Source of the DNA: Acidimicrobiia bacterium
Lineage (GTDB): Bacteria; Actinomycetota; Acidimicrobiia; Acidimicrobiales; CATQHL01
Direction of reading: 5' to 3'
Length of the DNA stretch: 64,000 nt
Assembly: GCA_009840735.1 (NCBI GenBank)
Contig: VXNF01000058.1
Span: 82,531-146,530, forward strand
Shown here: one piece after another, positions 1 through 64,000 of the stretch
How the letters are laid out: every line of letters starts with the position of its first letter
Numbering within the stretch: the first letter of the stretch is position 1
Made by a program: the position numbers and the translations under genes
Notes under the pieces: model-generated
Told to the model about the DNA's origin: nothing
Database searches by the model: none
Seen by the model: the letters and a program-made list of their open reading frames with translations, nothing else

Positions 1-18
1 CGAGGAGAACTTCGCGCC

Positions 19-1077
19 GTGACCTCTGTGGCACCGCTTGACACGCTCGGCATGTTCGCCGCCACGGCGTCAATGCCCGAGCAGATCGCCGCGGGCGTGG
101 ACGCGGTGGCCGAGGCTGCCGCCGCGGATCGAATCCCCGAGCCCGACGCCATCACCAGCGTTTTGGTGCTGGGCATGGGCGGCAGCGGACTCGTGGGGGA
201 CTTCCTGGCGGTGACCGCCGGGCCGTTCATGTCGCTGCCCGTGGTGGTCGTCAAGAACTACGTGCCCCCCAGCTACGTGGACCGCCGCACACTGGTGCTG
301 GCCGTGTCGTTCTCCGGTGACACCGAGGAGACGCTGTCGGCGGCAGCCGTAGCCGCCGAGCGCGGCGGGCAGATGGTCGCGGTCTGCACGGGCGGACGCC
401 TAGCGGGGTTGGCCGAAACCTGGGGCGCGCCGGTGCTGGCGGTCGATCCCGCCATCTGCATGCCGCGGGCGGCCTTCGCCGCCATGGCCGCGCCGGTGCT
501 GGTGCTGCTGGAGGACCTGGGGTTCTTCCCCGGCGCCAGCGAGTGGCTGGCCAGGGCGGCCGAGCAGCTGCGCCACCGCCGCCGCCAACTCAGCGAGGAT
601 CCCAACCCTGCGCTGCGGCTGGCCCGAGAGATCGCCGGCACCATTCCCGTGGTGTACGGGCCGGGCGGGATCGGCGAGGTCGCCGCCCGGCGCTGGAAGG
701 CGCAGTTCAACGAGAACGCCAAGACGCCCGCCTTCAGCGCGGCGCTGCCGGAGATGACCCACAATGAGATCGCCGGCTGGGGCAGCCTCGAGGAGCTGAC
801 CGCGAGGTCCTTCAGCGCCGTTCAGCTCCGCCACGACTTCGAGCCTCCGCAGGTGGCGGCCAGTTTCGCTTTCCTCGACGAGCACCTCAGCGATTCGGTG
901 CGAGAGGTCTACGAGGTGCGCGCCGGCGGCGACGGGCCGGTCGCACAGATCATGGACCTGATGCTGTTCGGCGACTACGTGTCGCTGCACCTCGCCGCGC
1001 TCGGCGGGGTGGATCCGGGCCCGATCCCCGCCATCGCCGAGCTCAAGGCGGCCCTGAGCGGACCAGGGGGAGCGTGA
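19..1077 (+). CDS. SIS-domain phosphoglucose/phosphomannose isomerase-like protein
   Basis: 352-aa [14 protein letters not shown] and [13 protein letters not shown] motifs, C-terminal NEN..P..HNE region typical of bifunctional PGI/PMI. Confidence 0.8.
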
Positions 1078-2534
1078 GACCCGTCGGCGGCGACTTCGCG
1101 GTCGCCGACCTGTCGCTGGCGCCGTTCGGGCGCAAAGAGATCCAGCTCGCGCTCCACGAGATGCCCGGTCTGATGGCGCTGCGGGCCCGCCACAGTGACC
1201 GCAAGCCCCTGGCCGGCGCCCGCATCGCCGGTTCGCTGCACATGACCGTTCAGACTGCCGTGCTGATCGAGACGCTGTGCGAACTCGGCGCCGAGGTGCG
1301 CTGGGCGTCGTGCAACATCTTCTCGACCCAGGACCACGCTGCCGCAGCCGTGGCGGTGGGCCCGACCGGAAGCGTCAGCGAACCCGCCGGCGTGCCGGTG
1401 TTCGCCTGGAAGGGCGAGACGCTGGAGGAGTACTGGCGTTGCACCGAGCAGGTGCTGCGCTGGCCCGACGGCGAAGGCCCGACGCTGATCCTCGACGACG
1501 GCGGCGACGCCACGCTGCTGCTGCACGAGGGCCTCGCCGCCGAGCAGGCCGGCACCGTGCCCGAAGCGACCCCCGACGCCAGCGAGGAGCAGCGGGTGGT
1601 GCTCGCCGCGCTGCGCCGAGTCTTGGCGGAGGATCCCCGGGCGTGGCAGAAGGCCACCGCAGGCGTGCGGGGCGTCAGCGAGGAGACCACCACCGGGGTG
1701 CATCGCCTGTACCGGATGCAGCGGGAAGGAAGCTTGCTGTTCCCGGCCATCAACGTGAACGATTCGGTCACCAAGTCCAAGTTCGACAATCTCTACGGCT
1801 GCCGGCACTCGCTCATCGACGGCCTCAAGCGGGCCACCGACGTGATGCTGGGCGGCAAGCTGGCGGTCGTCTGCGGCTTCGGCGACGTGGGCAAGGGCTG
1901 CGCTGCGGCCCTCGCGGGTCAGGGGGCGCGGGTGGTCGTTACTGAGGTCGACCCCATCTGCGCCCTGCAGGCCGCCATGGAGGGGTATCAGGTGGTCCGT
2001 CTCGAGGACGTGATGGCCAGCGCCGACATCTTCGTGACCGCCACCGGCTGCCGCGACGTGATCACCGCAGAGCACATGGGCCGGATGAAGCACCAGGCGA
2101 TCGTCGGCAACATCGGTCACTTCGACAACGAGGTGGACGTGGCCGGGCTGGGGCGGCTGTCCGACGTGCGACGCGTGCGCGTCAAGGAGCAGGTGGACGA
2201 GTACGTGTTCCCCGACGGCCACTCGGTGATCCTGCTGTCGGAGGGGCGGCTGCTGAACCTCGGCAACGCCACCGGGCACCCCAGCTTCGTGATGTCCTTC
2301 AGCTTTACCAACCAGGTGCTGGCGCAGCTGGAGCTGCACGCCAACGCCGAGGCGTACCGGGACGATTCCGGGAGACCGCAGGTGGCGACGCTTCCCAAAC
2401 ACCTTGACGAGGAGGTCGCCAGGCTGCACCTCGACTCCTTGGGCATCAGGCTGAGCCGCCTCTCCGACGTCCAGGCCGAATACCTCGATGTGCCAGCCGG
2501 TGGCCCCTACAAGCCCGACCATTACCGGTACTAG
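1074..2534 (+). CDS. ahcY: adenosylhomocysteinase
   Basis: [51 protein letters not shown]-terminal KPDHYRY; GTGA overlap with upstream ORF. Confidence 0.97.
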
Positions 2535-2581
2535 CGGCGGCATACCCCCGTCGCCTCGAGAACTGCGAGGAGACCAGCAGC

Positions 2582-3244
2582 ATGATCAGACTCACCGCCG
2601 ATGACGGCCACGACCTCGACGCCTACGAGGCCGGCCCCGCCGAGGCCGCCGCCGGCATCGTCGTCATCCAGGAGATCTTCGGCGTGAACGCCCACATCCG
2701 CGACGTCGCCGACCGCTACGCGGCCCTGGGCTACCGGGCGGTCGCCCCCGCGCTGTTCGACCGGCTCGAGCGGGGGGTGGAGCTCGGCTACAGCGACGAG
2801 ACCGTGACCCGGGGCAGGGCCATGCGCGGCACCATCGACTGGGACGACACGGTGCGCGACGTGGCCGCCGCGGTCGACTGCCTGGCGCCCAACGGGCCCG
2901 TCGGCGTCGTGGGCTACTGCTACGGCGGCAGCTTGGCCTGGCTGGCCGCCAACTCTCTGCCGGTAGCGGCGGCCGTGGGCTACTACGGCGGTCAGATCAT
3001 CCAGTTTCTCGACCGCGCCCCGCGGGCGCCGGTGCTGCTGCACTTCGGCGAGGTGGACTACATGATCCCCCTCAGCGACGTGGAGCGGGTCAGCGAGGCG
3101 CACCCCGCGGTGCCGGTCCACGTCTACGACGGCGCCGACCACGGCTTCAACTGCGACGCGCGCGACTCCTACCACCCCGAAGCCGCCGCCCTGGCCCAAC
3201 AGCGCACGCTGGACTTCCTTGCCTCCCACGGCGTGCGTCCCTAA
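2582..3244 (+). CDS. dienelactone hydrolase family protein
   Basis: IQEIFGVN, GYCYGGSLAW nucleophile elbow, DHGFNCD. Confidence 0.9.
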   Translation: MIRLTADDGHDLDAYEAGPAEAAAGIVVIQEIFGVNAHIRDVADRYAALGYRAVAPALFDRLERGVELGYSDETVTRGRAMRGTIDWDDTVRDVAAAVDCLAPNGPVGVVGYCYGGSLAWLAANSLPVAAAVGYYGGQIIQFLDRAPRAPVLLHFGEVDYMIPLSDVERVSEAHPAVPVHVYDGADHGFNCDARDSYHPEAAALAQQRTLDFLASHGVRP

Positions 3245-3961
3245 GTGGGTTCGGCTGTGACCTCCAACGTCGTTGTCCGTCACGTCGACCGCGCCCCCCG
3301 AGAGGTGCTGGCAGGCTTCAGGGAGGTGGACACCTCGACGGCCCATGAGGCCATCGGGCGTTTCGGCTTCCTGGGGGCGCACATCCGGCCCGTCCAGCAG
3401 GGCGCCCGGATCGCCGGCTCGGCTGTCACCGTGCTGGTCCACCCCGGCGACAACATCATGATCCACGCCGCCATCGCGCTCCTCGAGCCGGGCGACGTGC
3501 TGGTTGTCGCCAGCACCGCGCCGTCCGCCAACGCCCTCTTCGGGGAGCTCATGGCGACCTCCGCGCAGGCTCGCGGCGGCGTGGGACTCATCACCGATGG
3601 GGCGGTGCGCGACGTGGACGCCATCCGCCAACTGGGCTTCCCGGTTTGGTCGCAACACATCGGCTGCCAGGGCCCCGTCAAGACCACACCCGGTTGGGTG
3701 AACATCCCCGTCGTGTTGGGCGAGCAGGCCGTCCATCCAGGCGACGTGGTCTGCGCGGACGACACCGGCGTGGTCGTGGTGCCGCGCCGGGGCGCCGCTG
3801 AGGCGCTGGCGGCCGCCCGCCGGCGCATGGCGGCCGAGGCGGTCCTCCGGGAGCGCTTCGCCGCAGGAGAGCTCTCCGTGGACATCGCCGGGCTCGACGC
3901 CAAACTGGCCGAGCTCGGCGTCGTTTACGTAGACCGGCTCGAAGACCTGCCGGCCGGCTAG
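3245..3961 (+). CDS. RraA-like / 4-hydroxy-4-methyl-2-oxoglutarate aldolase family protein
   Basis: GD(V)LVV, G-x-TDGAVRD, VHPGDVVCADDTGVVVVP motifs; GTG start. Confidence 0.85.
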   Translation: MGSAVTSNVVVRHVDRAPREVLAGFREVDTSTAHEAIGRFGFLGAHIRPVQQGARIAGSAVTVLVHPGDNIMIHAAIALLEPGDVLVVASTAPSANALFGELMATSAQARGGVGLITDGAVRDVDAIRQLGFPVWSQHIGCQGPVKTTPGWVNIPVVLGEQAVHPGDVVCADDTGVVVVPRRGAAEALAAARRRMAAEAVLRERFAAGELSVDIAGLDAKLAELGVVYVDRLEDLPAG

Positions 3962-4050
3962 CCGCACGATGCCCGCGCAGAGCCTTGCCTCGCCGCCGGT
4001 GGCCAACCTCTCCGACGTGGCAGCCGGCGGTGCCATCTAGCGTGGAGCCA

Positions 4051-5079
4051 ATGGAGGCCCGAGCAACGTCCGCAGTGTCCGCCGCCCGCCGGACGCTGCG
4101 CGACGCCGAGGTGGCGCTGATCGACGAGCGGCGGCTGCTGTCGGCTGCGGAGTTGACGGAGCTCGCCTGCCTCGACGACGAGCAGGTGCCGGCGCTGACT
4201 GCGCTGGCCCATGCGGTGCGCCTGGAGTGGTGCGGGCCCACCGTGGAAGTAGAAGGCATCCTGTCGGTCAAGACCGGCGGCTGCCCCGAGGACTGCTACT
4301 TCTGCTCGCAGTCGGCGCAGGCACACGAGACGCTGCCCGCCGCGCCGTTCCTCGAGGTGGACGAGGTGCTGTCAGCGGCCCGGGCGACAGCCGCCACGGG
4401 CGCCAGTGAGTTCTGCATGGTCCTGGCGATCCGGGGCCCCGACGAACGGACGCTGCAGCGGCTCATCTCCCTCGTGCCGCTCATCGAGGCCGAGACCGGG
4501 CTGAACGTGGCCGTCAGCGCCGGGATACTCACCACCGAACAGGCGCGCCGGCTGGCCGACGGCGGGGTTCACCGCTACAACCACAACCTGGAGACCGCCC
4601 GCAGCTTCTTCGGCCAGATCGTGACCACTCACACCTGGGAGGAACGCTACGAGACCTGCCTGCTGGTGCGGCGCTGCGGCATGGAACTCTGTTGCGGCGC
4701 GCTCCTAGGGATGGGGGAGAGCCTTGACCAGCGGGTCGAGTTGCTGGGCCAGCTGCAGGCGCTGGATCCGACCGAGGTGCCGGTCAATTTCTTGAATCCC
4801 CGCCCCGGCACGCCGTTGCAGATCCGCCGGCCGCTGCGGCCCCTGGAGGCGCTTCGCTGGATCGCCCTGTTCCGCCTGGCGCTGCCGGGGGTGATCCTGC
4901 GCTACGCCGGCGGCCGGGAGATCACCTTGGGCGAGTTCCAGGCCATGGGCATGACGGCCGGGATCAACGCCCTGATCGTGGGCAACTACCTCACCACGCT
5001 GGGGCGCAGCCCCGAGGAAGACCTCCAGATGCTGGAGGATCTCCGGATGCCCATCGGTGCCCTCGGCGGTGTGATCTGA
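4051..5079 (+). CDS. bioB: biotin synthase (radical SAM)
   Basis: CPEDCYFCSQSAQ radical SAM motif, YNHNLET, NFLNPRPGTPL; start moved to MEARATSA within the 3985 ORF. Confidence 0.96.
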   Translation: MEARATSAVSAARRTLRDAEVALIDERRLLSAAELTELACLDDEQVPALTALAHAVRLEWCGPTVEVEGILSVKTGGCPEDCYFCSQSAQAHETLPAAPFLEVDEVLSAARATAATGASEFCMVLAIRGPDERTLQRLISLVPLIEAETGLNVAVSAGILTTEQARRLADGGVHRYNHNLETARSFFGQIVTTHTWEERYETCLLVRRCGMELCCGALLGMGESLDQRVELLGQLQALDPTEVPVNFLNPRPGTPLQIRRPLRPLEALRWIALFRLALPGVILRYAGGREITLGEFQAMGMTAGINALIVGNYLTTLGRSPEEDLQMLEDLRMPIGALGGVI

Positions 5080-5084
5080 GCGAC

Positions 5085-5297
5085 ATGGGCGGGGCGTTCT
5101 GCCCGTGGTGCGGCACCCAGGAACGCTGCGGCTGCCGCCGGCCTGCCTACGAAGCGCCTCGCCACTGCCCGCAGTGCGGCCGACGCCTCCGGGTGACTGT
5201 GCATCCGACCGGATTCCACGCCCGCTGCCGTCGCTGCCGGTCGGTCAGCGGCCCCGCCGAGGCACACGAGGCGCTTCGCCAGCTCGAGGGGGGCTAA
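5085..5297 (+). CDS. small Cys-rich protein, candidate biotin synthase auxiliary protein (BsaP-like)
   Basis: 70 aa with CPWCG, CGC, CPQCGRR, PTGFHARCRRC; sits between bioB and bioA and overlaps the bioA start (TAATG). Confidence 0.7.
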   Translation: MGGAFCPWCGTQERCGCRRPAYEAPRHCPQCGRRLRVTVHPTGFHARCRRCRSVSGPAEAHEALRQLEGG

Positions 5298-6646
5298 TGA
5301 CCGGCGACGGGCCGGGCGGCAGCGGGGCACAGCGCCGGCCCGACCACGGCGGCGACCAGCAGCGTCGGCACCTCGATCTGATCGAGCGGGATCGCAGACG
5401 CCTTTGGCATCCCTACGCGCCGATGCCGGCCGCGCTGGCGGCAGTGCCGGTGGTCGCCGCCGCCGGCGCCACCCTGACTCTGGCGGACGGGCGGCAGGCG
5501 ATCGACGGCATGTCGTCGTGGTGGGCGGCCATCTGGGGCCAACGGCACCCCGTGCTCGACGAAGCGGTCCGCACCCAGCTCGAGTTGATGGCGCACGTGA
5601 TGTTCGGCGGAATCACCCACCCCGCCGCGGTGGAGCTAGCCGAGCTGCTCGTGGACGTCACCCCGGCGGGCCTCGAACACGTCTTCCTGGCGGACTCCGG
5701 CTCGGTTGCGGTGGAGGTTGCCATCAAGATGGCGCTGCAGCACGCCCGCGGCACCGGCCGCCCCCAGCGCACCCGCTTGCTGACCGTCGCCTCGGGCTAC
5801 CACGGCGACACGCTGGGGGCCATGTCGGTCTGCGACCCGACAGCCGGCATGCACAGCATGTTCAGCCACATCCTGCCCGCCCAGTTCTTCGCCCCGCCGC
5901 CGGCGCCCCGCTACGGCGAAGCGTTGCAGGCCGAGCACATCGCCCCCTTAGCCGACCTGCTCGCCGAACACCGCCAAGAGATCGCCGCGGTCATCCTCGA
6001 GCCGATCCTGCAAGGCGCCGGCGGGATGCGGTTCTATTCGCCGGACTATCTGGCGGAGGTCCGCAGGCTCTGCGACCGCCACGGCGTGCCGCTCATCGCC
6101 GATGAGATCGCCACCGGCTTCGGGCGGACCGGCAGGATGTTCGGTTGCGACCACGCCGGCGTGCGTCCCGACATCCTGTGCCTCGGCAAGGCGCTGACTG
6201 GGGGCTACCTGTCGATGGCGGCGGTGCTCTGCACCCCCGAGATCGCCGCTGGGGTGAGCGCGGCGGAGTCCGGGGCGCTCATGCACGGCCCGACCTTCAT
6301 GGCCAACCCGCTGGCGGCGGCGGTGGCGACAGCATCGACCCGCCTGTTGCTGTCGCGCCCCTGGGCCGCTGAGATCGCCGCAATCAGCGAGTCGCTGGAG
6401 GCTGGACTGGCGCCGGCCGCGGCGCTGCCGGGCGTGTGCGACGTGCGGGTTCTGGGCGCTGTCGGGGTGATCGAGGCCACCGAGCCGCTGCCAGTGGCGG
6501 CCACCCAGGAGCTGCTCTTGGACCGGGGCGTGTGGCTGCGCCCCTTCGGGAGGCTGCTGTACACGATGCCCCCCTACATCAGCAGCGCCGAGCAGCTAGA
6601 CCGCATCACCGCCGCCATGGTGGCCGCCGCCGAGGCGCTGCCATGA
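5297..6646 (+). CDS. bioA: adenosylmethionine-8-amino-7-oxononanoate aminotransferase
   Basis: DGMSSWWAAIWGQRHP, DEIATGFGRTGRMFGCDHAGVRPDILCLGKALTGGY; ATG at 5297 inside the 5105 ORF. Confidence 0.96.
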   Translation: MTGDGPGGSGAQRRPDHGGDQQRRHLDLIERDRRRLWHPYAPMPAALAAVPVVAAAGATLTLADGRQAIDGMSSWWAAIWGQRHPVLDEAVRTQLELMAHVMFGGITHPAAVELAELLVDVTPAGLEHVFLADSGSVAVEVAIKMALQHARGTGRPQRTRLLTVASGYHGDTLGAMSVCDPTAGMHSMFSHILPAQFFAPPPAPRYGEALQAEHIAPLADLLAEHRQEIAAVILEPILQGAGGMRFYSPDYLAEVRRLCDRHGVPLIADEIATGFGRTGRMFGCDHAGVRPDILCLGKALTGGYLSMAAVLCTPEIAAGVSAAESGALMHGPTFMANPLAAAVATASTRLLLSRPWAAEIAAISESLEAGLAPAAALPGVCDVRVLGAVGVIEATEPLPVAATQELLLDRGVWLRPFGRLLYTMPPYISSAEQLDRITAAMVAAAEALP

Positions 6647-6665
6647 GCCCGCAGGGGGCCCACCG

Positions 6666-7814
6666 GTGATCGCGCCGGCTAGGGCCGCAGGCGGCGACTT
6701 CGAGGCCTGGGCAGCCCGAGAGGCCGAGGCGATCCGGGCCGCTGACCGCTGGCGGGAGGTCCGGACCTTCGACGCCCGCGGGCCGGTCGGGACCCTCGGC
6801 GGCCGGGAAGTGATCTCCTTCGCCTCCAACGACTACCTCGGTTTGTCGTTCCACCCCGCCGTGATCGCCGCCGCGAAGGCTGCGCTGGACCGCTGGGGGG
6901 CGGGCGCGACCGCTAGCCGGCTCATCGTCGGCTCGCGCCCGGTCCACGCCGAGCTGGAGGCCGAGCTCTGCGATTGGAAGCAGACCGACCGGGCGCTGGT
7001 CTTCTCCACCGGCTACGCCGCCAACCTGGGGGCGCTGTCCTGCCTCGGCGGCCCCGACTGCCTGATCGTCAGCGACGAGCTGAACCACGCCTCGATCATC
7101 GACGGGTGCCGCCTCAGCCGCTCACCGGTCGCCGTCGCCCGCCACAACGACGTCGAACACATGGAGGCGCTGCTGGCGGAGTCCGCCGCGCCCCGAAAGC
7201 TGGTCGTGGTGGACGCGGTCTTTTCGATGGACGGCGACGAAGCCCCGCTGGCCGCCCTGGGTCAGAGCTGCGCCCGCCACGGGGCGGGGCTGGTGATCGA
7301 CGAGGCGCACGCGGTCCTCGGGCCGCCCCTGGGAGACCTGGCGGGCCTCGAGGGACTCACGTTGTTGCGGGTCGTGACCCTCTCCAAGGCGCTGGGCGCC
7401 GTCGGCGGAGCCGTCTGCGGCCCTGCTCCGCCCATCGACCTCCTCGTGAACCGGGCCCGCCCGTTCATCTTCAGCACAGGACTGGCGCCGCCGGACGCCG
7501 CCGCCGCCCTCGCGGCCATCCGCATCGCCCGCGGCCCCGACGGCGCGGCGCGCGCCGCGCGGCTTGCGGGCCACCTGGATCGTCTGCGGCCCGGCCACCG
7601 GACCCCGATCCTGCCGTTCATCGTGGGCAGCGAGCGGCGGGCGCTGGAGGCGGCCGAGGGGCTGTTAGCCGAGGGGCTGCTTGTGCCGCCGATCCGCCCG
7701 CCGACGGTGCCGCCGGGCAGCTCGCGGCTCCGGGTGGCCCTGTCGGCCGCGCACACCGAGGACATGCTGGATCGGCTGCTGGCAGGCCTGGCGAAGCTCG
7801 GACTGCGACGGTGA
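6666..7814 (+). CDS. bioF: 8-amino-7-oxononanoate synthase
   Basis: SNDYLGLSFHP, STGYAANLGAL, DEAHAVLG, TLSKALGAVGG; GTG start. Confidence 0.95.
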   Translation: MIAPARAAGGDFEAWAAREAEAIRAADRWREVRTFDARGPVGTLGGREVISFASNDYLGLSFHPAVIAAAKAALDRWGAGATASRLIVGSRPVHAELEAELCDWKQTDRALVFSTGYAANLGALSCLGGPDCLIVSDELNHASIIDGCRLSRSPVAVARHNDVEHMEALLAESAAPRKLVVVDAVFSMDGDEAPLAALGQSCARHGAGLVIDEAHAVLGPPLGDLAGLEGLTLLRVVTLSKALGAVGGAVCGPAPPIDLLVNRARPFIFSTGLAPPDAAAALAAIRIARGPDGAARAARLAGHLDRLRPGHRTPILPFIVGSERRALEAAEGLLAEGLLVPPIRPPTVPPGSSRLRVALSAAHTEDMLDRLLAGLAKLGLRR

Positions 7815-8473
7815 CTCGGCCGGGTCGGCTGATCGTGGTCGCCGGAGTGGCCACCGAGATCGGCAAGACGTGGGTCACAGCCCGGGTGATCGAGGAGCTT
7901 CGGGGACGCGGCTTGTCGGTCTGTGCCCGCAAACCCGTGCAGTCCTACGGCCCTGAGGAGCTAGGCGCCACCGACGCGGAGATTCTGGCGGCCGCCAGCG
8001 GCGAGGCGCCGTCGGCGGTCTGCCCGGAGCACCGCTGGTACCCGTTGCCGCTGGCGCCGCCGCTGGCGGCATCGGCCACCGGTCGGGCGTCCCCGCGGCT
8101 GGCGGAGTTGCTCGCCGAGCTCCACTGGCCGTCGCCGGCGGCGGACTTCGGCTTCGTCGAGACGGTGGGCGGCGCCCGGTCGCCTCTGGCCGAGGACGCC
8201 GATTGCGTCGACCTACTCACTGCCCTGGCGGCCGACGGGGTCGTGCTCGTGGCTGGTGCCGATCTCGGCGCCATCAACGCGGTGCGCCTAGCTGCCGACG
8301 CCCTGGCGGGCCCGCCGCTGGTGGTGTTCTGCAACCGCTACCGATCCGCTGACGATGTACATCGCGGCAACATCGCCTGGCTCGCCGAGCGCGACGGGCT
8401 CGCCGTGGAGACTGCCGTCGAGGGATTGGCGGACCGCCTGGCGCAGCTGCCTGAAGGCGACAACGGAAGCTAA
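7811..8473 (+). CDS. bioD: dethiobiotin synthetase
   Basis: VVAGVATEIGKTWVTARVIEELRGRG..ARKPVQSY; GTGA overlap with bioF; start inside the 6974 ORF. Confidence 0.93.
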   Translation: MTRPGRLIVVAGVATEIGKTWVTARVIEELRGRGLSVCARKPVQSYGPEELGATDAEILAAASGEAPSAVCPEHRWYPLPLAPPLAASATGRASPRLAELLAELHWPSPAADFGFVETVGGARSPLAEDADCVDLLTALAADGVVLVAGADLGAINAVRLAADALAGPPLVVFCNRYRSADDVHRGNIAWLAERDGLAVETAVEGLADRLAQLPEGDNGS

Positions 8474-8536
8474 AGCAAAAGCTATTCACAGTATGAGAAC
8501 ATAATAACAAGTCGCTGATTCGGTATCGTTGGCGGG

Positions 8537-9127
8537 ATGCTGATCCCAATCCGCTGCGCGTCGTGCGGCAGCGACGGTGCGCTGCTGTGCGACGCCTGCC
8601 GAAGGCGCCTGGTTCCGGCGCCGCCGCTGCCTGCGCCGCCGGGCACCGACGGGGCGCGCGCCCTGTTCGTCTACGACGAGATCGGCGCCAGCGTGGTCGG
8701 TGCCCTGAAGTTCGCCAACGCGCACCGGCTGGTGCGTTGGCTGGGCCCCGAACTGGCCGCCCTCGCCCCGAGCTGTCCCGACATGGTGACCTGGGCCCCG
8801 GCCACTCCGGCGAACCGCCGCCGACGGGGCTACGACCAGGGGGAGCTGCTCGCCCGGCAGGTGGCGGCACGCCTCGGCGTCAATGCCCGACGATTGTTGG
8901 GGCGCGGCAGGGACACCCCGCAGACCGAGCGAGGGCGGTCAGGGCGGGCCGCCGGGCCGCGCCTCCTCTGCCGTCGGGCCGCGCCGTCGCGGGTGCTCGT
9001 GGTGGACGACGTGCTGACCACCGGCGCCACCGCCGCGGCCGCAGCTCGCCTCCTGCGGCGCAACGGCGCCGAATCCGTCGAGATCCTGGCCGTCGCCTGG
9101 ACGCCCCCGCCCGGTTTCGAGGACTGA
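8537..9127 (+). CDS. comF: ComF-family phosphoribosyltransferase
   Basis: N-terminal C..CG..LLCDAC zinc ribbon, RRRGYDQGELLAR, VLVVDDVLTTGAT PRPP motif. Confidence 0.9.
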   Translation: MLIPIRCASCGSDGALLCDACRRRLVPAPPLPAPPGTDGARALFVYDEIGASVVGALKFANAHRLVRWLGPELAALAPSCPDMVTWAPATPANRRRRGYDQGELLARQVAARLGVNARRLLGRGRDTPQTERGRSGRAAGPRLLCRRAAPSRVLVVDDVLTTGATAAAAARLLRRNGAESVEILAVAWTPPPGFED

Positions 9128-9187
9128 GGAGGCACCCCGACGCCGCGTCGCGGCGGTGTCGCCGAACGGCCACGATTCAGCTGGTTG

Positions 9188-9400
9188 TCAGCTGGTGGGT
9201 GCCAAGTCCCCGTGGTCGCCCCAACGCTCCCAGCAGGAGTGGTGCCAGTGCCGGCGCAGGTCGGGGGCTTCGGTGGGAACCACCACGAGGTGGCCCACAG
9301 CGGCCGGGATGGCGCTGTTGCAGCCCCCGCAGACGTAGCCCTTGGTGGCCTGGTACGGCTGGATGCGCCGCACCTCCAGCATCTCCGGTGGCACCCTCAT
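9188..9400 (-). CDS. small zinc-ribbon protein (actinobacterial 'ATP/GTP-binding protein' type annotation)
   Basis: MRVPPEMLEVRRIQPYQATKGYVCGGCNSAIPAAVGHLVVVP..DLRRHWHHSCW; CxxC..HxHxxC-type metal site; start chosen at 9400. Confidence 0.7.
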   Translation of the reverse strand: MRVPPEMLEVRRIQPYQATKGYVCGGCNSAIPAAVGHLVVVPTEAPDLRRHWHHSCWERWGDHGDLAPTS

Positions 9401-9507
9401 CCCCACAGCCCCCACACGACCGCCAGGATGCACACGGCGAGGCCCAGACCGACGAACAGGTAGTCGCTCCGGCGTCGCTGCCATCTCCTCGTCGGGTCGA
9501 AGCCCAT
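9397..9507 (-). CDS. 36-aa single-TM small membrane protein, overlapping start of the zinc-ribbon gene
   Basis: MGFDPTRRWQRRRSDYLFVGLGLAVCILAVVWGLWG*, GAGGAG ribosome-binding site upstream, stop/start overlap (ATGA) with 9400 start; not in the ORF track because <60 aa. Confidence 0.65.
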   Translation of the reverse strand: MGFDPTRRWQRRRSDYLFVGLGLAVCILAVVWGLWG

Positions 9508-9784
9508 CCCGCTCCTCGCCTCGCCGGGGGACCAGCGAGCAGGTTAGGGACTCCGCCCGCCGGAGGCGACAGCCGCTGCGCGGCGACGGCCGGCACGCAG
9601 GCACCTCGCCCGCCACGGGTGCCCCCTAGCCGCAACCTCAAGCCTCATGTTGTGCAATTTCAGATTATTGATGATATAACGAGATCACTCGGAGTGCAGT
9701 CATTGCTACTCCCTCTTGCATCGACGGATTGGCGCGCCGACGTGGCCGCCGAGGGTGAGTCCCGGCACGAGGAGGGAGGCAGCA

Positions 9785-11314
9785 ATGACGGCCAGGATTT
9801 CGTCAGCGGTTCTGCAAGGGGTCATCGGGCAGGCCGTGAGCGTGGAAGTTCATTCCTCCAAGGGGCTGCCCGCGTTCGCCATCGTGGGTCTGCCCGACGC
9901 CTCCTGCCGGGAGTCGCGCGACCGGGTCCGCGCCGCGGTCCTGTCGAGCGGCTTCAAATGGCCCGACGGGCGGGTCACCGTGAATCTGGCACCAGGGGGC
10001 CTGCGCAAGGAGGGAGCGGGGTTGGACCTCGCGATCGCCGTGGCGGTGCTGGTGGCCGAAGAGGTGCTGACCAAGGCGCAGACCGACGGTTTCGCCTTCG
10101 TCGCCGAACTGGGCCTCGACGGGTCGCTGCGGCGGGTCCCCGGCACCCTGAGCCTCGTCGAGGCGGTCCAGGTGCCCCGAGTCGTGGTGGCCGAGGACGC
10201 CTACGCCGAGGCCACCCTCGGCGGCGATCTGGAGGTTCAGTGGGCCCCCAATCTCGCCGAGCTGGTGCGATGCCTCAAGGGTGAGGCTGACTTCGGCCTC
10301 CCGCCGACGGCGCCGCCGGCTGCCGATGCGGACGTGGCCGAGGATCTGCGGGACGTCCGCGGCCAGCCGTTCGGGCGTCGGGCGCTTGAGATCGCCGCCG
10401 CGGGCGGGCATCACCTGCTCATGGTCGGCCCGCCCGGCGCCGGCAAGACCATGCTCGCCCGACGGCTCCCCGGCCTGCTGCCGCCGTTGGACACCGAGGC
10501 GGCCCGAGTCGTCACCCGCATCTACTCCGCCGGCGACTTCGGGGTGCCGACCAGCGCGCTCATCACTCGGCCCCCGTTCCGCGCCCCGCACCACAGTGCC
10601 ACGATGGTGGCCCTCGTCGGCGGCGGATCTCGGACGCTGCGGCCCGGCGAGATCAGCGCCGCCCACGGCGGCGTGCTGTTCCTCGACGAGTTGGGTGAGT
10701 TCTCCCCAGTGGTGCTCGACGCTCTGCGCCAGCCGTTGGAGGAGGGTGTGATCCGGGTCAGCCGGGCAGCCGGCTCGATCAGCTTCCCGGCTGAGTTCGT
10801 GTTGGTGGGATCCATGAATCCTTGCCCCTGCGGCAACGCCGGCGGTCCGGGCCACTGTCGCTGCAGCGACGCGGCGCGCGTCCGCTACGCCCGGCGCCTC
10901 TCGGGGCCTCTGCTGGACCGCTTCGACATGCGGCTGTTCGTGCAGCGCCCTTCGGCCGACGAGCTGTTCCGGGGCGCACCGGGGGAGTCCTCTGCGGCGG
11001 TGCGCAAGCGGGTGCTGGCGGCGCGCCGACGGGCGGCGCGCCGCGGCGTGCGCTACAACAGCATGCTCGGCTCGCGGGCGCTGGAGCGGGAGGCGCCGCT
11101 CAGCCTCGAGGCCGCCGCGCTGGCCGAGCGGGCCGTGGCCTCCGGTGAGCTGAGCGCCAGGGGCCTGCAGCGCATCCGCTGCGTGGGGTTGACGATCGCC
11201 GATCTGGGGGGCCGGCGACCACCCTTGCGGGGCGCCGACGTCGCTCTGGCGCTGCAGCTGCGCAACAACCCCGTGCCTTTGGACCGCTCGTACGCGGGCA
11301 GCCATGTCGCCTGA
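9785..11314 (+). CDS. YifB/ComM-family Mg-chelatase-like AAA ATPase
   Basis: GLPAFAIVGLPD, GPPGAGKTMLARRLPGLLPP, FRAPHHSAT, GSMNPCPCGNAG. Confidence 0.95.
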   Translation: MTARISSAVLQGVIGQAVSVEVHSSKGLPAFAIVGLPDASCRESRDRVRAAVLSSGFKWPDGRVTVNLAPGGLRKEGAGLDLAIAVAVLVAEEVLTKAQTDGFAFVAELGLDGSLRRVPGTLSLVEAVQVPRVVVAEDAYAEATLGGDLEVQWAPNLAELVRCLKGEADFGLPPTAPPAADADVAEDLRDVRGQPFGRRALEIAAAGGHHLLMVGPPGAGKTMLARRLPGLLPPLDTEAARVVTRIYSAGDFGVPTSALITRPPFRAPHHSATMVALVGGGSRTLRPGEISAAHGGVLFLDELGEFSPVVLDALRQPLEEGVIRVSRAAGSISFPAEFVLVGSMNPCPCGNAGGPGHCRCSDAARVRYARRLSGPLLDRFDMRLFVQRPSADELFRGAPGESSAAVRKRVLAARRRAARRGVRYNSMLGSRALEREAPLSLEAAALAERAVASGELSARGLQRIRCVGLTIADLGGRRPPLRGADVALALQLRNNPVPLDRSYAGSHVA

Positions 11315-12584
11315 GCCGTTGTCGCCTCCCGGCGCTGCCGCTGCCGTCCCCGAGCGGCCCGCCAGTGAGTCCGCGTCCGCCGCCGCGGCAGACGCCGGCG
11401 GCGAGGTGGCCTATCTGGCTGCGCTGTCGAGTCTGGCCGGGATGGGTCCGGCGCGCCTCGAGCGGCTGCTGGCGCGCTGGGCGCCGAAGGAGGCCTGGCG
11501 CGCCCTGGCCTCTGGACGGCTCGCCGAGGCTGCCGCCGCGGCGCGGGTCGGCGAGAAAGTCGCCCGCCGCTGGATCAGCGACGCCGCTCGGGCCGACCCC
11601 GCCGAGATCTATCTGCGACACACCCGTGCGGGGGTGACGCTGCGGCGGCGCGGCACCGCCGCCTACCCCGAACGTCTCATCGGGGATCCCGAACCGCCGG
11701 CGGTGCTGTTCAGTCAAGGTCCGGTGGAGCTCTTGGAGCGTCCGACGGTCACCATCGTCGGAACCCGCCGATGCACCCGCTACGGCGCGGATGTGGCGTT
11801 CGATCTCGGCAAAGCCGCTGCGGCCAACGGGGTCACGGTGATCTCCGGGCTGGCGATCGGCATCGACGCGGCCGCCCACGCCGGCGCTCTCGCCGCCGAC
11901 GGCGCGCCGCCGGTGGGCGTGGTGGGCAGCGGGTTGGACCGCATTTATCCGCGCGAGAACGCCGTGCTGTGGAAGATCGTGGCCCAGCGCGGGCTGCTGC
12001 TCGCCGAGGCGCCGCTCGGGGCGCCGCCGGAGCGCTGGCGATTCCCGGCCCGCAACAGGATCATGGCGGCACTGAGCGACGCCTGCGTGGTAGTGGAGTC
12101 ACACGAGGACGGCGGCGCCATCGGCACGGCCACCGAGGCGGCGCAGCGGGACCGCACGGTGGCGGCGGTTCCGGGCCCCATCCGCAGCCCCGCCTCGGCC
12201 GGATCGAACCGGCTGATCGCCGAAGGCGCCGGCGTGCTCTGCGACGTTGAGGACCTGCTTGTTCTGCTCGACATCTCCCGCACCAAGCTGCCCTCGCCCA
12301 CGGCCGCCGCCGAGGCGGACGGGGACGCCCCGGTCGACGACGCCCCGGTTGACGACGCCCCGGTTGACGACGCCACGGTCGACGACGCCACGGCGCGCGC
12401 CATCCTGGGCGCCTTCGACTGGATGCCCGCCACGATGGAGATGCTGGCCGCGCGGACCGGTCTCGAGCTGGGGGAGTTGGCGTGGCACCTCGAGGGCCTC
12501 AGCGCCTCGGGCCACCTAGCGCGGCGCGGACTGTGGTACGAGCGACGCGGCGGCGCAACGGCGCCGACCGGCTCTCGGGGATGA
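11304..12584 (+). CDS. dprA: DNA-processing protein DprA
   Basis: VTIVGTRRCTRYG, VISGLAIGIDAAAHAGAL, GVVGSGLDRIYPREN. Confidence 0.93.
   Translation: MSPEPLSPPGAAAAVPERPASESASAAAADAGGEVAYLAALSSLAGMGPARLERLLARWAPKEAWRALASGRLAEAAAAARVGEKVARRWISDAARADPAEIYLRHTRAGVTLRRRGTAAYPERLIGDPEPPAVLFSQGPVELLERPTVTIVGTRRCTRYGADVAFDLGKAAAANGVTVISGLAIGIDAAAHAGALAADGAPPVGVVGSGLDRIYPRENAVLWKIVAQRGLLLAEAPLGAPPERWRFPARNRIMAALSDACVVVESHEDGGAIGTATEAAQRDRTVAAVPGPIRSPASAGSNRLIAEGAGVLCDVEDLLVLLDISRTKLPSPTAAAEADGDAPVDDAPVDDAPVDDATVDDATARAILGAFDWMPATMEMLAARTGLELGELAWHLEGLSASGHLARRGLWYERRGGATAPTGSRG
12323..12391 (+). repeat. 15-bp imperfect tandem repeat inside dprA encoding (D)APVD
   Basis: gacgccccggtcgac/gacgccccggttgac/... 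translated DAPVDDAPVDDAPVDDATVDDAT. Confidence 0.85.
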
Positions 12585-12647
12585 GGCGAACGCCCCGCCG
12601 CCGGCGCGGTTCCCGGGCGCCGCTAGCCCGGTTGGTAGCCTCGCGGC

Positions 12648-13553
12648 ATGGCGTGGGCGTCCGATGCGTTCTTGGCCTCGCTGCTGCGCCTCGCTCCCTC
12701 CTCGGTGGCCGTGTATCGGCGCGACCTGCAAGCCTTCGTGGACTGGGCCGCCGAGCAGGCGCTGGAGGGACCGGCGACGGTCACGCGCAAGGACCTGCGC
12801 CGCTACCTGGCCGCCCTGACTCGCCAGGGCTACGCGGCGCGCACTGTGGCGCGCAAGGCCTCGGTGCTGCGCCGCTACTTCGGTTGGTCCACCGAGACGG
12901 GTCGGTGCCGGAGCGATCCCTGCGTGGGGCTGTCGGTGCCGGCGGGGGCGGCCCGGCTGCCCGACGTACTTTCGGAGCGTTCGGTCGCCTCGCTGCTGGC
13001 CGGCCGGAGCGCGGCAGCCTCCGGGGACTGTCCGCTCAGGCGGCTGCGCGACGACGCGGTCTTGGAGCTGCTCTACGGCAGCGGTCTGCGCGTGGCCGAA
13101 CTGTGTTCGCTGCGCCCGGCGGACCTCGACCTCCAGCGCTCGAGGGTCCAGGTCACCGGCAAGGGCGGCAAGCAGAGGCTGCTGCCGCTCTCGGCGCCCG
13201 CGGTGCGCGCCGTGCAGCGGTACCGGCAGGCGCAGGCCGCCGCCGCAGGGGCCGGGGAGGCGGCCGACCCGCTGGCGGTAACCGCCGAGGACGGACCGCT
13301 GTTCCGGAACCTGCGGGGCCGGCCGCTGGGTCCCCGCGACGTGCGGCGCATCATGGATCGCCGAGCCCCCGAGCCGACCCACCCCCACGCCCTTCGGCAC
13401 ACCTTCGCCACCCATCTCCTCGACGGCGGCGCCGACCTCCGGTCGGTGCAGGAGCTGCTCGGCCACGAGAGCCTCGGCACCACTCAGGTGTACACCCACG
13501 TCAGCCGCCGCCGGCTCCGCGCGGTGATCGAGGAGGCCCACCCGCGCGGCTGA
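12648..13553 (+). CDS. xerC: tyrosine recombinase XerC-like
   Basis: LYGSGLRVAELCSLRPADL, HALRHTFATHLLDGGADLRSVQELLGHESLGTTQVYTHVS. Confidence 0.93.
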   Translation: MAWASDAFLASLLRLAPSSVAVYRRDLQAFVDWAAEQALEGPATVTRKDLRRYLAALTRQGYAARTVARKASVLRRYFGWSTETGRCRSDPCVGLSVPAGAARLPDVLSERSVASLLAGRSAAASGDCPLRRLRDDAVLELLYGSGLRVAELCSLRPADLDLQRSRVQVTGKGGKQRLLPLSAPAVRAVQRYRQAQAAAAGAGEAADPLAVTAEDGPLFRNLRGRPLGPRDVRRIMDRRAPEPTHPHALRHTFATHLLDGGADLRSVQELLGHESLGTTQVYTHVSRRRLRAVIEEAHPRG

Positions 13554-14131
13554 GGTGGCGGGCGCTGGCCGCCTCAGCGGCCCTCGGCGCGGCGCTGGGG
13601 CAGCTCGTCATGGCCGCACCGGCCAGCGCCCAGACCGCGGCGGCGCCGGCACCTGTCCCCGTCGTGTACTACCAGGCGCCCACCGACGGGATCGTCGTCG
13701 ATCCCTTCAGGCCGCCGGCGCACCCAGGCGCTCCCGGCAACCGGGGTCTGGAGTACGCCACCCGCGCTGGCAGCGACGTGCGGGCGGCTGCGGCGGGCGT
13801 GGTGAGCTTCGCCGGCCGGGTCGCCGACGGCCTGCACGTGACCGTCGCCCACGCCGACGGCGTGCGTACCAGCTACTCCTTCCTGGCCAGCGTCGCGGTC
13901 GATGCCACCCAGCGGGTCGAGGCGGGTCAGGTCGTCGGCACCTCCGGCGGGTCGTTCCATTTCGGGGCGCGCATCGGCAAGGCCTACGTGGATCCGGCTG
14001 TCCTGCTGGGTGACCTCGCGCCGGTCCGGCTCGTTCCGCTGAGGGGCCGGTGGGTGCCCCGACGGCTCGGATCGGTCGGCGCGCCGGTGCCGCGGCCCGG
14101 CTGGGCGTTGCGCTCGGCGCCGCGCCGGTAG
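13550..14131 (+). CDS. secreted M23-family peptidase-like protein
   Basis: Signal-like LRWRALAASAALGAALGQLVMAAPASA, then GNRGLEYAT..V.AAAAGVVSFAG..DGLHVTVAHADGVRTSY..GSFHFGAR; start codon uncertain (CTG at 13550 overlapping xerC stop, or ATG at 13610). Confidence 0.7.
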   Translation: MRWRALAASAALGAALGQLVMAAPASAQTAAAPAPVPVVYYQAPTDGIVVDPFRPPAHPGAPGNRGLEYATRAGSDVRAAAAGVVSFAGRVADGLHVTVAHADGVRTSYSFLASVAVDATQRVEAGQVVGTSGGSFHFGARIGKAYVDPAVLLGDLAPVRLVPLRGRWVPRRLGSVGAPVPRPGWALRSAPRR

Positions 14132-14245
14132 ACTCCCCGGCGGCCCTCGGGCCATCCGTATCCGACGATTCCCCGTCCGCGCGCTCCCACGGTCGCCTCA
14201 GCGGTGCATGGCGCGGGCTGTGACCCAACCGATGGGAAGGAGACC

Positions 14246-15241
14246 ATGGCACCAGTCGTGACCATGAGCCAGCTCGTGGAGGCAGGCGTCCACTTCGGGC
14301 ACCAGACCCGCCGCTGGAACCCGAAGATGAAGCGGTTCATCCACGGCGACATCGCCGGCATCTACATCATCGACCTGAAGCAGACGCTGGTCTGCATCGA
14401 GGCCGCCTACTCCTTCGTGCGCGACATGGTCGCCGGCGGGGGGACGCTCCTGTTCGTCGGCACCAAGAAGCAGATCCAGCCCAGCGTCGAGACGCACGCC
14501 AAGCGCTGCGGGATGCCCTTCGTCAACCAGCGGTGGCTGGGCGGCACGCTGACGAACATCCAGACGATCTTCAAGCGCGTACACAAGATGCAGGAGTACC
14601 AGCGGCTTCGAGACAGCGGCGGATTCGAGGCGATGCCCAAGAAGGAGGCCCTCAGCTTGCAGCGCGAGCTCGCCAAACTGGAGCGCAACCTGGGCGGCAT
14701 AGGTCAGATGGAGACGCCTCCGGAGGCCGTGTTCGTGCTGGACACCAAGGCCGAGCACATCGCCGTCAGTGAGGCCAACAAACTGGGTATCCCGCTCATC
14801 GCCGTCGTGGACACGAACTGCGACCCCGACGTGGTGACCTACGTGATCCCCGGTAACGACGACACTATCCGTGCCGGCGAGCTCATGTGCCGCATTATGA
14901 GCGATGCCGTCGGCGAGGGCCGGCGGCTGGCCGAGTTGCGCGGCAACGTCGCGCCGACCCCCCAGCGCACCGCCGAGGAGGAGGCAGAGGTGGCTCGCCG
15001 GCAGGCGGAGGCCGCCGCCGAGGCAGCTGCCGACATGCGCCAGCGGGAGGCCAGAGTGGCGCGCCGGCTCGAGGAGTCCGCCGAGGACGAGACGCAGCAG
15101 CCCGCCGACGACGGCCAACACACTGCCGCGGCGCCCGACGCTCCAGGCGGCGCCCCGGCGGCTGGGGCGGAACGGTCCGATGAGGCGCCGGGCTCGGAGG
15201 AGACTTCCGGTGCCCCCGCAGACGAAGCGAGGCAAGGCTGA
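14246..15241 (+). CDS. rpsB: 30S ribosomal protein S2 with acidic/Ala-rich C-terminal extension
   Basis: [57 protein letters not shown]. Confidence 0.97.
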
Positions 15242-16029
15242 TGGTGCAGGTATCGGCGCGGGAAGTCAAGGCGCTCCGTGACTCCACGGGCGCGGGCATG
15301 ATGGACGCCAAACGCGCCCTCATCGAGGCCGCGGGAGACCCCGTTGAAGCGGCGGAGATCCTCAAGCAGCGGGGCCTCGCCAAGGCCGCGGCGCGCGCCG
15401 ACCGGACCGCCGCCGAAGGGGCGATCGCCGTGGCGGTGGGCGAAGGCATAGCCTCGCTGGTGCATCTGCGCGCCGAGACCGACTTCTCCGCCAAGGCCGC
15501 CGACTTCCTGTCCTGCGTCTCGGAGATCGCCGAGGCGGTGCGCGACGACGGCGCCGCGGCCGCCGAGCGGTTCGCCGCCCGAATCGATGAGCTGCGGCTG
15601 GCCAAGAAGGAGAACATCTCGCTGGGGACGGCGCTGCAGGTACGCGCCGGCGAAGGCAACCGGCTCGACGCCTACCTCCACCGCCAGGACGGCCGCGGGG
15701 TCAACGGTGTGATCGTGGAGGGCAGCGACGTGGATCCCGACGTGCTCCATCAAGTCGCGCTGCACGTGGCGTTCGCCAAGCCCCGCTATCTCAGCCGCGA
15801 TGAGGTGCCCGAGGCGGACGTGGAACGCGAGCGCGCCTCACTGACCGAGATCACCAAGGCCGAGGGACGCCCGGAGGCGGCCTGGGACAAGATCGTGCAG
15901 GGACGTCTCACCGGCTGGTTCCGAGAGAGCGTGCTGCTGGAGCAGGGCCTTCACGGCGACAAGGTCTCGGTGGCGAAGAGCGTCGGCAACGGCAGGATCG
16001 TGCGCTTCGAGCAGGCCTACCTCGGTTAG
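15241..16029 (+). CDS. tsf: elongation factor Ts
   Basis: [41 protein letters not shown]. Confidence 0.97.
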
Positions 16030-16031
16030 CG

Positions 16032-16748
16032 ATGCCCCGCTGGAGCCGCGTCCTGCTCAAGGTCTCCGGCGAGGCGTTCGCCGGATCGGCCGGCTACGGC
16101 ATCGACGCCGAGACCGTCAACACCATCGCCGCCGAGATCGCCTCGGTGCGAGACCAGACCACCGTCGAGATGGCGGTGGTCGTGGGCGGCGGCAACATCT
16201 GGCGCGGCGAGCAGCACGGCGGCGCCGGCATGGACCGGGCCCAAGCCGACTACATGGGCATGCTGGCCACGCTCATCAACGCCCTCGCCCTGCAGGACGC
16301 CCTGGAGCGTCTCGATCAGCCCACCCGGGTGCAGACCGCCATCGGCATGGCGCAGGTGGCCGAGCCCTACATCCGCCGTCGGGCCATCCGCCACCTCGAG
16401 AAGGGCCGTGTCGTGATCTTCGGCGCGGGGACCGGCAACCCGTTCTTCACCACCGACACGGCGGCCGCCCTGCGGGCAGTCGAAGTTGAGGCGGAGGCGC
16501 TGCTGAAGGGCACCCACTCCGGCACCGACGGCATCTACACGGCCGACCCGCGCACCAACCCCGATGCCGTCAAGCTCGACCGGATTACCTACATCGACCT
16601 CGTCAGCGGGGGCATCCGCGCCATGGACGCCACCGCCGCCACCCTGTGCATGGAGAACAAACTGCCGATCGTGATGTTCGACCTCATGCAGGCGGGCAAC
16701 GTACTGTCCATCATCGAGGGTCGCCCGATAGGTACCATCGTGGCCTGA
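16032..16748 (+). CDS. pyrH: UMP kinase
   Basis: [52 protein letters not shown]. Confidence 0.97.
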
Positions 16749-16781
16749 GGGACCCCAGATGCACGTCGGGGCGAGTGCCGC

Positions 16782-17351
16782 ATGAGTGAAGAGCTGATCG
16801 AGATCGTGGTCTCCGAGGCGCGCGACAACATGGAGCGGGCCGTGGCGCACGCTCGCAGGGAGTTCAGCGGCGTGCGGACCGGACGAGCCTCCCCGGCGCT
16901 CGTGGAGCGGCTGACGGTCAATTACCACGGAGCCGAGGTGAGCCTCCAGCAGATTGCTGGGTTCAGCGTCCCCGACGTCCAGATGCTCGTGATCTCGCCG
17001 TACGACAAGCGCTCCATCGAGGCGATCCAGAAGGCGATCCAGCGCGCCGACCTGGGGTTCAACCCCAGCACCGACGGCTCGGTGGTGCGGCTGCACTTCC
17101 CGCCGCTGACCGAGGAGCGCCGCCGCGAGCTGGTGCGGCTAGTGAGGGGCATGGCGGAGTCGGGTCGCGTGGCGGTGCGCAGCTCACGCCGCGCGGCGCG
17201 CCAAGACCTCGACGCCCTCAAGCGGGACGGGGACATCTCCGAGGACGACAACAGGCGCGGGCAGCGTCGCCTCGACGAGCTGACCCACGAACACGAAGAG
17301 GCGATCGGAACGGCCCTTGAGGCCAAAGAAACCGAACTGATGAAGGTCTGA
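16782..17351 (+). CDS. frr: ribosome recycling factor
   Basis: FSGVRTGRASPALVERLTVNYHGAEVSLQQ, SPYDKRSIEAIQKAI. Confidence 0.97.
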   Translation: MSEELIEIVVSEARDNMERAVAHARREFSGVRTGRASPALVERLTVNYHGAEVSLQQIAGFSVPDVQMLVISPYDKRSIEAIQKAIQRADLGFNPSTDGSVVRLHFPPLTEERRRELVRLVRGMAESGRVAVRSSRRAARQDLDALKRDGDISEDDNRRGQRRLDELTHEHEEAIGTALEAKETELMKV

Positions 17352-17366
17352 CAGAGGAGCGCGCCC

Positions 17367-18539
17367 GTGGATCGAGACAACCCTTACGACTCCGACGAAC
17401 CTCAGCAATGGGACGCCGGCGCCGCCGAAGCGCACGAGGGTCAACCCGCAGACGACGACGCCGTCTGGGACCTCGGGTCCGGCGCGGCGCCAGCCGAGGG
17501 GGCCGCCTGGGACACCTTCAGCGAGGGTAGCCCCACCTGGGGCGCCGCCGAGGTGGGCGAGGAAGGCCTCGACGTGGGGTACCTCACCGAACAGCACCCT
17601 CAGGCAGCGGAGGTCGGCGTGACCGACACCGCCGCCGGTGCGCAGTTCTTCGGCGTGGACGATGAGATGTGGCACGGCGAGGCGCAGCCCCCGCCGATCG
17701 GGATGCCCCCGCGTGGGTCGGATCGGCGGCTCGGGCCGGCGATCCTCACCGGCGCAGCACTCTGCGCCGTGGCGGTCGTGTGCTTCTGGGTGAGCCCGAT
17801 CCTCACCCTCGTGCTGCTCTGCGTGCTGATGGTGCTGGCGGCAGGCGAATTCTTCGGCGCGTTGCGCCAGGTCGGCTACCAGCCGGCCACCCTCGTGGGG
17901 CTAATGGCCGCGGTGGGACTGCCGGTGGCGGTGTACTGGCGCGGCGCCGAGGCCTATCCGCTGGCCCTCGGACTGGTGGTGATGGCCGCACTCTGCTGGC
18001 ACCTCGTCGGCGCCACCACCGAAAGGCCGGTGCCGAACGTCGCCGTGACGCTCTTCGGCGTGGGGTACGTGGCCTTGCTGGGAAGCTTCGGCGCTCTCAT
18101 GCTCAGCTACGACAAGGGCACGGGGCTGCTGTTCGGCGCGGTTGTGGGCACCGTCGGCTACGACGTGGGGGCCTGGGCAGTGGGGCGGCTGTTCGGACGG
18201 ACCCGGCTGGCGGCGGCGAGCCCCAACAAGACCGTGGAAGGCCTCATCGGCGGCGTGGTGCTCGCCATCGTGGCCTGCGCGGTGATCCTGGGAGTGGGAC
18301 GGATCGATCCTTGGGGCGACAACCCCGGATCGGTGTCGCACGCCATCGTGTTGGGCGTGGTGGTGGCGGTGGCGGCCACGCTGGGCGACCTGGCGGAGTC
18401 GATGATCAAGCGCGACCTCGACATCAAGGACATGGGCAACGTGCTGCCGGGCCACGGGGGCGTGCTGGACCGCTTCGACGGGCTGCTCTTCGCCATGCCC
18501 TCGACCTGGGGGCTGGCGCTGCTGATCGACCTCGTCTAG
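17367..18539 (+). CDS. cdsA: phosphatidate cytidylyltransferase with acidic N-terminal extension
   Basis: Multiple TM; SPNKTVEGLIGG, GDLAESMIKRDLDIKDMGNVLPGHGGVLDRFDGLLF signature. Confidence 0.94.
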   Translation: MDRDNPYDSDEPQQWDAGAAEAHEGQPADDDAVWDLGSGAAPAEGAAWDTFSEGSPTWGAAEVGEEGLDVGYLTEQHPQAAEVGVTDTAAGAQFFGVDDEMWHGEAQPPPIGMPPRGSDRRLGPAILTGAALCAVAVVCFWVSPILTLVLLCVLMVLAAGEFFGALRQVGYQPATLVGLMAAVGLPVAVYWRGAEAYPLALGLVVMAALCWHLVGATTERPVPNVAVTLFGVGYVALLGSFGALMLSYDKGTGLLFGAVVGTVGYDVGAWAVGRLFGRTRLAAASPNKTVEGLIGGVVLAIVACAVILGVGRIDPWGDNPGSVSHAIVLGVVVAVAATLGDLAESMIKRDLDIKDMGNVLPGHGGVLDRFDGLLFAMPSTWGLALLIDLV

Positions 18540-18626
18540 GAGGCCGGACCCCGCGGCGACGCCCCGGAGCGCCGCCGAGAGATACCCCGCATCTCATCGC
18601 CCGTACACTGGCCCTGAAGGAGGGCC

Positions 18627-19805
18627 ATGGGCACAACCCTCGCCGTGATGGGATCGACCGGCTCCATCGGCACCCAGACGCTGGAAGTGGCCGCCGGCTG
18701 CGCGGACCGCTACGAGGTCACCGCGCTGGGCGCCGGGCGGTCCGTGGAGGCACTGGCCGCGCAGGCCCGGGCGGTGCGACCCAAGCTCGTCGCTCTGGCC
18801 GACGACGCCGCCGCGCCGCGCCTGGCACGGCTGCTGCCGGTGGGCACCGAGCTGCTCGCCGGCCCCGACGCCTTGGCCGAGGCGGCCACCGCCGCGGACG
18901 TGACGGTCAACGGGGTGGTGGGCTTCGCCGGGCTGCCGGTCACCCTGGCGGCGCTGAACTCGGGGCGGCGACTGGCCCTGGCCAACAAAGAGTCGCTCAT
19001 CGCCGCCGGACCCGTGGTGGCGCGCGCCCTAGCGACGCCGGGCGCGGAGATCGTCCCGGTGGACAGCGAGCACTGCGCGGTCCACCAGTGCCTGCGCGCC
19101 AACGGCACCATGGGTCGCCCCGACCGCCTCAGTCAGGTCGCCCGCATCCTGCTGACAGCCAGCGGGGGGCCGTTCAGGGGACGGTCACGGGCCGAGTTGG
19201 CGTCCGTGACGGCCGGCGAGGCGCTGGCGCATCCCACCTGGAACATGGGGCCCAAGATCACCGTCGACTCCTCCACGCTGATGAACAAGGGGCTCGAAGT
19301 CATCGAAGCGCATGAGTTGTTCGGCGTGGACTACGACCGCATCGAGGTCGTCGTGCATCCCCAGTCGGTGGTGCATTCGATGGTGGAGTACGTCGACGGC
19401 GCCACCGTGGCACAGCTCTCGCTGCCGGACATGCGGCTCTGCGTCGGCTACGCGATCGGCTACCCCGACCGGCTCGCCAGCGCCTACGGCCGGATCGACT
19501 GGACCGAACTGGCGCGGCTGGACTTCGAGCCGCCGCGCCAGGACCTGTTCGCCTGCCTGCCGTTGGCGTATGCGGCCGGGCGGCGCGGCGAGACGGCGCC
19601 GGCGGTGCTCAGCGCCGCCAACGAGGTGGCCGTCGAGGCGTTTCTGGAGGGTGCGGTGCCCTGGACAGCCATCGCCGAGATCATCGACGGGGTCCTGCAG
19701 GGCGACCCGGTGCAGCGAGCTGACAGTCTGGAGTCAGTGCTGGAGGCCGACGGCCGGGCGCGCCGCGCCGCAGAGGCCCTCGTGGCGCGTCAGGCGGCGG
19801 CATGA
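18627..19805 (+). CDS. dxr: 1-deoxy-D-xylulose 5-phosphate reductoisomerase
   Basis: GSTGSIGTQTLEV, LANKESLI, PVDSEHCAVHQCL, ASGGPFRG, HPTWNMGPKITVDSSTLMNKGLEVIEAHELF. Confidence 0.97.
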   Translation: MGTTLAVMGSTGSIGTQTLEVAAGCADRYEVTALGAGRSVEALAAQARAVRPKLVALADDAAAPRLARLLPVGTELLAGPDALAEAATAADVTVNGVVGFAGLPVTLAALNSGRRLALANKESLIAAGPVVARALATPGAEIVPVDSEHCAVHQCLRANGTMGRPDRLSQVARILLTASGGPFRGRSRAELASVTAGEALAHPTWNMGPKITVDSSTLMNKGLEVIEAHELFGVDYDRIEVVVHPQSVVHSMVEYVDGATVAQLSLPDMRLCVGYAIGYPDRLASAYGRIDWTELARLDFEPPRQDLFACLPLAYAAGRRGETAPAVLSAANEVAVEAFLEGAVPWTAIAEIIDGVLQGDPVQRADSLESVLEADGRARRAAEALVARQAAA

Positions 19806-21154
19806 CCGCCGGCGACCGGCACCGGCGCTCGCCGGCGCCCTCCGGCGCGCCCGGACGGCCGCGGGGCTGGGTCACCTGGCCAGGCGGCCGCCGCCGAGCG
19901 GCGCCGAGGCCGCCATGGCTCGCCGCGGCGTCGAGCTGGCTCAGGCTGGCGCTGGTCTTGGGGACGCTGGCGGCGCTGGGGGTCTTCGCCGGGGTGCCCG
20001 TCCTCATCGTGGTGGGCGCCCTCATCGGCATCGTGATCCTCCACGAACTGGGGCACTTCTGGACGGCTCGCTGGGCGGGCATGAAGGTCAGCGAGTTCTA
20101 CGTGGGCTTCGGGCCGCGGCTGTGGTCGATCCGCCGGGGCGAGACCACCTACGGGGTGAAGGCCATCCTGGCGGGGGCCTACGTGCGGATTCTCGGCATG
20201 AACAACCTCGAGAAAGTAGACCCGGCCGAGGAGCATCGCACCTACCGCTCCAAGCCTTACTGGCGTCGCATGTCGGTCGCCGTGGCGGGTTCGGCCATGC
20301 ACTTCCTGCTGGCGATCCTGCTGCTGTGGGTTCTCTTCTCGGGAGTCGGCTACCACGGCTTCGACCGCCCAGACCTCACCGAGACCCCGAACTGGCAGGT
20401 CGCCCGGGTTGTGGCGGACAGCCCCGCCGCGGCCATGGGGGTGCGGCCGGGTGACCGGGTCACCGCCGTGGAGGGCCGGGCGATAGAGGGCTTCGGGGAC
20501 CTGCGGGGAGCGTTGGCGGACCTGGCGAACCGGCCGGTGGGCGTGACGGTCGTGCGCCACGGTGAGACGGTCACCCTCAACGGCACGATCGGCACCGCGC
20601 CGCGCGACGGCGTGTCGGGATTCTTGGGCGTCGGGCCCGAGTTGGCGCCCCCGGCGCGGGCGAACCCGCTGGCCGGCCTCGGACGCTCGCTGTCGGACTT
20701 CGGGTTCGTGGTGCGCGCCTCGGCGGAGGGCATCGCGGCCCTGTTCAGCCTGCAGGGGCTCGACGGGCTGCTCGGGCCCCTGGTCGATTTCGAGTCGAAC
20801 GAGGTGGCGGTCGGCGAGGTAGGCGCCGTCGATCCCAACCGGGTCGTCTCGGTCGTGGGCGTGGCGCAGATCGGCGGTTCGCTGGCGCAAGAGGACGTGG
20901 CCGCTCTGCTGGGATTCCTGGCCTACATCAACGTGTTCTTCGGGGTTCTGAACATGTTCCCGCTGCTGCCCCTCGACGGCGGGCATGTGGTCATCGCCAC
21001 CTATGAGCGGCTGCGCTCCTTCGGCGGGCGGACCTACCGGGCGGATGTGGCCAAGATGTTGCCCGCGGCCTACTTGTTCGTCCTCGTGCTGGTGACCGTC
21101 GGTCTCCTGGCCCTGTCGCGCGACATCGTCGATCCCTTGAACCTGCCCGGATAG
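19802..21154 (+). CDS. rseP: site-2 protease family (M50/RseP-like) zinc metalloprotease
   Basis: HELGHFW, EFYVGFGPRLWS, PDZ region, FFGVLNMFPLLPLDGGHV. Confidence 0.93.
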   Translation: MTAGDRHRRSPAPSGAPGRPRGWVTWPGGRRRAAPRPPWLAAASSWLRLALVLGTLAALGVFAGVPVLIVVGALIGIVILHELGHFWTARWAGMKVSEFYVGFGPRLWSIRRGETTYGVKAILAGAYVRILGMNNLEKVDPAEEHRTYRSKPYWRRMSVAVAGSAMHFLLAILLLWVLFSGVGYHGFDRPDLTETPNWQVARVVADSPAAAMGVRPGDRVTAVEGRAIEGFGDLRGALADLANRPVGVTVVRHGETVTLNGTIGTAPRDGVSGFLGVGPELAPPARANPLAGLGRSLSDFGFVVRASAEGIAALFSLQGLDGLLGPLVDFESNEVAVGEVGAVDPNRVVSVVGVAQIGGSLAQEDVAALLGFLAYINVFFGVLNMFPLLPLDGGHVVIATYERLRSFGGRTYRADVAKMLPAAYLFVLVLVTVGLLALSRDIVDPLNLPG

Positions 21155-21183
21155 CGAGGCGGGGCGCCCAAAAGGATGCGATA

Positions 21184-22413
21184 GTGGAAGTCCAGGCAAC
21201 GTTCCCGCGACGCCCCACCCGTCAGGTGATGGTCGGCGAGGTGGCCGTGGGCGGCGGCGCCCCGATCTCGGTGCAGTCGATGACCACCACCAAGACCGCC
21301 GACGTCGAAGCCACCCTGGCACAGATCTACGCTCTCGCCGCCGCCGGGGCGGACATCGTGCGGTGTACCTGCAACGAGCTCGAGGCCGCCGAGGGCCTCG
21401 CGGAGATCGTGCCGCGGTCGCCGGTGCCCATCGTGGCCGACATCCACCATCAGTACCGCATGGCGCTGGCGGCCCTCGAGGCGAACGTGGCGTGCCTCCG
21501 GCTCAACCCGGGCAACATCCGCCGCCCCGAGCACATCAAGACCGTGGCGGCCGAGTGCCGGGACCGGGGCGTGCCGATCCGCATCGGCGTGAACGGCGGG
21601 TCGCTGCACCCGGACCTCTACGCCCGCCACGGGGGCAAGGTGACCGCCGAGGCGATGGTGGAGTCAGCGCTGGCGGAACTGGACTACTTCGCCGAGGTGG
21701 ACTTCGACCTCGTGAAGATCTCCGTCAAGGCCTCCAGCGTGCCGCTGATGATCGACGCCTATCGGCAACTGGCCGAGGTGACCGACCATCCCCTGCACCT
21801 CGGCGTCACCGAGGCCGGCCCGCCCCCGGCCGGTGTGGTGAAGTCCACCGCCGGGATCGCCACGCTGCTGGCCGAGGGCATCGGCGACACCATTCGCTAC
21901 TCTCTGACCGCCGACCCCGTCACCGAGGCCCGGGCGGGCCGGACGTTGCTGGAGGCGCTCGGGCTGCGGGAGCGCCGCAACGTGGACCTCATCGCCTGCC
22001 CGAGCTGCGGGCGGGCCGAGGTAGACGTCTTCAAGATCGCCGCCGACGCGCTGGAGGCGTTCGGCGAGCGGGAGATCCCGCTGCAGGTTGCCGTCATGGG
22101 ATGCGTCGTCAACGGCCCCGGCGAGGCGCGTGACGCCGACTTGGGCATCGCCGCAGGGCGCGGCAGGGGCCACCTCTTCGTCAAAGGCCAGAACGTCGCC
22201 GTGGTCCCCGAGGGGGAGATGGTGGAGTCCCTGGTGTCCTGGGCCGAGCTGATCTGCGCCGAGGGGGTCGAGGCGGCACTCGCCCGCGCCGACGTCGAGC
22301 GGGCGGGCCGGGAGGCGGAGCGAGACCGCAAAGCCCTGCTCGATGTGCAGGGAACCGACGCCAACGAGGTGACAGCTCGGGTCGACATCGTGCGTCGCGC
22401 CGCCTCGGGCTGA
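21184..22413 (+). CDS. ispG: 4-hydroxy-3-methylbut-2-en-1-yl diphosphate synthase
   Basis: SVQSMTTTKTADVEATLAQI, PIVADIHHQYRMAL, RLNPGNI, PSCGR, MGCVVNGPGEARDADLG. Confidence 0.97.
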   Translation: MEVQATFPRRPTRQVMVGEVAVGGGAPISVQSMTTTKTADVEATLAQIYALAAAGADIVRCTCNELEAAEGLAEIVPRSPVPIVADIHHQYRMALAALEANVACLRLNPGNIRRPEHIKTVAAECRDRGVPIRIGVNGGSLHPDLYARHGGKVTAEAMVESALAELDYFAEVDFDLVKISVKASSVPLMIDAYRQLAEVTDHPLHLGVTEAGPPPAGVVKSTAGIATLLAEGIGDTIRYSLTADPVTEARAGRTLLEALGLRERRNVDLIACPSCGRAEVDVFKIAADALEAFGEREIPLQVAVMGCVVNGPGEARDADLGIAAGRGRGHLFVKGQNVAVVPEGEMVESLVSWAELICAEGVEAALARADVERAGREAERDRKALLDVQGTDANEVTARVDIVRRAASG

Positions 22414-22506
22414 GCCCGCGCCGACCGCCTCGGTGGGCTGTGCCCGCAGTGTTCGGGAACCGCTCAGCGGTATACTTGTAGGCGCTTCAGGTCAACTGGC
22501 GGACAG

Positions 22507-22530
22507 GGCGTGGGCGGGTCCCACGCCTTT
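22507..22530 (+). promoter_or_regulatory. strong GC hairpin followed by TTTG in the rimP-nusA operon leader (candidate attenuator)
   Basis: GGCGTGGG-CGGGT-CCCACGCC-TTTG; -10-like TATACT at 22471. Confidence 0.5.
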
Positions 22531-22624
22531 GTTGTCGATGGGTGGCCGGTGGCAGCAGGCGAGCGCCGACGCATCCGAGTCGGGGCCCGCACCGCCGAAG
22601 GAGACCCCAAAGGGCGGCACAGCA

Positions 22625-23164
22625 ATGGCAGATGGCACCCAAGACGCCAGCGGCATCGAGGCGCGCGTCCGCTCCCTCGCCGCGCCGCTGCTGGCGCCCC
22701 TCGGGGTGGAGTTGGAGGACGTGCAGTGGGGCGGCGGCCGGCTGCGCCTCGTCGTGGACACCGCCGACGGCGTCGACAGCGGGACCCTGGTCCTGGTGAC
22801 CCGCACAATCTCTGCCGAGCTGGACGTGGCCGATCCGATCCCGAGGCGTTACACCCTCGAGGTGACCAGCCCGGGCGTCGAGCGGCCGCTGCGGCGACCC
22901 GAGCAGTACCGCAAGGCCGTCGGTTGTGAGGTGTCGGTCAAGCTCCGGGCCGGCGACGACGGCGAACGCCGGACCGCAGGCCGGCTCGTCGCAGCCGACG
23001 ACGAGCGGATCACCCTGGAGACCGCCGCCGGCGAGCGTCGGGAGATCCGCCTCGAGGCCGTCGAAAGGGCTCGGACGGTCTTCGACTGGGGCCAGGGCGA
23101 TGGGCGGGGCAACGGCGCCGGGGCCGCCGCGACGGCTACCCGCAAGGGAGTTCCGGTCTCGTGA
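22625..23164 (+). CDS. rimP: ribosome maturation factor RimP
   Basis: Start MADGTQDASGIEARV within the 22433 ORF; YTLEVTSPGVERPLRRPEQYRKAVGCEVSVK. Confidence 0.92.
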   Translation: MADGTQDASGIEARVRSLAAPLLAPLGVELEDVQWGGGRLRLVVDTADGVDSGTLVLVTRTISAELDVADPIPRRYTLEVTSPGVERPLRRPEQYRKAVGCEVSVKLRAGDDGERRTAGRLVAADDERITLETAAGERREIRLEAVERARTVFDWGQGDGRGNGAGAAATATRKGVPVS

Positions 23165-24303
23165 ACCTGGACATGCTGGAGGCCATGCAGGCGCTCGCCG
23201 CCGACAAGGGCATCTCGGTTGACACCCTCTACGGCGCTCTGGCCGACGCGCTCGAGTCGGCCTACAAGCGCATGCCGGGCGCTTACGAGTACTCGTGGGT
23301 CACCATCGACCCCGAGACCATGGACATCCGCGTGCTCGCCCAAGAGATCGACAGCGACGGTGAGCCCACCGGCCCCGAACTCGACGTGACGCCGGCGAAT
23401 TTCGGGCGCATCGCCGCCCAGACCGCTCGGCAGGTCATGACCCAGCGCATCCGCGAGGCCGAACGCGACTTGAAGTACGAGGAGTACGCCGGGCGCGAGG
23501 GCGACATCGTGACCGGCATCATCCAGCAGAGCGACTCGCGCTACACCCTGTTGGACCTCGGCCGGGTGGAGGCCCTGCTGCCGCAGTCCGAACAGGTCCC
23601 CTACGAGCGGCCCGACCCGTCGAGTCGCCTGAAGGCCTACATCGTCGAGGTTCGCCGGACCGCCAAGGGTCCCCAGATCGTCGTCAGCCGAACCCACCCA
23701 GGCCTGATCAAGCGGCTGTTCGAGTTCGAGGTTCCCGAGATCGCCGACGGCACCGTCGAGATCAAGGCGTGCGCCCGCGAGCCGGGGCACCGCACCAAGA
23801 TCGCTGTCTGGTCCAACGTCGAGAACGTGGACCCGGTCGGGGCCTGCGTCGGCGCGCGGGGCGCCCGGGTCCGCAACGTGGTCAACGAACTGCGCGGCGA
23901 GAAGATCGACATCGTCTCCTTCGCCGACAACGCCACCGACTTCGTCATGAAGGCCCTGTCGCCGGCGCGGGTCAAGGAGGTCCGCATCGACGAGGAGCTC
24001 GGGACCGCCGAGGTCATCGTGCCCGACTACCAGCTCTCCCTGGCGATCGGCAAGGAAGGCCAGAACGCCCGGCTGGCCGCCCGGCTCACCGGCTGGCGGA
24101 TCGAGATCAAGAGCGAGACCCAGGTCGCCGCGGAGGCGGCCTACGGCAAAGTCGACTGGGCCGAGGGCGAGTGGGTGATCGATCCGGACACGGGCCAGCA
24201 GGTCTGGCGACCCGCCGAGGGCGGCCCCACGATCTCCGTGGACGAATGGACCGGTGGCGCCGGCGCAGTGCCCGCACCCGAGACCCCAGCCGACACCCGC
24301 TGA
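23161..24303 (+). CDS. nusA: transcription termination/antitermination factor NusA
   Basis: S1 and KH regions; [26 protein letters not shown]. Confidence 0.96.
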
Positions 24304-24327
24304 GCGCAGCGACCGCAGGGGAACGCC

Positions 24328-27150
24328 GTGGCGAAGAAGATCAGGGTCTACGACCTAGCGAGGGAGTTGGGAATCTCCAACAACCAGTGCCTGGATCTCT
24401 GCAAGAGCCTGGGCATCGGTGTGCGAGCCACCTCGTCGAGCATGGACGAGCCGCACGCCTACCGGGTCCGCAAGCTGGCCGAGCGTGAGAACCTGATCGG
24501 CAGCGAAGCCCCGTCCGAGGAACCTGCCGCCTCCCCGCCGCCCGCCACGACGACCTCCGACGGGCCACCGCCGATCCGGCGCGCCGAGCCGAAGCCGCTG
24601 CGCCCGCCGCCGCCGGCAAGGCCCGCCGCGGTGCCTGCGGCGGAGGCGCCGGTTCGTGCCGCGCCACCGCCGCCGCGACCGGCGGCGCCTCCCCAACAGG
24701 CGCGCCCGGCAGCGGCGCAGGCGCCCGAGGCGCCGCCGACCGCCGATCGCCGGGTCGTCACCTCCAGCGGCAACGCCCCGCCCCGTCCGCTGCGCCCGCC
24801 GGTGGAGCCGTCGCCGCCCGCGGCGCCGACCATGGCACCGCGCGCCCCCGCGCCCCCGCCTGTCGCTGCACCGCCTGTCGCTGCACCGCCGCCGGCAGCC
24901 CCGCCTGTCGCTGCGCCGCCAGTGCCACCGACACCCCGTGCGCAGCCGCGTGCCGACGCCGCCGCGGCGCCACCCCTGAGCCCCGCGGGCAAGCCGATCC
25001 CGCCTCCGCCGCGCTCACTGAGCGGCAAGCCGATCCCGCCCCCTCCGGTGTCGCGCACCCGGGGCCCCGAGGCTCCTGGCGCCCGACGTGGCGGCGCGCC
25101 GTCACGGCGCAGCGGCCCGCCCGGCGAGAGGCGCTCGGCGCCGAGCGGTCCGCGCCCCTCGGGCCCCCCGGGCGGGCGACCCCCTGGAGCGGGAGCGCCG
25201 CGCCCGCCGGGCACCGGCCCCGGCGGCCCTCCCGGAGGGCGAGGCCCGGGCCGGGGTGGGCTGGGACGCCAGCCGCAGAGACGCCGCAAGACCCGTCGCC
25301 GTCGCCGCCTCGTCGAAGAGCTGCGGCCCGTGGACGCCCCGGACTACACCCCCGAGAATGTGCCGGTACCCACCGGCGAGGTGGTGGTGGAGCGGCTCTG
25401 CACCCCCCAAGACCTCGGACCGAAACTCAACCGGACAGCCGCGGACGTGGTGCGGTTCCTCTTGCAGAACGGCGAGATGGTTACGGCCACGCAGTCGCTG
25501 CCCGACGAGATGATCGAGCTCTTCGCGGCCGATCTGGGCGTGGATGTCCGCCTGGTGGATCCGGGCGAGGAGAAGGAGACCGAACTGCAGGCTCTCCTCG
25601 CCATTGAGCGCGACGACGGCACCGAGTTGGCCGAGCGCCCTCCGGTCGTGACGGTCATGGGCCACGTCGACCACGGCAAGACGAAGCTGCTGGATCAGAT
25701 CCGCAACGCCGACGTCGTCGCCGGCGAAGCGGGCGGCATCACCCAGCACATCGGCGCCTATCAGGTGCGCAAGAACGGTCACCGGATCACGTTCATCGAC
25801 ACGCCTGGCCACGAGGCCTTCACGGCGATGCGGGCGCGCGGCGCCGAGGCGACCGACATTGTGGTTCTGGTGGTGGCAGCCGACGACGGCGTCATGCCTC
25901 AGACCGTCGAGGCCATCAGCCACGCCCATGAGGCCGAAGTGCCGATCGTGGTGGCGCTGAACAAGATCGACAGGCCCAACGCCAATCCCGACCGGGTCAT
26001 GCAGCAGCTTGCCGAGCACGATCTCGTGCCCGAGCAGTGGGGCGGCAGCACCGTGACCGTGGAGGTCTCCGCCCTCGAGAACCTCGGCATCGACGAGCTC
26101 CTCGAGCACATCCTGGTGGTGGCCGAGCTGGAGGAGCTGCAAGCCCACGCCAGCGGTCGGGCAGAGGGCGTGGTGCTGGAGTCCCACCTCGACGTGGGGC
26201 GAGGTCCGGTGGCCACCCTGTTAGTCCAGGACGGCTGCCTGCGCGTCGGGGAGCCGGTCGTGGCGGGCGCCGCCTGGGGCCGGGTGCGGGCGCTCATGAA
26301 CGACCGGGGCGATCAGGTGGCGGAAGCCTCGCCGGGCACCCCGATTCGTGTGCTCGGTCTGTCGGCGGTCGCAGCGGCCGGCGCACCGTTCGTGGTGGCG
26401 CCGAACGAGAAGACAGCGGCCCGGGTGGCGAGCACGCGTGAGCACTGGCAGCGGGTCGCCGGGTTGGGGCGCGACCTTGCCACCGTGGCGAGCGGTGGTC
26501 GCCTCGAGGACATCTTCCAGGAGATCCAGGCAGGCGAGACGGCCGCGCTGAAGCTCATCGTGAAGGCCGACATGAACGGCTCCCTCGAGGCGGTGATCGA
26601 CGCCCTCCGCAAGATCGAGCGCGACGACGTCAAGATGGTCTTCGTGCATCGGGCCGTCGGTGCCATCACCGAGAACGACATTCAGCTGGCGGCCACAGCC
26701 AGCGCCACGATCATCGGCTTCAACGTCCGGCCCGATCGCAAAGCGCGCGGCCTCGCTGATGAGGAGCGGGTCGAGATCCGCACCTACGAGGTGATCTACC
26801 AGATCATCGACGACGTCCAGGCCGCGCTGGTGGGAATGCTGGCACCCAGCTACGAGGAGCACGTCACCGGCGAGGCCGAGGTGCGCGAGGTGTTCCGGAT
26901 CCGGGGCGTGGGCGCCGTGGCGGGCTGCTATGTACAGCACGGCGCCATCAGCCGCGGTTCCAAGGTGCGGTTCCTACGCGACGGCACCGTCATCTGGAAG
27001 GGCGAGATCCGCTCGCTGCGCCGCTTCAAGGACGATGTCCCCGAGGTGCGGTCCGGCTTCGAATGCGGCATCGGCCTGTCCAACTTCCAGGATCTCAAGT
27101 CGGGCGACGTCATCGAGACCTATGAGGAGCGCGAGGTCCTCCCCACCTGA
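24328..27150 (+). CDS. infB: translation initiation factor IF-2 with long Pro/Ala/Arg-rich N-terminus
   Basis: [16 protein letters not shown]2[45 protein letters not shown]. Confidence 0.98.
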
Positions 27151-27168
27151 CTCGGCGGGTAGGCCCGG

Positions 27169-27468
27169 GTGACCGAAGCGACCGTGGCGGCGCTGATCCT
27201 CGACGTTCGCCTGCCGGGCTGCCGGTCGCTGAAGGATAAGCGGTCGGTGCTGCGCCCGATCTTGGAGCGGCTGCAGCACCGGTTCGAGGTGTCGGTCGCT
27301 GAGGTGGACCACCAGGACCTCTGGCAGCGGGCCGGCTTGGGCGTGGCTGCGGTCAGCAGCTCGACTGCGGTCCTCGAGCGCCTGTTGGACGACGTGGAGC
27401 GCTACGTCTGGGCGCAGGCCGACATCGAGGTCATCGAGGCTCGCCGCCGCTGGCTGGAGGCCGACTGA
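27169..27468 (+). CDS. DUF503 (YlxP-like) protein
   Basis: LDVRLPGCRSLKDKRSVLRPIL..RFEVSVAEV. Confidence 0.88.
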   Translation: MTEATVAALILDVRLPGCRSLKDKRSVLRPILERLQHRFEVSVAEVDHQDLWQRAGLGVAAVSSSTAVLERLLDDVERYVWAQADIEVIEARRRWLEAD

Positions 27469-27469
27469 C

Positions 27470-27874
27470 GTGGCCGAGCGGCGACGCGGCTACGAGCGCG
27501 GAGATCGGCTCGGTGAGCTGCTCCGGGAGATCCTGGCCGAAGAGCTCGGTCGCATCGACGATGACCGTCTGGCGCTGGTAGCCGTCACCGGCGTGGAGGT
27601 GGACCGCGACTTGGCGTTCGCCGACGTGTACTTCTCCACGGTGGACCTCGACGCTGCGGCCGAGGCGGCCGCAGCGGAGACACTGCGTCGCCACCGGCGC
27701 CGGCTGCAGTCGGCGGTGGGCCGTCAAGCGCGCCTGCGGCGGGTTCCGAACCTGCGGTTCCACGCCGACGAAGGTATGCACGCCGGCGCCAGAGTGGAAG
27801 AGATTTTGCGCAGCCTGCGCCGGGAGTCTGGCGGGGAGTCTGGCCCTCCGCAGCGCCCCGAGGCGGCGCCGTGA
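27470..27874 (+). CDS. rbfA: ribosome-binding factor A
   Basis: GDRLGELLREILAEEL, L.FADVYFS, LRRVPNLRFHADEGM. Confidence 0.92.
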   Translation: MAERRRGYERGDRLGELLREILAEELGRIDDDRLALVAVTGVEVDRDLAFADVYFSTVDLDAAAEAAAAETLRRHRRRLQSAVGRQARLRRVPNLRFHADEGMHAGARVEEILRSLRRESGGESGPPQRPEAAP

Positions 27875-28794
27875 GCGGCCCGGCCGGTCGACGCGACGGG
27901 ATCGCGGTGATCGACAAGCCGCCGGGATGCACCTCCCACGACGTGGTAGCGCAGGCGCGGCGGCTGCTCGGCACTCGCAAGGTGGGCCATTCCGGCACGC
28001 TGGACCCCGACGCCACCGGGGTGCTGATCCTCGGCGTGGGGCGGGCCACCCGCCTGCTCCGCTACCTGACCGCCCTCGGGAAGACCTACGAGGCCACCGT
28101 GACCTTCGGTGTGGCCACCGACACTTGCGATGCCGCCGGTGACGCCGTCGGCGCCTGGGACATGTCGGACCTGACCGAGGATCGCGCCCGGGCCGCGGCG
28201 ACCGCCTTCGTGGGCGATATCCAGCAGATCCCTCCGATGGTCTCGGCGGTCAAGGTGGGCGGGCGGCGCTTGCACGAGCTGGCGCGGGAAGGCCGGACGG
28301 TGCCCCGTGAGCCCCGCACGGTCAGCGTCGGGCGCTTCGAAATGACCGGCTTCGGCGCCGGTGACCGGCCTTGGGCGACGGTGACGGTCGCCTGCTCCGC
28401 GGGGACCTACGTGCGGACCCTGGCCGCCGACTGGGGCGCCGCCCTGGGCGGGGGGGCGCATCTGGCGGCGCTGCGCCGAACCGCCGTCGGGTCGTTCACT
28501 GTCGCTGAGGCGCGCCCGCTGGAGCGCCTGGAGTTGCTGGCGCCGTCGGTCGGTGTCCGGGACTACGCCTCCTTGACGGTGCCTGAGTCGGGGGCGCGGG
28601 CCGTCGCCTGTGGCCAGCGGCTGCCCGCGACGGGGCTGGCTGGGCCGGGCCCGTGGGCGGTGCTCGACGAGTCCGGGTCGCTCCTGGCGATGTGCGAGCG
28701 CCGTGGCGACTGTCTGCAGCCGACTGTCGTCCTGGCGACGACGTCGGGGGCGTCCGGGGCGCCCGGTGGTGGAGAGGGGCCAGCGGACCGCTAG
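27871..28794 (+). CDS. truB: tRNA pseudouridine(55) synthase
   Basis: VIDKPPGCTSHDVV, GHSGTLDPDATGVL, CSAGTYVRTLAADWG. Confidence 0.95.
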   Translation: MSGPAGRRDGIAVIDKPPGCTSHDVVAQARRLLGTRKVGHSGTLDPDATGVLILGVGRATRLLRYLTALGKTYEATVTFGVATDTCDAAGDAVGAWDMSDLTEDRARAAATAFVGDIQQIPPMVSAVKVGGRRLHELAREGRTVPREPRTVSVGRFEMTGFGAGDRPWATVTVACSAGTYVRTLAADWGAALGGGAHLAALRRTAVGSFTVAEARPLERLELLAPSVGVRDYASLTVPESGARAVACGQRLPATGLAGPGPWAVLDESGSLLAMCERRGDCLQPTVVLATTSGASGAPGGGEGPADR

Positions 28795-28849
28795 CCTGAG
28801 AGCCGCAACGCAGAGACGATGACGCGGAATCAAACGCACGAGCTGGAAT

Positions 28850-28871
28850 CGGCCCGCGAAGCTGCGGGCCG
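28850..28871 (+). promoter_or_regulatory. 8-bp-stem hairpin 9 nt upstream of the rpsO start (candidate S15 autoregulatory leader)
   Basis: CGGCCCGC-GAAGCT-GCGGGCCG immediately before ccggggacaATG. Confidence 0.4.
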
Positions 28872-28880
28872 CCGGGGACA

Positions 28881-29150
28881 ATGGCCGAACATCTGCCTCC
28901 CAAGGCCGACACGATCGCGAAACACCGTCGGCACGAGACCGACGTGGGCTCCACCGAAGTACAGGTGGCGCTCCTCACAGATCGCATCAGTCACCTCACC
29001 GAGCACCTCAAGGTGCACAAGAAGGACCACCACAGCCGTCGTGGACTTCTGATGCTGGTGGGTCGCCGCCGTCGATTGCTCGACTACCTCCGCAATCAAG
29101 ACATCGAGCGCTACCGCGCGCTGATCACCGACCTCGGCCTGCGTCGCTGA
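28881..29150 (+). CDS. rpsO: 30S ribosomal protein S15
   Basis: [56 protein letters not shown]. Confidence 0.97.
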
Positions 29151-29278
29151 CAATCACAGACACCTGGCGCAACCCGAGAGCACCCCGGCTGAGGCCGTGT
29201 CCCGGTGCTTCGACAACCGTCTCCCACGCAAGGCGCGGCGGGGGGCTGCTGCGCTGACTTATCCGAAAGGAATCAACC

Positions 29279-31810
29279 ATGAACGACGCAATCAGCGTCT
29301 CGGGACCCATCGGCGGCGCCGACGACAAAGAGATGACCCTGGAGACCGGCCAACTGGCCCCGCTGGCGGGAGGCGCCGTGCTGGGGCGGCTCGGGCGGAC
29401 CGAGGTTCTCGTCACGGCGACGGCCTCCGAGCACCCGCGCGAAAGCGCCAACTTCTTCCCGCTCACCGTCGACATCGAGGAGCGCATGTTCTCCGCCGGC
29501 AAGATCCCGGGGTCGTTCTTCCGCCGCGAGGGCCGGGCCAGCGAGCAGGCCACCCTGGCGTGCCGCCTCATCGACCGCCCCCTGCGTCCCGCCTTCCCCG
29601 ACGGTTTCCGCAACGACGTGCATGTCGTCGGCATCGTGCTGGGTGCCGACCAGCAGAACCCCTACGACGTGCTGGCTCTGAACGCGGCGTCGGCCGCGTT
29701 GGGGATGTCGGGCATCCCCTTCGGCGGTCCCGTCGGCGCGGTGCGCGTCGGCTACAGCACCGACGGCCAATGGATCCCCCACCCCACCTATCCCGAGGCC
29801 GATAACTGCACCTTCGAGATGGTCGTCGCCGGGCGGGTGCTGGCCGACGGCGACGTGGCGGTGATGATGGTCGAGGCCGCCGGCACGCCGGGCTCGGTTG
29901 GCCACTACGAGGCCGGCGCCCCCAAGGTGGACGAGGCGGTTCTCGCGGAGGGGCTCGAGGCCTCCAAACGCTGGGTGTCCGAGGCGGTGGCCCTGCAGCG
30001 CCGTCTCATCGCCATGGCGGGTGTAAAGCCCACCATGGGCCACGAACTCATGGTCGACTACAGCCCCGAGGTCGCCGAGGCGGTCGCGGAAGTGGGCCGT
30101 TCCCAGCTCGTTGAGGCGTTGCAGGTGGCCGACAAGGCGGCGCGCCTCGCCGCCGAGCGCAGCGCAGCCGAGTCGATCGTCGCGGCGACAGCCGAACGCT
30201 TCGAGGATGCCGACGGCATCGAGCAGCAGGCCAAGTCGGCGGTCCGGGCGCTCTCCAAGAGCATCGTCCGAGAGCGGATCCTAGATGAGGGTCGGCGCAT
30301 CGACGGCCGGGGCGCCCGCGACCTGCGGCCGCTGTCGGCCGAGGTGGGCGTCATCGCCATGACCCACGGCTCGGGGCTGTTCCAGCGCGGCGAGACGCAA
30401 GTCCTGAACGTCACCACGCTGGGCACGCAGCGCATGGATCAGATCGTGGACGGCATCGACCCCACCGAACGCAAGCGCTACCTGCACCACTACAACTTCC
30501 CGCCCTTCAGCACCGGCGAGGCCGGTTTCATGCGCGGGCCGCGTCGGCGGGAGATCGGCCACGGAGCGCTCGCCGAGCGGGCGTTGCTACCGGTCATACC
30601 GAGCATCGACGAGTTCCCCTACACCATCCGGCTGGTCTCTGAAGTGCTGTCCTCCAACGGCTCGAGCTCCATGGCCTCGGTGTGCGGCTCGAGCCTGTCG
30701 CTCATGGACGCCGGCGTGCCCATCAAGGCGCCGGTCGCCGGAATCGCCATGGGCTTAGTCAACGAGGGTGAGCGCTTCGTGGCCCTTACGGACATCCTCG
30801 GCGCCGAGGACGCTTTCGGCGACATGGACTTCAAGGTGGCGGGCACCGAGGATTACGTCACGGCGCTGCAGCTCGACACCAAGATCGACGGGATCCCCGC
30901 TTCGGTGCTGGCCGCCGCCCTGGAGCAGGCCCGCGAGGCGCGGCTGCAGGTGTTGGAGGTGATGCGCGGCGCCATCGACGGCCCGCGCCCCGATGTCGGT
31001 GAGACGGCCCCCAAGATCCTGTCCTTCGAGATTCCCACCGACAAGATCGGCGAGGTCATCGGCCCCAAGGGCAAGGTCATCAACGCTCTGCAGGACGAGA
31101 CCGGCGCTGAGATCATGGTCGACGAGGACGAGACCGGCGCTCGGGTCGCCATCGCCGCCGCCGACCGCGCCGCGGTGGCCGACGCCGAGGAGCGCATCCG
31201 CGCCATCGTGTTCCCGCCTGAGGTCGAGATCGGCGCGGTCTACACCGGCAGGGTCGTCAACATCACCGGCTTCGGTGCCTTCGTGAACATCCTGCCGGGG
31301 CGCGACGGGCTGGTACACATCTCCAAGCTGGGCGGCGGGCGCCGCTTGGACCGCGTCGAGGAGGTGCTGTCGCTGGACGACGAGATGACCGTGCGGGTCG
31401 ACTCGGTGGACGGCAACAACCGCATCAGCCTGATCCCCGTGGGCGGCGACGATGAGGGTGACGACGGGGGCGGCGGGCGCCCCACGCGCGACTCCGCTGA
31501 GGGCCGCCCCACCGAACGCCGCGACGGAGGTCGCGACGGCGGCCGCGACGGCGGCCGCGGAGGTCGCGACGCTGGCCGTGACCGTGGTCGGGACGGTGGC
31601 CGTGACCGTGGCCGCGACGGCGGTCGTGACGGTGGCCGCGGCGGCGGGCGGGACCGTCAAGGACCGCGGTCGGACCGCTCGGCGCCCGAGCCGCCCAGCG
31701 GCCTCGAGGAGGTCTCCTTCGCAGAGGAGTTCGACCGGATGGTCGCCGCCGACTTCGGCGACCTCGGCCCCCCGGACGCCCCCAGGGGCCCGCGCCGCCG
31801 CCGGAACTGA
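29279..31810 (+). CDS. pnp: polyribonucleotide nucleotidyltransferase with Gly-Arg-Asp repeat tail
   Basis: RNase PH repeats, KH (IGEVIGPKGKVINALQ), S1 (YTGRVVNITGFGAFV); AAAGGA RBS. Confidence 0.97.
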   Translation: MNDAISVSGPIGGADDKEMTLETGQLAPLAGGAVLGRLGRTEVLVTATASEHPRESANFFPLTVDIEERMFSAGKIPGSFFRREGRASEQATLACRLIDRPLRPAFPDGFRNDVHVVGIVLGADQQNPYDVLALNAASAALGMSGIPFGGPVGAVRVGYSTDGQWIPHPTYPEADNCTFEMVVAGRVLADGDVAVMMVEAAGTPGSVGHYEAGAPKVDEAVLAEGLEASKRWVSEAVALQRRLIAMAGVKPTMGHELMVDYSPEVAEAVAEVGRSQLVEALQVADKAARLAAERSAAESIVAATAERFEDADGIEQQAKSAVRALSKSIVRERILDEGRRIDGRGARDLRPLSAEVGVIAMTHGSGLFQRGETQVLNVTTLGTQRMDQIVDGIDPTERKRYLHHYNFPPFSTGEAGFMRGPRRREIGHGALAERALLPVIPSIDEFPYTIRLVSEVLSSNGSSSMASVCGSSLSLMDAGVPIKAPVAGIAMGLVNEGERFVALTDILGAEDAFGDMDFKVAGTEDYVTALQLDTKIDGIPASVLAAALEQAREARLQVLEVMRGAIDGPRPDVGETAPKILSFEIPTDKIGEVIGPKGKVINALQDETGAEIMVDEDETGARVAIAAADRAAVADAEERIRAIVFPPEVEIGAVYTGRVVNITGFGAFVNILPGRDGLVHISKLGGGRRLDRVEEVLSLDDEMTVRVDSVDGNNRISLIPVGGDDEGDDGGGGRPTRDSAEGRPTERRDGGRDGGRDGGRGGRDAGRDRGRDGGRDRGRDGGRDGGRGGGRDRQGPRSDRSAPEPPSGLEEVSFAEEFDRMVAADFGDLGPPDAPRGPRRRRN
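31525..31655 (+). repeat. degenerate GGR/GRD-encoding tandem repeat at pnp 3' end
   Basis: Encodes DGGRDGGRDGGRGGRDAGRDRGRDGGRDRGRDGGRDGGRGGGRDR. Confidence 0.8.
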
Positions 31811-31917
31811 CTCAGCGGGACCACGATTGATCACCGCCGGGCCGCGTTCGGGCAACGTGAGGCCAGCGCCCGGTGGTGCGGGCATCCGGCCCAGCGCGGC
31901 CGGACGACGGTGAATTC

Positions 31918-32718
31918 ATGATCCGGGTCGGCGTACTCGGCGCCGCCGGGCGCATGGGGCGCACCGTGTGCTCGGCCGTGGCGGTGGCGGGGGACATGCA
32001 ACTCGTCGCGGCGGCAGACCCCGCCGCGGCCGGCGCGACCGTCGCTGAACTGATCGGCGAGAAGACCGCCGGCAATTCCGCCTCGGTGACTGTGGCCGCC
32101 TCGCCGGACGACTTCGTCGAGGCGGGCGTGGAGGTTGCCGTGGACTTCACGGTGCTGGCGTCGGCCCGCCAGAACCTGCCTCGCCTCGCGGCGGCCGGCA
32201 TCCACGCCGTGGTCGGCACGAGCGGATTCACCGAGGATGACCTGGCGCGCCTCGCGGGACTCTTTGATCGCAGCAACTGCATCATCGCCCCCAACTTCGC
32301 CATCTCCGCGGTGCTGATGATGCGCTTCGCCGAGTTGGCGGCGCCGCTGTTTGACAGCGCCGAGGTGATCGAGTTGCACCACGACGCCAAGCTGGACGCC
32401 CCCTCGGCCACCGCCATGACGACGGCGGACCGCATGGCTGCCGCCTCAGGGGAATGGAACCCCGACCCGACCCGGACCGAGGTGCTGGCCGGTGCCCGTG
32501 GCGGGCTCGGCCCAGCCGGGATCAGGGTCCACTCGATTCGCCTGGCCGGTCTGGTCGCCCACCAGGAGGTCATCCTGGGCGCTCAGGGCCAGACCCTCAC
32601 GCTCCGCGCCGACTCCTACGACCGCTCCTCGTTCATGCCAGGAACCCTCCTGGCGATCCGAGCAGTCGCCAACCGCCCCGGCCTAACCACCGGCCTCGAA
32701 CTCCTCCTCGGCCTGTAA
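31918..32718 (+). CDS. dapB: 4-hydroxy-tetrahydrodipicolinate reductase
   Basis: MIRVGVLGAAGRMGRTV, VVGTSGFTEDDL, APNFAISAVLMMRF, ELHHDAKLDAPSATA. Confidence 0.95.
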   Translation: MIRVGVLGAAGRMGRTVCSAVAVAGDMQLVAAADPAAAGATVAELIGEKTAGNSASVTVAASPDDFVEAGVEVAVDFTVLASARQNLPRLAAAGIHAVVGTSGFTEDDLARLAGLFDRSNCIIAPNFAISAVLMMRFAELAAPLFDSAEVIELHHDAKLDAPSATAMTTADRMAAASGEWNPDPTRTEVLAGARGGLGPAGIRVHSIRLAGLVAHQEVILGAQGQTLTLRADSYDRSSFMPGTLLAIRAVANRPGLTTGLELLLGL

Positions 32719-32773
32719 CCGGCCCCCCCAAATCGAGCGCTCACGCCCGTTCGTCGTCCCACCTCTCCCGTTC

Positions 32774-32800
32774 GTCATTCCGGCGAAGGCCGGAATCCAG
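32774..32800. repeat. REP-like palindrome
   Basis: GTCATTCCGGCGAAGGCCGGAATCCAG; perfect ATTCCGGC-GAAG-GCCGGAAT stem. Confidence 0.6.
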
Positions 32801-32809
32801 AGCAGGAGC

Positions 32810-32859
32810 TACAGGCTCTACACTGTAGCACTTCTGGCAAATACAGTCTAGAACCTGTA
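32810..32859. promoter_or_regulatory. two TACAG-N8-CTGTA inverted repeats upstream of mobile mystery protein A
   Basis: TACAGgctctacaCTGTA (32810-32827) and TACAGtctagaacCTGTA (32842-32859), 32 bp apart, 11 bp before ATG. Confidence 0.65.
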
Positions 32860-32870
32860 GCCTTTGTTTC

Positions 32871-33338
32871 ATGGAGCGCACCCAACTTCAAGCTCGACGG
32901 CAACTCGACGATCGTTACGAGTCGGTCCGCAGTCTCGGCGACCTCGACCGCCCGAACAAGGGATGGATCCGGGCAATCCGCGACGCCCTCGGAATGTCCG
33001 GCACCGAACTGGCCGCGCGCATGGGGGTCAGCCAGCAGGTGGTGTCGGAGATCGAACGCAACGAGCGGCTGGCCACGGCGAAGCTCGAAACTCTGGCGCG
33101 GGCCGCGGAGGCAATGGACTGCGAACTCGTCTACGCCCTCGTACCGCGCACGACACTGGAGGAGATCGTCCGTACCCAGGCGCGACGCAAGGCCGTGCGG
33201 CATCTGGCTCACGTCGTTCATCACGGACGCCTGGAGGCCCAGGAGGTTTCCGAGGACGAGCTTGCAGCCCAAGTGGAGGAACTCGCCTCCTGGTTCGCCG
33301 ACCACCGCGGTCTGTGGATCGAGGGTCAGACCACGTGA
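32871..33338 (+). CDS. mobile mystery protein A (XRE-family HTH regulator)
   Basis: QLDDRY, KGWIRAIRDALGMSGTELAARMGVSQQVVSEIERNERLATAKLETLARAAEAMDCELVYALVP. Confidence 0.9.
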   Translation: MERTQLQARRQLDDRYESVRSLGDLDRPNKGWIRAIRDALGMSGTELAARMGVSQQVVSEIERNERLATAKLETLARAAEAMDCELVYALVPRTTLEEIVRTQARRKAVRHLAHVVHHGRLEAQEVSEDELAAQVEELASWFADHRGLWIEGQTT

Positions 33339-33922
33339 GCGATCCGCTCCTTCCCGTCGGTGACGGCCACACGGAACTCACCGAGGATGATCGTGTCGGG
33401 CTGATCCCCAGCCACATCATCACTCGCGGTGACCTGTCCGCCGCGGAGCAGCGCAACATCGCCCTGGCGCTACTCCGCCGGCCCCCGTCAGTCCGCTCGC
33501 TTCTCGACGACGGCTACCTGCGGAATCTCCATCGGGACATGTTCAGCGAGGTCTGGGATTGGGCCGGCCGCTACCGCCTCCGCGCGACCAACATCGGCAT
33601 CGATCCGTCGCAGATCTCCGTATCTGTGAGGACGCTCGTCGACGACGCCATCGCCTGGGTCGACCACGAGGCGTACGAGCCCGACGAGCTAGCCGTGCGC
33701 TTCCACCACCGCCTAGTTGCCATCCACCCCTTCCCCAACGGCAACGGCCGGCACAGCCGGATCGCAGCGGACTACCTCGTGACGGCCCTCGGCCATCCCC
33801 GCTTCGGTTGGGGAATCAGTCTCGACGTCAACACCGAGGACTTGAGGGCCGCCTACCACCAAGCCCTCCAGCGAGCAGACGCGGGAGAGATCGACGAACT
33901 GCTCGCATTCGCACGCAGCTAG
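33335..33922 (+). CDS. mobile mystery protein B (Fic/DOC domain)
   Basis: GTG overlapping mmA stop (GTGA); Fic motif HPFPNGNGRHSR; MFSEVWDWAGRYR. Confidence 0.9.
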   Translation: MSDPLLPVGDGHTELTEDDRVGLIPSHIITRGDLSAAEQRNIALALLRRPPSVRSLLDDGYLRNLHRDMFSEVWDWAGRYRLRATNIGIDPSQISVSVRTLVDDAIAWVDHEAYEPDELAVRFHHRLVAIHPFPNGNGRHSRIAADYLVTALGHPRFGWGISLDVNTEDLRAAYHQALQRADAGEIDELLAFARS

Positions 33923-34185
33923 CCGACCTCGAGAGTTGCCGTGGGTGAGTTCCATCGGGCAAGGACGCTGAGAGCGGCGAGGTATTCGAGCGCGACTTGT
34001 TCGGTGCGATCATCAGTCCTGTGCGTGGCGAGATTTCGAATGGCTTGTGCGCATCCGCGCCCGAAGTGTGCTGCTCCATAGTGGGCGGATCGCCAGTCGC
34101 GGGGCGATCTCCATTGGTGGTTGCGACTGATCGGCCATGATGGCCGGTCGTTAGCAACCGCAACCGACCGATGGAGGTGTCCAGC

Positions 34186-34225
34186 ATGGCACAGAGGATC
34201 AGCTTCGAGGAGCGCGTCCGGACGA
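34186..34225 (+). mobile_element. IS30-family transposase 5' remnant
   Basis: MAQRISFEERVR.. start only, cut at 34226 by an IS3-type end. Confidence 0.5.
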
Positions 34226-34660
34226 TGAGTATCCCCCCGTTTCTTGGAGGCATCGTCTAAGAGGGGATGCCATGTCCGAGACACGAAGACAGTACGACCC
34301 GGAGTTCCGCGCCGGTGCTGTGCGGATCGTTTCTGAGACTCGCAGGCCGGTCGCTGAGGTGGCCCGCGAGCTGGGGATCTGCTAGGGCACTTTGGGCAAC
34401 TGGGTCCGCAAGGACCGCGCCCGGGCCTCCGGCGCGGCGCTCGACGGCGACGAGCGCGCCGAGCTGGCGCGGCTGCGCAAGCGCTGCGCCGAGCTGGAGA
34501 TGGAGCGTGATGTCCTCAAACGATCGGTGGTCCTTCAGGTCGAGGAGGCGACGCGCTGAGCCTCACGGAGCACATCGCGGCCCAAAGGACCGATCACGGT
34601 GTGCCTCACGCGGTGGCCTGCCGGGCCCTGGGGGTGGCCCCCTCGACGTTCTATGGGCGC
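34226..34660 (+). mobile_element. decayed IS3-family element A (left end, orfA with in-frame TAG, 5' part of orfB)
   Basis: Left end [77 protein letters not shown]; orfB start [33 protein letters not shown] then lost. Confidence 0.8.
34272..34559 (+). pseudogene. IS3 OrfA transposase, nonsense codon at 34383-34385
   Basis: Single continuous frame 34272-34559 apart from TAG at codon 38. Confidence 0.8.
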
Positions 34661-34922
34661 CGCGGCGCCCTCGTCGATGTCGGCCTGCGCGACCCACTTG
34701 CGCACCGACTCGACGCCGAAGCCCAACTGGTCCGCCACCCGCCGCACCGTCCCGCGGCTCGTGCCCAACTCGGCGCGCAACGCCCGCACCAACCGCACCG
34801 CCTGGGCCTTCTCCACCTCCGAATACCGGCGCGAAGACCCCCTGCCTGCTGAATGTCCAGATGCCATGACTCCATTCTCGCTTCCAAGCTCAGGAGCCTC
34901 CAAAAAAACCCAGGGCGATTCA
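34660..34922 (-). mobile_element. decayed IS3-family element B (left end plus orfA N-terminus)
   Basis: Left end TGAATCGCCCTGGGTTTTTTTGGAGGC (minus strand from 34922); [67 protein letters not shown]. Confidence 0.75.
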
Positions 34923-36561
34923 GCGCTGTGAGAAGTGCTTGACGATGTCGGCAGCGACCTGTTGGATCCGTTGTTCGGTTCCGACAATCGCTTCGAGTTG
35001 GGCCCAGCGGGTCTTGAGACGCTCCTTGCGCTCAACCTCCTCGCCTTCGGTGGCATCCTCGAACTGATCGTCGAGATAGGGCTGCGAGCTCTCGTCGAGT
35101 GAGAGCTGCGCCAGCCTGCTCTCGTAGTAGATCGGAACGGTGGCGCCGTCCTCCACGGACCGCTGGATGTCGTAGATGCTGATGTAGTCGCCGAAGACGG
35201 CGCGGGTGTTGGCATCCCGCAACTCGATGGGGGTGCCGGTGAATCCCACGAAGCTGGCGTTCGGCAGCGCATCACGCATGTGCCGGGCAAAGCCATCGAT
35301 GAAGTCGTACTGGCTGCGGTGCGCCTCATCCGCGATGACGACGATGTTGCGGCGATCCGACAGCGCCCGGTGCGTGTCGCCGCGCTCGGTGGGGAAGAAC
35401 TTCTGGATCGTCGTGAACACCACGCCGCCCGACGCGACCGAGAGCTTCCGTCGCAGGTCGGCTCGGCTCTCTGCCTGCACCGCGTCTGGCGCAGTAGGTC
35501 ACCGCAGCGCGAAAAGGTGCCGAAGAGTTGGTCGTCGAGGTCGTTACGGTCGGTCAGCACCACGATCGTCGGGTTGTCCATTGCCCGCTCACGGATGATC
35601 GCCCCGGCGTAGAACGCCATGGTGAGGCTCTTGCCAGCCCCCTGCGTGTGCCAGACGACGCCGATCCGGCGATCGCCGGGCTGCCCGCCGGCCCGCAGGG
35701 TCTCGGCGAGCGCGGTCCGCACGGCACCGAACTGGTGGTACCCGGCCATCTTCTTGACCAGCACGCCGCTCCCGTCGTCGTCGAAGACGATGAAGTCACG
35801 AATCAGGGGAAGCAGCCGCTCGGGAGCGCAGACGCCCTCCAGCAGCACCTGCAAGCCCGTGAGGCTCGGGTCGGCCAACTCCTCGCCGGAGATCGTGCGC
35901 CACGGTTTGAACCACTCCCGGCCCGCTGTGAGCGTCCCGAGGCGCGCGTTGAGCCCATCGGAGACGATGAGCAGCTCGTTCATCCCGAACAGCGTCGGCA
36001 GCTCCGCCTTGTAGGTCTGGAGTTGCCGCCACGCGGCCCAGATGTCGGCGTCGGTGTCGGCGGGGTTCTTCAGTTCGAGGACACCAAGCGGCAGTCCGTT
36101 CACGAACAGCACGACGTCGGGTCGCCGCGTCCGCTTGTGCTCGCGGACGGTGAACTGGTTGACCGCCAGCAAGTCGTTGGCGCCCGGGTCCTCGAAGTCG
36201 ATGGCGGTCGCCTGCGCGCCACGGGTCGCGCCGCCCGCAGTGCGGTGTTCGACGGTGACCCCCTCGGTCAACATTCGATGGAACGCCCGGTTGCGAGCCT
36301 CGAGGGTCGAGCCCTCCGGCCGGGTCAACCTGCGGAGAGCATTCTCCAGCGCCTCATCGGGGAGCGAAGGGTTGAGCCGCGCCAGAGCGTCACGCAGCCG
36401 CCCCTCCAGCACAACGGTCCCGTAGTCCGCACGCTCCGGTTGCACACCGTCGGGTCCGATTTCCGGTCCGTGCGCGACTGCCCAGCCGAGACCCACCAGC
36501 CAGTCCAGCGCCACCCGCTCAACATCGGCCTCCGTCAGGGTGCCCGAGCCGGTTCTCAGGG
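34920..36561 (-). pseudogene. hsdR: type I restriction endonuclease subunit HsdR, frameshifted and 3'-truncated
   Basis: GVLELKN nuclease motif, [12 protein letters not shown] Walker A, then frame switch near 35483 to frame with [13 protein letters not shown]; ends in IS3 end. Start uncertain. Confidence 0.9.
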
Positions 36562-36978
36562 GGCCGTCTCCCACGGATTGACGACCCCGATACCCAATCC
36601 TTCGAAGTCGCGCACGTTGCGTGTGACCACGGCAAGGTTGCGGACGGCAGCCGTCCCGGCAATGAGCATGTCCGCGAGGCCCGGCGTTCGTCCCGAGCGA
36701 ATCAGGTCGGCCCGGATGTTGGCTGCCCACTCAGCGGCGGTGCGATCCACCGGCAGGATACGGTCGCCGAAGGCGTTGAGCAGGCTCGCGACGGCGGCTT
36801 GCAGCCGATCCTTGCGCCGACCAGCGGGCAAAATCTGAACCCCGACTTGGAGTTCATGAACCACGATTGCCGAGAGCCTGGGCCGGGGTGCTCGATCCAA
36901 GAACGCGAGGACCTTCGGCTCGGGGGTGTCCCTGGTCAGCTCCGAGACGACGTTCGTGTCGAGGAGGAACCTGCTCAT
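36556..36978 (-). CDS. PIN-domain VapC-type toxin
   Basis: [46 protein letters not shown]. Confidence 0.92.
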
Positions 36979-37286
36979 TCGTCCTCCACGCCCCAGTCCT
37001 CGTCGGTCCAGTCGCGCCAGAACGGTGGGCGAGGCTTGTCGAGGCTGCGATCTGGGATCTCCAGGTTCGTGCCGCGAGGAATGTTGTCGACCAGCCACCG
37101 GCCAAAGTGCAGACTTGCTCCGTCCTCGTCCTCATGCAGTAGCCGCTCCGGTAGAACCACGAACGTCTGCCGCCGTCCGATGCGCTGCGGCCCCTCTTCC
37201 TCAGCCAGACGCAGGATCTCCGACAGCCGTGCCTTCGCCTCGGCCACGGTCCAAGCAGGGCGGGGTGCGGGATGCTCTATTGCCAT
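36975..37286 (-). CDS. Phd/YefM-like antitoxin partner of the VapC
   Basis: WTVAEAKARLSEILRLAEEEGPQRIGRRQTFVVLP; ATGA overlap with VapC start. Confidence 0.85.
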   Translation of the reverse strand: MAIEHPAPRPAWTVAEAKARLSEILRLAEEEGPQRIGRRQTFVVLPERLLHEDEDGASLHFGRWLVDNIPRGTNLEIPDRSLDKPRPPFWRDWTDEDWGVEDE

Positions 37287-37303
37287 TTTCCTCCGATCAG
37301 CTA

Positions 37304-37319
37304 CCTAGTCCAGTATAGG
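37304..37319. promoter_or_regulatory. CCTA-N8-TAGG inverted repeat upstream of the Phd-like antitoxin
   Basis: CCTAgtccagtaTAGG; same architecture at 38519-38534. Confidence 0.5.
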
Positions 37320-37418
37320 CCGCTAACTGGACCACATCGCTGGCCTAAACGGCTGAACGAGGTTGCCAAGCGCCAAGGCCACACTTGACGGAGGAAGCGC
37401 CAGGATGTACGCCGCAAT

Positions 37419-37498
37419 CTTCACCACACGGGCGAGACAGCATGTGGCGCATGCACCTGAGCGGCTGCTGGGCTCGGCTCGGGGTCCACTGTGGTGGG
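37419..37498. repeat. dispersed ~80-bp repeat copy A
   Basis: Hand alignment to 44163-44242, 71/80 identical including uninterrupted gcatgcacctgagcggctgctgggctcggc. Confidence 0.85.
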
Positions 37499-37505
37499 AC
37501 CGTGG

Positions 37506-37853
37506 TCACGGCCAGTGGACCCCGGGGTAGGGGACCGGGTTGTCGACCGCCCAGGTGTGCAGTTGCCGCGCTAGTGCGGGTCCGAGCGCCGAGCCTCGGG
37601 GATGGCATTGTTTGCGTACGAAGACGATCGTCGCGGGCTGTTCGTCAGCGGCCTGCGAGTGCGCTGCAAGCGCTGCGTAGTCCGCGAAGTCCTCGGTCAC
37701 GATGACGCGTCCGTGCTCTCGTGCGGCTTCGTAGACCGCGGCGTCGTCGCTGCCTCCGAGTCCCGTTTCCACGACAGTGGTGGCATCGTGACCGAGGTTT
37801 CGCAACTCGGCCGCGGTTGCCGGCGGCAGCATCTCGTCGAGCAACCACCTCAC
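37506..37853 (-). CDS. DUF5615-type PIN-like toxin
   Basis: RWLLDEMLPPATAAELRNLGHDATTV..GRVIVTEDFADYAALA. Confidence 0.82.
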   Translation of the reverse strand: MRWLLDEMLPPATAAELRNLGHDATTVVETGLGGSDDAAVYEAAREHGRVIVTEDFADYAALAAHSQAADEQPATIVFVRKQCHPRGSALGPALARQLHTWAVDNPVPYPGVHWP

Positions 37854-38293
37854 TGGGACAGGAGGCGTTCGCGGCGGTCCAGCTGGGCTCGGATCTCTTC
37901 GGCGGCGCGCTCGTTCACCTCGATGAGGCGGTCGATATCTTCGGGGTGCTCCGTGTAATAGTCCGCTGCCAGCAGCACCGAATCCACCGGGAGTCCGGCT
38001 TCGTCGGCGAGGAACTGCGCCCGCTCCATCCCTTCGCAGGGCGCGCTGCGGAGGTCTCGGATGACCTCCCAGACATCGGGGCCGCTGACCAGACCCGCAC
38101 GTCGCCCGGCAGGACCGCTCCGATAGGCGACTCCAGGGAACCGACGCAGCTTCAGCCCCTCGTCCAGTAGTTCCGTAACCAGGCGTGTCATCGAAACGTC
38201 CGCAGCGCGGCTCTCGGCATCGAGGCGTGTCAGCAACTCCTCCGAGAGGCGAAACGACGTCGGCCGGCGCGGGTGAGTGTCCTGTAGTGCCAT
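37850..38293 (-). CDS. RHH/DUF433-like antitoxin partner
   Basis: N-terminal TSFRLSEELLTRLDAESRAADVSMTRLVTELLDEGL; 4-bp overlap with DUF5615 gene. Confidence 0.75.
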   Translation of the reverse strand: MALQDTHPRRPTSFRLSEELLTRLDAESRAADVSMTRLVTELLDEGLKLRRFPGVAYRSGPAGRRAGLVSGPDVWEVIRDLRSAPCEGMERAQFLADEAGLPVDSVLLAADYYTEHPEDIDRLIEVNERAAEEIRAQLDRRERLLSQ

Positions 38294-38294
38294 A

Positions 38295-38309
38295 GCGATA
38301 CAGTATCGC
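38295..38309. promoter_or_regulatory. perfect palindrome GCGATAC-A-GTATCGC abutting antitoxin start codon (candidate operator)
   Basis: 7-bp perfect arms, 1 bp upstream of ATG (38293). Confidence 0.6.
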
Positions 38310-38320
38310 CTACGTAGTCG

Positions 38321-38500
38321 CTAGGCGCGGCCACCGCCGGTGATCGCTGCTACGAGCCGTCTCTGGGCAGCAGGAGGCAGGGAAGCGGACTTGTCACCCC
38401 ACCGCCCCTCTTCTTTGGACAGCCGCAGGATCTCCGACAGCCGTGCCTTCGCCTCGGCCAAGGTCCAAGCAGGCCGGGGTGAGAGACGCGTGATTGCCAT
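38321..38500 (-). pseudogene. duplicated, C-terminally truncated Phd-like antitoxin
   Basis: MAITRLSPRPAWTLAEAKARLSEILRLSKEEGRWGDK...; 56/58 nt identity between 38424-38481 and 37210-37267. Confidence 0.75.
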
Positions 38501-38553
38501 GTCCCCTCCGGCCCGCGGCCTACGCCAGCATAGGTCGCAGGCTGGACCCGACT

Positions 38554-40101
38554 CTATTGGCTGGCTTTCCGCCGGAGCCATTCGGAGGCGTCGAAACCCG
38601 GGCGGGCCGCCGCTGAGGTCAGCGCTTGGACAGCCTGCGCTGCCAGCTCGGGCCGAAGTCGGGTGATGGCTCGGTACTCGATGCCGCCGACGTCGGTGAA
38701 GCGCCAGTCCGGCGGCTGGCCGTCGGCGACCACTGCGCCGGCGCTCCCCGGCTCGAACCTCGGCATGACGAGCTTGTACGGGGCCGTGTCGAACCGGACG
38801 CCGACGAGCTTGTCTTCCGGGGACCGAATCATGGCCACTGGGCGTCGATTGTCGGGGAGGAGGCCCAGCATCGGGAAGGCGCGGCGGCCCTTGAGCCGAA
38901 CGCTGTCGCACAGTGGTTGGATGCACAGCCAGTAGTCGCCAGAGTCGTCGCGAAGGACGATGCCAAGTTCGAGCCGTGGTGGTATCTGGCCGCAGTCGCT
39001 GCTGCTCAGCATGACGGCGAGCGCCATGCTCGAGGCACCGTCGTCACCGAACGCGGCTGTCAGATCATCGACCGCCCTGGTTGTCGCCGAGTCACCCAAG
39101 CCGATGCCGCTCAGGCCACAGGCGATTGCCTCGTGTGCCAATGACTCGTCAGGAAGATCCTTCACCTGCTGCGGGACTCTATTGTCGGGATTCCTCAACC
39201 TCTCGACTAGCGCGCTCGGATTCCCGCCGCTCGTTGCTCGCGCTAGCGGCTCGGCGACAGAGTCGATGTCCCAGACGACGCTGACCCCTGCGTCGTGGAG
39301 TGCCTGTTCGAGGTCGCTGGCGAGCAGGCGGGTGAACTGGGGACCCGCGTCGTCGGCTTGGGGCAGCAGTGCTCGGTGTACGAGGGCTCCGGCGTCCAGA
39401 CTGGAGCTGAAGCTCGCCAGAATCCTCGGCGTGGAGTCGCGCACCGTGTTGACGCCGCGGAACACGAACTGAGGCATGAGTCCCGCGAAGATCGTTTCAA
39501 GGTCGTTTCGGATCCGCTTCGGAAGATCGCGATACGGCGCAGTCCTGCGATCCTCCCCGCCGACCAACGGGATTCCTGGCTTCCCGAAGACGAGCACGAC
39601 CGTGTGCTCGTATTGCAACACGAAATCCTGAGTCTCCTCAAAGTTCGTTGCTTCTGTGAGTCGTTCGACGACGCGGCGCAGGTTGTGCGTCCCGGTGAAG
39701 ATGACGACGACCGTCAGACGACCCTTGTTCGCTTCGGTGACCGCCGAGATCATCTCGATAGTCCTGGTGTCGTCTCCGAACAGCAGCCAGTCGAGTATCA
39801 GCAGGTCAGAAACTTGAGATCCCCGGCGGGCCAGAGCCACGAGATCGGAATCTTGCTCGTCCGGCTGGAGCACGCCGCACACGATCCCTTCGTCGATGAA
39901 CGCGCTGACGAGCTCTGACGGGTGGACCGGTGTCGCGTCGTCGTTCCGCGGGGGATCGAGACCGGGCTGCGGCTCGCCGTCGGGATCAAACGGCTCGTCG
40001 GTGCTGAGCTCCTCCAGCGGGCCGTAGTCGCCCTGAACCCGGTCGTCTATGACCAGCGCTGTGCGGAAGTAGTCGCTGACTGCGGTCATCGGTGCCCTCA
40101 C
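38554..40101 (-). CDS. receiver-domain (REC-like) protein with large uncharacterised C-terminal region
   Basis: ALVIDD, LLILDWLLFGDD, VVIFTG, LVFGKPG = receiver DD/D/T/K residues; GTGA overlap with upstream gene. Confidence 0.75.
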   Translation of the reverse strand: MRAPMTAVSDYFRTALVIDDRVQGDYGPLEELSTDEPFDPDGEPQPGLDPPRNDDATPVHPSELVSAFIDEGIVCGVLQPDEQDSDLVALARRGSQVSDLLILDWLLFGDDTRTIEMISAVTEANKGRLTVVVIFTGTHNLRRVVERLTEATNFEETQDFVLQYEHTVVLVFGKPGIPLVGGEDRRTAPYRDLPKRIRNDLETIFAGLMPQFVFRGVNTVRDSTPRILASFSSSLDAGALVHRALLPQADDAGPQFTRLLASDLEQALHDAGVSVVWDIDSVAEPLARATSGGNPSALVERLRNPDNRVPQQVKDLPDESLAHEAIACGLSGIGLGDSATTRAVDDLTAAFGDDGASSMALAVMLSSSDCGQIPPRLELGIVLRDDSGDYWLCIQPLCDSVRLKGRRAFPMLGLLPDNRRPVAMIRSPEDKLVGVRFDTAPYKLVMPRFEPGSAGAVVADGQPPDWRFTDVGGIEYRAITRLRPELAAQAVQALTSAAARPGFDASEWLRRKASQ

Positions 40102-42986
40102 GCCTCCTTTGTCGTCGGGCGGATCAAGAACTCGGTGCCGTCATTGGCGTCGCCTAGGTGGATCGACCACCCGGCCCGTTCCAGTACCTGGCTTGCAATC
40201 GCTAGCCCGAGGCCGCTGCCACCGGGCTTGGTGGTGAAGCCGAAGTCGAACACCCGGTCGGCTACGTCCGCCGCGATCCCGGGACCGCTGTCACGGTAGA
40301 CGAGCGTGTCGCCGCGCTTGTCGAGTTCGATGACCTGAGCCCGTCCGGGCGAGTCGCGCCGAATCCAGTACAGGCTGTTGTCGACCAAGTTGATGAACAC
40401 CGGATAGAACGTGGATGTGTAGCCTTCGAGCCTGGCGGCCTGAAACTCCCGCCTCGGACGGATCTCAACATCCAGGTCTGCAAGGCGTTCCCGGAACAGC
40501 TCGTCGAGGTAGCGCGAGATGTCGCTTCCCTTGATGGTCGTCGGGGTGCGCCGCAGCCGGCGCTGCATAGGGGTGAGCAGCGTGAGGTAGCTCTCGAGAT
40601 GGTCGATGTCTCGCCGCAGGTCTTCGTAAAGCCTGACGAGTTGTGGATTCTTCTTCGCCCATGCCCCGACTCTGCGCACGTCGCTGCGGATGCTCGAGAC
40701 GGTGGCGTGGAACTCGTGGTCGACGACTGCCAGAGCCATGCCGAGTTGCACGAGTTCCAGCTGCGCGTCTGCTTGGGCGCGCAGTTCGACGATCTCGGCA
40801 TCGGCGGCGGCGGCGAAATCGGTGGGATCGGGGGCGCCGCTGCTGAAGACGAGTTGGCTTGAGTGGACGAGGTTGACGACTCGCTTGAGTGCTCTCCGCG
40901 AGTCGGTTGCCAGATCGTCCACTGCCTGCTCGAACTGGGCCTGATCCTGGATCCATCCGCTGCTGGCCGAGGCGGTCGGCACGGTTATCGTGCTGAGTCG
41001 CGTGTCGAAGTCGTCGCGGAGTCCCGCCAGAGTGGCGCGCACTGCGCTGGTCAGCCCCGCCAACGCGCTGTCGGCCTCTTGTTGAGCTTCGCCCACCGCG
41101 CTCCTCGCCTGCGCGACGCGGCCCTCGACGAACTCGCGCCGCTCCCTCTCGTCGGCTGCTTTCGCGGCCAGCCGACTCTCGGCGGCCGCGACCAACTCGT
41201 CGACGGCCTCCAGGGCCGGGCCGACGTACGATCTCTCGATCTCCTCAAGGCCGCGTTCGAGGGTCAGCATGTCCCGGCGCATCGGCTCGGTCGGAGCGAA
41301 GCCCGTCGGCTCGTCGAACTCCAGCGATGTCGCGAGCTGGCGCAGTTCTCGCCTCGCCGCGGCGACACGCTGAGAGGCGGGCTGGAGCCGATCACATGTG
41401 TCGAGTTCCGTCGCTAGGGCTTGCACGATTTCTGACGCCTGATGCTGGAAGTCCGTCTCGTTGAGGTGCTGGATCGCGCTGGCGAGCTGGGGGCGCAATG
41501 TTCGCCGCCCTTCCCTGGCTCTCTTGTCTCGTTCCTTGCGTAGTGCATCCTCCCTCGCGAGCCGCTGCCGGCCTTTCTCATAGGCATCGGCCCGGGGGCT
41601 CTTGGCTCGGAAGAATGTCGCCGCGAGTTCCACGAAGAGGTTGATGAGCAGATCCCTGAAGGCCGAATATGCCCGGCCCTGCGTGAACCCCTCCCTGCCC
41701 GCCTTCTCCTGCAGCGTGGCGTTGTGCTTGCTCGACAGGCTGACGGCACCGAACATACGTCTGTAGGAGAAGTAGTAGTAACTCGCGCCCAGCGTTCGCC
41801 GTTCTTCGATCTCCAGATAGTCCACGTCGGGACGGCCGTACGGCTGCACGCGGATGCCATCCATATAGACGTAGAGGCCACCAAGCTGCCGAAGCCGGGT
41901 CGTCATGGTCGCGAAGGCTTCTGGATCGAGTCGCGAATCGGGTCGTTCGCCTTGCACCACTCCGAGTTCGAACGCGAAGGGCCCGCATCGTGGCTGTAGC
42001 CGTTCTGGACATGGGATGTTGACGTCGGTTGGCTCTTCGTCGAAGATTCGGATCGTTCCCAGGAAGTTACCGTTCTCGTCAAACTCGCCGAGGACGTGGT
42101 GATCGGCTTCTTCAAAGTCGGACATATTGAAGAAGTCGTTGGGCGGCAGGAGGCTCTCGTCGTCACCGCCGCCGCGGCGATCGACGAAGTCGACCGAGAA
42201 CTCGGGCGTGGTCGGGCTCCCGAGCCACACGTCGGTGAAGCCGTGCAACGTCCTGCCCAGTAAGGAGGCGTCCGTCGGTCGTTGGCTCTGGAGGTCGGGG
42301 GGCAGGTCCTCGGATACCGGGGAGATGAAGAACACCGTGCCGCTATCCTGGATCGGTTCCAGGTCGGGCAGCGACCGGTAGGGATCGTCCGGCATGGAGT
42401 CGAGAGTCCTCAGGATCTCATCCACTCGCTGTGACCAGGATGCCGAGCTGTCCAGCGCACGGAAGTCCGCCACGGCCTCAGCTATCGGTGCCTTCAGTTG
42501 TGCCACGTTGTCCGCGGTGAGGCCGCCGGAGTCCAACTCGACGAGTCCCACGGGCACCTCGTCTAAGTCGACGCGCGGCAGTTCGAACATCTTCCAGCTG
42601 ACGAGCGCGGCGACCGCGGGATGCCCGATCCGCTTGGACACGACGAGCACCTGGCTGCCGAGAGCGCCTATGGCGAGACGCCCGATGCCCTTCTCGCCGA
42701 GTTGCACCCTCGGCCGCATTCCCGGCGGCGGCGGCGTCGAGCCGCGCTCCAGCTTCGACTCGGTGGCGATGGTGAGCCACTGCTTCTCGAAGGTCGCCCG
42801 GTCCATGCCGAGGCCGTCGTCGCTCACCACGAGCACGTTGCGAGTTCGGAAGAAGTCCGCGATCGCGACGGTGGCGTACGCGTCGTAGGAGTTCTTGAAC
42901 AGCTCGCTTAGCGCTGTCGGCAGGCTGGCGATCTGCTGCCGCCCGAGCATGTCGACCGCCCGCGCGCGGGCGCGGAAACGAGTCAT
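40098..42986 (-). CDS. ATPase with N-terminal HSP90/MutL/MORC-like GHKL domain and C-terminal histidine-kinase-type GHKL domain
   Basis: N-term LSELFKNSYDAYA, DDGLGM, GEKGIGRLA; C-term DHEFHATVSSIRSDVRR, NLVDNSLYW, DSGPGIA, GGSGLGLAIAS. Confidence 0.88.
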   Translation of the reverse strand: MTRFRARARAVDMLGRQQIASLPTALSELFKNSYDAYATVAIADFFRTRNVLVVSDDGLGMDRATFEKQWLTIATESKLERGSTPPPPGMRPRVQLGEKGIGRLAIGALGSQVLVVSKRIGHPAVAALVSWKMFELPRVDLDEVPVGLVELDSGGLTADNVAQLKAPIAEAVADFRALDSSASWSQRVDEILRTLDSMPDDPYRSLPDLEPIQDSGTVFFISPVSEDLPPDLQSQRPTDASLLGRTLHGFTDVWLGSPTTPEFSVDFVDRRGGGDDESLLPPNDFFNMSDFEEADHHVLGEFDENGNFLGTIRIFDEEPTDVNIPCPERLQPRCGPFAFELGVVQGERPDSRLDPEAFATMTTRLRQLGGLYVYMDGIRVQPYGRPDVDYLEIEERRTLGASYYYFSYRRMFGAVSLSSKHNATLQEKAGREGFTQGRAYSAFRDLLINLFVELAATFFRAKSPRADAYEKGRQRLAREDALRKERDKRAREGRRTLRPQLASAIQHLNETDFQHQASEIVQALATELDTCDRLQPASQRVAAARRELRQLATSLEFDEPTGFAPTEPMRRDMLTLERGLEEIERSYVGPALEAVDELVAAAESRLAAKAADERERREFVEGRVAQARSAVGEAQQEADSALAGLTSAVRATLAGLRDDFDTRLSTITVPTASASSGWIQDQAQFEQAVDDLATDSRRALKRVVNLVHSSQLVFSSGAPDPTDFAAAADAEIVELRAQADAQLELVQLGMALAVVDHEFHATVSSIRSDVRRVGAWAKKNPQLVRLYEDLRRDIDHLESYLTLLTPMQRRLRRTPTTIKGSDISRYLDELFRERLADLDVEIRPRREFQAARLEGYTSTFYPVFINLVDNSLYWIRRDSPGRAQVIELDKRGDTLVYRDSGPGIAADVADRVFDFGFTTKPGGSGLGLAIASQVLERAGWSIHLGDANDGTEFLIRPTTKEA

Positions 42987-44098
42987 GCCGAGGCGTGCAT
43001 CAGCGGCCCCGGGACGGCAGCGTCGGGAGAGCCCCGGTCACTAGCCGCACGGCGGGCCTGGTTGACGTGCTCCACTAGGTGCCGCCCGAAGTGGCGCGCG
43101 AGAACGACCGGCACGGCGTTGCCGATCTGCCTGGCCTGAGAGGTGAGGCTGCCGGTGAACTCGAATGAGACAGGGAAGGTCTGCAACCGTGCCGCCTCGC
43201 GTGCGCTGAGCGCCCGGTCTTGGGTCGGATGGCCGAAGCGCCCGTTGCTGTAGCTGATGCACCTCGTGGTCAGCGCGGGCGCTGGCCTGTCCCAACTCAG
43301 CCGGCCGTAGACGTCGGTGTGCCCCGCGAAACCGTCGCGATGGCAGTCGGGCCAGAGCCGGTCCGGCCAGTCCCGGCGGTCGCCGCCCTCCGGCGTGGCC
43401 CGGATCCGCTCGAGGTTCAGCTTCGAGAGCCTCATGGACCGGTGGCTGCTGATGCCGGACTGTCTCTGCCCGGCCTTGATCGGAGGGAGCGAGCCGATCC
43501 ATTCTCTCACTGTCGAGCGCGGGCACCCGGCCGCCGGGCCGTGGGTGGGGTCCGGGAGGCTGATCGGTCCGAGGCGGCTCGCGACGAGGACGAGCCTGCG
43601 CCTCGTCTGAGGCACGCCGTAGTCGGCGCTGCACACTGTGCCGTAGCTGACGTGGTGTGTCCTGCCCAGCTCCTGCACGAATTCGGCGAAGGGACCCTCC
43701 GAAGCCGAGACCCGCTGCATTCCCGGCACGTTCTCCACGAAGACCAGCTCCGGGTTGAGTGCCGTCACGAACCGGAGGAACTCCACCAGCAAGAACGATC
43801 GGCGGTCCCGGGCGGGCGGCTGCTGCCGATGGCCGGCGAACGGCTGGCAGGGAGCGCAACCCGCGAAGAGCATCACCGACTCTGACGCTGGGCGCAGTAG
43901 CCCGGTCACCTCCTCGGCGCTCACCTCGCGGATGTCTCGCTCGATGACAGGAGTGCCCGAGAAGTTCAGCTGGAAGGTAGCGACCGCGTCAGGGTCCCAG
44001 TCGACGGCCAGCAACGGCGAGATGCCCGCGTCGGCGAACCCCCGCGTTGTGCCTCCACAGCCCGAGAAAAAGTCTGCCAGGGCGATGTCAACGCTCAT
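42983..44098 (-). CDS. C5-cytosine-specific DNA methyltransferase
   Basis: FSGCGGTTRGF, PCQPFAGH, FVENVPG, YGVPQTRRRLVLV, REAARLQTFP, RQIGNAVP. Confidence 0.96.
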   Translation of the reverse strand: MSVDIALADFFSGCGGTTRGFADAGISPLLAVDWDPDAVATFQLNFSGTPVIERDIREVSAEEVTGLLRPASESVMLFAGCAPCQPFAGHRQQPPARDRRSFLLVEFLRFVTALNPELVFVENVPGMQRVSASEGPFAEFVQELGRTHHVSYGTVCSADYGVPQTRRRLVLVASRLGPISLPDPTHGPAAGCPRSTVREWIGSLPPIKAGQRQSGISSHRSMRLSKLNLERIRATPEGGDRRDWPDRLWPDCHRDGFAGHTDVYGRLSWDRPAPALTTRCISYSNGRFGHPTQDRALSAREAARLQTFPVSFEFTGSLTSQARQIGNAVPVVLARHFGRHLVEHVNQARRAASDRGSPDAAVPGPLMHASA

Positions 44099-44162
44099 CT
44101 TGGTCCCTCAGTGCTGCTCAGCACGCCAACTCGCCTTATTGTCGTCACTGCCTGTCAAGCTA

Positions 44163-44242
44163 CTTCACCACAGGGGTGAGACAGTACGTGCGGCATGCAC
44201 CTGAGCGGCTGCTGGGCTCGGCCCGGGGTCCACCGCGGTGGG
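44163..44242. repeat. dispersed ~80-bp repeat copy B
   Basis: See copy A at 37419-37498. Confidence 0.85.
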
Positions 44243-44263
44243 TACGCGGTTACGCACGGGCGG

Positions 44264-45802
44264 TCACGCTACCCCGGCGGTCGGCACCCGCAGTTCACCG
44301 GATAGCAACTTCGGCAGCAGCGTGTCCCGCAGGGCAGCGAGCGTGCGGGACACGGTGGCGCTGCCTACCTGGCGTTCAATAAGACTCGAGAACAGGAGGT
44401 CGGGCGACTCTAGGAGTTTGGCCGGGGGCACGATAACCATCGCCTCGTCCAGATGGTGGCGCTGAATGTGTCCCATGGTTGTTGCCTTGTCCGACGCGAT
44501 AGCTCGAAACTCTGGAAGATGTTCGCGAATCCAATTCCAATAGAACCATCTAGGGACTCGACTCGAAGTGACCTTAAACAGATGTTGATTAAGCGCACCA
44601 CGCCCATGCCCCCATAGCACCGTATCCAGACTGCCGAACCAGGAAAACACAACGTCGCCGTCCTCGACAATGAAGTCTTCTCCAATGTCGGCAGACGCCT
44701 TAAAAGACCGTCCGGTGAAGCCGCGCCGCATCTCGGCGATCTTGATGACTGGTAGCCAAGAGTCTTCCGCCGGTGGAAATCGTTTAAGTGCCAGCCCGTT
44801 CGTAAACTTCGCGATTCCGCTCAGGCTGTCAATCTGCCAGCCAGCTGGGATGGAGCCGAGTTCGGAGGGTTCGAAGGCGTCGGGGAACAGGGCGTCAAGG
44901 TCGGGAGGGAGGCCGGAGGGTCGGCCCTCGGCCTTGGCGCGGACCGGATCGAAGTCCACAAACCACGACCGGAACAGCGCCCGCGCCGTCTCATCAAGCG
45001 TCTCGCTCATCCGCCGGTTGAGTTCGATCTTGTCATCCAACGCCCCTAGCACGAGTGCGATTTCGCGCTGCTCTCCAACAGGAGGTATCAGAACGGATTG
45101 AGCGTGCGCTTGGCTGCGATTGAGCCCCGGTACAGCGCTGTCGGAGTTCATATCGGAAAGATTGCTGGAGCGCAGTGCATAGTAGATGTACCGCTGAAGG
45201 GTGAGATCTTCACCCTCGACATAAAATGTCGTATCTATAGGCCAACAGGGCTGGGGGGAGTAATGTACAGCTCCTGCCGTCCCTTTTCGTCCAACGATTA
45301 CGGTCGGGCCTCGCGTAAGGGGTTCGTCATGGAAGCCGACGACCCCGTTGGAGCCGTAAACTCGGAATTCGCCATTGAGTGATCGCTGAGCCTTTGGAAG
45401 TCCGCGGCCATAACTGAACGGGGCAAATTCTCCAAGCTCTTGCTGATGCCAACCGGTCGGGACATGTCCAGACATCAATTTGCCAGCCGCGACCGTCGAC
45501 GGCTGAATGACAACAGAGTCCGGCTTGATCCTGGCGCGGAATGCTTCGTCTATTGTGTGCCAGTCGACAACTTCGACGCGTATCGGCAGATCGGATTCCT
45601 CGAAGGCCTCTCGCAGGTCTCCCAGGATCCCACGGTCGGTCGGACCATCCCCTGCGACAGCCAAGTCCAAGTCGGAATAGTCCTTGGCCTCCCATCTAGC
45701 CCGCGAGCCATAGGCCCGCACCTCGCACTCCGGTACGTGATCTGCGAGAATTCGTTGTACCGTCCGCAGGCTTCGAGGGTTCAAGTCGATAAGGTCAGTC
45801 AT
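44264..45802 (-). CDS. hsdS: fusion: MNT-type nucleotidyltransferase (N-term ~105 aa) + type I restriction specificity subunit HsdS
   Basis: GSRARWEAKDYSDLDL (GSx10DxD) then LMSGHVPTGWHQQELGEF..ALDDKIELNRRMSETLDETARALFRSWFVDFDPVRAKAEG..LIERQVGS HsdS; one uninterrupted frame. Confidence 0.88.
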   Translation of the reverse strand: MTDLIDLNPRSLRTVQRILADHVPECEVRAYGSRARWEAKDYSDLDLAVAGDGPTDRGILGDLREAFEESDLPIRVEVVDWHTIDEAFRARIKPDSVVIQPSTVAAGKLMSGHVPTGWHQQELGEFAPFSYGRGLPKAQRSLNGEFRVYGSNGVVGFHDEPLTRGPTVIVGRKGTAGAVHYSPQPCWPIDTTFYVEGEDLTLQRYIYYALRSSNLSDMNSDSAVPGLNRSQAHAQSVLIPPVGEQREIALVLGALDDKIELNRRMSETLDETARALFRSWFVDFDPVRAKAEGRPSGLPPDLDALFPDAFEPSELGSIPAGWQIDSLSGIAKFTNGLALKRFPPAEDSWLPVIKIAEMRRGFTGRSFKASADIGEDFIVEDGDVVFSWFGSLDTVLWGHGRGALNQHLFKVTSSRVPRWFYWNWIREHLPEFRAIASDKATTMGHIQRHHLDEAMVIVPPAKLLESPDLLFSSLIERQVGSATVSRTLAALRDTLLPKLLSGELRVPTAGVA

Positions 45803-46223
45803 CCTGAGTGCTCGGCTCCATACGCTTAATGAGATCAGCGGTATCGCGAATGAATGTCGGCATGAGTGCCATCGCCGAGTCCACGATGTCCTGACTGTAC
45901 ATATGCGTTGTCTGGATGAGCGTACTCGAATAGTCCTGCCAGCGTTGACCTCCGTCGCCGAGTAAGTGGTTCTCGGCTGCGAGGCGGAGGACGGGTCTAG
46001 GACTGTTGGGAATATCGGGGAGCCGCAATTCGACGTGCAAGTAGCGGCGAACCACCTTCCAAGCCATGTCGTAGCAGATCTCGAATCGCTGGATCACAGA
46101 TTCCATTATCCCCTCGCGATCCAAGCGGGGAACATCCGGTTGCTGCTGGAGCAGGTTATCGTGCTGTTCCTCAAGGTTTTGCAGCACCGTTCGGAGGGTC
46201 GTTAGGTCGACTGACATTTCCAA
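45795..46223 (-). CDS. HEPN-like nucleotidyltransferase substrate-binding protein (HI0074 family), degenerate catalytic motif
   Basis: VIQRFEICYDMAWKVVRRYL, TLIQTTHMYSQD; overlaps MNT::hsdS start by 8 bp. Confidence 0.8.
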   Translation of the reverse strand: MEMSVDLTTLRTVLQNLEEQHDNLLQQQPDVPRLDREGIMESVIQRFEICYDMAWKVVRRYLHVELRLPDIPNSPRPVLRLAAENHLLGDGGQRWQDYSSTLIQTTHMYSQDIVDSAMALMPTFIRDTADLIKRMEPSTQDD

Positions 46224-46301
46224 TCACGGACCTCTGACAGTGCCCATTCTTTGCCAGTCACTGGTTGAGCATAGCACGACGTTGGATGAGCCTGAGTGAG
46301 G

Positions 46302-46724
46302 TCAATCATTCCGAGCCTCCAACTCGTCCAGCAGGCTGCGGGCGTCGTGCACGAATTCCCTGGCCGCACGGTAGACCGACGCGGCAATGTCGCTGTCGTA
46401 CATGTGGACCGTCTTGTTGCGCGCCTCGTGATGCGACATCCAGACGTCAACATCGGCGATCAGTCGGTTCTCTGTGGCGAGGCGGAAGAGTTGGCGCATC
46501 GTGACGCCGTCTGCGATGCCCGGCGTGACGTTTGTGTTCAGCCAGCGCTTCATCAGCTTCCAAGACAACTCGTACGTAATCTCAAATTGTTTGATCGCCC
46601 CGGCTTGCATCCCCTCCTGCAGGACAGCGTCGTAGTGCGCCATTCGCTCCTCGTCCGCAGTGACGGCAAGCGTTGCCGAGAGCGCGGTGAGCGAGTTCCG
46701 CAGGGTGGTCAACTCCAGCGGCAT
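46302..46724 (-). CDS. HEPN-like nucleotidyltransferase substrate-binding protein (HI0074 family) with intact RX4HXY
   Basis: AIKQFEITYELSWKLMKRWL, RNKTVHMYDSDIA. Confidence 0.85.
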   Translation of the reverse strand: MPLELTTLRNSLTALSATLAVTADEERMAHYDAVLQEGMQAGAIKQFEITYELSWKLMKRWLNTNVTPGIADGVTMRQLFRLATENRLIADVDVWMSHHEARNKTVHMYDSDIAASVYRAAREFVHDARSLLDELEARND

Positions 46725-46993
46725 GGATGCTCCTTCGGAGCGGCCGGGGCTGCGGCAGCGTCCACCACGGCGGCTCTTCGCGGCTCGGGGATCGGCTCGC
46801 CGTGTTCCCGCATGCTCTCGATGTGGAAGCTGATGGCCTCGCGAATCTCCTCCAGTACGTGCTCGCGGCTGTCGGCGGTGGCCACGCAGCCGGGTAGATC
46901 GGGCACCCAGGCGGCATAGTTCCGCGGTGACCGCTCGATGGCGACGGTGTACTCCACGGGCTGCTGCAACTCCTCTGAGGTGGCCTGTGTCAT
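46709..46993 (-). CDS. HicB-like protein, no adjacent hicA seen
   Basis: VEYTVAIERSPRNYAAWVPDLPGCVATADSREHVLEEIREAISFHIESMREHGEPIPEP. Confidence 0.88.
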   Translation of the reverse strand: MTQATSEELQQPVEYTVAIERSPRNYAAWVPDLPGCVATADSREHVLEEIREAISFHIESMREHGEPIPEPRRAAVVDAAAAPAAPKEHPCRWS

Positions 46994-47003
46994 GGTAGTG
47001 CCG

Positions 47004-48584
47004 TCATCGGTCGGGGTTGGCGGACGCCGGGCCGAAGCCGAGCTTCTTGAGGTTCTCCTCGATCTGGGCGTCGAGGCGGTTGGCCTCGGCCTGCTGTTGG
47101 CGCCATTGGGCGCTGAGGCGAGCCATCTTGTCGGCGAAGGGTTCGCCGACGTCGGGGGTGGGTTCGGCGCCGACGTAGCGGCCGGGGGTGAGCACATGGC
47201 CGTGGCGCCGCACCTCCGCGAGGTCGGCAGACTTGCAGAAGCCCGGAACGTCGCTGTAGGCGTCGGAACTGTCCGCACTGCGCCAGGTGTGGTAGGTGTC
47301 GGCGATGCGGGCGATGTCCTCGTCGGTCAGCTCTCGGTGCGTGCGGTCCACCATCTCGCCCAGGCGGCGGGCGTCGATGAACAGGACCTCGCCGCGGCGG
47401 TCCCGCAACCCGCCGGCCGGCGAGCGGTCCCGCGCCAAGAACCACAGGCAGGCCGGTATCTGCGTGGAGTAGAAGAGCTGGCCGGGCAGCGCCACCATGC
47501 AGTCGACCAGGTCCGCCTCCACCAGGCGCTCACGGATCTCACCCTCGTTCGAGCGGGTGGAGGACATCGAGCCGTTAGCCAGCACGATTCCCGCTGTGCC
47601 CCGCGGGGAAAGGTGATGCACCATGTGCTGCACCCAGGCGAAATTGGCGTTGCCGGGCGGCGGGACGCCGTGTTGCCAGCGCTGATCGTCGGCCAGTCGC
47701 TCACCGCCCCAGTCCGAGACGTTGAACGGGGGGTTGGCGAGGATGTAGTCGGCCCGCAGGTCGGGGTGGCGGTCGTTGTGGAAGCTGTCCCCGTGGGCGA
47801 TCTGGCCCTCAATGCCCCGGATCGCCAGGTTCATCCTTGCCAGCCGCCAAGTGGTGTAGTTGGACTCCTGGCCCCAGATCGAGATCGGGGCGGCGGCGCC
47901 CCCGGAGTTGCCGTTGCCCGAGGTGTGCGCACGAATGAACTCGAGGGATTGGACGAACATCCCCGATGATCCGCAGCACGGGTCATAGACGCGCCCCTCG
48001 TAGGGCTCCAGCATCTCCACCAGCAGCCGCACCACGCAGCGCGGCGTGTAGAACTCGCCGCCGCGCTTGCCCTCAGCGCCGGCGAAGCCGGAGAGGAAGT
48101 ACTCATAGACGCGCCCGAGAATGTCCCGCGAGCGGGCCTCGGCGTCGCCCACGGTGATGTTGCCGATCACGTCGATCAGCCGTCCCAGCCGCTGCTTGTC
48201 GAGAGCCGGCAGCCCGTAGATCTTCGGCAGCACATCGTTGAGTGCGGGGTTCGCCTCCTCGACAGCCTCCATGGCGTCGTCCACGGCTTGGCCGACGGTC
48301 GGCTGGCGGGCTTGAGCCTGCAAGCGTTCCCAGCGCGCCTGGCGCGGCACCCAGAGGATGTTGCGGGCGCGGTACTCGTCGGGGTGTTCCGGGTCGGCGC
48401 TCTCGTCGATCTCGGCGGTGAGTTGGGCGCGGGTCTCCTCGAAGGCATCCGAGACGTACTTCAGGAAGATGAGTCCGAGCACGACGTGCTTGTACTCCGC
48501 CGCGTCCATGTTGCCGCGCAGCGCGTCGGCCATCTCCCAGAGCTCGGCCTCGTAGCCGACGGTGGCGCTGTTCGTGGTGCTCAT
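47004..48584 (-). CDS. hsdM: type I restriction-modification DNA methyltransferase
   Basis: [51 protein letters not shown]. Confidence 0.97.
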
Positions 48585-48695
48585 CGACGCGTCCGCCTCA
48601 GGCCGTTGCCCGCTCCGCCACCCGCTCAGGCTATCCCCACAGCCCCCGCCGACGGCCCACCGCCCGCCTCCGGGCGCGAGGCGCCGGCTCGCCGC

Positions 48696-50210
48696 TCAGG
48701 GCAGTTCGAGCCGGACACCGCCGAGCTGGGCATCGTCGGGGTCGTGGAGCGCGTTGGTGGCTTCCAGCTGGCCTTCAGTGGCGGCAGGGTCTTCCCAAGG
48801 CATCGCCGCGGTCCAGCGCCAAGCGAAGCCCATCACCCTCACGAGGGCGGACACGTCGGCACCGCCGGCGAGGGAGGTGCGCCGTAGACCGGCGACATAC
48901 TCATTCCGGTAGACGCTGGGAATGACGATCCGGGCAGCGTCGCTGGCGGAGAGTTCAGCGTTCATCATGACCCGTGCGACACGCCCGTTGCCGTCGGTGA
49001 AGGGGTGAACCTCAGCGACCACCACCATCACGTACATCGCTCGCCGGAACCCGGCGGGAACCGAAGCCGCCAGCTCGAAGCCCCGCCGCAGCGTGCCTTC
49101 GGCGAGTTCAGGGTCGACGAACAGGTATGCGCCGACCTGGTTGGGGGCCTTTTTCCACTGGCCAGGACCCATCTCTGGGCGACCCGCCATGATCATGCGG
49201 TGGCGCTCGCAAAGGTGGTCCAGCAGTTCCTCTGGGTCGGTGTAGGTGGCCCTGCGGCCGACGATGTCGGCGACGCAACGGTAGGTGCCCAGAATGTCGT
49301 GGCCGTCGGCCGGCCGGGAGGCCGGGAGCCGTTGTGTGTCGATGATCCGCCGGGCTTCGGCGACGCTGAACACTGTGCCTTCGATGTAGTTGGAGAAATA
49401 GCTCTCGAAGAAGGGGAGTCCCTCGGCCTCCGGTCCGGCGGGGAGCCAATCCGGCACGTCTGGATCCTGGTACTCAGCCAGGCCTCGGGCCAGTCGGTTG
49501 AACATCTCGACGCGGCCATGGTCCCAGGCCCGCCCGGCGGCGAACGCCTGCAGCAGGCGGCCAGCGCCGGGGCGAGGCGGCACGCGGCCTGCCAGTTGCT
49601 CGAACAGGCGGTTCAGGCGTTCGACCCGTTCGGCTGCTCCTGTCGCATCTGCCAGAGCAATCGCTTCGCCGCGCAGCCGAGCCGTGCGCTCGGGGCCCCA
49701 CACGATGGCTTTGCGAGCCAGCCAGTCCTCCAGTTCCTCCAGCGATAGGGTCCGCGAGATTCGCCCTCCCCGTCCTCGGGAGATCGCCAGGTTGTCCACC
49801 AATGTGCGAGCGGGGCTCGACATCCGCAGCCCGCTTGGCCAGGGCAGGTCCTCGAACGGTTCGCCGAGCGGTCCGCCGGGGCGGATCCGTATCTCCATTC
49901 CGGGCAGGCGCACGACTTTGCGGGTCCCTCGGGACGCGACGAACAGGGCGCCTTCGGTCACACTGCCGTTCTGTGCCGCGGAACGGTCCGTGATGACGGC
50001 GCCGGGGAGTATGCGGCCCACAATCTGCCAGCGGTTGGTCACCACGAGCTCATCCGGATCGCTGAGGAGATCGGCACTGTAGAGCCTGGGCGCCAGCCGG
50101 CGAATCCGGCCGCTGGCCACCGCCCGTCCCAGGGTGTCCCGCGATGCCACATTGTCGAAGAACACGGTGCGCGCCTCGGTTGGCCAAGGCGTTGAGACCG
50201 TTCGTGCCAT
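48696..50210 (-). CDS. AbiEi-like N-terminal domain + Fic domain protein
   Basis: VASRDTLGRAVASGRIRRLAPRLYSADL N-term; SNYIEG inhibitory motif; HPFTDGNGRVAR Fic motif. Confidence 0.85.
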   Translation of the reverse strand: MARTVSTPWPTEARTVFFDNVASRDTLGRAVASGRIRRLAPRLYSADLLSDPDELVVTNRWQIVGRILPGAVITDRSAAQNGSVTEGALFVASRGTRKVVRLPGMEIRIRPGGPLGEPFEDLPWPSGLRMSSPARTLVDNLAISRGRGGRISRTLSLEELEDWLARKAIVWGPERTARLRGEAIALADATGAAERVERLNRLFEQLAGRVPPRPGAGRLLQAFAAGRAWDHGRVEMFNRLARGLAEYQDPDVPDWLPAGPEAEGLPFFESYFSNYIEGTVFSVAEARRIIDTQRLPASRPADGHDILGTYRCVADIVGRRATYTDPEELLDHLCERHRMIMAGRPEMGPGQWKKAPNQVGAYLFVDPELAEGTLRRGFELAASVPAGFRRAMYVMVVVAEVHPFTDGNGRVARVMMNAELSASDAARIVIPSVYRNEYVAGLRRTSLAGGADVSALVRVMGFAWRWTAAMPWEDPAATEGQLEATNALHDPDDAQLGGVRLELP

Positions 50211-50485
50211 ATTCCGACACTAACGGCCCGAGAACACAATAACAAGGCACTATAGCGACGAATAGGATCACGATATCCGCCAACATCGGACAGAGAGCCC
50301 AATTATCCGGCATACAAGCCGCAAATGCGCATGGACCGAATCAATCTCCCCGGCTGTCGAGATTGGCGAACACTGGGCAATCCCGCCGGCTGGCCATCAA
50401 GAATCCCCGCCGCGTGCTCTTGAAATCCCGGTAGGCGATAGCTAATATTCACGGTAGCTAACATCAGAATTTTCCGGGAGAGAGC

Positions 50486-51748
50486 GTGACGGAGTTGATC
50501 GGGCGACGGCTCGAGGCGGTGGCGCGTACACGCATGGCCGAAGCGCCGGTCGTGCTGCTGCAAGGCCCGCGCTCGGTCGGTAAGTCGACGCTGCTGAGGT
50601 TGCTCGCAGGCGCCTACGGGCAGCCTGTCGTGGACTTGGACGATCCGGCCGTTCGGGCGGCGGCGACCGACGACCCGGCCCTGTTCGCCTCGGCGCCGCC
50701 GCCGGTGCTCATCGACGAGTACCAGCACGCCCCTGAACTGCTGGCGGCGATCAAGGCTGAGTTGAACCGCGACGGCTCCCCGGGGAGGTTCGTGCTCACC
50801 GGTTCGGTGCGTTTCGATTCGCTTCCTCTGGTGGCGGAGTCTCTGACCGGCCGGTTGCACCGCCTCGAGATACACCCTTTGTCGCAGGGCGAGATCGACT
50901 CGCGGCGCGAGAATCTGATCGAGACCCTGCTGCGCGACCCTCATGAGGCCATCTCATCGGAGGCGTCGACCACCACGCGGGCGGGCTACGTGGAGCGCAT
51001 CACCCGCGGCGGGTTCCCGATGGCGCTCGCACGTTCTGGCGCCGCACGAGACCGCTGGTTCGACGACTACTTGGCGCTTTGCCTCGAGCGCGACCTGATC
51101 GACCCGGGCCGGACCCGCCGACCAGCCGAGTTGGGTCCGTTGATGTCGCGGTTGGCCATGCAGACGGCGCAGGTGCTCAACGTCAGCGCGGCAGGCGCCG
51201 ACGTGGGGCTCTCCGCCAGCACGGCGACCGCGCTCGTGGACCTGCTGGAAGCGGCGTTCCTGGTGCGGAGGCTGCCCGCGTGGGGCAAGACGCTGCGCGC
51301 CGCCACCGCCTCCCGCCCGAAGGTGCATGTCGTCGACTCCGCTCTGGCCGCCCGACTCCTGCGGCTGCCTCCCGAACGGCTCGCCGCACCGGAACCGACC
51401 GTGCTCGCGCAGCTCGGGCACCTGCTGGAGAGCTTCGTGGTGGGCGAGATCCTGAAGCAGGCCTCTTGGATGGAGTATCCGCCGCACGTCGGTCATTGGC
51501 GCACGCACGACGGCGCTGAGGTCGACGTGATTATCGAGGACGGCCGCGACGGCTCGGTGGTCGGAGTCGAAGTGAAGGCCGGAAGCAGGGTGCACCCACG
51601 CGACCGGCGCGGCTTGCGGAGGCTTCGCGACCTGCTGGGCGAACGATTCCGCGGCGGCGTCGTGTTTCACACCGGCGCACACTGCATCCGCTACAACGAC
51701 GAGCGAATCGTCGCCCTACCCGTCGACCGCCTCTGGGCCGAGACCTGA
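50486..51748 (+). CDS. AAA ATPase with DUF4143
   Basis: VVLLQGPRSVGKSTLL, VLIDEYQHAPELL, FVLTGS, C-terminal DGAEVDVIIE..VVGVEVKAG. Confidence 0.92.
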   Translation: MTELIGRRLEAVARTRMAEAPVVLLQGPRSVGKSTLLRLLAGAYGQPVVDLDDPAVRAAATDDPALFASAPPPVLIDEYQHAPELLAAIKAELNRDGSPGRFVLTGSVRFDSLPLVAESLTGRLHRLEIHPLSQGEIDSRRENLIETLLRDPHEAISSEASTTTRAGYVERITRGGFPMALARSGAARDRWFDDYLALCLERDLIDPGRTRRPAELGPLMSRLAMQTAQVLNVSAAGADVGLSASTATALVDLLEAAFLVRRLPAWGKTLRAATASRPKVHVVDSALAARLLRLPPERLAAPEPTVLAQLGHLLESFVVGEILKQASWMEYPPHVGHWRTHDGAEVDVIIEDGRDGSVVGVEVKAGSRVHPRDRRGLRRLRDLLGERFRGGVVFHTGAHCIRYNDERIVALPVDRLWAET

Positions 51749-51804
51749 TCGACAGTCGCCGCCGTCCGGGCGACGGAGAGAGGTGGTCCGGCATACTCAC
51801 GGGC

Positions 51805-52569
51805 ATGCGGCGGTTTCTGCGGCCCTGGTGGGTGGTGTCGCATGTGCTGGTGCTGGCGCTCATCGTGGTGATGCTCAACCTGGGGTTCTGGCAGCTGCGG
51901 CGGCTGGAGGAGCGGCGCGATCTGAACACCCTGCAGGCCGAGCGCACCGCGGAGGAAGCCGTGGTGCCCGGTGAGCTGGTCGCCGCGGCTGCCGCCGGCG
52001 GCGTGGAGGTTGTCGAGTACCGGGTGGTGGAAGTGACCGGGCGCTACCGCGCCGCCGATGAGGTGGCGGTGCGCAACCGGACGTTCGGCGGCCTGCCCGG
52101 CGTGTGGCTGTTGACCCCGCTGGCGCTGGCTGAGGGTCCCGCCGTCGTCGTGAACCGGGGTTGGGTGCCGCAGTCGGGAAGCGACCCGGCGGGCCGGCCG
52201 CCTTCGCCGGTGCCCGACGGCGAAGTGACCGTCCGGGGCCATGTGCGCCTCAGCCAGCAGCGGACGGGCCTCGGCGTGGCCGATCCGGCCCGCGGCCGAC
52301 TGGCGAGCCTGGCGCGGCCCGACATCGACCGGTACGCCGCCCAACTGGACTACCCCGTGTACCCCTTCTACCTGCAGCTGACCGGCCAGGACCCGCCACC
52401 GGGCGACTATCCGGTGATGGTGGCGCTGCCGGCGCCCGGCGACGGCCCGCACCTGGGCTACGCGGTCCAGTGGTTCATCTTCACTGCCATCGCCGTTGTG
52501 GGGTACCCGCTGGTGCTGCGCCAGGTCTCGCGCCGCCCCGACCGACCCGACCGCCCCGACGCGCTGTGA
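51805..52569 (+). CDS. SURF1-family protein
   Basis: FWQLRRLEERR, G.W.LTPL, VVVNRGWVP, WF.F..IAVVGYPL. Confidence 0.85.
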   Translation: MRRFLRPWWVVSHVLVLALIVVMLNLGFWQLRRLEERRDLNTLQAERTAEEAVVPGELVAAAAAGGVEVVEYRVVEVTGRYRAADEVAVRNRTFGGLPGVWLLTPLALAEGPAVVVNRGWVPQSGSDPAGRPPSPVPDGEVTVRGHVRLSQQRTGLGVADPARGRLASLARPDIDRYAAQLDYPVYPFYLQLTGQDPPPGDYPVMVALPAPGDGPHLGYAVQWFIFTAIAVVGYPLVLRQVSRRPDRPDRPDAL

Positions 52570-52759
52570 CGGCGGCGCACGAGATCGCCGTCGGCAGTAT
52601 CGGCACGATTGCGGCGGCTCGGATCCTGCCGCGGAGCGGCTCGGCGCCGTTCCGGGTTCGGGACCGGCGGTTGGTACCCTTGGCGAGGATCGAGCCGCGA
52701 CCGCACGGCGAATTCGGCGCAGAATTCGGCTCGGCGCTAGTCCAGCGAGGGAGGCCCCG

Positions 52760-54166
52760 ATGACGACCAGCATGCCGGACGCAGATGTTCTGGATGCCAC
52801 GCTGCGGGCCGCTCTGCGCAGCGGCGGCGACTTCGCTGAGGTGTTCGTCGAGGATCGGCGCGGCTTCCGCGCCAGCTTCGACGACGGACGGGTCGAGGAA
52901 CCAGTCTCGGGCAGGTCGAGGGGTGCGGGGATCCGGGTGCGTGCCGGGGCGTCAGTCGGCTTCGCCCACACCACCGACCTGTCGCCAACCGGCCTGCGCG
53001 ACGCCGCCGAGGTGGCCGCGTCCGCAGCCCGCGCCGGAGGCGTGCAACCGCCGGGAGTTCCGCTGAGCCGCCGCGACGTCCCGGCGCCCAACGAGGTCGT
53101 CGCCGCTCCGGACAACGTGGCGAAGGACCGCAAGGTGGGCTTGCTGCGCGTCGCTGAGGAGGCGGCGCGAGCGGAGGGGTCCGCCGTCTTCCAAGTGGCC
53201 TGCACCTACGGCGACAGCCGGCGGCGGATCCTCGTGGCCAACAGCGACGGCCTGCTGTCCGGCGACGAGCAGGTGAAGACCTTCTTCTCGGTGTCGGCGG
53301 ACGCGGTGGGCGACGGCGGCAAGCAGAGCGGCCGGGAGACCGTCGGACACACCGCGGGGTTCGAGCTGTTCGACACCGTCGACGTCACCGACCTGGCGCG
53401 CACGGCCGCCCGGCGAGCGCTGCGCAAGCTCGAGGCGGTGCCGGCGCCTAGCGGCACGATGCCGGTCGTCATCGGACCTGGGGGAGGAGGCGTGCTCTTC
53501 CATGAGGCATGCGGGCACGGGCTGGAGGCCGACCACATCCACAAGGACGTGTCGGTCTTCACGGGGCGGGTCGGCGAGCAAGTGGCCAACCCCATGGTCA
53601 CCCTCATCGACGACGGCACGATGCCCCGCGAGTGGGGCTGCTACGCCATCGACGACGAGGGACGCCCCGCGCAGCGCAACGTGCTGATCGCTGACGGCGT
53701 GCTCGTGGACTACATGTGGGATCGGCTGCGAGCCGACCGCGACGGGCGGGACGCCTCCTCGGGCAACGGGCGTCGCCAGAGCTACCAGCATCTGCCGATG
53801 GTGCGCATGACCAACACCTACATCGCCAACGGCGACAGCCACCCCGACGACATCGTGGCCGACACCCCCCACGGGGTCTACGTGGCGCACCTCGGAGGGG
53901 GACAGGTGAACACCGCCACCGGCGACTTCGTGTTCGGCATGACCGAGGCCTACCTCATCGAGGACGGACGCCTGACGGCGCCCATCCGCGACGGCAACCT
54001 CATCGGCAACGGCCCGGAAGTGCTGCTGCTCATCGACGCCTTAGGCAACGACTTCGCCATGGGGTCGCCGGGCACCTGCGGCAAGGACGGCCAGGGCGTG
54101 CCTGTCGGCGACGGCACACCGACACTCCGCGTCCAGCGCCTCACCGTGGGGGGCACCGCTGCCTGA
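52760..54166 (+). CDS. tldD: TldD-family metalloprotease subunit
   Basis: LFHEACGHGLEADHIHKDVSVFTGRVGEQVANP; start moved to ATG 52760. Confidence 0.93.
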   Translation: MTTSMPDADVLDATLRAALRSGGDFAEVFVEDRRGFRASFDDGRVEEPVSGRSRGAGIRVRAGASVGFAHTTDLSPTGLRDAAEVAASAARAGGVQPPGVPLSRRDVPAPNEVVAAPDNVAKDRKVGLLRVAEEAARAEGSAVFQVACTYGDSRRRILVANSDGLLSGDEQVKTFFSVSADAVGDGGKQSGRETVGHTAGFELFDTVDVTDLARTAARRALRKLEAVPAPSGTMPVVIGPGGGGVLFHEACGHGLEADHIHKDVSVFTGRVGEQVANPMVTLIDDGTMPREWGCYAIDDEGRPAQRNVLIADGVLVDYMWDRLRADRDGRDASSGNGRRQSYQHLPMVRMTNTYIANGDSHPDDIVADTPHGVYVAHLGGGQVNTATGDFVFGMTEAYLIEDGRLTAPIRDGNLIGNGPEVLLLIDALGNDFAMGSPGTCGKDGQGVPVGDGTPTLRVQRLTVGGTAA

Positions 54167-54202
54167 GACAGCCGAGCGCCGCGACCGCCACCGGGCATCG
54201 CC

Positions 54203-55561
54203 ATGCACGACGACCTGACGGGCGAATCCCTAGCGGCGCTAGGCGACCGAGTCGTGGCCCAGGCCCGCCACGGCGAGGAGATCGAGGTCGTGGCGGTCCG
54301 GTCTGCTGAGACCGACGTCCGCGCCTGGGACGGCGGGGTGGAGTCGTTCGCCTCCGCCACCGCGGACGGCGTGGGCATCAGAGTCGTGATCGACCAGCGG
54401 CAGGGCTTCGCACACTGCGGCAGTCACGACGAGGCGATCGTGGCCGAGACCCTGGCGGAGGCGCGCGACAACGCCGCCTTCGGCACCCCCGACGAGTTCC
54501 TCGGCGTGGCGGCGCCCGACGGCGTGTCTGCTCCCAATCTGGAACTCTGGCGCCCGGAACTGGCCGAGGTGGCGCCCGAGACGAAGATCGACCTGGCCCT
54601 CGAACTCGAGCGGGCGGCGCTGGCTGGCGACCGGCGCATCCGCGGCGTGGAGTCCGCCGACTACGCCGACACGCTGTCGGTGGGGGCGGTTGTCACGACG
54701 AGCGGCATCCGCTCGATCGACCGGAGTTCTGGCTGCCATCTCTCGGTGTTCTCCGTTGCGTCCGCTGGCGAGGACACACAGACCGGATTCGGTTTCAGCG
54801 TGGGCCGCGGCCTCGACGAACTGGACGTTCAAGAGGCGGCCGAGGGCGCCGTCGAGCGGGCTGTGCGGCTGCTCGGTGCCCGCAAGCCTGCCACGACGCG
54901 CACCACCGTCGTCTTCGACCCGTGGGTGACGGCGCAGTTCCTGGGACTCGTCGGCGCCACGCTCTCGGGCGAGGCGGTCGTGACGAACCGCTCGCTGTTC
55001 GCGGACCGGCTCGGCGAGCCGGTGGCCTCGACTCGGCTGTCGCTGACCGACGACCCCACCGACGCCGCCGCGTTCGGCGCCGGTCCCTTCGACGGCGAGG
55101 GACTGGCCACCCGCCGCAACGAGTTGATCGGCGCGGGTGTGTTGCAGCGCTTCCTGCACAACAGCTACACCGCCCGCCGCGTCGGCACGGCCTCCACCGG
55201 CTCGGCGGTGCGGGGCTACGCCTCGGTCCCCGGCGTGGGTGCCATGGCGCTGGCGGTGGCCCCGGGCGACTGCGGCGCCGCCGAGTTGGTCGCCGGCATC
55301 GAGGACGGCGTCCTGGTGCAAGAGGTGAGCGGGCTGCACTCGGGCGTGAACCTGGTGAGCGGGGACTTCTCGACCGGCGCCGAGGGGCTGCGCATCCGCA
55401 ACGGCGAGTTGGCTGAGCCCATCCGGGAGTTCACGGTGGCCTCGACGTTGCAACGCATGCTGCTGGACGTCGTAGCGGTGGGCAGCGACCTCACTCGGCT
55501 GCCGATGACGGCCGCCGGCGTCACCCTGGTCGTCGCCGACGTGACGGTCTCGGGGGAGTGA
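54203..55561 (+). CDS. tldE: TldE/PmbA-family protein
   Basis: C-terminal SGLHSGVNLVSGDFSTGAEGLRIRNGELAEPIREFTVASTLQRMLLDV. Confidence 0.92.
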   Translation: MHDDLTGESLAALGDRVVAQARHGEEIEVVAVRSAETDVRAWDGGVESFASATADGVGIRVVIDQRQGFAHCGSHDEAIVAETLAEARDNAAFGTPDEFLGVAAPDGVSAPNLELWRPELAEVAPETKIDLALELERAALAGDRRIRGVESADYADTLSVGAVVTTSGIRSIDRSSGCHLSVFSVASAGEDTQTGFGFSVGRGLDELDVQEAAEGAVERAVRLLGARKPATTRTTVVFDPWVTAQFLGLVGATLSGEAVVTNRSLFADRLGEPVASTRLSLTDDPTDAAAFGAGPFDGEGLATRRNELIGAGVLQRFLHNSYTARRVGTASTGSAVRGYASVPGVGAMALAVAPGDCGAAELVAGIEDGVLVQEVSGLHSGVNLVSGDFSTGAEGLRIRNGELAEPIREFTVASTLQRMLLDVVAVGSDLTRLPMTAAGVTLVVADVTVSGE

Positions 55562-55595
55562 GCGCGCCGGTGGGCTGACCGGCGCCGGGCGAGCG

Positions 55596-56435
55596 ATGTC
55601 GGTTCTCGAGGCGATCCTCCTCGGCATCCTGCAGGGGCTCACGGAGTTCCTGCCGATCTCCTCCAGCGGCCACCTGCAGCTCGTCACGTGGCTGGCCGGC
55701 TGGGTGCCGTTCGACGGCGATCCGAGCCTCTGGACGGCCTTCGAGGTGGCCCTGCACGTCGGCACCCTGGCGGGCGTGCTGGCGACCTTCGGGCGGGAGG
55801 TCGCCGGGCTCGTGTCGGCGGGCGCTCGCCACGTCGCGGGGCGGCGCAGCGCTGAGGGCCGCCGGGCCTGGCTGCTGGTGCTGGCGGCGGTGCCGGCGGG
55901 GATCGTGGGCACCGCGGCGGGGACCGCGTTGGAACGCAACGAACGAGTCTGGGTCACCGGCTGCACGCTGGCGGTCTTCGGGGTGTGGCTCTGGTGGGCC
56001 GATCGCCGCAGCGGGACCCGCCCCGAGGCTGCCCTGGGGGGCGCCGACGCCGTCGCGCTCGGCGTTTCGCAAGCGCTGGCGCTGGTCCCCGGGGTGTCCC
56101 GGGCGGGCGCGGTGATGACCGCCGCCCGCCTCCGGGGCCACTCTCGCCTCGAAGCCGCCCGGCTCGCCATGTTGATGAGCGTTCCGGTCATCGCCGGGGC
56201 TGCGGTCTACAAACTGATTGACCTGGGCGGCTTCTCGGGCATTCCCGCCGAGGCGCGGGCGGCGTTCATTTCCGGGACGGTCGCGGCGGCGCTGTCGGGC
56301 TGGGCGGCGGTGGCGCTCCTCGTAGCGCTCGTGCGCCGCGTCGGCTTCGCCCCGTTCGCGGTGTACCGGGTCGTCCTGGGCGTCTCGGTGCTGGCGCTCA
56401 TGGCGACCTCCTTCCGCAACACCCCCTGGCTCTGA
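55596..56435 (+). CDS. uppP: undecaprenyl-diphosphatase
   Basis: LGILQGLTEFLPISSSGHL, VPGVSRAGAVMTAARLRG. Confidence 0.95.
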   Translation: MSVLEAILLGILQGLTEFLPISSSGHLQLVTWLAGWVPFDGDPSLWTAFEVALHVGTLAGVLATFGREVAGLVSAGARHVAGRRSAEGRRAWLLVLAAVPAGIVGTAAGTALERNERVWVTGCTLAVFGVWLWWADRRSGTRPEAALGGADAVALGVSQALALVPGVSRAGAVMTAARLRGHSRLEAARLAMLMSVPVIAGAAVYKLIDLGGFSGIPAEARAAFISGTVAAALSGWAAVALLVALVRRVGFAPFAVYRVVLGVSVLALMATSFRNTPWL

Positions 56436-56491
56436 GCCGCCCCACGAGGCGACGTGGTCTGGCGCCGGCGGGCGCGGAATGTTCGGCCGTC

Positions 56492-57175
56492 CTAGCTCGT
56501 GGCCTCAGCGGGCGGGGGGCTGACGGCGACGACGGTGACGGCGCCCCAGACGAGCGCCGAGACGGTCGGTTCCACTTCGCTCGCCTGGATCGCCACTGTC
56601 ACGGCCTCCTCGTCGAGCTCCAAGACGGTGGCGCGGCGCGCCACCGTGTGGGCGGCGGGCGCCGCATCGGTGGCGAAGCTGTCGAAGACGGCGACGAGGC
56701 TGACCGAGTCGCCCGGGCGCACCGGCGGCACCCCGTAGGCCGTCGGCACAGACACAGCGGCCACGTCCGGGGGCAGGCGGCTGCTGAGCCCGCCGCTGAG
56801 GCCCGCCACGCGCTCGCCGTGAACCACCTCCCCCGGATAGATCGCGGCGGCGGCGACCGCGCCCGCGGCGAGTTCGCCGACCGCCCCGGGGGGGACCGCC
56901 GCGGCAGGCCGCGACTCCCAGCGGACGGACTCAGAGTTCAGCGGTTCGCCGGCCCGAACGAGGCTGACCGCCACGGGCACCTGGCGAAGGTCGCCGTAGA
57001 CCTCCTCGAGTCCGCGCTGGCGGTCGGATTGGCGCGTCACCCCCACGACGGTGGCGACGACGAGCAGCGCCACAGCGCTCCAGTACACGAGCGGGCGGCG
57101 CAGCCAGCGGTACAGGGCGGATCGGTGCCAGGCGGGGGACTCGGCACGGCGGCGCAATGGGGACGGTGGCGGCAT
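56492..57175 (-). CDS. SAF-domain (CpaB/RcpC-like) membrane-anchored protein
   Basis: Single N-term TM; QVPVAVSLVRAGEPL..PGEVVHGERVA..AAVSVPT..VRPGDSVSLVAVF. Confidence 0.7.
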   Translation of the reverse strand: MPPPSPLRRRAESPAWHRSALYRWLRRPLVYWSAVALLVVATVVGVTRQSDRQRGLEEVYGDLRQVPVAVSLVRAGEPLNSESVRWESRPAAAVPPGAVGELAAGAVAAAAIYPGEVVHGERVAGLSGGLSSRLPPDVAAVSVPTAYGVPPVRPGDSVSLVAVFDSFATDAAPAAHTVARRATVLELDEEAVTVAIQASEVEPTVSALVWGAVTVVAVSPPPAEATS

Positions 57176-57326
57176 AGCAGGCTTCCTCTCGCCGGTGGGG
57201 ATTGGGGGGGAAGCCGCGCCGGCCACTCGACGCCGAGGCTCATCGTACCGGCAGTCGCCCGGCGTTCCGCGAGCGGCGTGTCGCTGGATCGCTCGCTCGG
57301 GGTTACAGCCGCCCGGCGCGGGGTGC

Positions 57327-58157
57327 CTAGCGTCGCTGGGCGGGAATGTCGGGGGAGAGCGGAGGCCCCGCCCGATCACCGCAGCAGGCGGGCCGGGCGG
57401 CGGCGAGGTCGCCCACGAGGCGTCCGATGAGGCGGCGCACACGGGCGAGGTTCTGGTTGAAGACAGCGAGCACCTGCTCGTGGCTGACCGGTTCGGCGCC
57501 CGTGTCGCCGATCACCCCTGCGTCGTAGTCGGTGACGAGTGCGATCCCGGCGAAGCACATGCCGAGCTCGGCTGCGAGCGGCGCCTCGGGCACCTGGGTC
57601 ATGTTGACGATGTCGCCGCCGAGCGCGCCGAACCAGGCCGACTCGGCGCGAGTCGAAAAGCGCGGGCCCTGAATGACCACGACCGTGCCGCCGTCGTGCA
57701 CGCTGATGCCCTCGGCGCGGGCCGCCTCGACGGCGGCGCCCCGCAGCGCCGAACAGTAGGGGTCGGCGAAGGTCACATGATGGGTCTCGGGTCCGTCGTA
57801 GTAGGTCTGGCTGCGGCCCTGGGTTCGGTCCACGATCTGGTCGCAGACCACGAAGTCACCCGGCGCGATGTGCCGCTGCAGCGAGCCGCAGGAGAACGGT
57901 GCCAGCAGGGTCGACACCCCGACCGAGCGCAGCGCCCACAGGTTCGCCCGGTAGGGCACCCGGTGAGCCGGGTACTCGTGGTCCTCGCCGTGGCGCGCCA
58001 GGAATGCCACGTCCCGGCCGGCGAAGCGCCCGAGACGCAGCGCGGCCGCCGGTGGGCCGTACGGCGTGTCGATCTCGACGGAGCGCAGCCCCTCGGCTAG
58101 GGAGTAGAAGCCGCTCCCGCCGAGGATCCCCACCAGCGCGCCGGCGGGGGCGGTCAT
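57327..58157 (-). CDS. S-methyl-5'-thioadenosine phosphorylase / PNP family
   Basis: GILGGSGFY, FLARHGEDHEYPAHRVPYRANLWAL, VVIQGPRFSTRAESAWF, VNMTQVPEAPLAAELGMCFA. Confidence 0.92.
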   Translation of the reverse strand: MTAPAGALVGILGGSGFYSLAEGLRSVEIDTPYGPPAAALRLGRFAGRDVAFLARHGEDHEYPAHRVPYRANLWALRSVGVSTLLAPFSCGSLQRHIAPGDFVVCDQIVDRTQGRSQTYYDGPETHHVTFADPYCSALRGAAVEAARAEGISVHDGGTVVVIQGPRFSTRAESAWFGALGGDIVNMTQVPEAPLAAELGMCFAGIALVTDYDAGVIGDTGAEPVSHEQVLAVFNQNLARVRRLIGRLVGDLAAARPACCGDRAGPPLSPDIPAQRR

Positions 58158-58179
58158 TGTGCCGCCGGACCGGGAGACG

Positions 58180-58590
58180 TCACGGCGAGGCGGCGCCTGC
58201 GGGAGTGCGGTCGCCCTTCGCCTTGTCCCCGCGGGAGGGTTCCTTGGCCCCGCTCGGGGACTTGTCCCCGTCGGCTGTCTTCTCGGCTGCGGTCTTGGCC
58301 CCGCTGCCGTCGGACTCCGAGGCGGCCTCGGCGGGCGCCTTGTCCTTGCTCCCGTTGCCGGTGCGGCCAGTTGCGGCGCGGCTGTCGGTCTTGTAGAAGC
58401 CGTCGCCCTTGAAGGTGATCGAGGGGGCGGTGAAGACCTTGCGAACGTCGCCCTCGCCGGGGGCGGCGCAGGCGGGCGGGCTGTGCTCGGAGGCGGCGGT
58501 GGGGCAGGTCGTCAGGCTGTCGTCGCTGAAGCTCTGCTGGACCTCGAAGCGGGCGTCACAGGTTCGACAGCGGTACTGGTAGGTGGGCAT
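58180..58590 (-). CDS. FmdB-family zinc-ribbon protein with charged C-terminal tail
   Basis: MPTYQYRCRTCDARFEVQQSF..C; FKGDGFYKTD. Confidence 0.85.
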   Translation of the reverse strand: MPTYQYRCRTCDARFEVQQSFSDDSLTTCPTAASEHSPPACAAPGEGDVRKVFTAPSITFKGDGFYKTDSRAATGRTGNGSKDKAPAEAASESDGSGAKTAAEKTADGDKSPSGAKEPSRGDKAKGDRTPAGAASP

Positions 58591-58767
58591 GTGCTCCTCG
58601 CGTTCGACGCCGTGGGGCGACGGGAACGACTCACGGACCGACCGCCAACCCTATAGCCGCCGCCATTGCGCGCCACGCCGGCGACCCGCTCGGACCTCCG
58701 GGCGCGCCGCACCGGGCGCCGCGGTGTGACTGTGACATGAGCCGCAGGTCTGATCTAACATGATGCC

Positions 58768-59391
58768 GTGAGCGCGTGGTGGCTGCTGGTCCCCCTGGCG
58801 TACCTGCTGGGCACCTTCCCGACGGCGCACCTCGTGGGTCGCCTCGTCGGCCACGACCCCATGAACGAGGGATCGTGCAATCCGGGGGCGACCAACATGT
58901 ACCGCGTGGCGGGCCGGGGTGCCGGCGCCCTCGTCCTCCTCGGCGACTTGATCAAGGGCTTGGCCCCCACGCTGGTGGCGTTGCTGCTGGCTGGGCGGCC
59001 GGTGGCCATGGGCTGCGCTGTGGCGGCCGTGCTGGGCCACATCGCGCCGCTGACTCGCCGCCTGCGCGGCGGCAAGGGCGTCGCCACCTACGGCGGGGCG
59101 TCGCTGGCGATGTGGTCGTTCGCGGCGCTCGGCGCCGTCGTGCTGTTCCTCGTCATCACGAAGTGGTCGGGACGTCCCTCGGTCGGGTCGCTGGTGGCCG
59201 TGCCGCTGCTGCCGGTCGGCGTCGGCATCCAGGTGGTTTTCGGCTCGGTGGGTTGGTGGGAGCCGGTCCTGCTGTCGGCGGTGGCGATGGTGATCGTGGG
59301 GATGCACTGGCGCAACATCGTGCGTCTCAGCCGGGGAGAGGAAGCGAGGCTCCCCAACGTCTTCACGCGGCGGCGGGCCACGACTCTGTGA
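58768..59391 (+). CDS. plsY: glycerol-3-phosphate acyltransferase PlsY-like
   Basis: LLGTFPTAHLVGR, GSCNPGATNMYRVAG, GHIAPLTRRLRGGKGVAT. Confidence 0.93.
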   Translation: MSAWWLLVPLAYLLGTFPTAHLVGRLVGHDPMNEGSCNPGATNMYRVAGRGAGALVLLGDLIKGLAPTLVALLLAGRPVAMGCAVAAVLGHIAPLTRRLRGGKGVATYGGASLAMWSFAALGAVVLFLVITKWSGRPSVGSLVAVPLLPVGVGIQVVFGSVGWWEPVLLSAVAMVIVGMHWRNIVRLSRGEEARLPNVFTRRRATTL

Positions 59392-60614
59392 TCCCCCTCA
59401 CCGAGGCGCAGCAGGTCGTCCTCGACCGCTGCGCACCGCTGGGTACGGTCACGCTGCCGTTGGTCGAAGCGCTCGGCTGTGTGACTGCCGGCGCCGTAAC
59501 CGCCGCCGAGGCGGTCCCGGCGTTCGACAACACGGCCATGGACGGCTACGCGGTGCGCGCCGCCGACACCGCTTCGGCGCCGGTGACCTTGGAGGTCGTG
59601 GGCACGCTGGCGGCCGGAGCAGCCCCCGAGCGGGCTGTCGGGGCCTCGGAGGCGGTGCGCATCATGACCGGCGCGCCCATCCCGCCCGGTGCCGACGCCG
59701 TCATCATGGTTGAGCGCACTCGAGCGCTCGAAGGCGGCGGGCGGGTCGTCGCCGAGGCCAGCGTGCCGGCGGGCAACCACGTTCGCCGAGCGGGCGAGGA
59801 CCTTCAGGCGGGCACCGTGGTGTTCCAGCCGGGCGAGGTCCTGCAGCCCGCCCACGTGGGCGTGCTGGCCGGGCTGGGCATCCACGCCGTCGAGGTGGTG
59901 CGCCGCCCGCGGGTGGGCGTGGTCTCCACCGGCGACGAGTTGGTGGACGGCCCCGAGCCGCTGGCGCTGGGGCAGGTGCGCGACTCCAACCGCTACTCGC
60001 TGCTCAGCCTGGTGAGCGAGGCCGGTCTCGAGGGCGTCGACCTGGGCCTGGTGCGCGACGACCCGGAGGCCATCCGAGCTGCAATCGCCCGGGGCGTCGA
60101 GACCTGCGACGCCGTGCTCACCAGCGGCGGCGTCAGCATGGGCGACTACGACTGCGTCAAAGTCGTCCTCGACGAGATGGGCGAGATGTCCTGGATGCAG
60201 GTGGCCATCAAGCCGGCCAAGCCGTTCGCGTTCGGGCTCGTGGGCGGCACGCCGGTGTTCGGCCTGCCGGGCAACACGGTCAGTTCTATGGTGTCCTTCG
60301 AACTGCTGGCGCGCCCTGCGCTCCGCCAGATGATGGGACACACCCAGCTGCATCGCCCCCGTGTGCAGGCGACCGCCGCCGCCCCTTTGCGCCGCCGCCC
60401 CGACGGCAAGATCCACTTCGCCCGCGTGGTCTGGTCCTATAGCGGTGGCCGCTACGAGGTTCGCTCGGCGGGCGGCCAGGGCTCACATCAGCTGTCCGCG
60501 TTGGCTGCGGCCAACGGTCTGGCGGTCCTGGCGGACGGGCACGGCGCCGAACCCGGCGACGTCGTCGAACTGATCCGCCTGCACGAGTTCAGCCGCGGCG
60601 GCTGGCACCGGTAG
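59388..60614 (+). CDS. moeA: molybdopterin molybdenumtransferase / gephyrin-like MoeA
   Basis: FDNTAMDGYAV, MTGAPIPPGADAV, VVSTGDEL, TSGGVSMGDYD, GLPGNTVSSMVSFE; GTGA overlap with plsY. Confidence 0.95.
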   Translation: MIPLTEAQQVVLDRCAPLGTVTLPLVEALGCVTAGAVTAAEAVPAFDNTAMDGYAVRAADTASAPVTLEVVGTLAAGAAPERAVGASEAVRIMTGAPIPPGADAVIMVERTRALEGGGRVVAEASVPAGNHVRRAGEDLQAGTVVFQPGEVLQPAHVGVLAGLGIHAVEVVRRPRVGVVSTGDELVDGPEPLALGQVRDSNRYSLLSLVSEAGLEGVDLGLVRDDPEAIRAAIARGVETCDAVLTSGGVSMGDYDCVKVVLDEMGEMSWMQVAIKPAKPFAFGLVGGTPVFGLPGNTVSSMVSFELLARPALRQMMGHTQLHRPRVQATAAAPLRRRPDGKIHFARVVWSYSGGRYEVRSAGGQGSHQLSALAAANGLAVLADGHGAEPGDVVELIRLHEFSRGGWHR

Positions 60615-60623
60615 TCTGAGGCG

Positions 60624-61607
60624 ATGGCGGAGCGGCTCGTCGATACCTTCGGTCGGGTCCACCGCGATCTGCGCATCTCCGTCACCGACCGCTGCAATTT
60701 CCGCTGCACCTACTGCATGCCGCCCGAAGGCTTGGAATGGCTTCCCCGGTCGGAACTGCTGACGTTCGAGGAGATCGAGCGCGTCGCCCGGCTAGTTGTG
60801 GAGCGCTTCGACGTGAAGAGCATCCGGCTGACCGGCGGCGAGCCCACGGTGCGCGCCCGTCTCGCGGACCTGATCGGGATGCTGGCGCCGCTGGGGACCG
60901 ATCTCGCCCTGACCACCAACGGCGCCACGCTCGGCCTCCTGGCCGGGGATCTGGCCGCCGCCGGCCTGCGCCGGATCAACGTCTCCCTGGATTCGCTGCG
61001 GCCCGCCCGGTTCCGCGAGCTCACGCTGCGCGACGACCTTCACCGGGTGCTCGACGGCATCGACGCCGCCCTAGCCGCCGGATTCGACCCCGTGAAGGTC
61101 AACGTCGTGGTCATGGCTGGCCGCAACGACGACGAGCTCGTGGACTTCGCCGAGTTCGGGCGCCGCAAGGGCGTGGAGGTGCGGTTCATCGAGTACATGC
61201 CCCTCGACGCCGAGGAGGGATGGCGCGCCGGGTCGGTGGTGGGGCTCGCGGAGATCACCGAGCGCATCGGCGCGGCGTTCCCGTTCGAGGCTGTCCGGAG
61301 GGGCTCTGAGCCCGCGAGCCGTTTCCGCTACCTCGACGGCAAGGGTTCCTTCGGGGTGGTGGCCAGCGTGACCCAATCCTTCTGCGGGTCCTGTGACCGG
61401 ATCCGCCTCACCGCCGACGGTCAGTTCCGCAACTGCCTATTCGGCCTCGAGGAATACGACCTGCGGGGCCCGCTGCGCCGCGGCGCCGGCGACGACGAGT
61501 TGGCTGACATCGTGCGCGGCGCCGTGGGGGACAAGTGGGCGGGCCACAGCATCGGCAAAGTGCACTTCGTCCGGCCGGCCCGCTCGATGTCTCAGATCGG
61601 CGGCTGA
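60624..61607 (+). CDS. moaA: GTP 3',8-cyclase
   Basis: ISVTDRCNFRCTYCMPPEGL, RLTGGEPTVR, SFCGSCDRIRLTADGQFRNCLF. Confidence 0.97.
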   Translation: MAERLVDTFGRVHRDLRISVTDRCNFRCTYCMPPEGLEWLPRSELLTFEEIERVARLVVERFDVKSIRLTGGEPTVRARLADLIGMLAPLGTDLALTTNGATLGLLAGDLAAAGLRRINVSLDSLRPARFRELTLRDDLHRVLDGIDAALAAGFDPVKVNVVVMAGRNDDELVDFAEFGRRKGVEVRFIEYMPLDAEEGWRAGSVVGLAEITERIGAAFPFEAVRRGSEPASRFRYLDGKGSFGVVASVTQSFCGSCDRIRLTADGQFRNCLFGLEEYDLRGPLRRGAGDDELADIVRGAVGDKWAGHSIGKVHFVRPARSMSQIGG

Positions 61608-61630
61608 GGCCGGCCGCTGGGCTCGGCGCA

Positions 61631-62116
61631 GTGAGCGATCTGGGGTTCACCCACCTCGACCCGCTGGGGCGGGCGCGCATGGTGGACGTCTCGGCCAAGG
61701 ATCCCACCCACCGCCGCGCCATCGCCCGCGCCCGCGTCAACATGAGTTCCGAGACCGCCTCGGCGGTCGCCCGCGGCGCTATCGGCAAGGGCGACGTTCT
61801 AGCGGTCGCCCGGGTGGCCGGCATCCAGGCCGCCAAGCGCACCCCCGACCTCATCCCGCTCTGCCATCCGCTGCTGGTGGGCTCGGTGCTGGTGAACTTC
61901 AGCATCGAGGACAGCCACATCGACGTGGAGGCCGAAGTCGAGACGCTGGACCGCACCGGCGTCGAGATGGAGGCGCTGACGGCCTGCGCGGTCGCCGCCC
62001 TCACCATCTATGACATGTGCAAGTCGCTGGACCGCTCGATGGTGATCAGTGACGTGTGCCTCTGGGAGAAGGCGGGCGGACGCTCGGGGACCTATCGCCG
62101 GGACGACGCCTCCTAG
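61631..62116 (+). CDS. moaC: cyclic pyranopterin monophosphate synthase
   Basis: MVDVSAKDPTHRRAIARA, KRTPDLIPLCHPL, MEALTACAVAALTIYDMCKSLDRSM; GTG start. Confidence 0.96.
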   Translation: MSDLGFTHLDPLGRARMVDVSAKDPTHRRAIARARVNMSSETASAVARGAIGKGDVLAVARVAGIQAAKRTPDLIPLCHPLLVGSVLVNFSIEDSHIDVEAEVETLDRTGVEMEALTACAVAALTIYDMCKSLDRSMVISDVCLWEKAGGRSGTYRRDDAS

Positions 62117-62223
62117 TCGATCCTCGGCTCGCACATCAGCAGGCGCACCGGCGCGCGACGAGCAATCACAAGATATCCACAACTTAGGCCCCATCAAATG
62201 ACATACTTGTAGTAGGAGGCCCC

Positions 62224-62784
62224 GTGCCCGCATTCATGGAAACAGCCCTGATCCTCGCAGCGTTATGGGTGGCCGTGCTCGCGCCAAGGCTTTTACGGCG
62301 CCTTTCCCGTTTCCAGGGAGAGCGCAAGTACGCGTCGTCATCTCCGCTGCTGTCTGGATCCTCTCGGTACCAGAACGTCGTGCCTCTCACCGGCGTCGTG
62401 CAATTGACCCCGCCCCCGCGCGCCGCTCTGGTCACGCCGGGAATCGGCGTGGACCGCGACGGGTTGTCTCGGCTGCAGCGCGAGCAGGCCCGGGTGCGCC
62501 GCCGCAACATCCTGCTGGGACTGCTCGCTCTCGCCGCCATCACCCTGGCTGCGGCCATGGCCGCCGGCGGTGCCATGATCGGCGTGCATCTGTTCGTCGA
62601 CGTCCTCCTCGTGGCATACGTCGGGGCGCTCGCCGCGCGGCAGCGGCGCGTCCTCGAGCGCCACGCCAAGGTCACCGACATCGCCTTGGCTCGGCTGGCC
62701 GCGCACTCCTCGAACAGCCGGCCGCAATCCGCAGGCGACGAAGCCGCGATCAGCTTCATCACCCTCTCGGGCAGCCGCTCCTAG
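62224..62784 (+). CDS. three-TM membrane protein, candidate GlpR/SepX-like divisome protein
   Basis: N-term TM followed by APRLLRRLSRFQGE, linker, RRRNILLGLLALAAITLAAAMAAGG..VDVLLVAYVGALAARQRR; downstream of moeA-moaA-moaC. Confidence 0.55.
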   Translation: MPAFMETALILAALWVAVLAPRLLRRLSRFQGERKYASSSPLLSGSSRYQNVVPLTGVVQLTPPPRAALVTPGIGVDRDGLSRLQREQARVRRRNILLGLLALAAITLAAAMAAGGAMIGVHLFVDVLLVAYVGALAARQRRVLERHAKVTDIALARLAAHSSNSRPQSAGDEAAISFITLSGSRS

Positions 62785-62909
62785 CGGCGCACCGTCGCGT
62801 CGGCCTCCGGCCAGCGCGCCCGGTGGGCGCTGAGGGCACCGGGCAGCCTTGCCGGGGCCAACCCGGCGCAGCAGACCTAGCCGGTGCCGGTACACTCCGT
62901 AGCCCGTTC

Positions 62910-62983
62910 GGGGGTGTAGCTCAGTTGGCTAGAGCGCTTCGTTCGCAACGAAGAGGTCGGCGGTTCGAGTCCGCTCACCTCCA
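62910..62983 (+). tRNA. tRNA-Ala(CGC)
   Basis: GGGGGTG...CACCTCC acceptor with G3:U70, CTTCG-TTCGCAA-CGAAG anticodon arm, GGTTCGAGTCC T-arm; no encoded CCA. Confidence 0.95.
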
Positions 62984-63039
62984 CGGTGAACCGATCGCAG
63001 TAGACGCCGGGAAAGATCGGTTCCGGAGAGATCGAGGAT

Positions 63040-63849
63040 GTGGCCGTGGCCTCCGCAGATGGCATCCACTACGAGACCTGCGGCGAGGGCACCCCTGTCC
63101 TCGTGATGCACGGCGGTCTGGGGCTCGACCATCAGTACTTGCGGCCCGCGCTCGACGACCTCGCCGGCGGCGCCGAACTCGTGTTCTACGACCATCGGGG
63201 CAACGGCCAGTCCGCTCCGGTCGAGGACTGGGGGCCCATCACGCTGGAGTCCTTGGCCGACGACGCCGACGCGCTCCGCTCAGCGCTCGGACTCGAGGGG
63301 ATCGTGGTGTACGGCCACTCCTTCGGCGGCTTCGTGGCGATCCGGTACGCCCTGCGGCACCAGCGGCACCTGTCGGGGCTGATCCTGGCCTGCACTGCGT
63401 CCAATCTCCGGCATCCGCCGAACATTCCCGCCGACGCTGATCCGGACGCAGTCGCCGCATTCGGCGCCCTGTTCGGCGAGCCGATGGGCTCCGACGGCGA
63501 ATGGGCGGAGACGTGGCATCGGGCGCTGCCGCTGTACTGGCCAGGCATGGACCGGGAGGTCGCCGCCGACATGCACCGCCGCACCCGCTACCGGGCGCAG
63601 GCTTGGAATCGAACCATGCCGGCCCTAGCCGGATACGACGTCCTCGAGGAGATGGGCCGCATCGAAATCCCGACGCTGCTGTTGTGCGGAGGGCGGGACT
63701 TCCTCTGCGGTCCGGCCAGCCACGAGGACATGCACGCCGCGTTGCCGCGATCGGAACTGGTGATCTTCGAGGAGAGCGGCCATTTCCCGTTCATCTCCGA
63801 GCGGCGGCGTCACCGGGAGGTCGTCGGAGACTGGCTCCGCTCCCGCTGA
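63040..63849 (+). CDS. alpha/beta hydrolase
   Basis: VLVMHGGLGLDHQYLRPALDDLA, YDHRGNGQS, VYGHSFGGFVAIRYAL, SGHFPFIS. Confidence 0.92.
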   Translation: MAVASADGIHYETCGEGTPVLVMHGGLGLDHQYLRPALDDLAGGAELVFYDHRGNGQSAPVEDWGPITLESLADDADALRSALGLEGIVVYGHSFGGFVAIRYALRHQRHLSGLILACTASNLRHPPNIPADADPDAVAAFGALFGEPMGSDGEWAETWHRALPLYWPGMDREVAADMHRRTRYRAQAWNRTMPALAGYDVLEEMGRIEIPTLLLCGGRDFLCGPASHEDMHAALPRSELVIFEESGHFPFISERRRHREVVGDWLRSR

Positions 63850-63926
63850 GCGGCGCAGTCCGGCGCCCCGCGCCGCCGGCCGTCGTTGGCGCTCCAAGGT
63901 GTTCCGATCCTCGCGTTGGCCCCCGC

Positions 63927-64000
63927 CGCGCACACTCCTGGGGCGGCCGCGCACACTCCTGGGGCGGCCGCGCACACTCCTGGGGCGGCCGCGCACACTC
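63927..64000. repeat. 21-bp perfect tandem repeat running off the window end
   Basis: cgcgcacactcctggggcggc x 3 full copies plus 11 nt. Confidence 0.95.

Follow-up and report, generated by a model that had tools for sequence, protein, structure and literature searches.

A recurrent, mobile operon of a cytosine methyltransferase, a MORC-like ATPase/histidine kinase and a receiver protein: a candidate defence system with no recognizable nuclease

A locus of an Acidimicrobiia bacterium raises the question of what could hold together three proteins with no recognizable nuclease among them: a DNA methyltransferase, a histidine kinase fused to a MORC-like ATPase, and a receiver protein. The stretch of DNA that was analysed (64,000 nucleotides of contig VXNF01000058.1, hereafter the window) carries on its minus strand three intact open reading frames (ORFs), 44098-42983, 42986-40098 and 40101-38554, which encode, in the order of transcription, a C5 cytosine methyltransferase (methylase), the MORC-like ATPase/histidine kinase (the GHKL protein) and the receiver protein. 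An earlier note had placed three intact genes here, and both the ORFs and their Pfam domains agree with it. It had also described both joints as 4-bp overlaps: the ATGA overlap of the methylase and GHKL genes stands, whereas the GTGA overlap of the GHKL and receiver genes exists only if the latter starts at the GTG at 40101; since the receiver start in the closest homologue corresponds to the ATG at 40089, which follows an AAGGAGG, a gap of 8 bp is more likely at this joint. The stretch just upstream of the operon (44099..44211, minus strand), conserved along with the triad in a genome of the same genus, is presumed to be the promoter region; a promoter scan upstream of the triad gave no sigma-70 consensus, and a terminator scan at the triad found nothing.

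The suggestion that this set was undescribed has to be given up, since the triad and both of its signalling Pfam domains were published in 2021, by computation on sequences and with no experiment (PMC8011034). In that work, Bellieny-Rabelo, Pretorius and Moleleki defined HEF_HK (PF19191) and Response_reg_2 (PF19192), reported their linkage as 91.6% in 644 regions, usually with a methylase upstream and often with an adjacent Vsr gene, and found restriction-modification (R-M) genes, tested against simulated genomes, to be enriched around the receiver gene. Their proposal was a two-component-like system of the cytoplasm that arose from paraMORCs and is tied to R-M, with no output domain (PMC8011034). 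The features of that family, namely a Response_reg_2 protein, an adjacent three-domain HEF_HK protein and an upstream C5 methylase, are all found in the window. In the open literature (subscription papers and bioRxiv being mostly beyond reach) no experimental test of the triad was found, and a full-text search for later papers naming HEF_HK or Response_reg_2 returned one, on biosynthetic clusters only; what looked like later citations of the 2021 work turned out to refer to a different paper that shares one author with it. HATPase and REC abbreviations appear among the predicted systems of DefensePredictor (Fig. 6F; PMC13092281).

The methylase (371 residues; 42983..44098, minus strand; PF00145 DNA_methylase, 1.8e-48) contains the catalytic PCQ motif (residues 83-85) and the ENV, QTRRR and RQIGNAV motifs. 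Its match to the PADLOC model DruM2 (292 bits) is equal to that of the generic MTase_II models, and among the ORFs listed for 30-52 kb of the window there is no very large helicase ORF of the Druantia DruE type.

The GHKL protein (962 residues; 40098..42986, minus strand) contains three domains, all of which exceed the Pfam cut-offs: HATPase_c_3 (residues 22-125; 42612..42923; 5e-13) with the N-box residues E28, N32 and D35, the HEF_HK phosphoacceptor helix domain (residues 747-813; 40548..40748; PF19191, 2.8e-23) with H757 and E758, and a C-terminal HATPase_c kinase domain (residues 860-957; 40116..40409; PF02518, 3e-14) with N866, D869 and N870, each of these residues being invariant across 61 GHKL homologues. 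An AlphaFold2 model based on the 61-sequence alignment (mean pLDDT 76, pTM 0.57) was matched by Foldseek to SMCHD1, MORC2, MORC3 and Hsp90 modules over about 500 columns, and to ZraS and HK853 over about 220, with E values of 1e-10 to 1e-8. The matches were allotted to the N- and C-terminal halves through the Pfam positions and PDB sequence matches, and between the halves lie long coiled coils of low model confidence. According to the models, this protein would combine a MORC/SMCHD1/Hsp90-like ATPase with a kinase of the ZraS/HK853 type, and the MORC/paraMORC relation put forward in the earlier note holds.

The receiver protein (38554..40101, minus strand) counts 515 residues from the GTG at 40101 or 511 from the better supported ATG at 40089. 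In its Response_reg_2 domain (residues 11-166; 39604..40071; PF19192, 3.2e-21, 76.7 bits against a cut-off of 27), D19 and D104 are invariant in 83 receiver homologues, and D20, T136 and K174 nearly so; C75, in the same domain, is invariant in 83 of 83 sequences of the main branch and is Leu or Ile in the E. coli/Rhizobium/Pantoea branch. Since the phosphorelay residues are present and invariant, His-Asp phosphotransfer is predicted. With the methylase motifs in place and the ATPase, kinase and receiver residues conserved, the catalytic motifs are indeed intact in each gene, as had been claimed.

The roughly 350 residues beyond Response_reg_2 are claimed by no Pfam or PADLOC family; no model in the copy of PADLOC that was searched covers the receiver protein, and the 83 receivers gave zero matches there. 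A confident AlphaFold2 model (83 sequences; pLDDT 91, pTM 0.85) divides them into an all-helical linker region (residues ~185-366; 39004..39549, minus strand), recognized by its modelled secondary structure, and a C-terminal output domain, consisting of a beta-barrel and a helix (residues ~375-498; 38608..38979, minus strand), which is delimited by the model, by Foldseek and by invariance. Within the latter, a CxxxxCD motif (C393-x4-C398-D399; 38905-38925, minus strand) and G380 are invariant in 83 of 83 receivers, and six more homologues keep the same four residues, among them the divergent ones of E. coli, Rhizobium, Pantoea and Lunatibacter. Profiles of the output domain and of the full receiver found no credible match among PDB sequences. 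In 20 carrier genomes the domain is confined to the triad receiver protein, and it is absent from 296 other genomes of the phylum that were sampled; it is system-specific and unreported in the 2021 paper (PMC8011034). The C-terminal region had been taken for the effector: it does contain a distinct predicted folded domain with an invariant motif, whereas the effector role itself is only a reasonable assignment.

In order to follow the system in other organisms, a species-genome collection was scanned with an alignment of four GHKL proteins, which gave 237 relatives, the best 80 of which were kept; a genome scan with the receiver protein alone as the query found nothing, and the receiver protein had no match on plasmids. 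The best 80 of the 237 relatives come from Acidimicrobiia, other Actinomycetota, Chloroflexi, Proteobacteria, Bacteroidetes, Acidobacteria, Desulfobacterales and others, and include archaeal ones from Methanosarcina and Methanoperedens. The order methylase-GHKL-receiver, in one direction and with median gaps of -4 bp at both joints, is found in 74 of the 79 loci scored from these 80, and the methylase lies directly downstream in the remaining five; as the sample was picked by GHKL similarity, these counts say little about divergent branches. That the three genes would be found together elsewhere, as expected of a system, is thus confirmed, and their recurrence in 79 loci, along with dN/dS values of 0.14 for the methylase, 0.19 for the GHKL protein and 0.31 for the receiver (0.23 for its output domain) between the window and the same-genus copy, puts the three-gene observation well beyond chance. 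All three genes are under purifying selection.

A divergent branch with the same three genes, which PGAP names ‘DNA cytosine methyltransferase’, ‘ATP-binding protein’ and ‘response regulator receiver domain’, is found on Pantoea and Rhizobium plasmids and on E. coli chromosomes. By short DNA match, a related GHKL gene is present in 212 of 5,426 complete E. coli genomes (~4%), and the triad was there in three of the three E. coli loci opened. The distribution is patchy, carriers making up 4 of 99 relatives and 3 of 397 genomes of the phylum (own genome included), and five predicted viral contigs carry GHKL relatives. At one locus (L034) there was room for a C5 methylase and none was detected. 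Individual loci also show local peculiarities. Lunatibacter carries the system twice, the second copy (L146, 6106-13545, minus strand) being divergent, with methylase, GHKL kinase, receiver and an adjoining AAA_15/AAA_21 ATPase; such an ATPase also lies 3′ of the receiver gene at several other loci of Bacteroidetes. In E. coli SF-166 (L149, 7681-14873, plus strand) an HNH_2 gene, whose annotation reads ‘phosphorothioated DNA-binding restriction endonuclease’, comes next after the triad, and ArdC and a MobH relaxase are encoded close by. In a genome of the same family (G008; L007, 2182-2184, plus strand) an in-frame stop precedes the receiver output domain in a frame that is otherwise open, reflecting either a recent inactivation or a sequencing error.

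The same-genus genome (G007, L008) gives the clearest view of how the operon travels. Similarity in blastn covers 38564-44211 of the window at 84% identity, beginning where the receiver gene ends and stopping 113 bp upstream of the methylase start, and no flanking similarity was found in the 19 kb compared; being confined to the triad, with unrelated flanks, it indicates that the block moved as a unit. The G007 copy adjoins other R-M-like genes, as read from their translations, and the window copy adjoins a type I R-M remnant and putative toxin-antitoxin (TA) pairs; the description of its setting as a defence/TA island holds. Of the type I genes, hsdR has its N-terminal and SWI2/SNF2 parts in different frames (34535-36730 and 34920-35480, minus strand) and runs at its 3′ end into an IS3-like transposase fragment; being apparently broken, it probably leaves the neighbouring type I system unable to restrict. 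On the other side, a single ORF (44264-45802, minus strand) combines an HsdS-like specificity protein with an N-terminal nucleotidyltransferase domain of the MNT type, and just upstream of it are two NTase_sub_bind genes (45795-46223 and 46302-46724). One of the putative TA pairs (36556-37286, minus strand) is formed by a PIN toxin and a small gene upstream of it, the other (37506-38293, minus strand) by a DUF5615 PIN-like gene and its upstream partner. Housekeeping genes, pnp (polynucleotide phosphorylase) and a dapB-like gene by their translations, occupy 29279-32718 (plus strand), and their end near 32.7 kb marks one edge of the island. The Pantoea copy lies among transport genes, not in a defence island.

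On balance, we lean towards the triad being a restriction-like defence unit that is complete in itself, spreads horizontally and works through an internal His-Asp relay. This reading draws on the order and tight spacing kept in 74 of the 79 loci, with a methylase in the other five; on a block that moves alone between unrelated flanks under purifying selection; on the invariant phosphorelay and ATPase residues and the MORC/SMCHD1/Hsp90 and HK853/ZraS folds; on a patchy distribution that extends to plasmids, the E. coli element with the MobH relaxase and predicted viral contigs; and on the R-M enrichment around the receiver gene (PMC8011034), with the window copy itself in an R-M/TA island. Vsr-like ORFs are present in 39 of the 79 loci, about half, as expected beside an active m5C methylase. 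Since Vsr repairs T:G mismatches arising from m5C deamination, this frequency suggests that the triad methylase is active in its hosts; it also agrees with the proposal of the earlier note that the methylase would mark self DNA. Counted against a defence unit are the setting of the Pantoea copy and the behaviour of the methylase, whose distances correlate with those of the kinase at a Mantel r of only 0.54 (kinase against receiver, 0.87) and which, in a few pairs of loci, is very different beside a similar kinase; the moderate correlation and the swapped methylases make a strict, type II-like matching of specificities doubtful.

Starting from the observed anatomy, conservation and linkage, we infer the following course of events. 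The methylase would label host DNA, and the fusion protein would dimerize on ATP via its MORC-like half and probe DNA; unmarked incoming DNA, or another phage cue, would then turn on the kinase half, His757 would be phosphorylated and hand the phosphate to Asp104 of the receiver, and this would free or activate the C-terminal CxxxxCD beta-barrel, so that the invader is blocked or the cell halted. Vsr, the HNH_2 endonuclease and the AAA_15/AAA_21 ATPase would be optional add-ons in other lineages. The triad is probably a defence system without a nuclease of its own, and its mode is most likely methylation-coupled restriction or abortive defence. More tentative, and rather doubtful as it stands, is the idea of a nuclease-free restriction in which MORC-type clamping would read the mark of the system's own methylase and the His-Asp relay would commit a receiver whose CxxxxCD barrel is an effector of a new class.

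Other explanations fare less well. An unlikely one, in line with what the 2021 authors suggested, is a regulatory two-component system, with kinase and receiver controlling the methylase or neighbouring restriction genes. The classic histidine kinase and receiver residues and the linkage to R-M genes (PMC8011034) are what it would predict, but no DNA-binding output family is present in any of the 83 receivers, Foldseek gave no helix-turn-helix output, a MORC-type ATPase would be an unusual sensor for gene regulation and, as homology to the same-genus genome stops at the triad, there is no constant neighbour to regulate.

It is distinctly unlikely that the triad is an ATP-dependent restriction endonuclease, with an unrecognized nuclease within the GHKL protein or one supplied by a neighbour such as HNH_2 or Vsr. 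The N-terminal 120 residues of the GHKL protein do match the restriction enzyme family NF050001 (BbrUII/HgiDII; 4e-14, residues 10-129, 52 bits against a cut-off of 550) and, weakly, the PADLOC model REase_II (8.5e-8), beyond which neither the GHKL nor the receiver protein had any PADLOC match in a check of Detocs membership; however, the match stops at the ATPase domain, and the remainder is coiled coil and histidine kinase. A full-length enzyme of the BbrUII/HgiDII kind was rejected as an identity for the protein. Searches of the three triad proteins against Pfam, PADLOC and NF050001 matched no nuclease family. As to a borrowed nuclease, an HNH_2 gene does lie 3′ of the receiver gene in E. 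coli (the E. coli locus type of NZ_CP119000.1 has no adjoining nuclease), but among 99 flanking genes scanned HNH_2 accounts for only three (Vsr, the commonest, for 16, AAA_21 for six and AAA_15 for five), and none is beside the window triad. Vsr, HNH_2 and AAA_15 were each considered as the missing effector and set aside, none being constant among loci, and a type II R-M system was likewise discarded: the methylase is there, but neither the triad nor any constant neighbour supplies a nuclease family. The absence of a separate nuclease, pointed out in the earlier note, holds; with no flanking gene constant, the triad itself most likely contains the effector.

Quite improbable, too, is abortive infection in which the phosphorylated receiver releases an RNase domain with a PemK/MazF-like toxin fold that cuts RNA. 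The top Foldseek matches of the receiver model were PorX (E 3.5e-3), likewise a receiver-containing protein, and S. aureus PemK chains (E 0.02-0.06, probability 0.97-0.99), among them 7EWJ (PMC7618322). The PemK matches, the best for the C-terminal barrel, would fall there to judge from size and topology, but no Foldseek match reached E 0.001, hhalign of the output domain against 16 PemK proteins with column-shuffled controls gave no match, and the position of the PemK catalytic Arg, aligned by eye, varies among receivers, C393, C398 and D399 being invariant instead. With PF02452 matched in none of the 83 receivers and no hhalign match, membership of the output domain in the PemK sequence family was rejected; the fold hint is weak. 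Finally, a selfish, addiction-like element without phage defence, whose methylase protects from the rest and whose loss kills the cell, would also be mobile, patchy and always accompanied by a methylase, but these traits are compatible with defence; it is held to be highly improbable.

The window copy is, in summary, an ordinary member of the family published in 2021, and a real, conserved and mobile three-gene system. What makes it interesting is not that it founds a new family but that it lacks a nuclease, fuses a MORC-like ATPase to a kinase and carries an output motif first noted here. New here are the gene order kept in archaea and in many phyla, the precise limits of the mobile block, the fold models, the CxxxxCD output domain and the lack of a constant nuclease. 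MORC/SMCHD1-type ATPases silence foreign or repeated DNA in eukaryotes and, if the triad is defensive, it would unite self-marking DNA methylation, ATPases of this type and a bacterial phosphorelay in one system. The invariant CxxxxCD domain offers a clear set of residues for mutation, and the E. coli relatives make the function of the triad testable now.

Compared with the system of PMC8011034, the window triad has the same three genes, the same domain architecture (their group 1) and the Vsr accessory, to which the present analysis adds members in archaea, the precise extent of the mobile block, the CxxxxCD barrel and the evidence for the MORC/SMCHD1 fold. The paraMORC/MORC GHKL ATPases of R-M neighbourhoods (Iyer, Abhiman and Aravind 2008, as cited in PMC8011034) resemble it, as far as they are represented there, in an N-terminal MORC-type ATPase with transducer beside a DNA methylase; unlike them, the triad protein has a histidine kinase in place of a nuclease as its C-terminal half, and a receiver protein as its dedicated partner. 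VcSduA, a Shedu protein with a GHKL N-terminus that has itself been tested against phage, shares a GHKL ATPase thought to gate an effector, but is a single protein with a fused DUF4263 nuclease and without methylase, kinase or receiver (PMC12137116); Pfam found no DUF4263 domain in the triad. BbrUII/HgiDII share the related N-terminal ATPase domain and a cognate methylase, whereas the triad protein is without their nuclease half. Detocs, reportedly described by Rousset et al. in 2023, is said to differ in its buffering second receiver, its lack of a methylase and a sensor that is not MORC-like, but its His-Asp phosphorelay reportedly ends, as proposed for the triad, in a receiver-effector protein.
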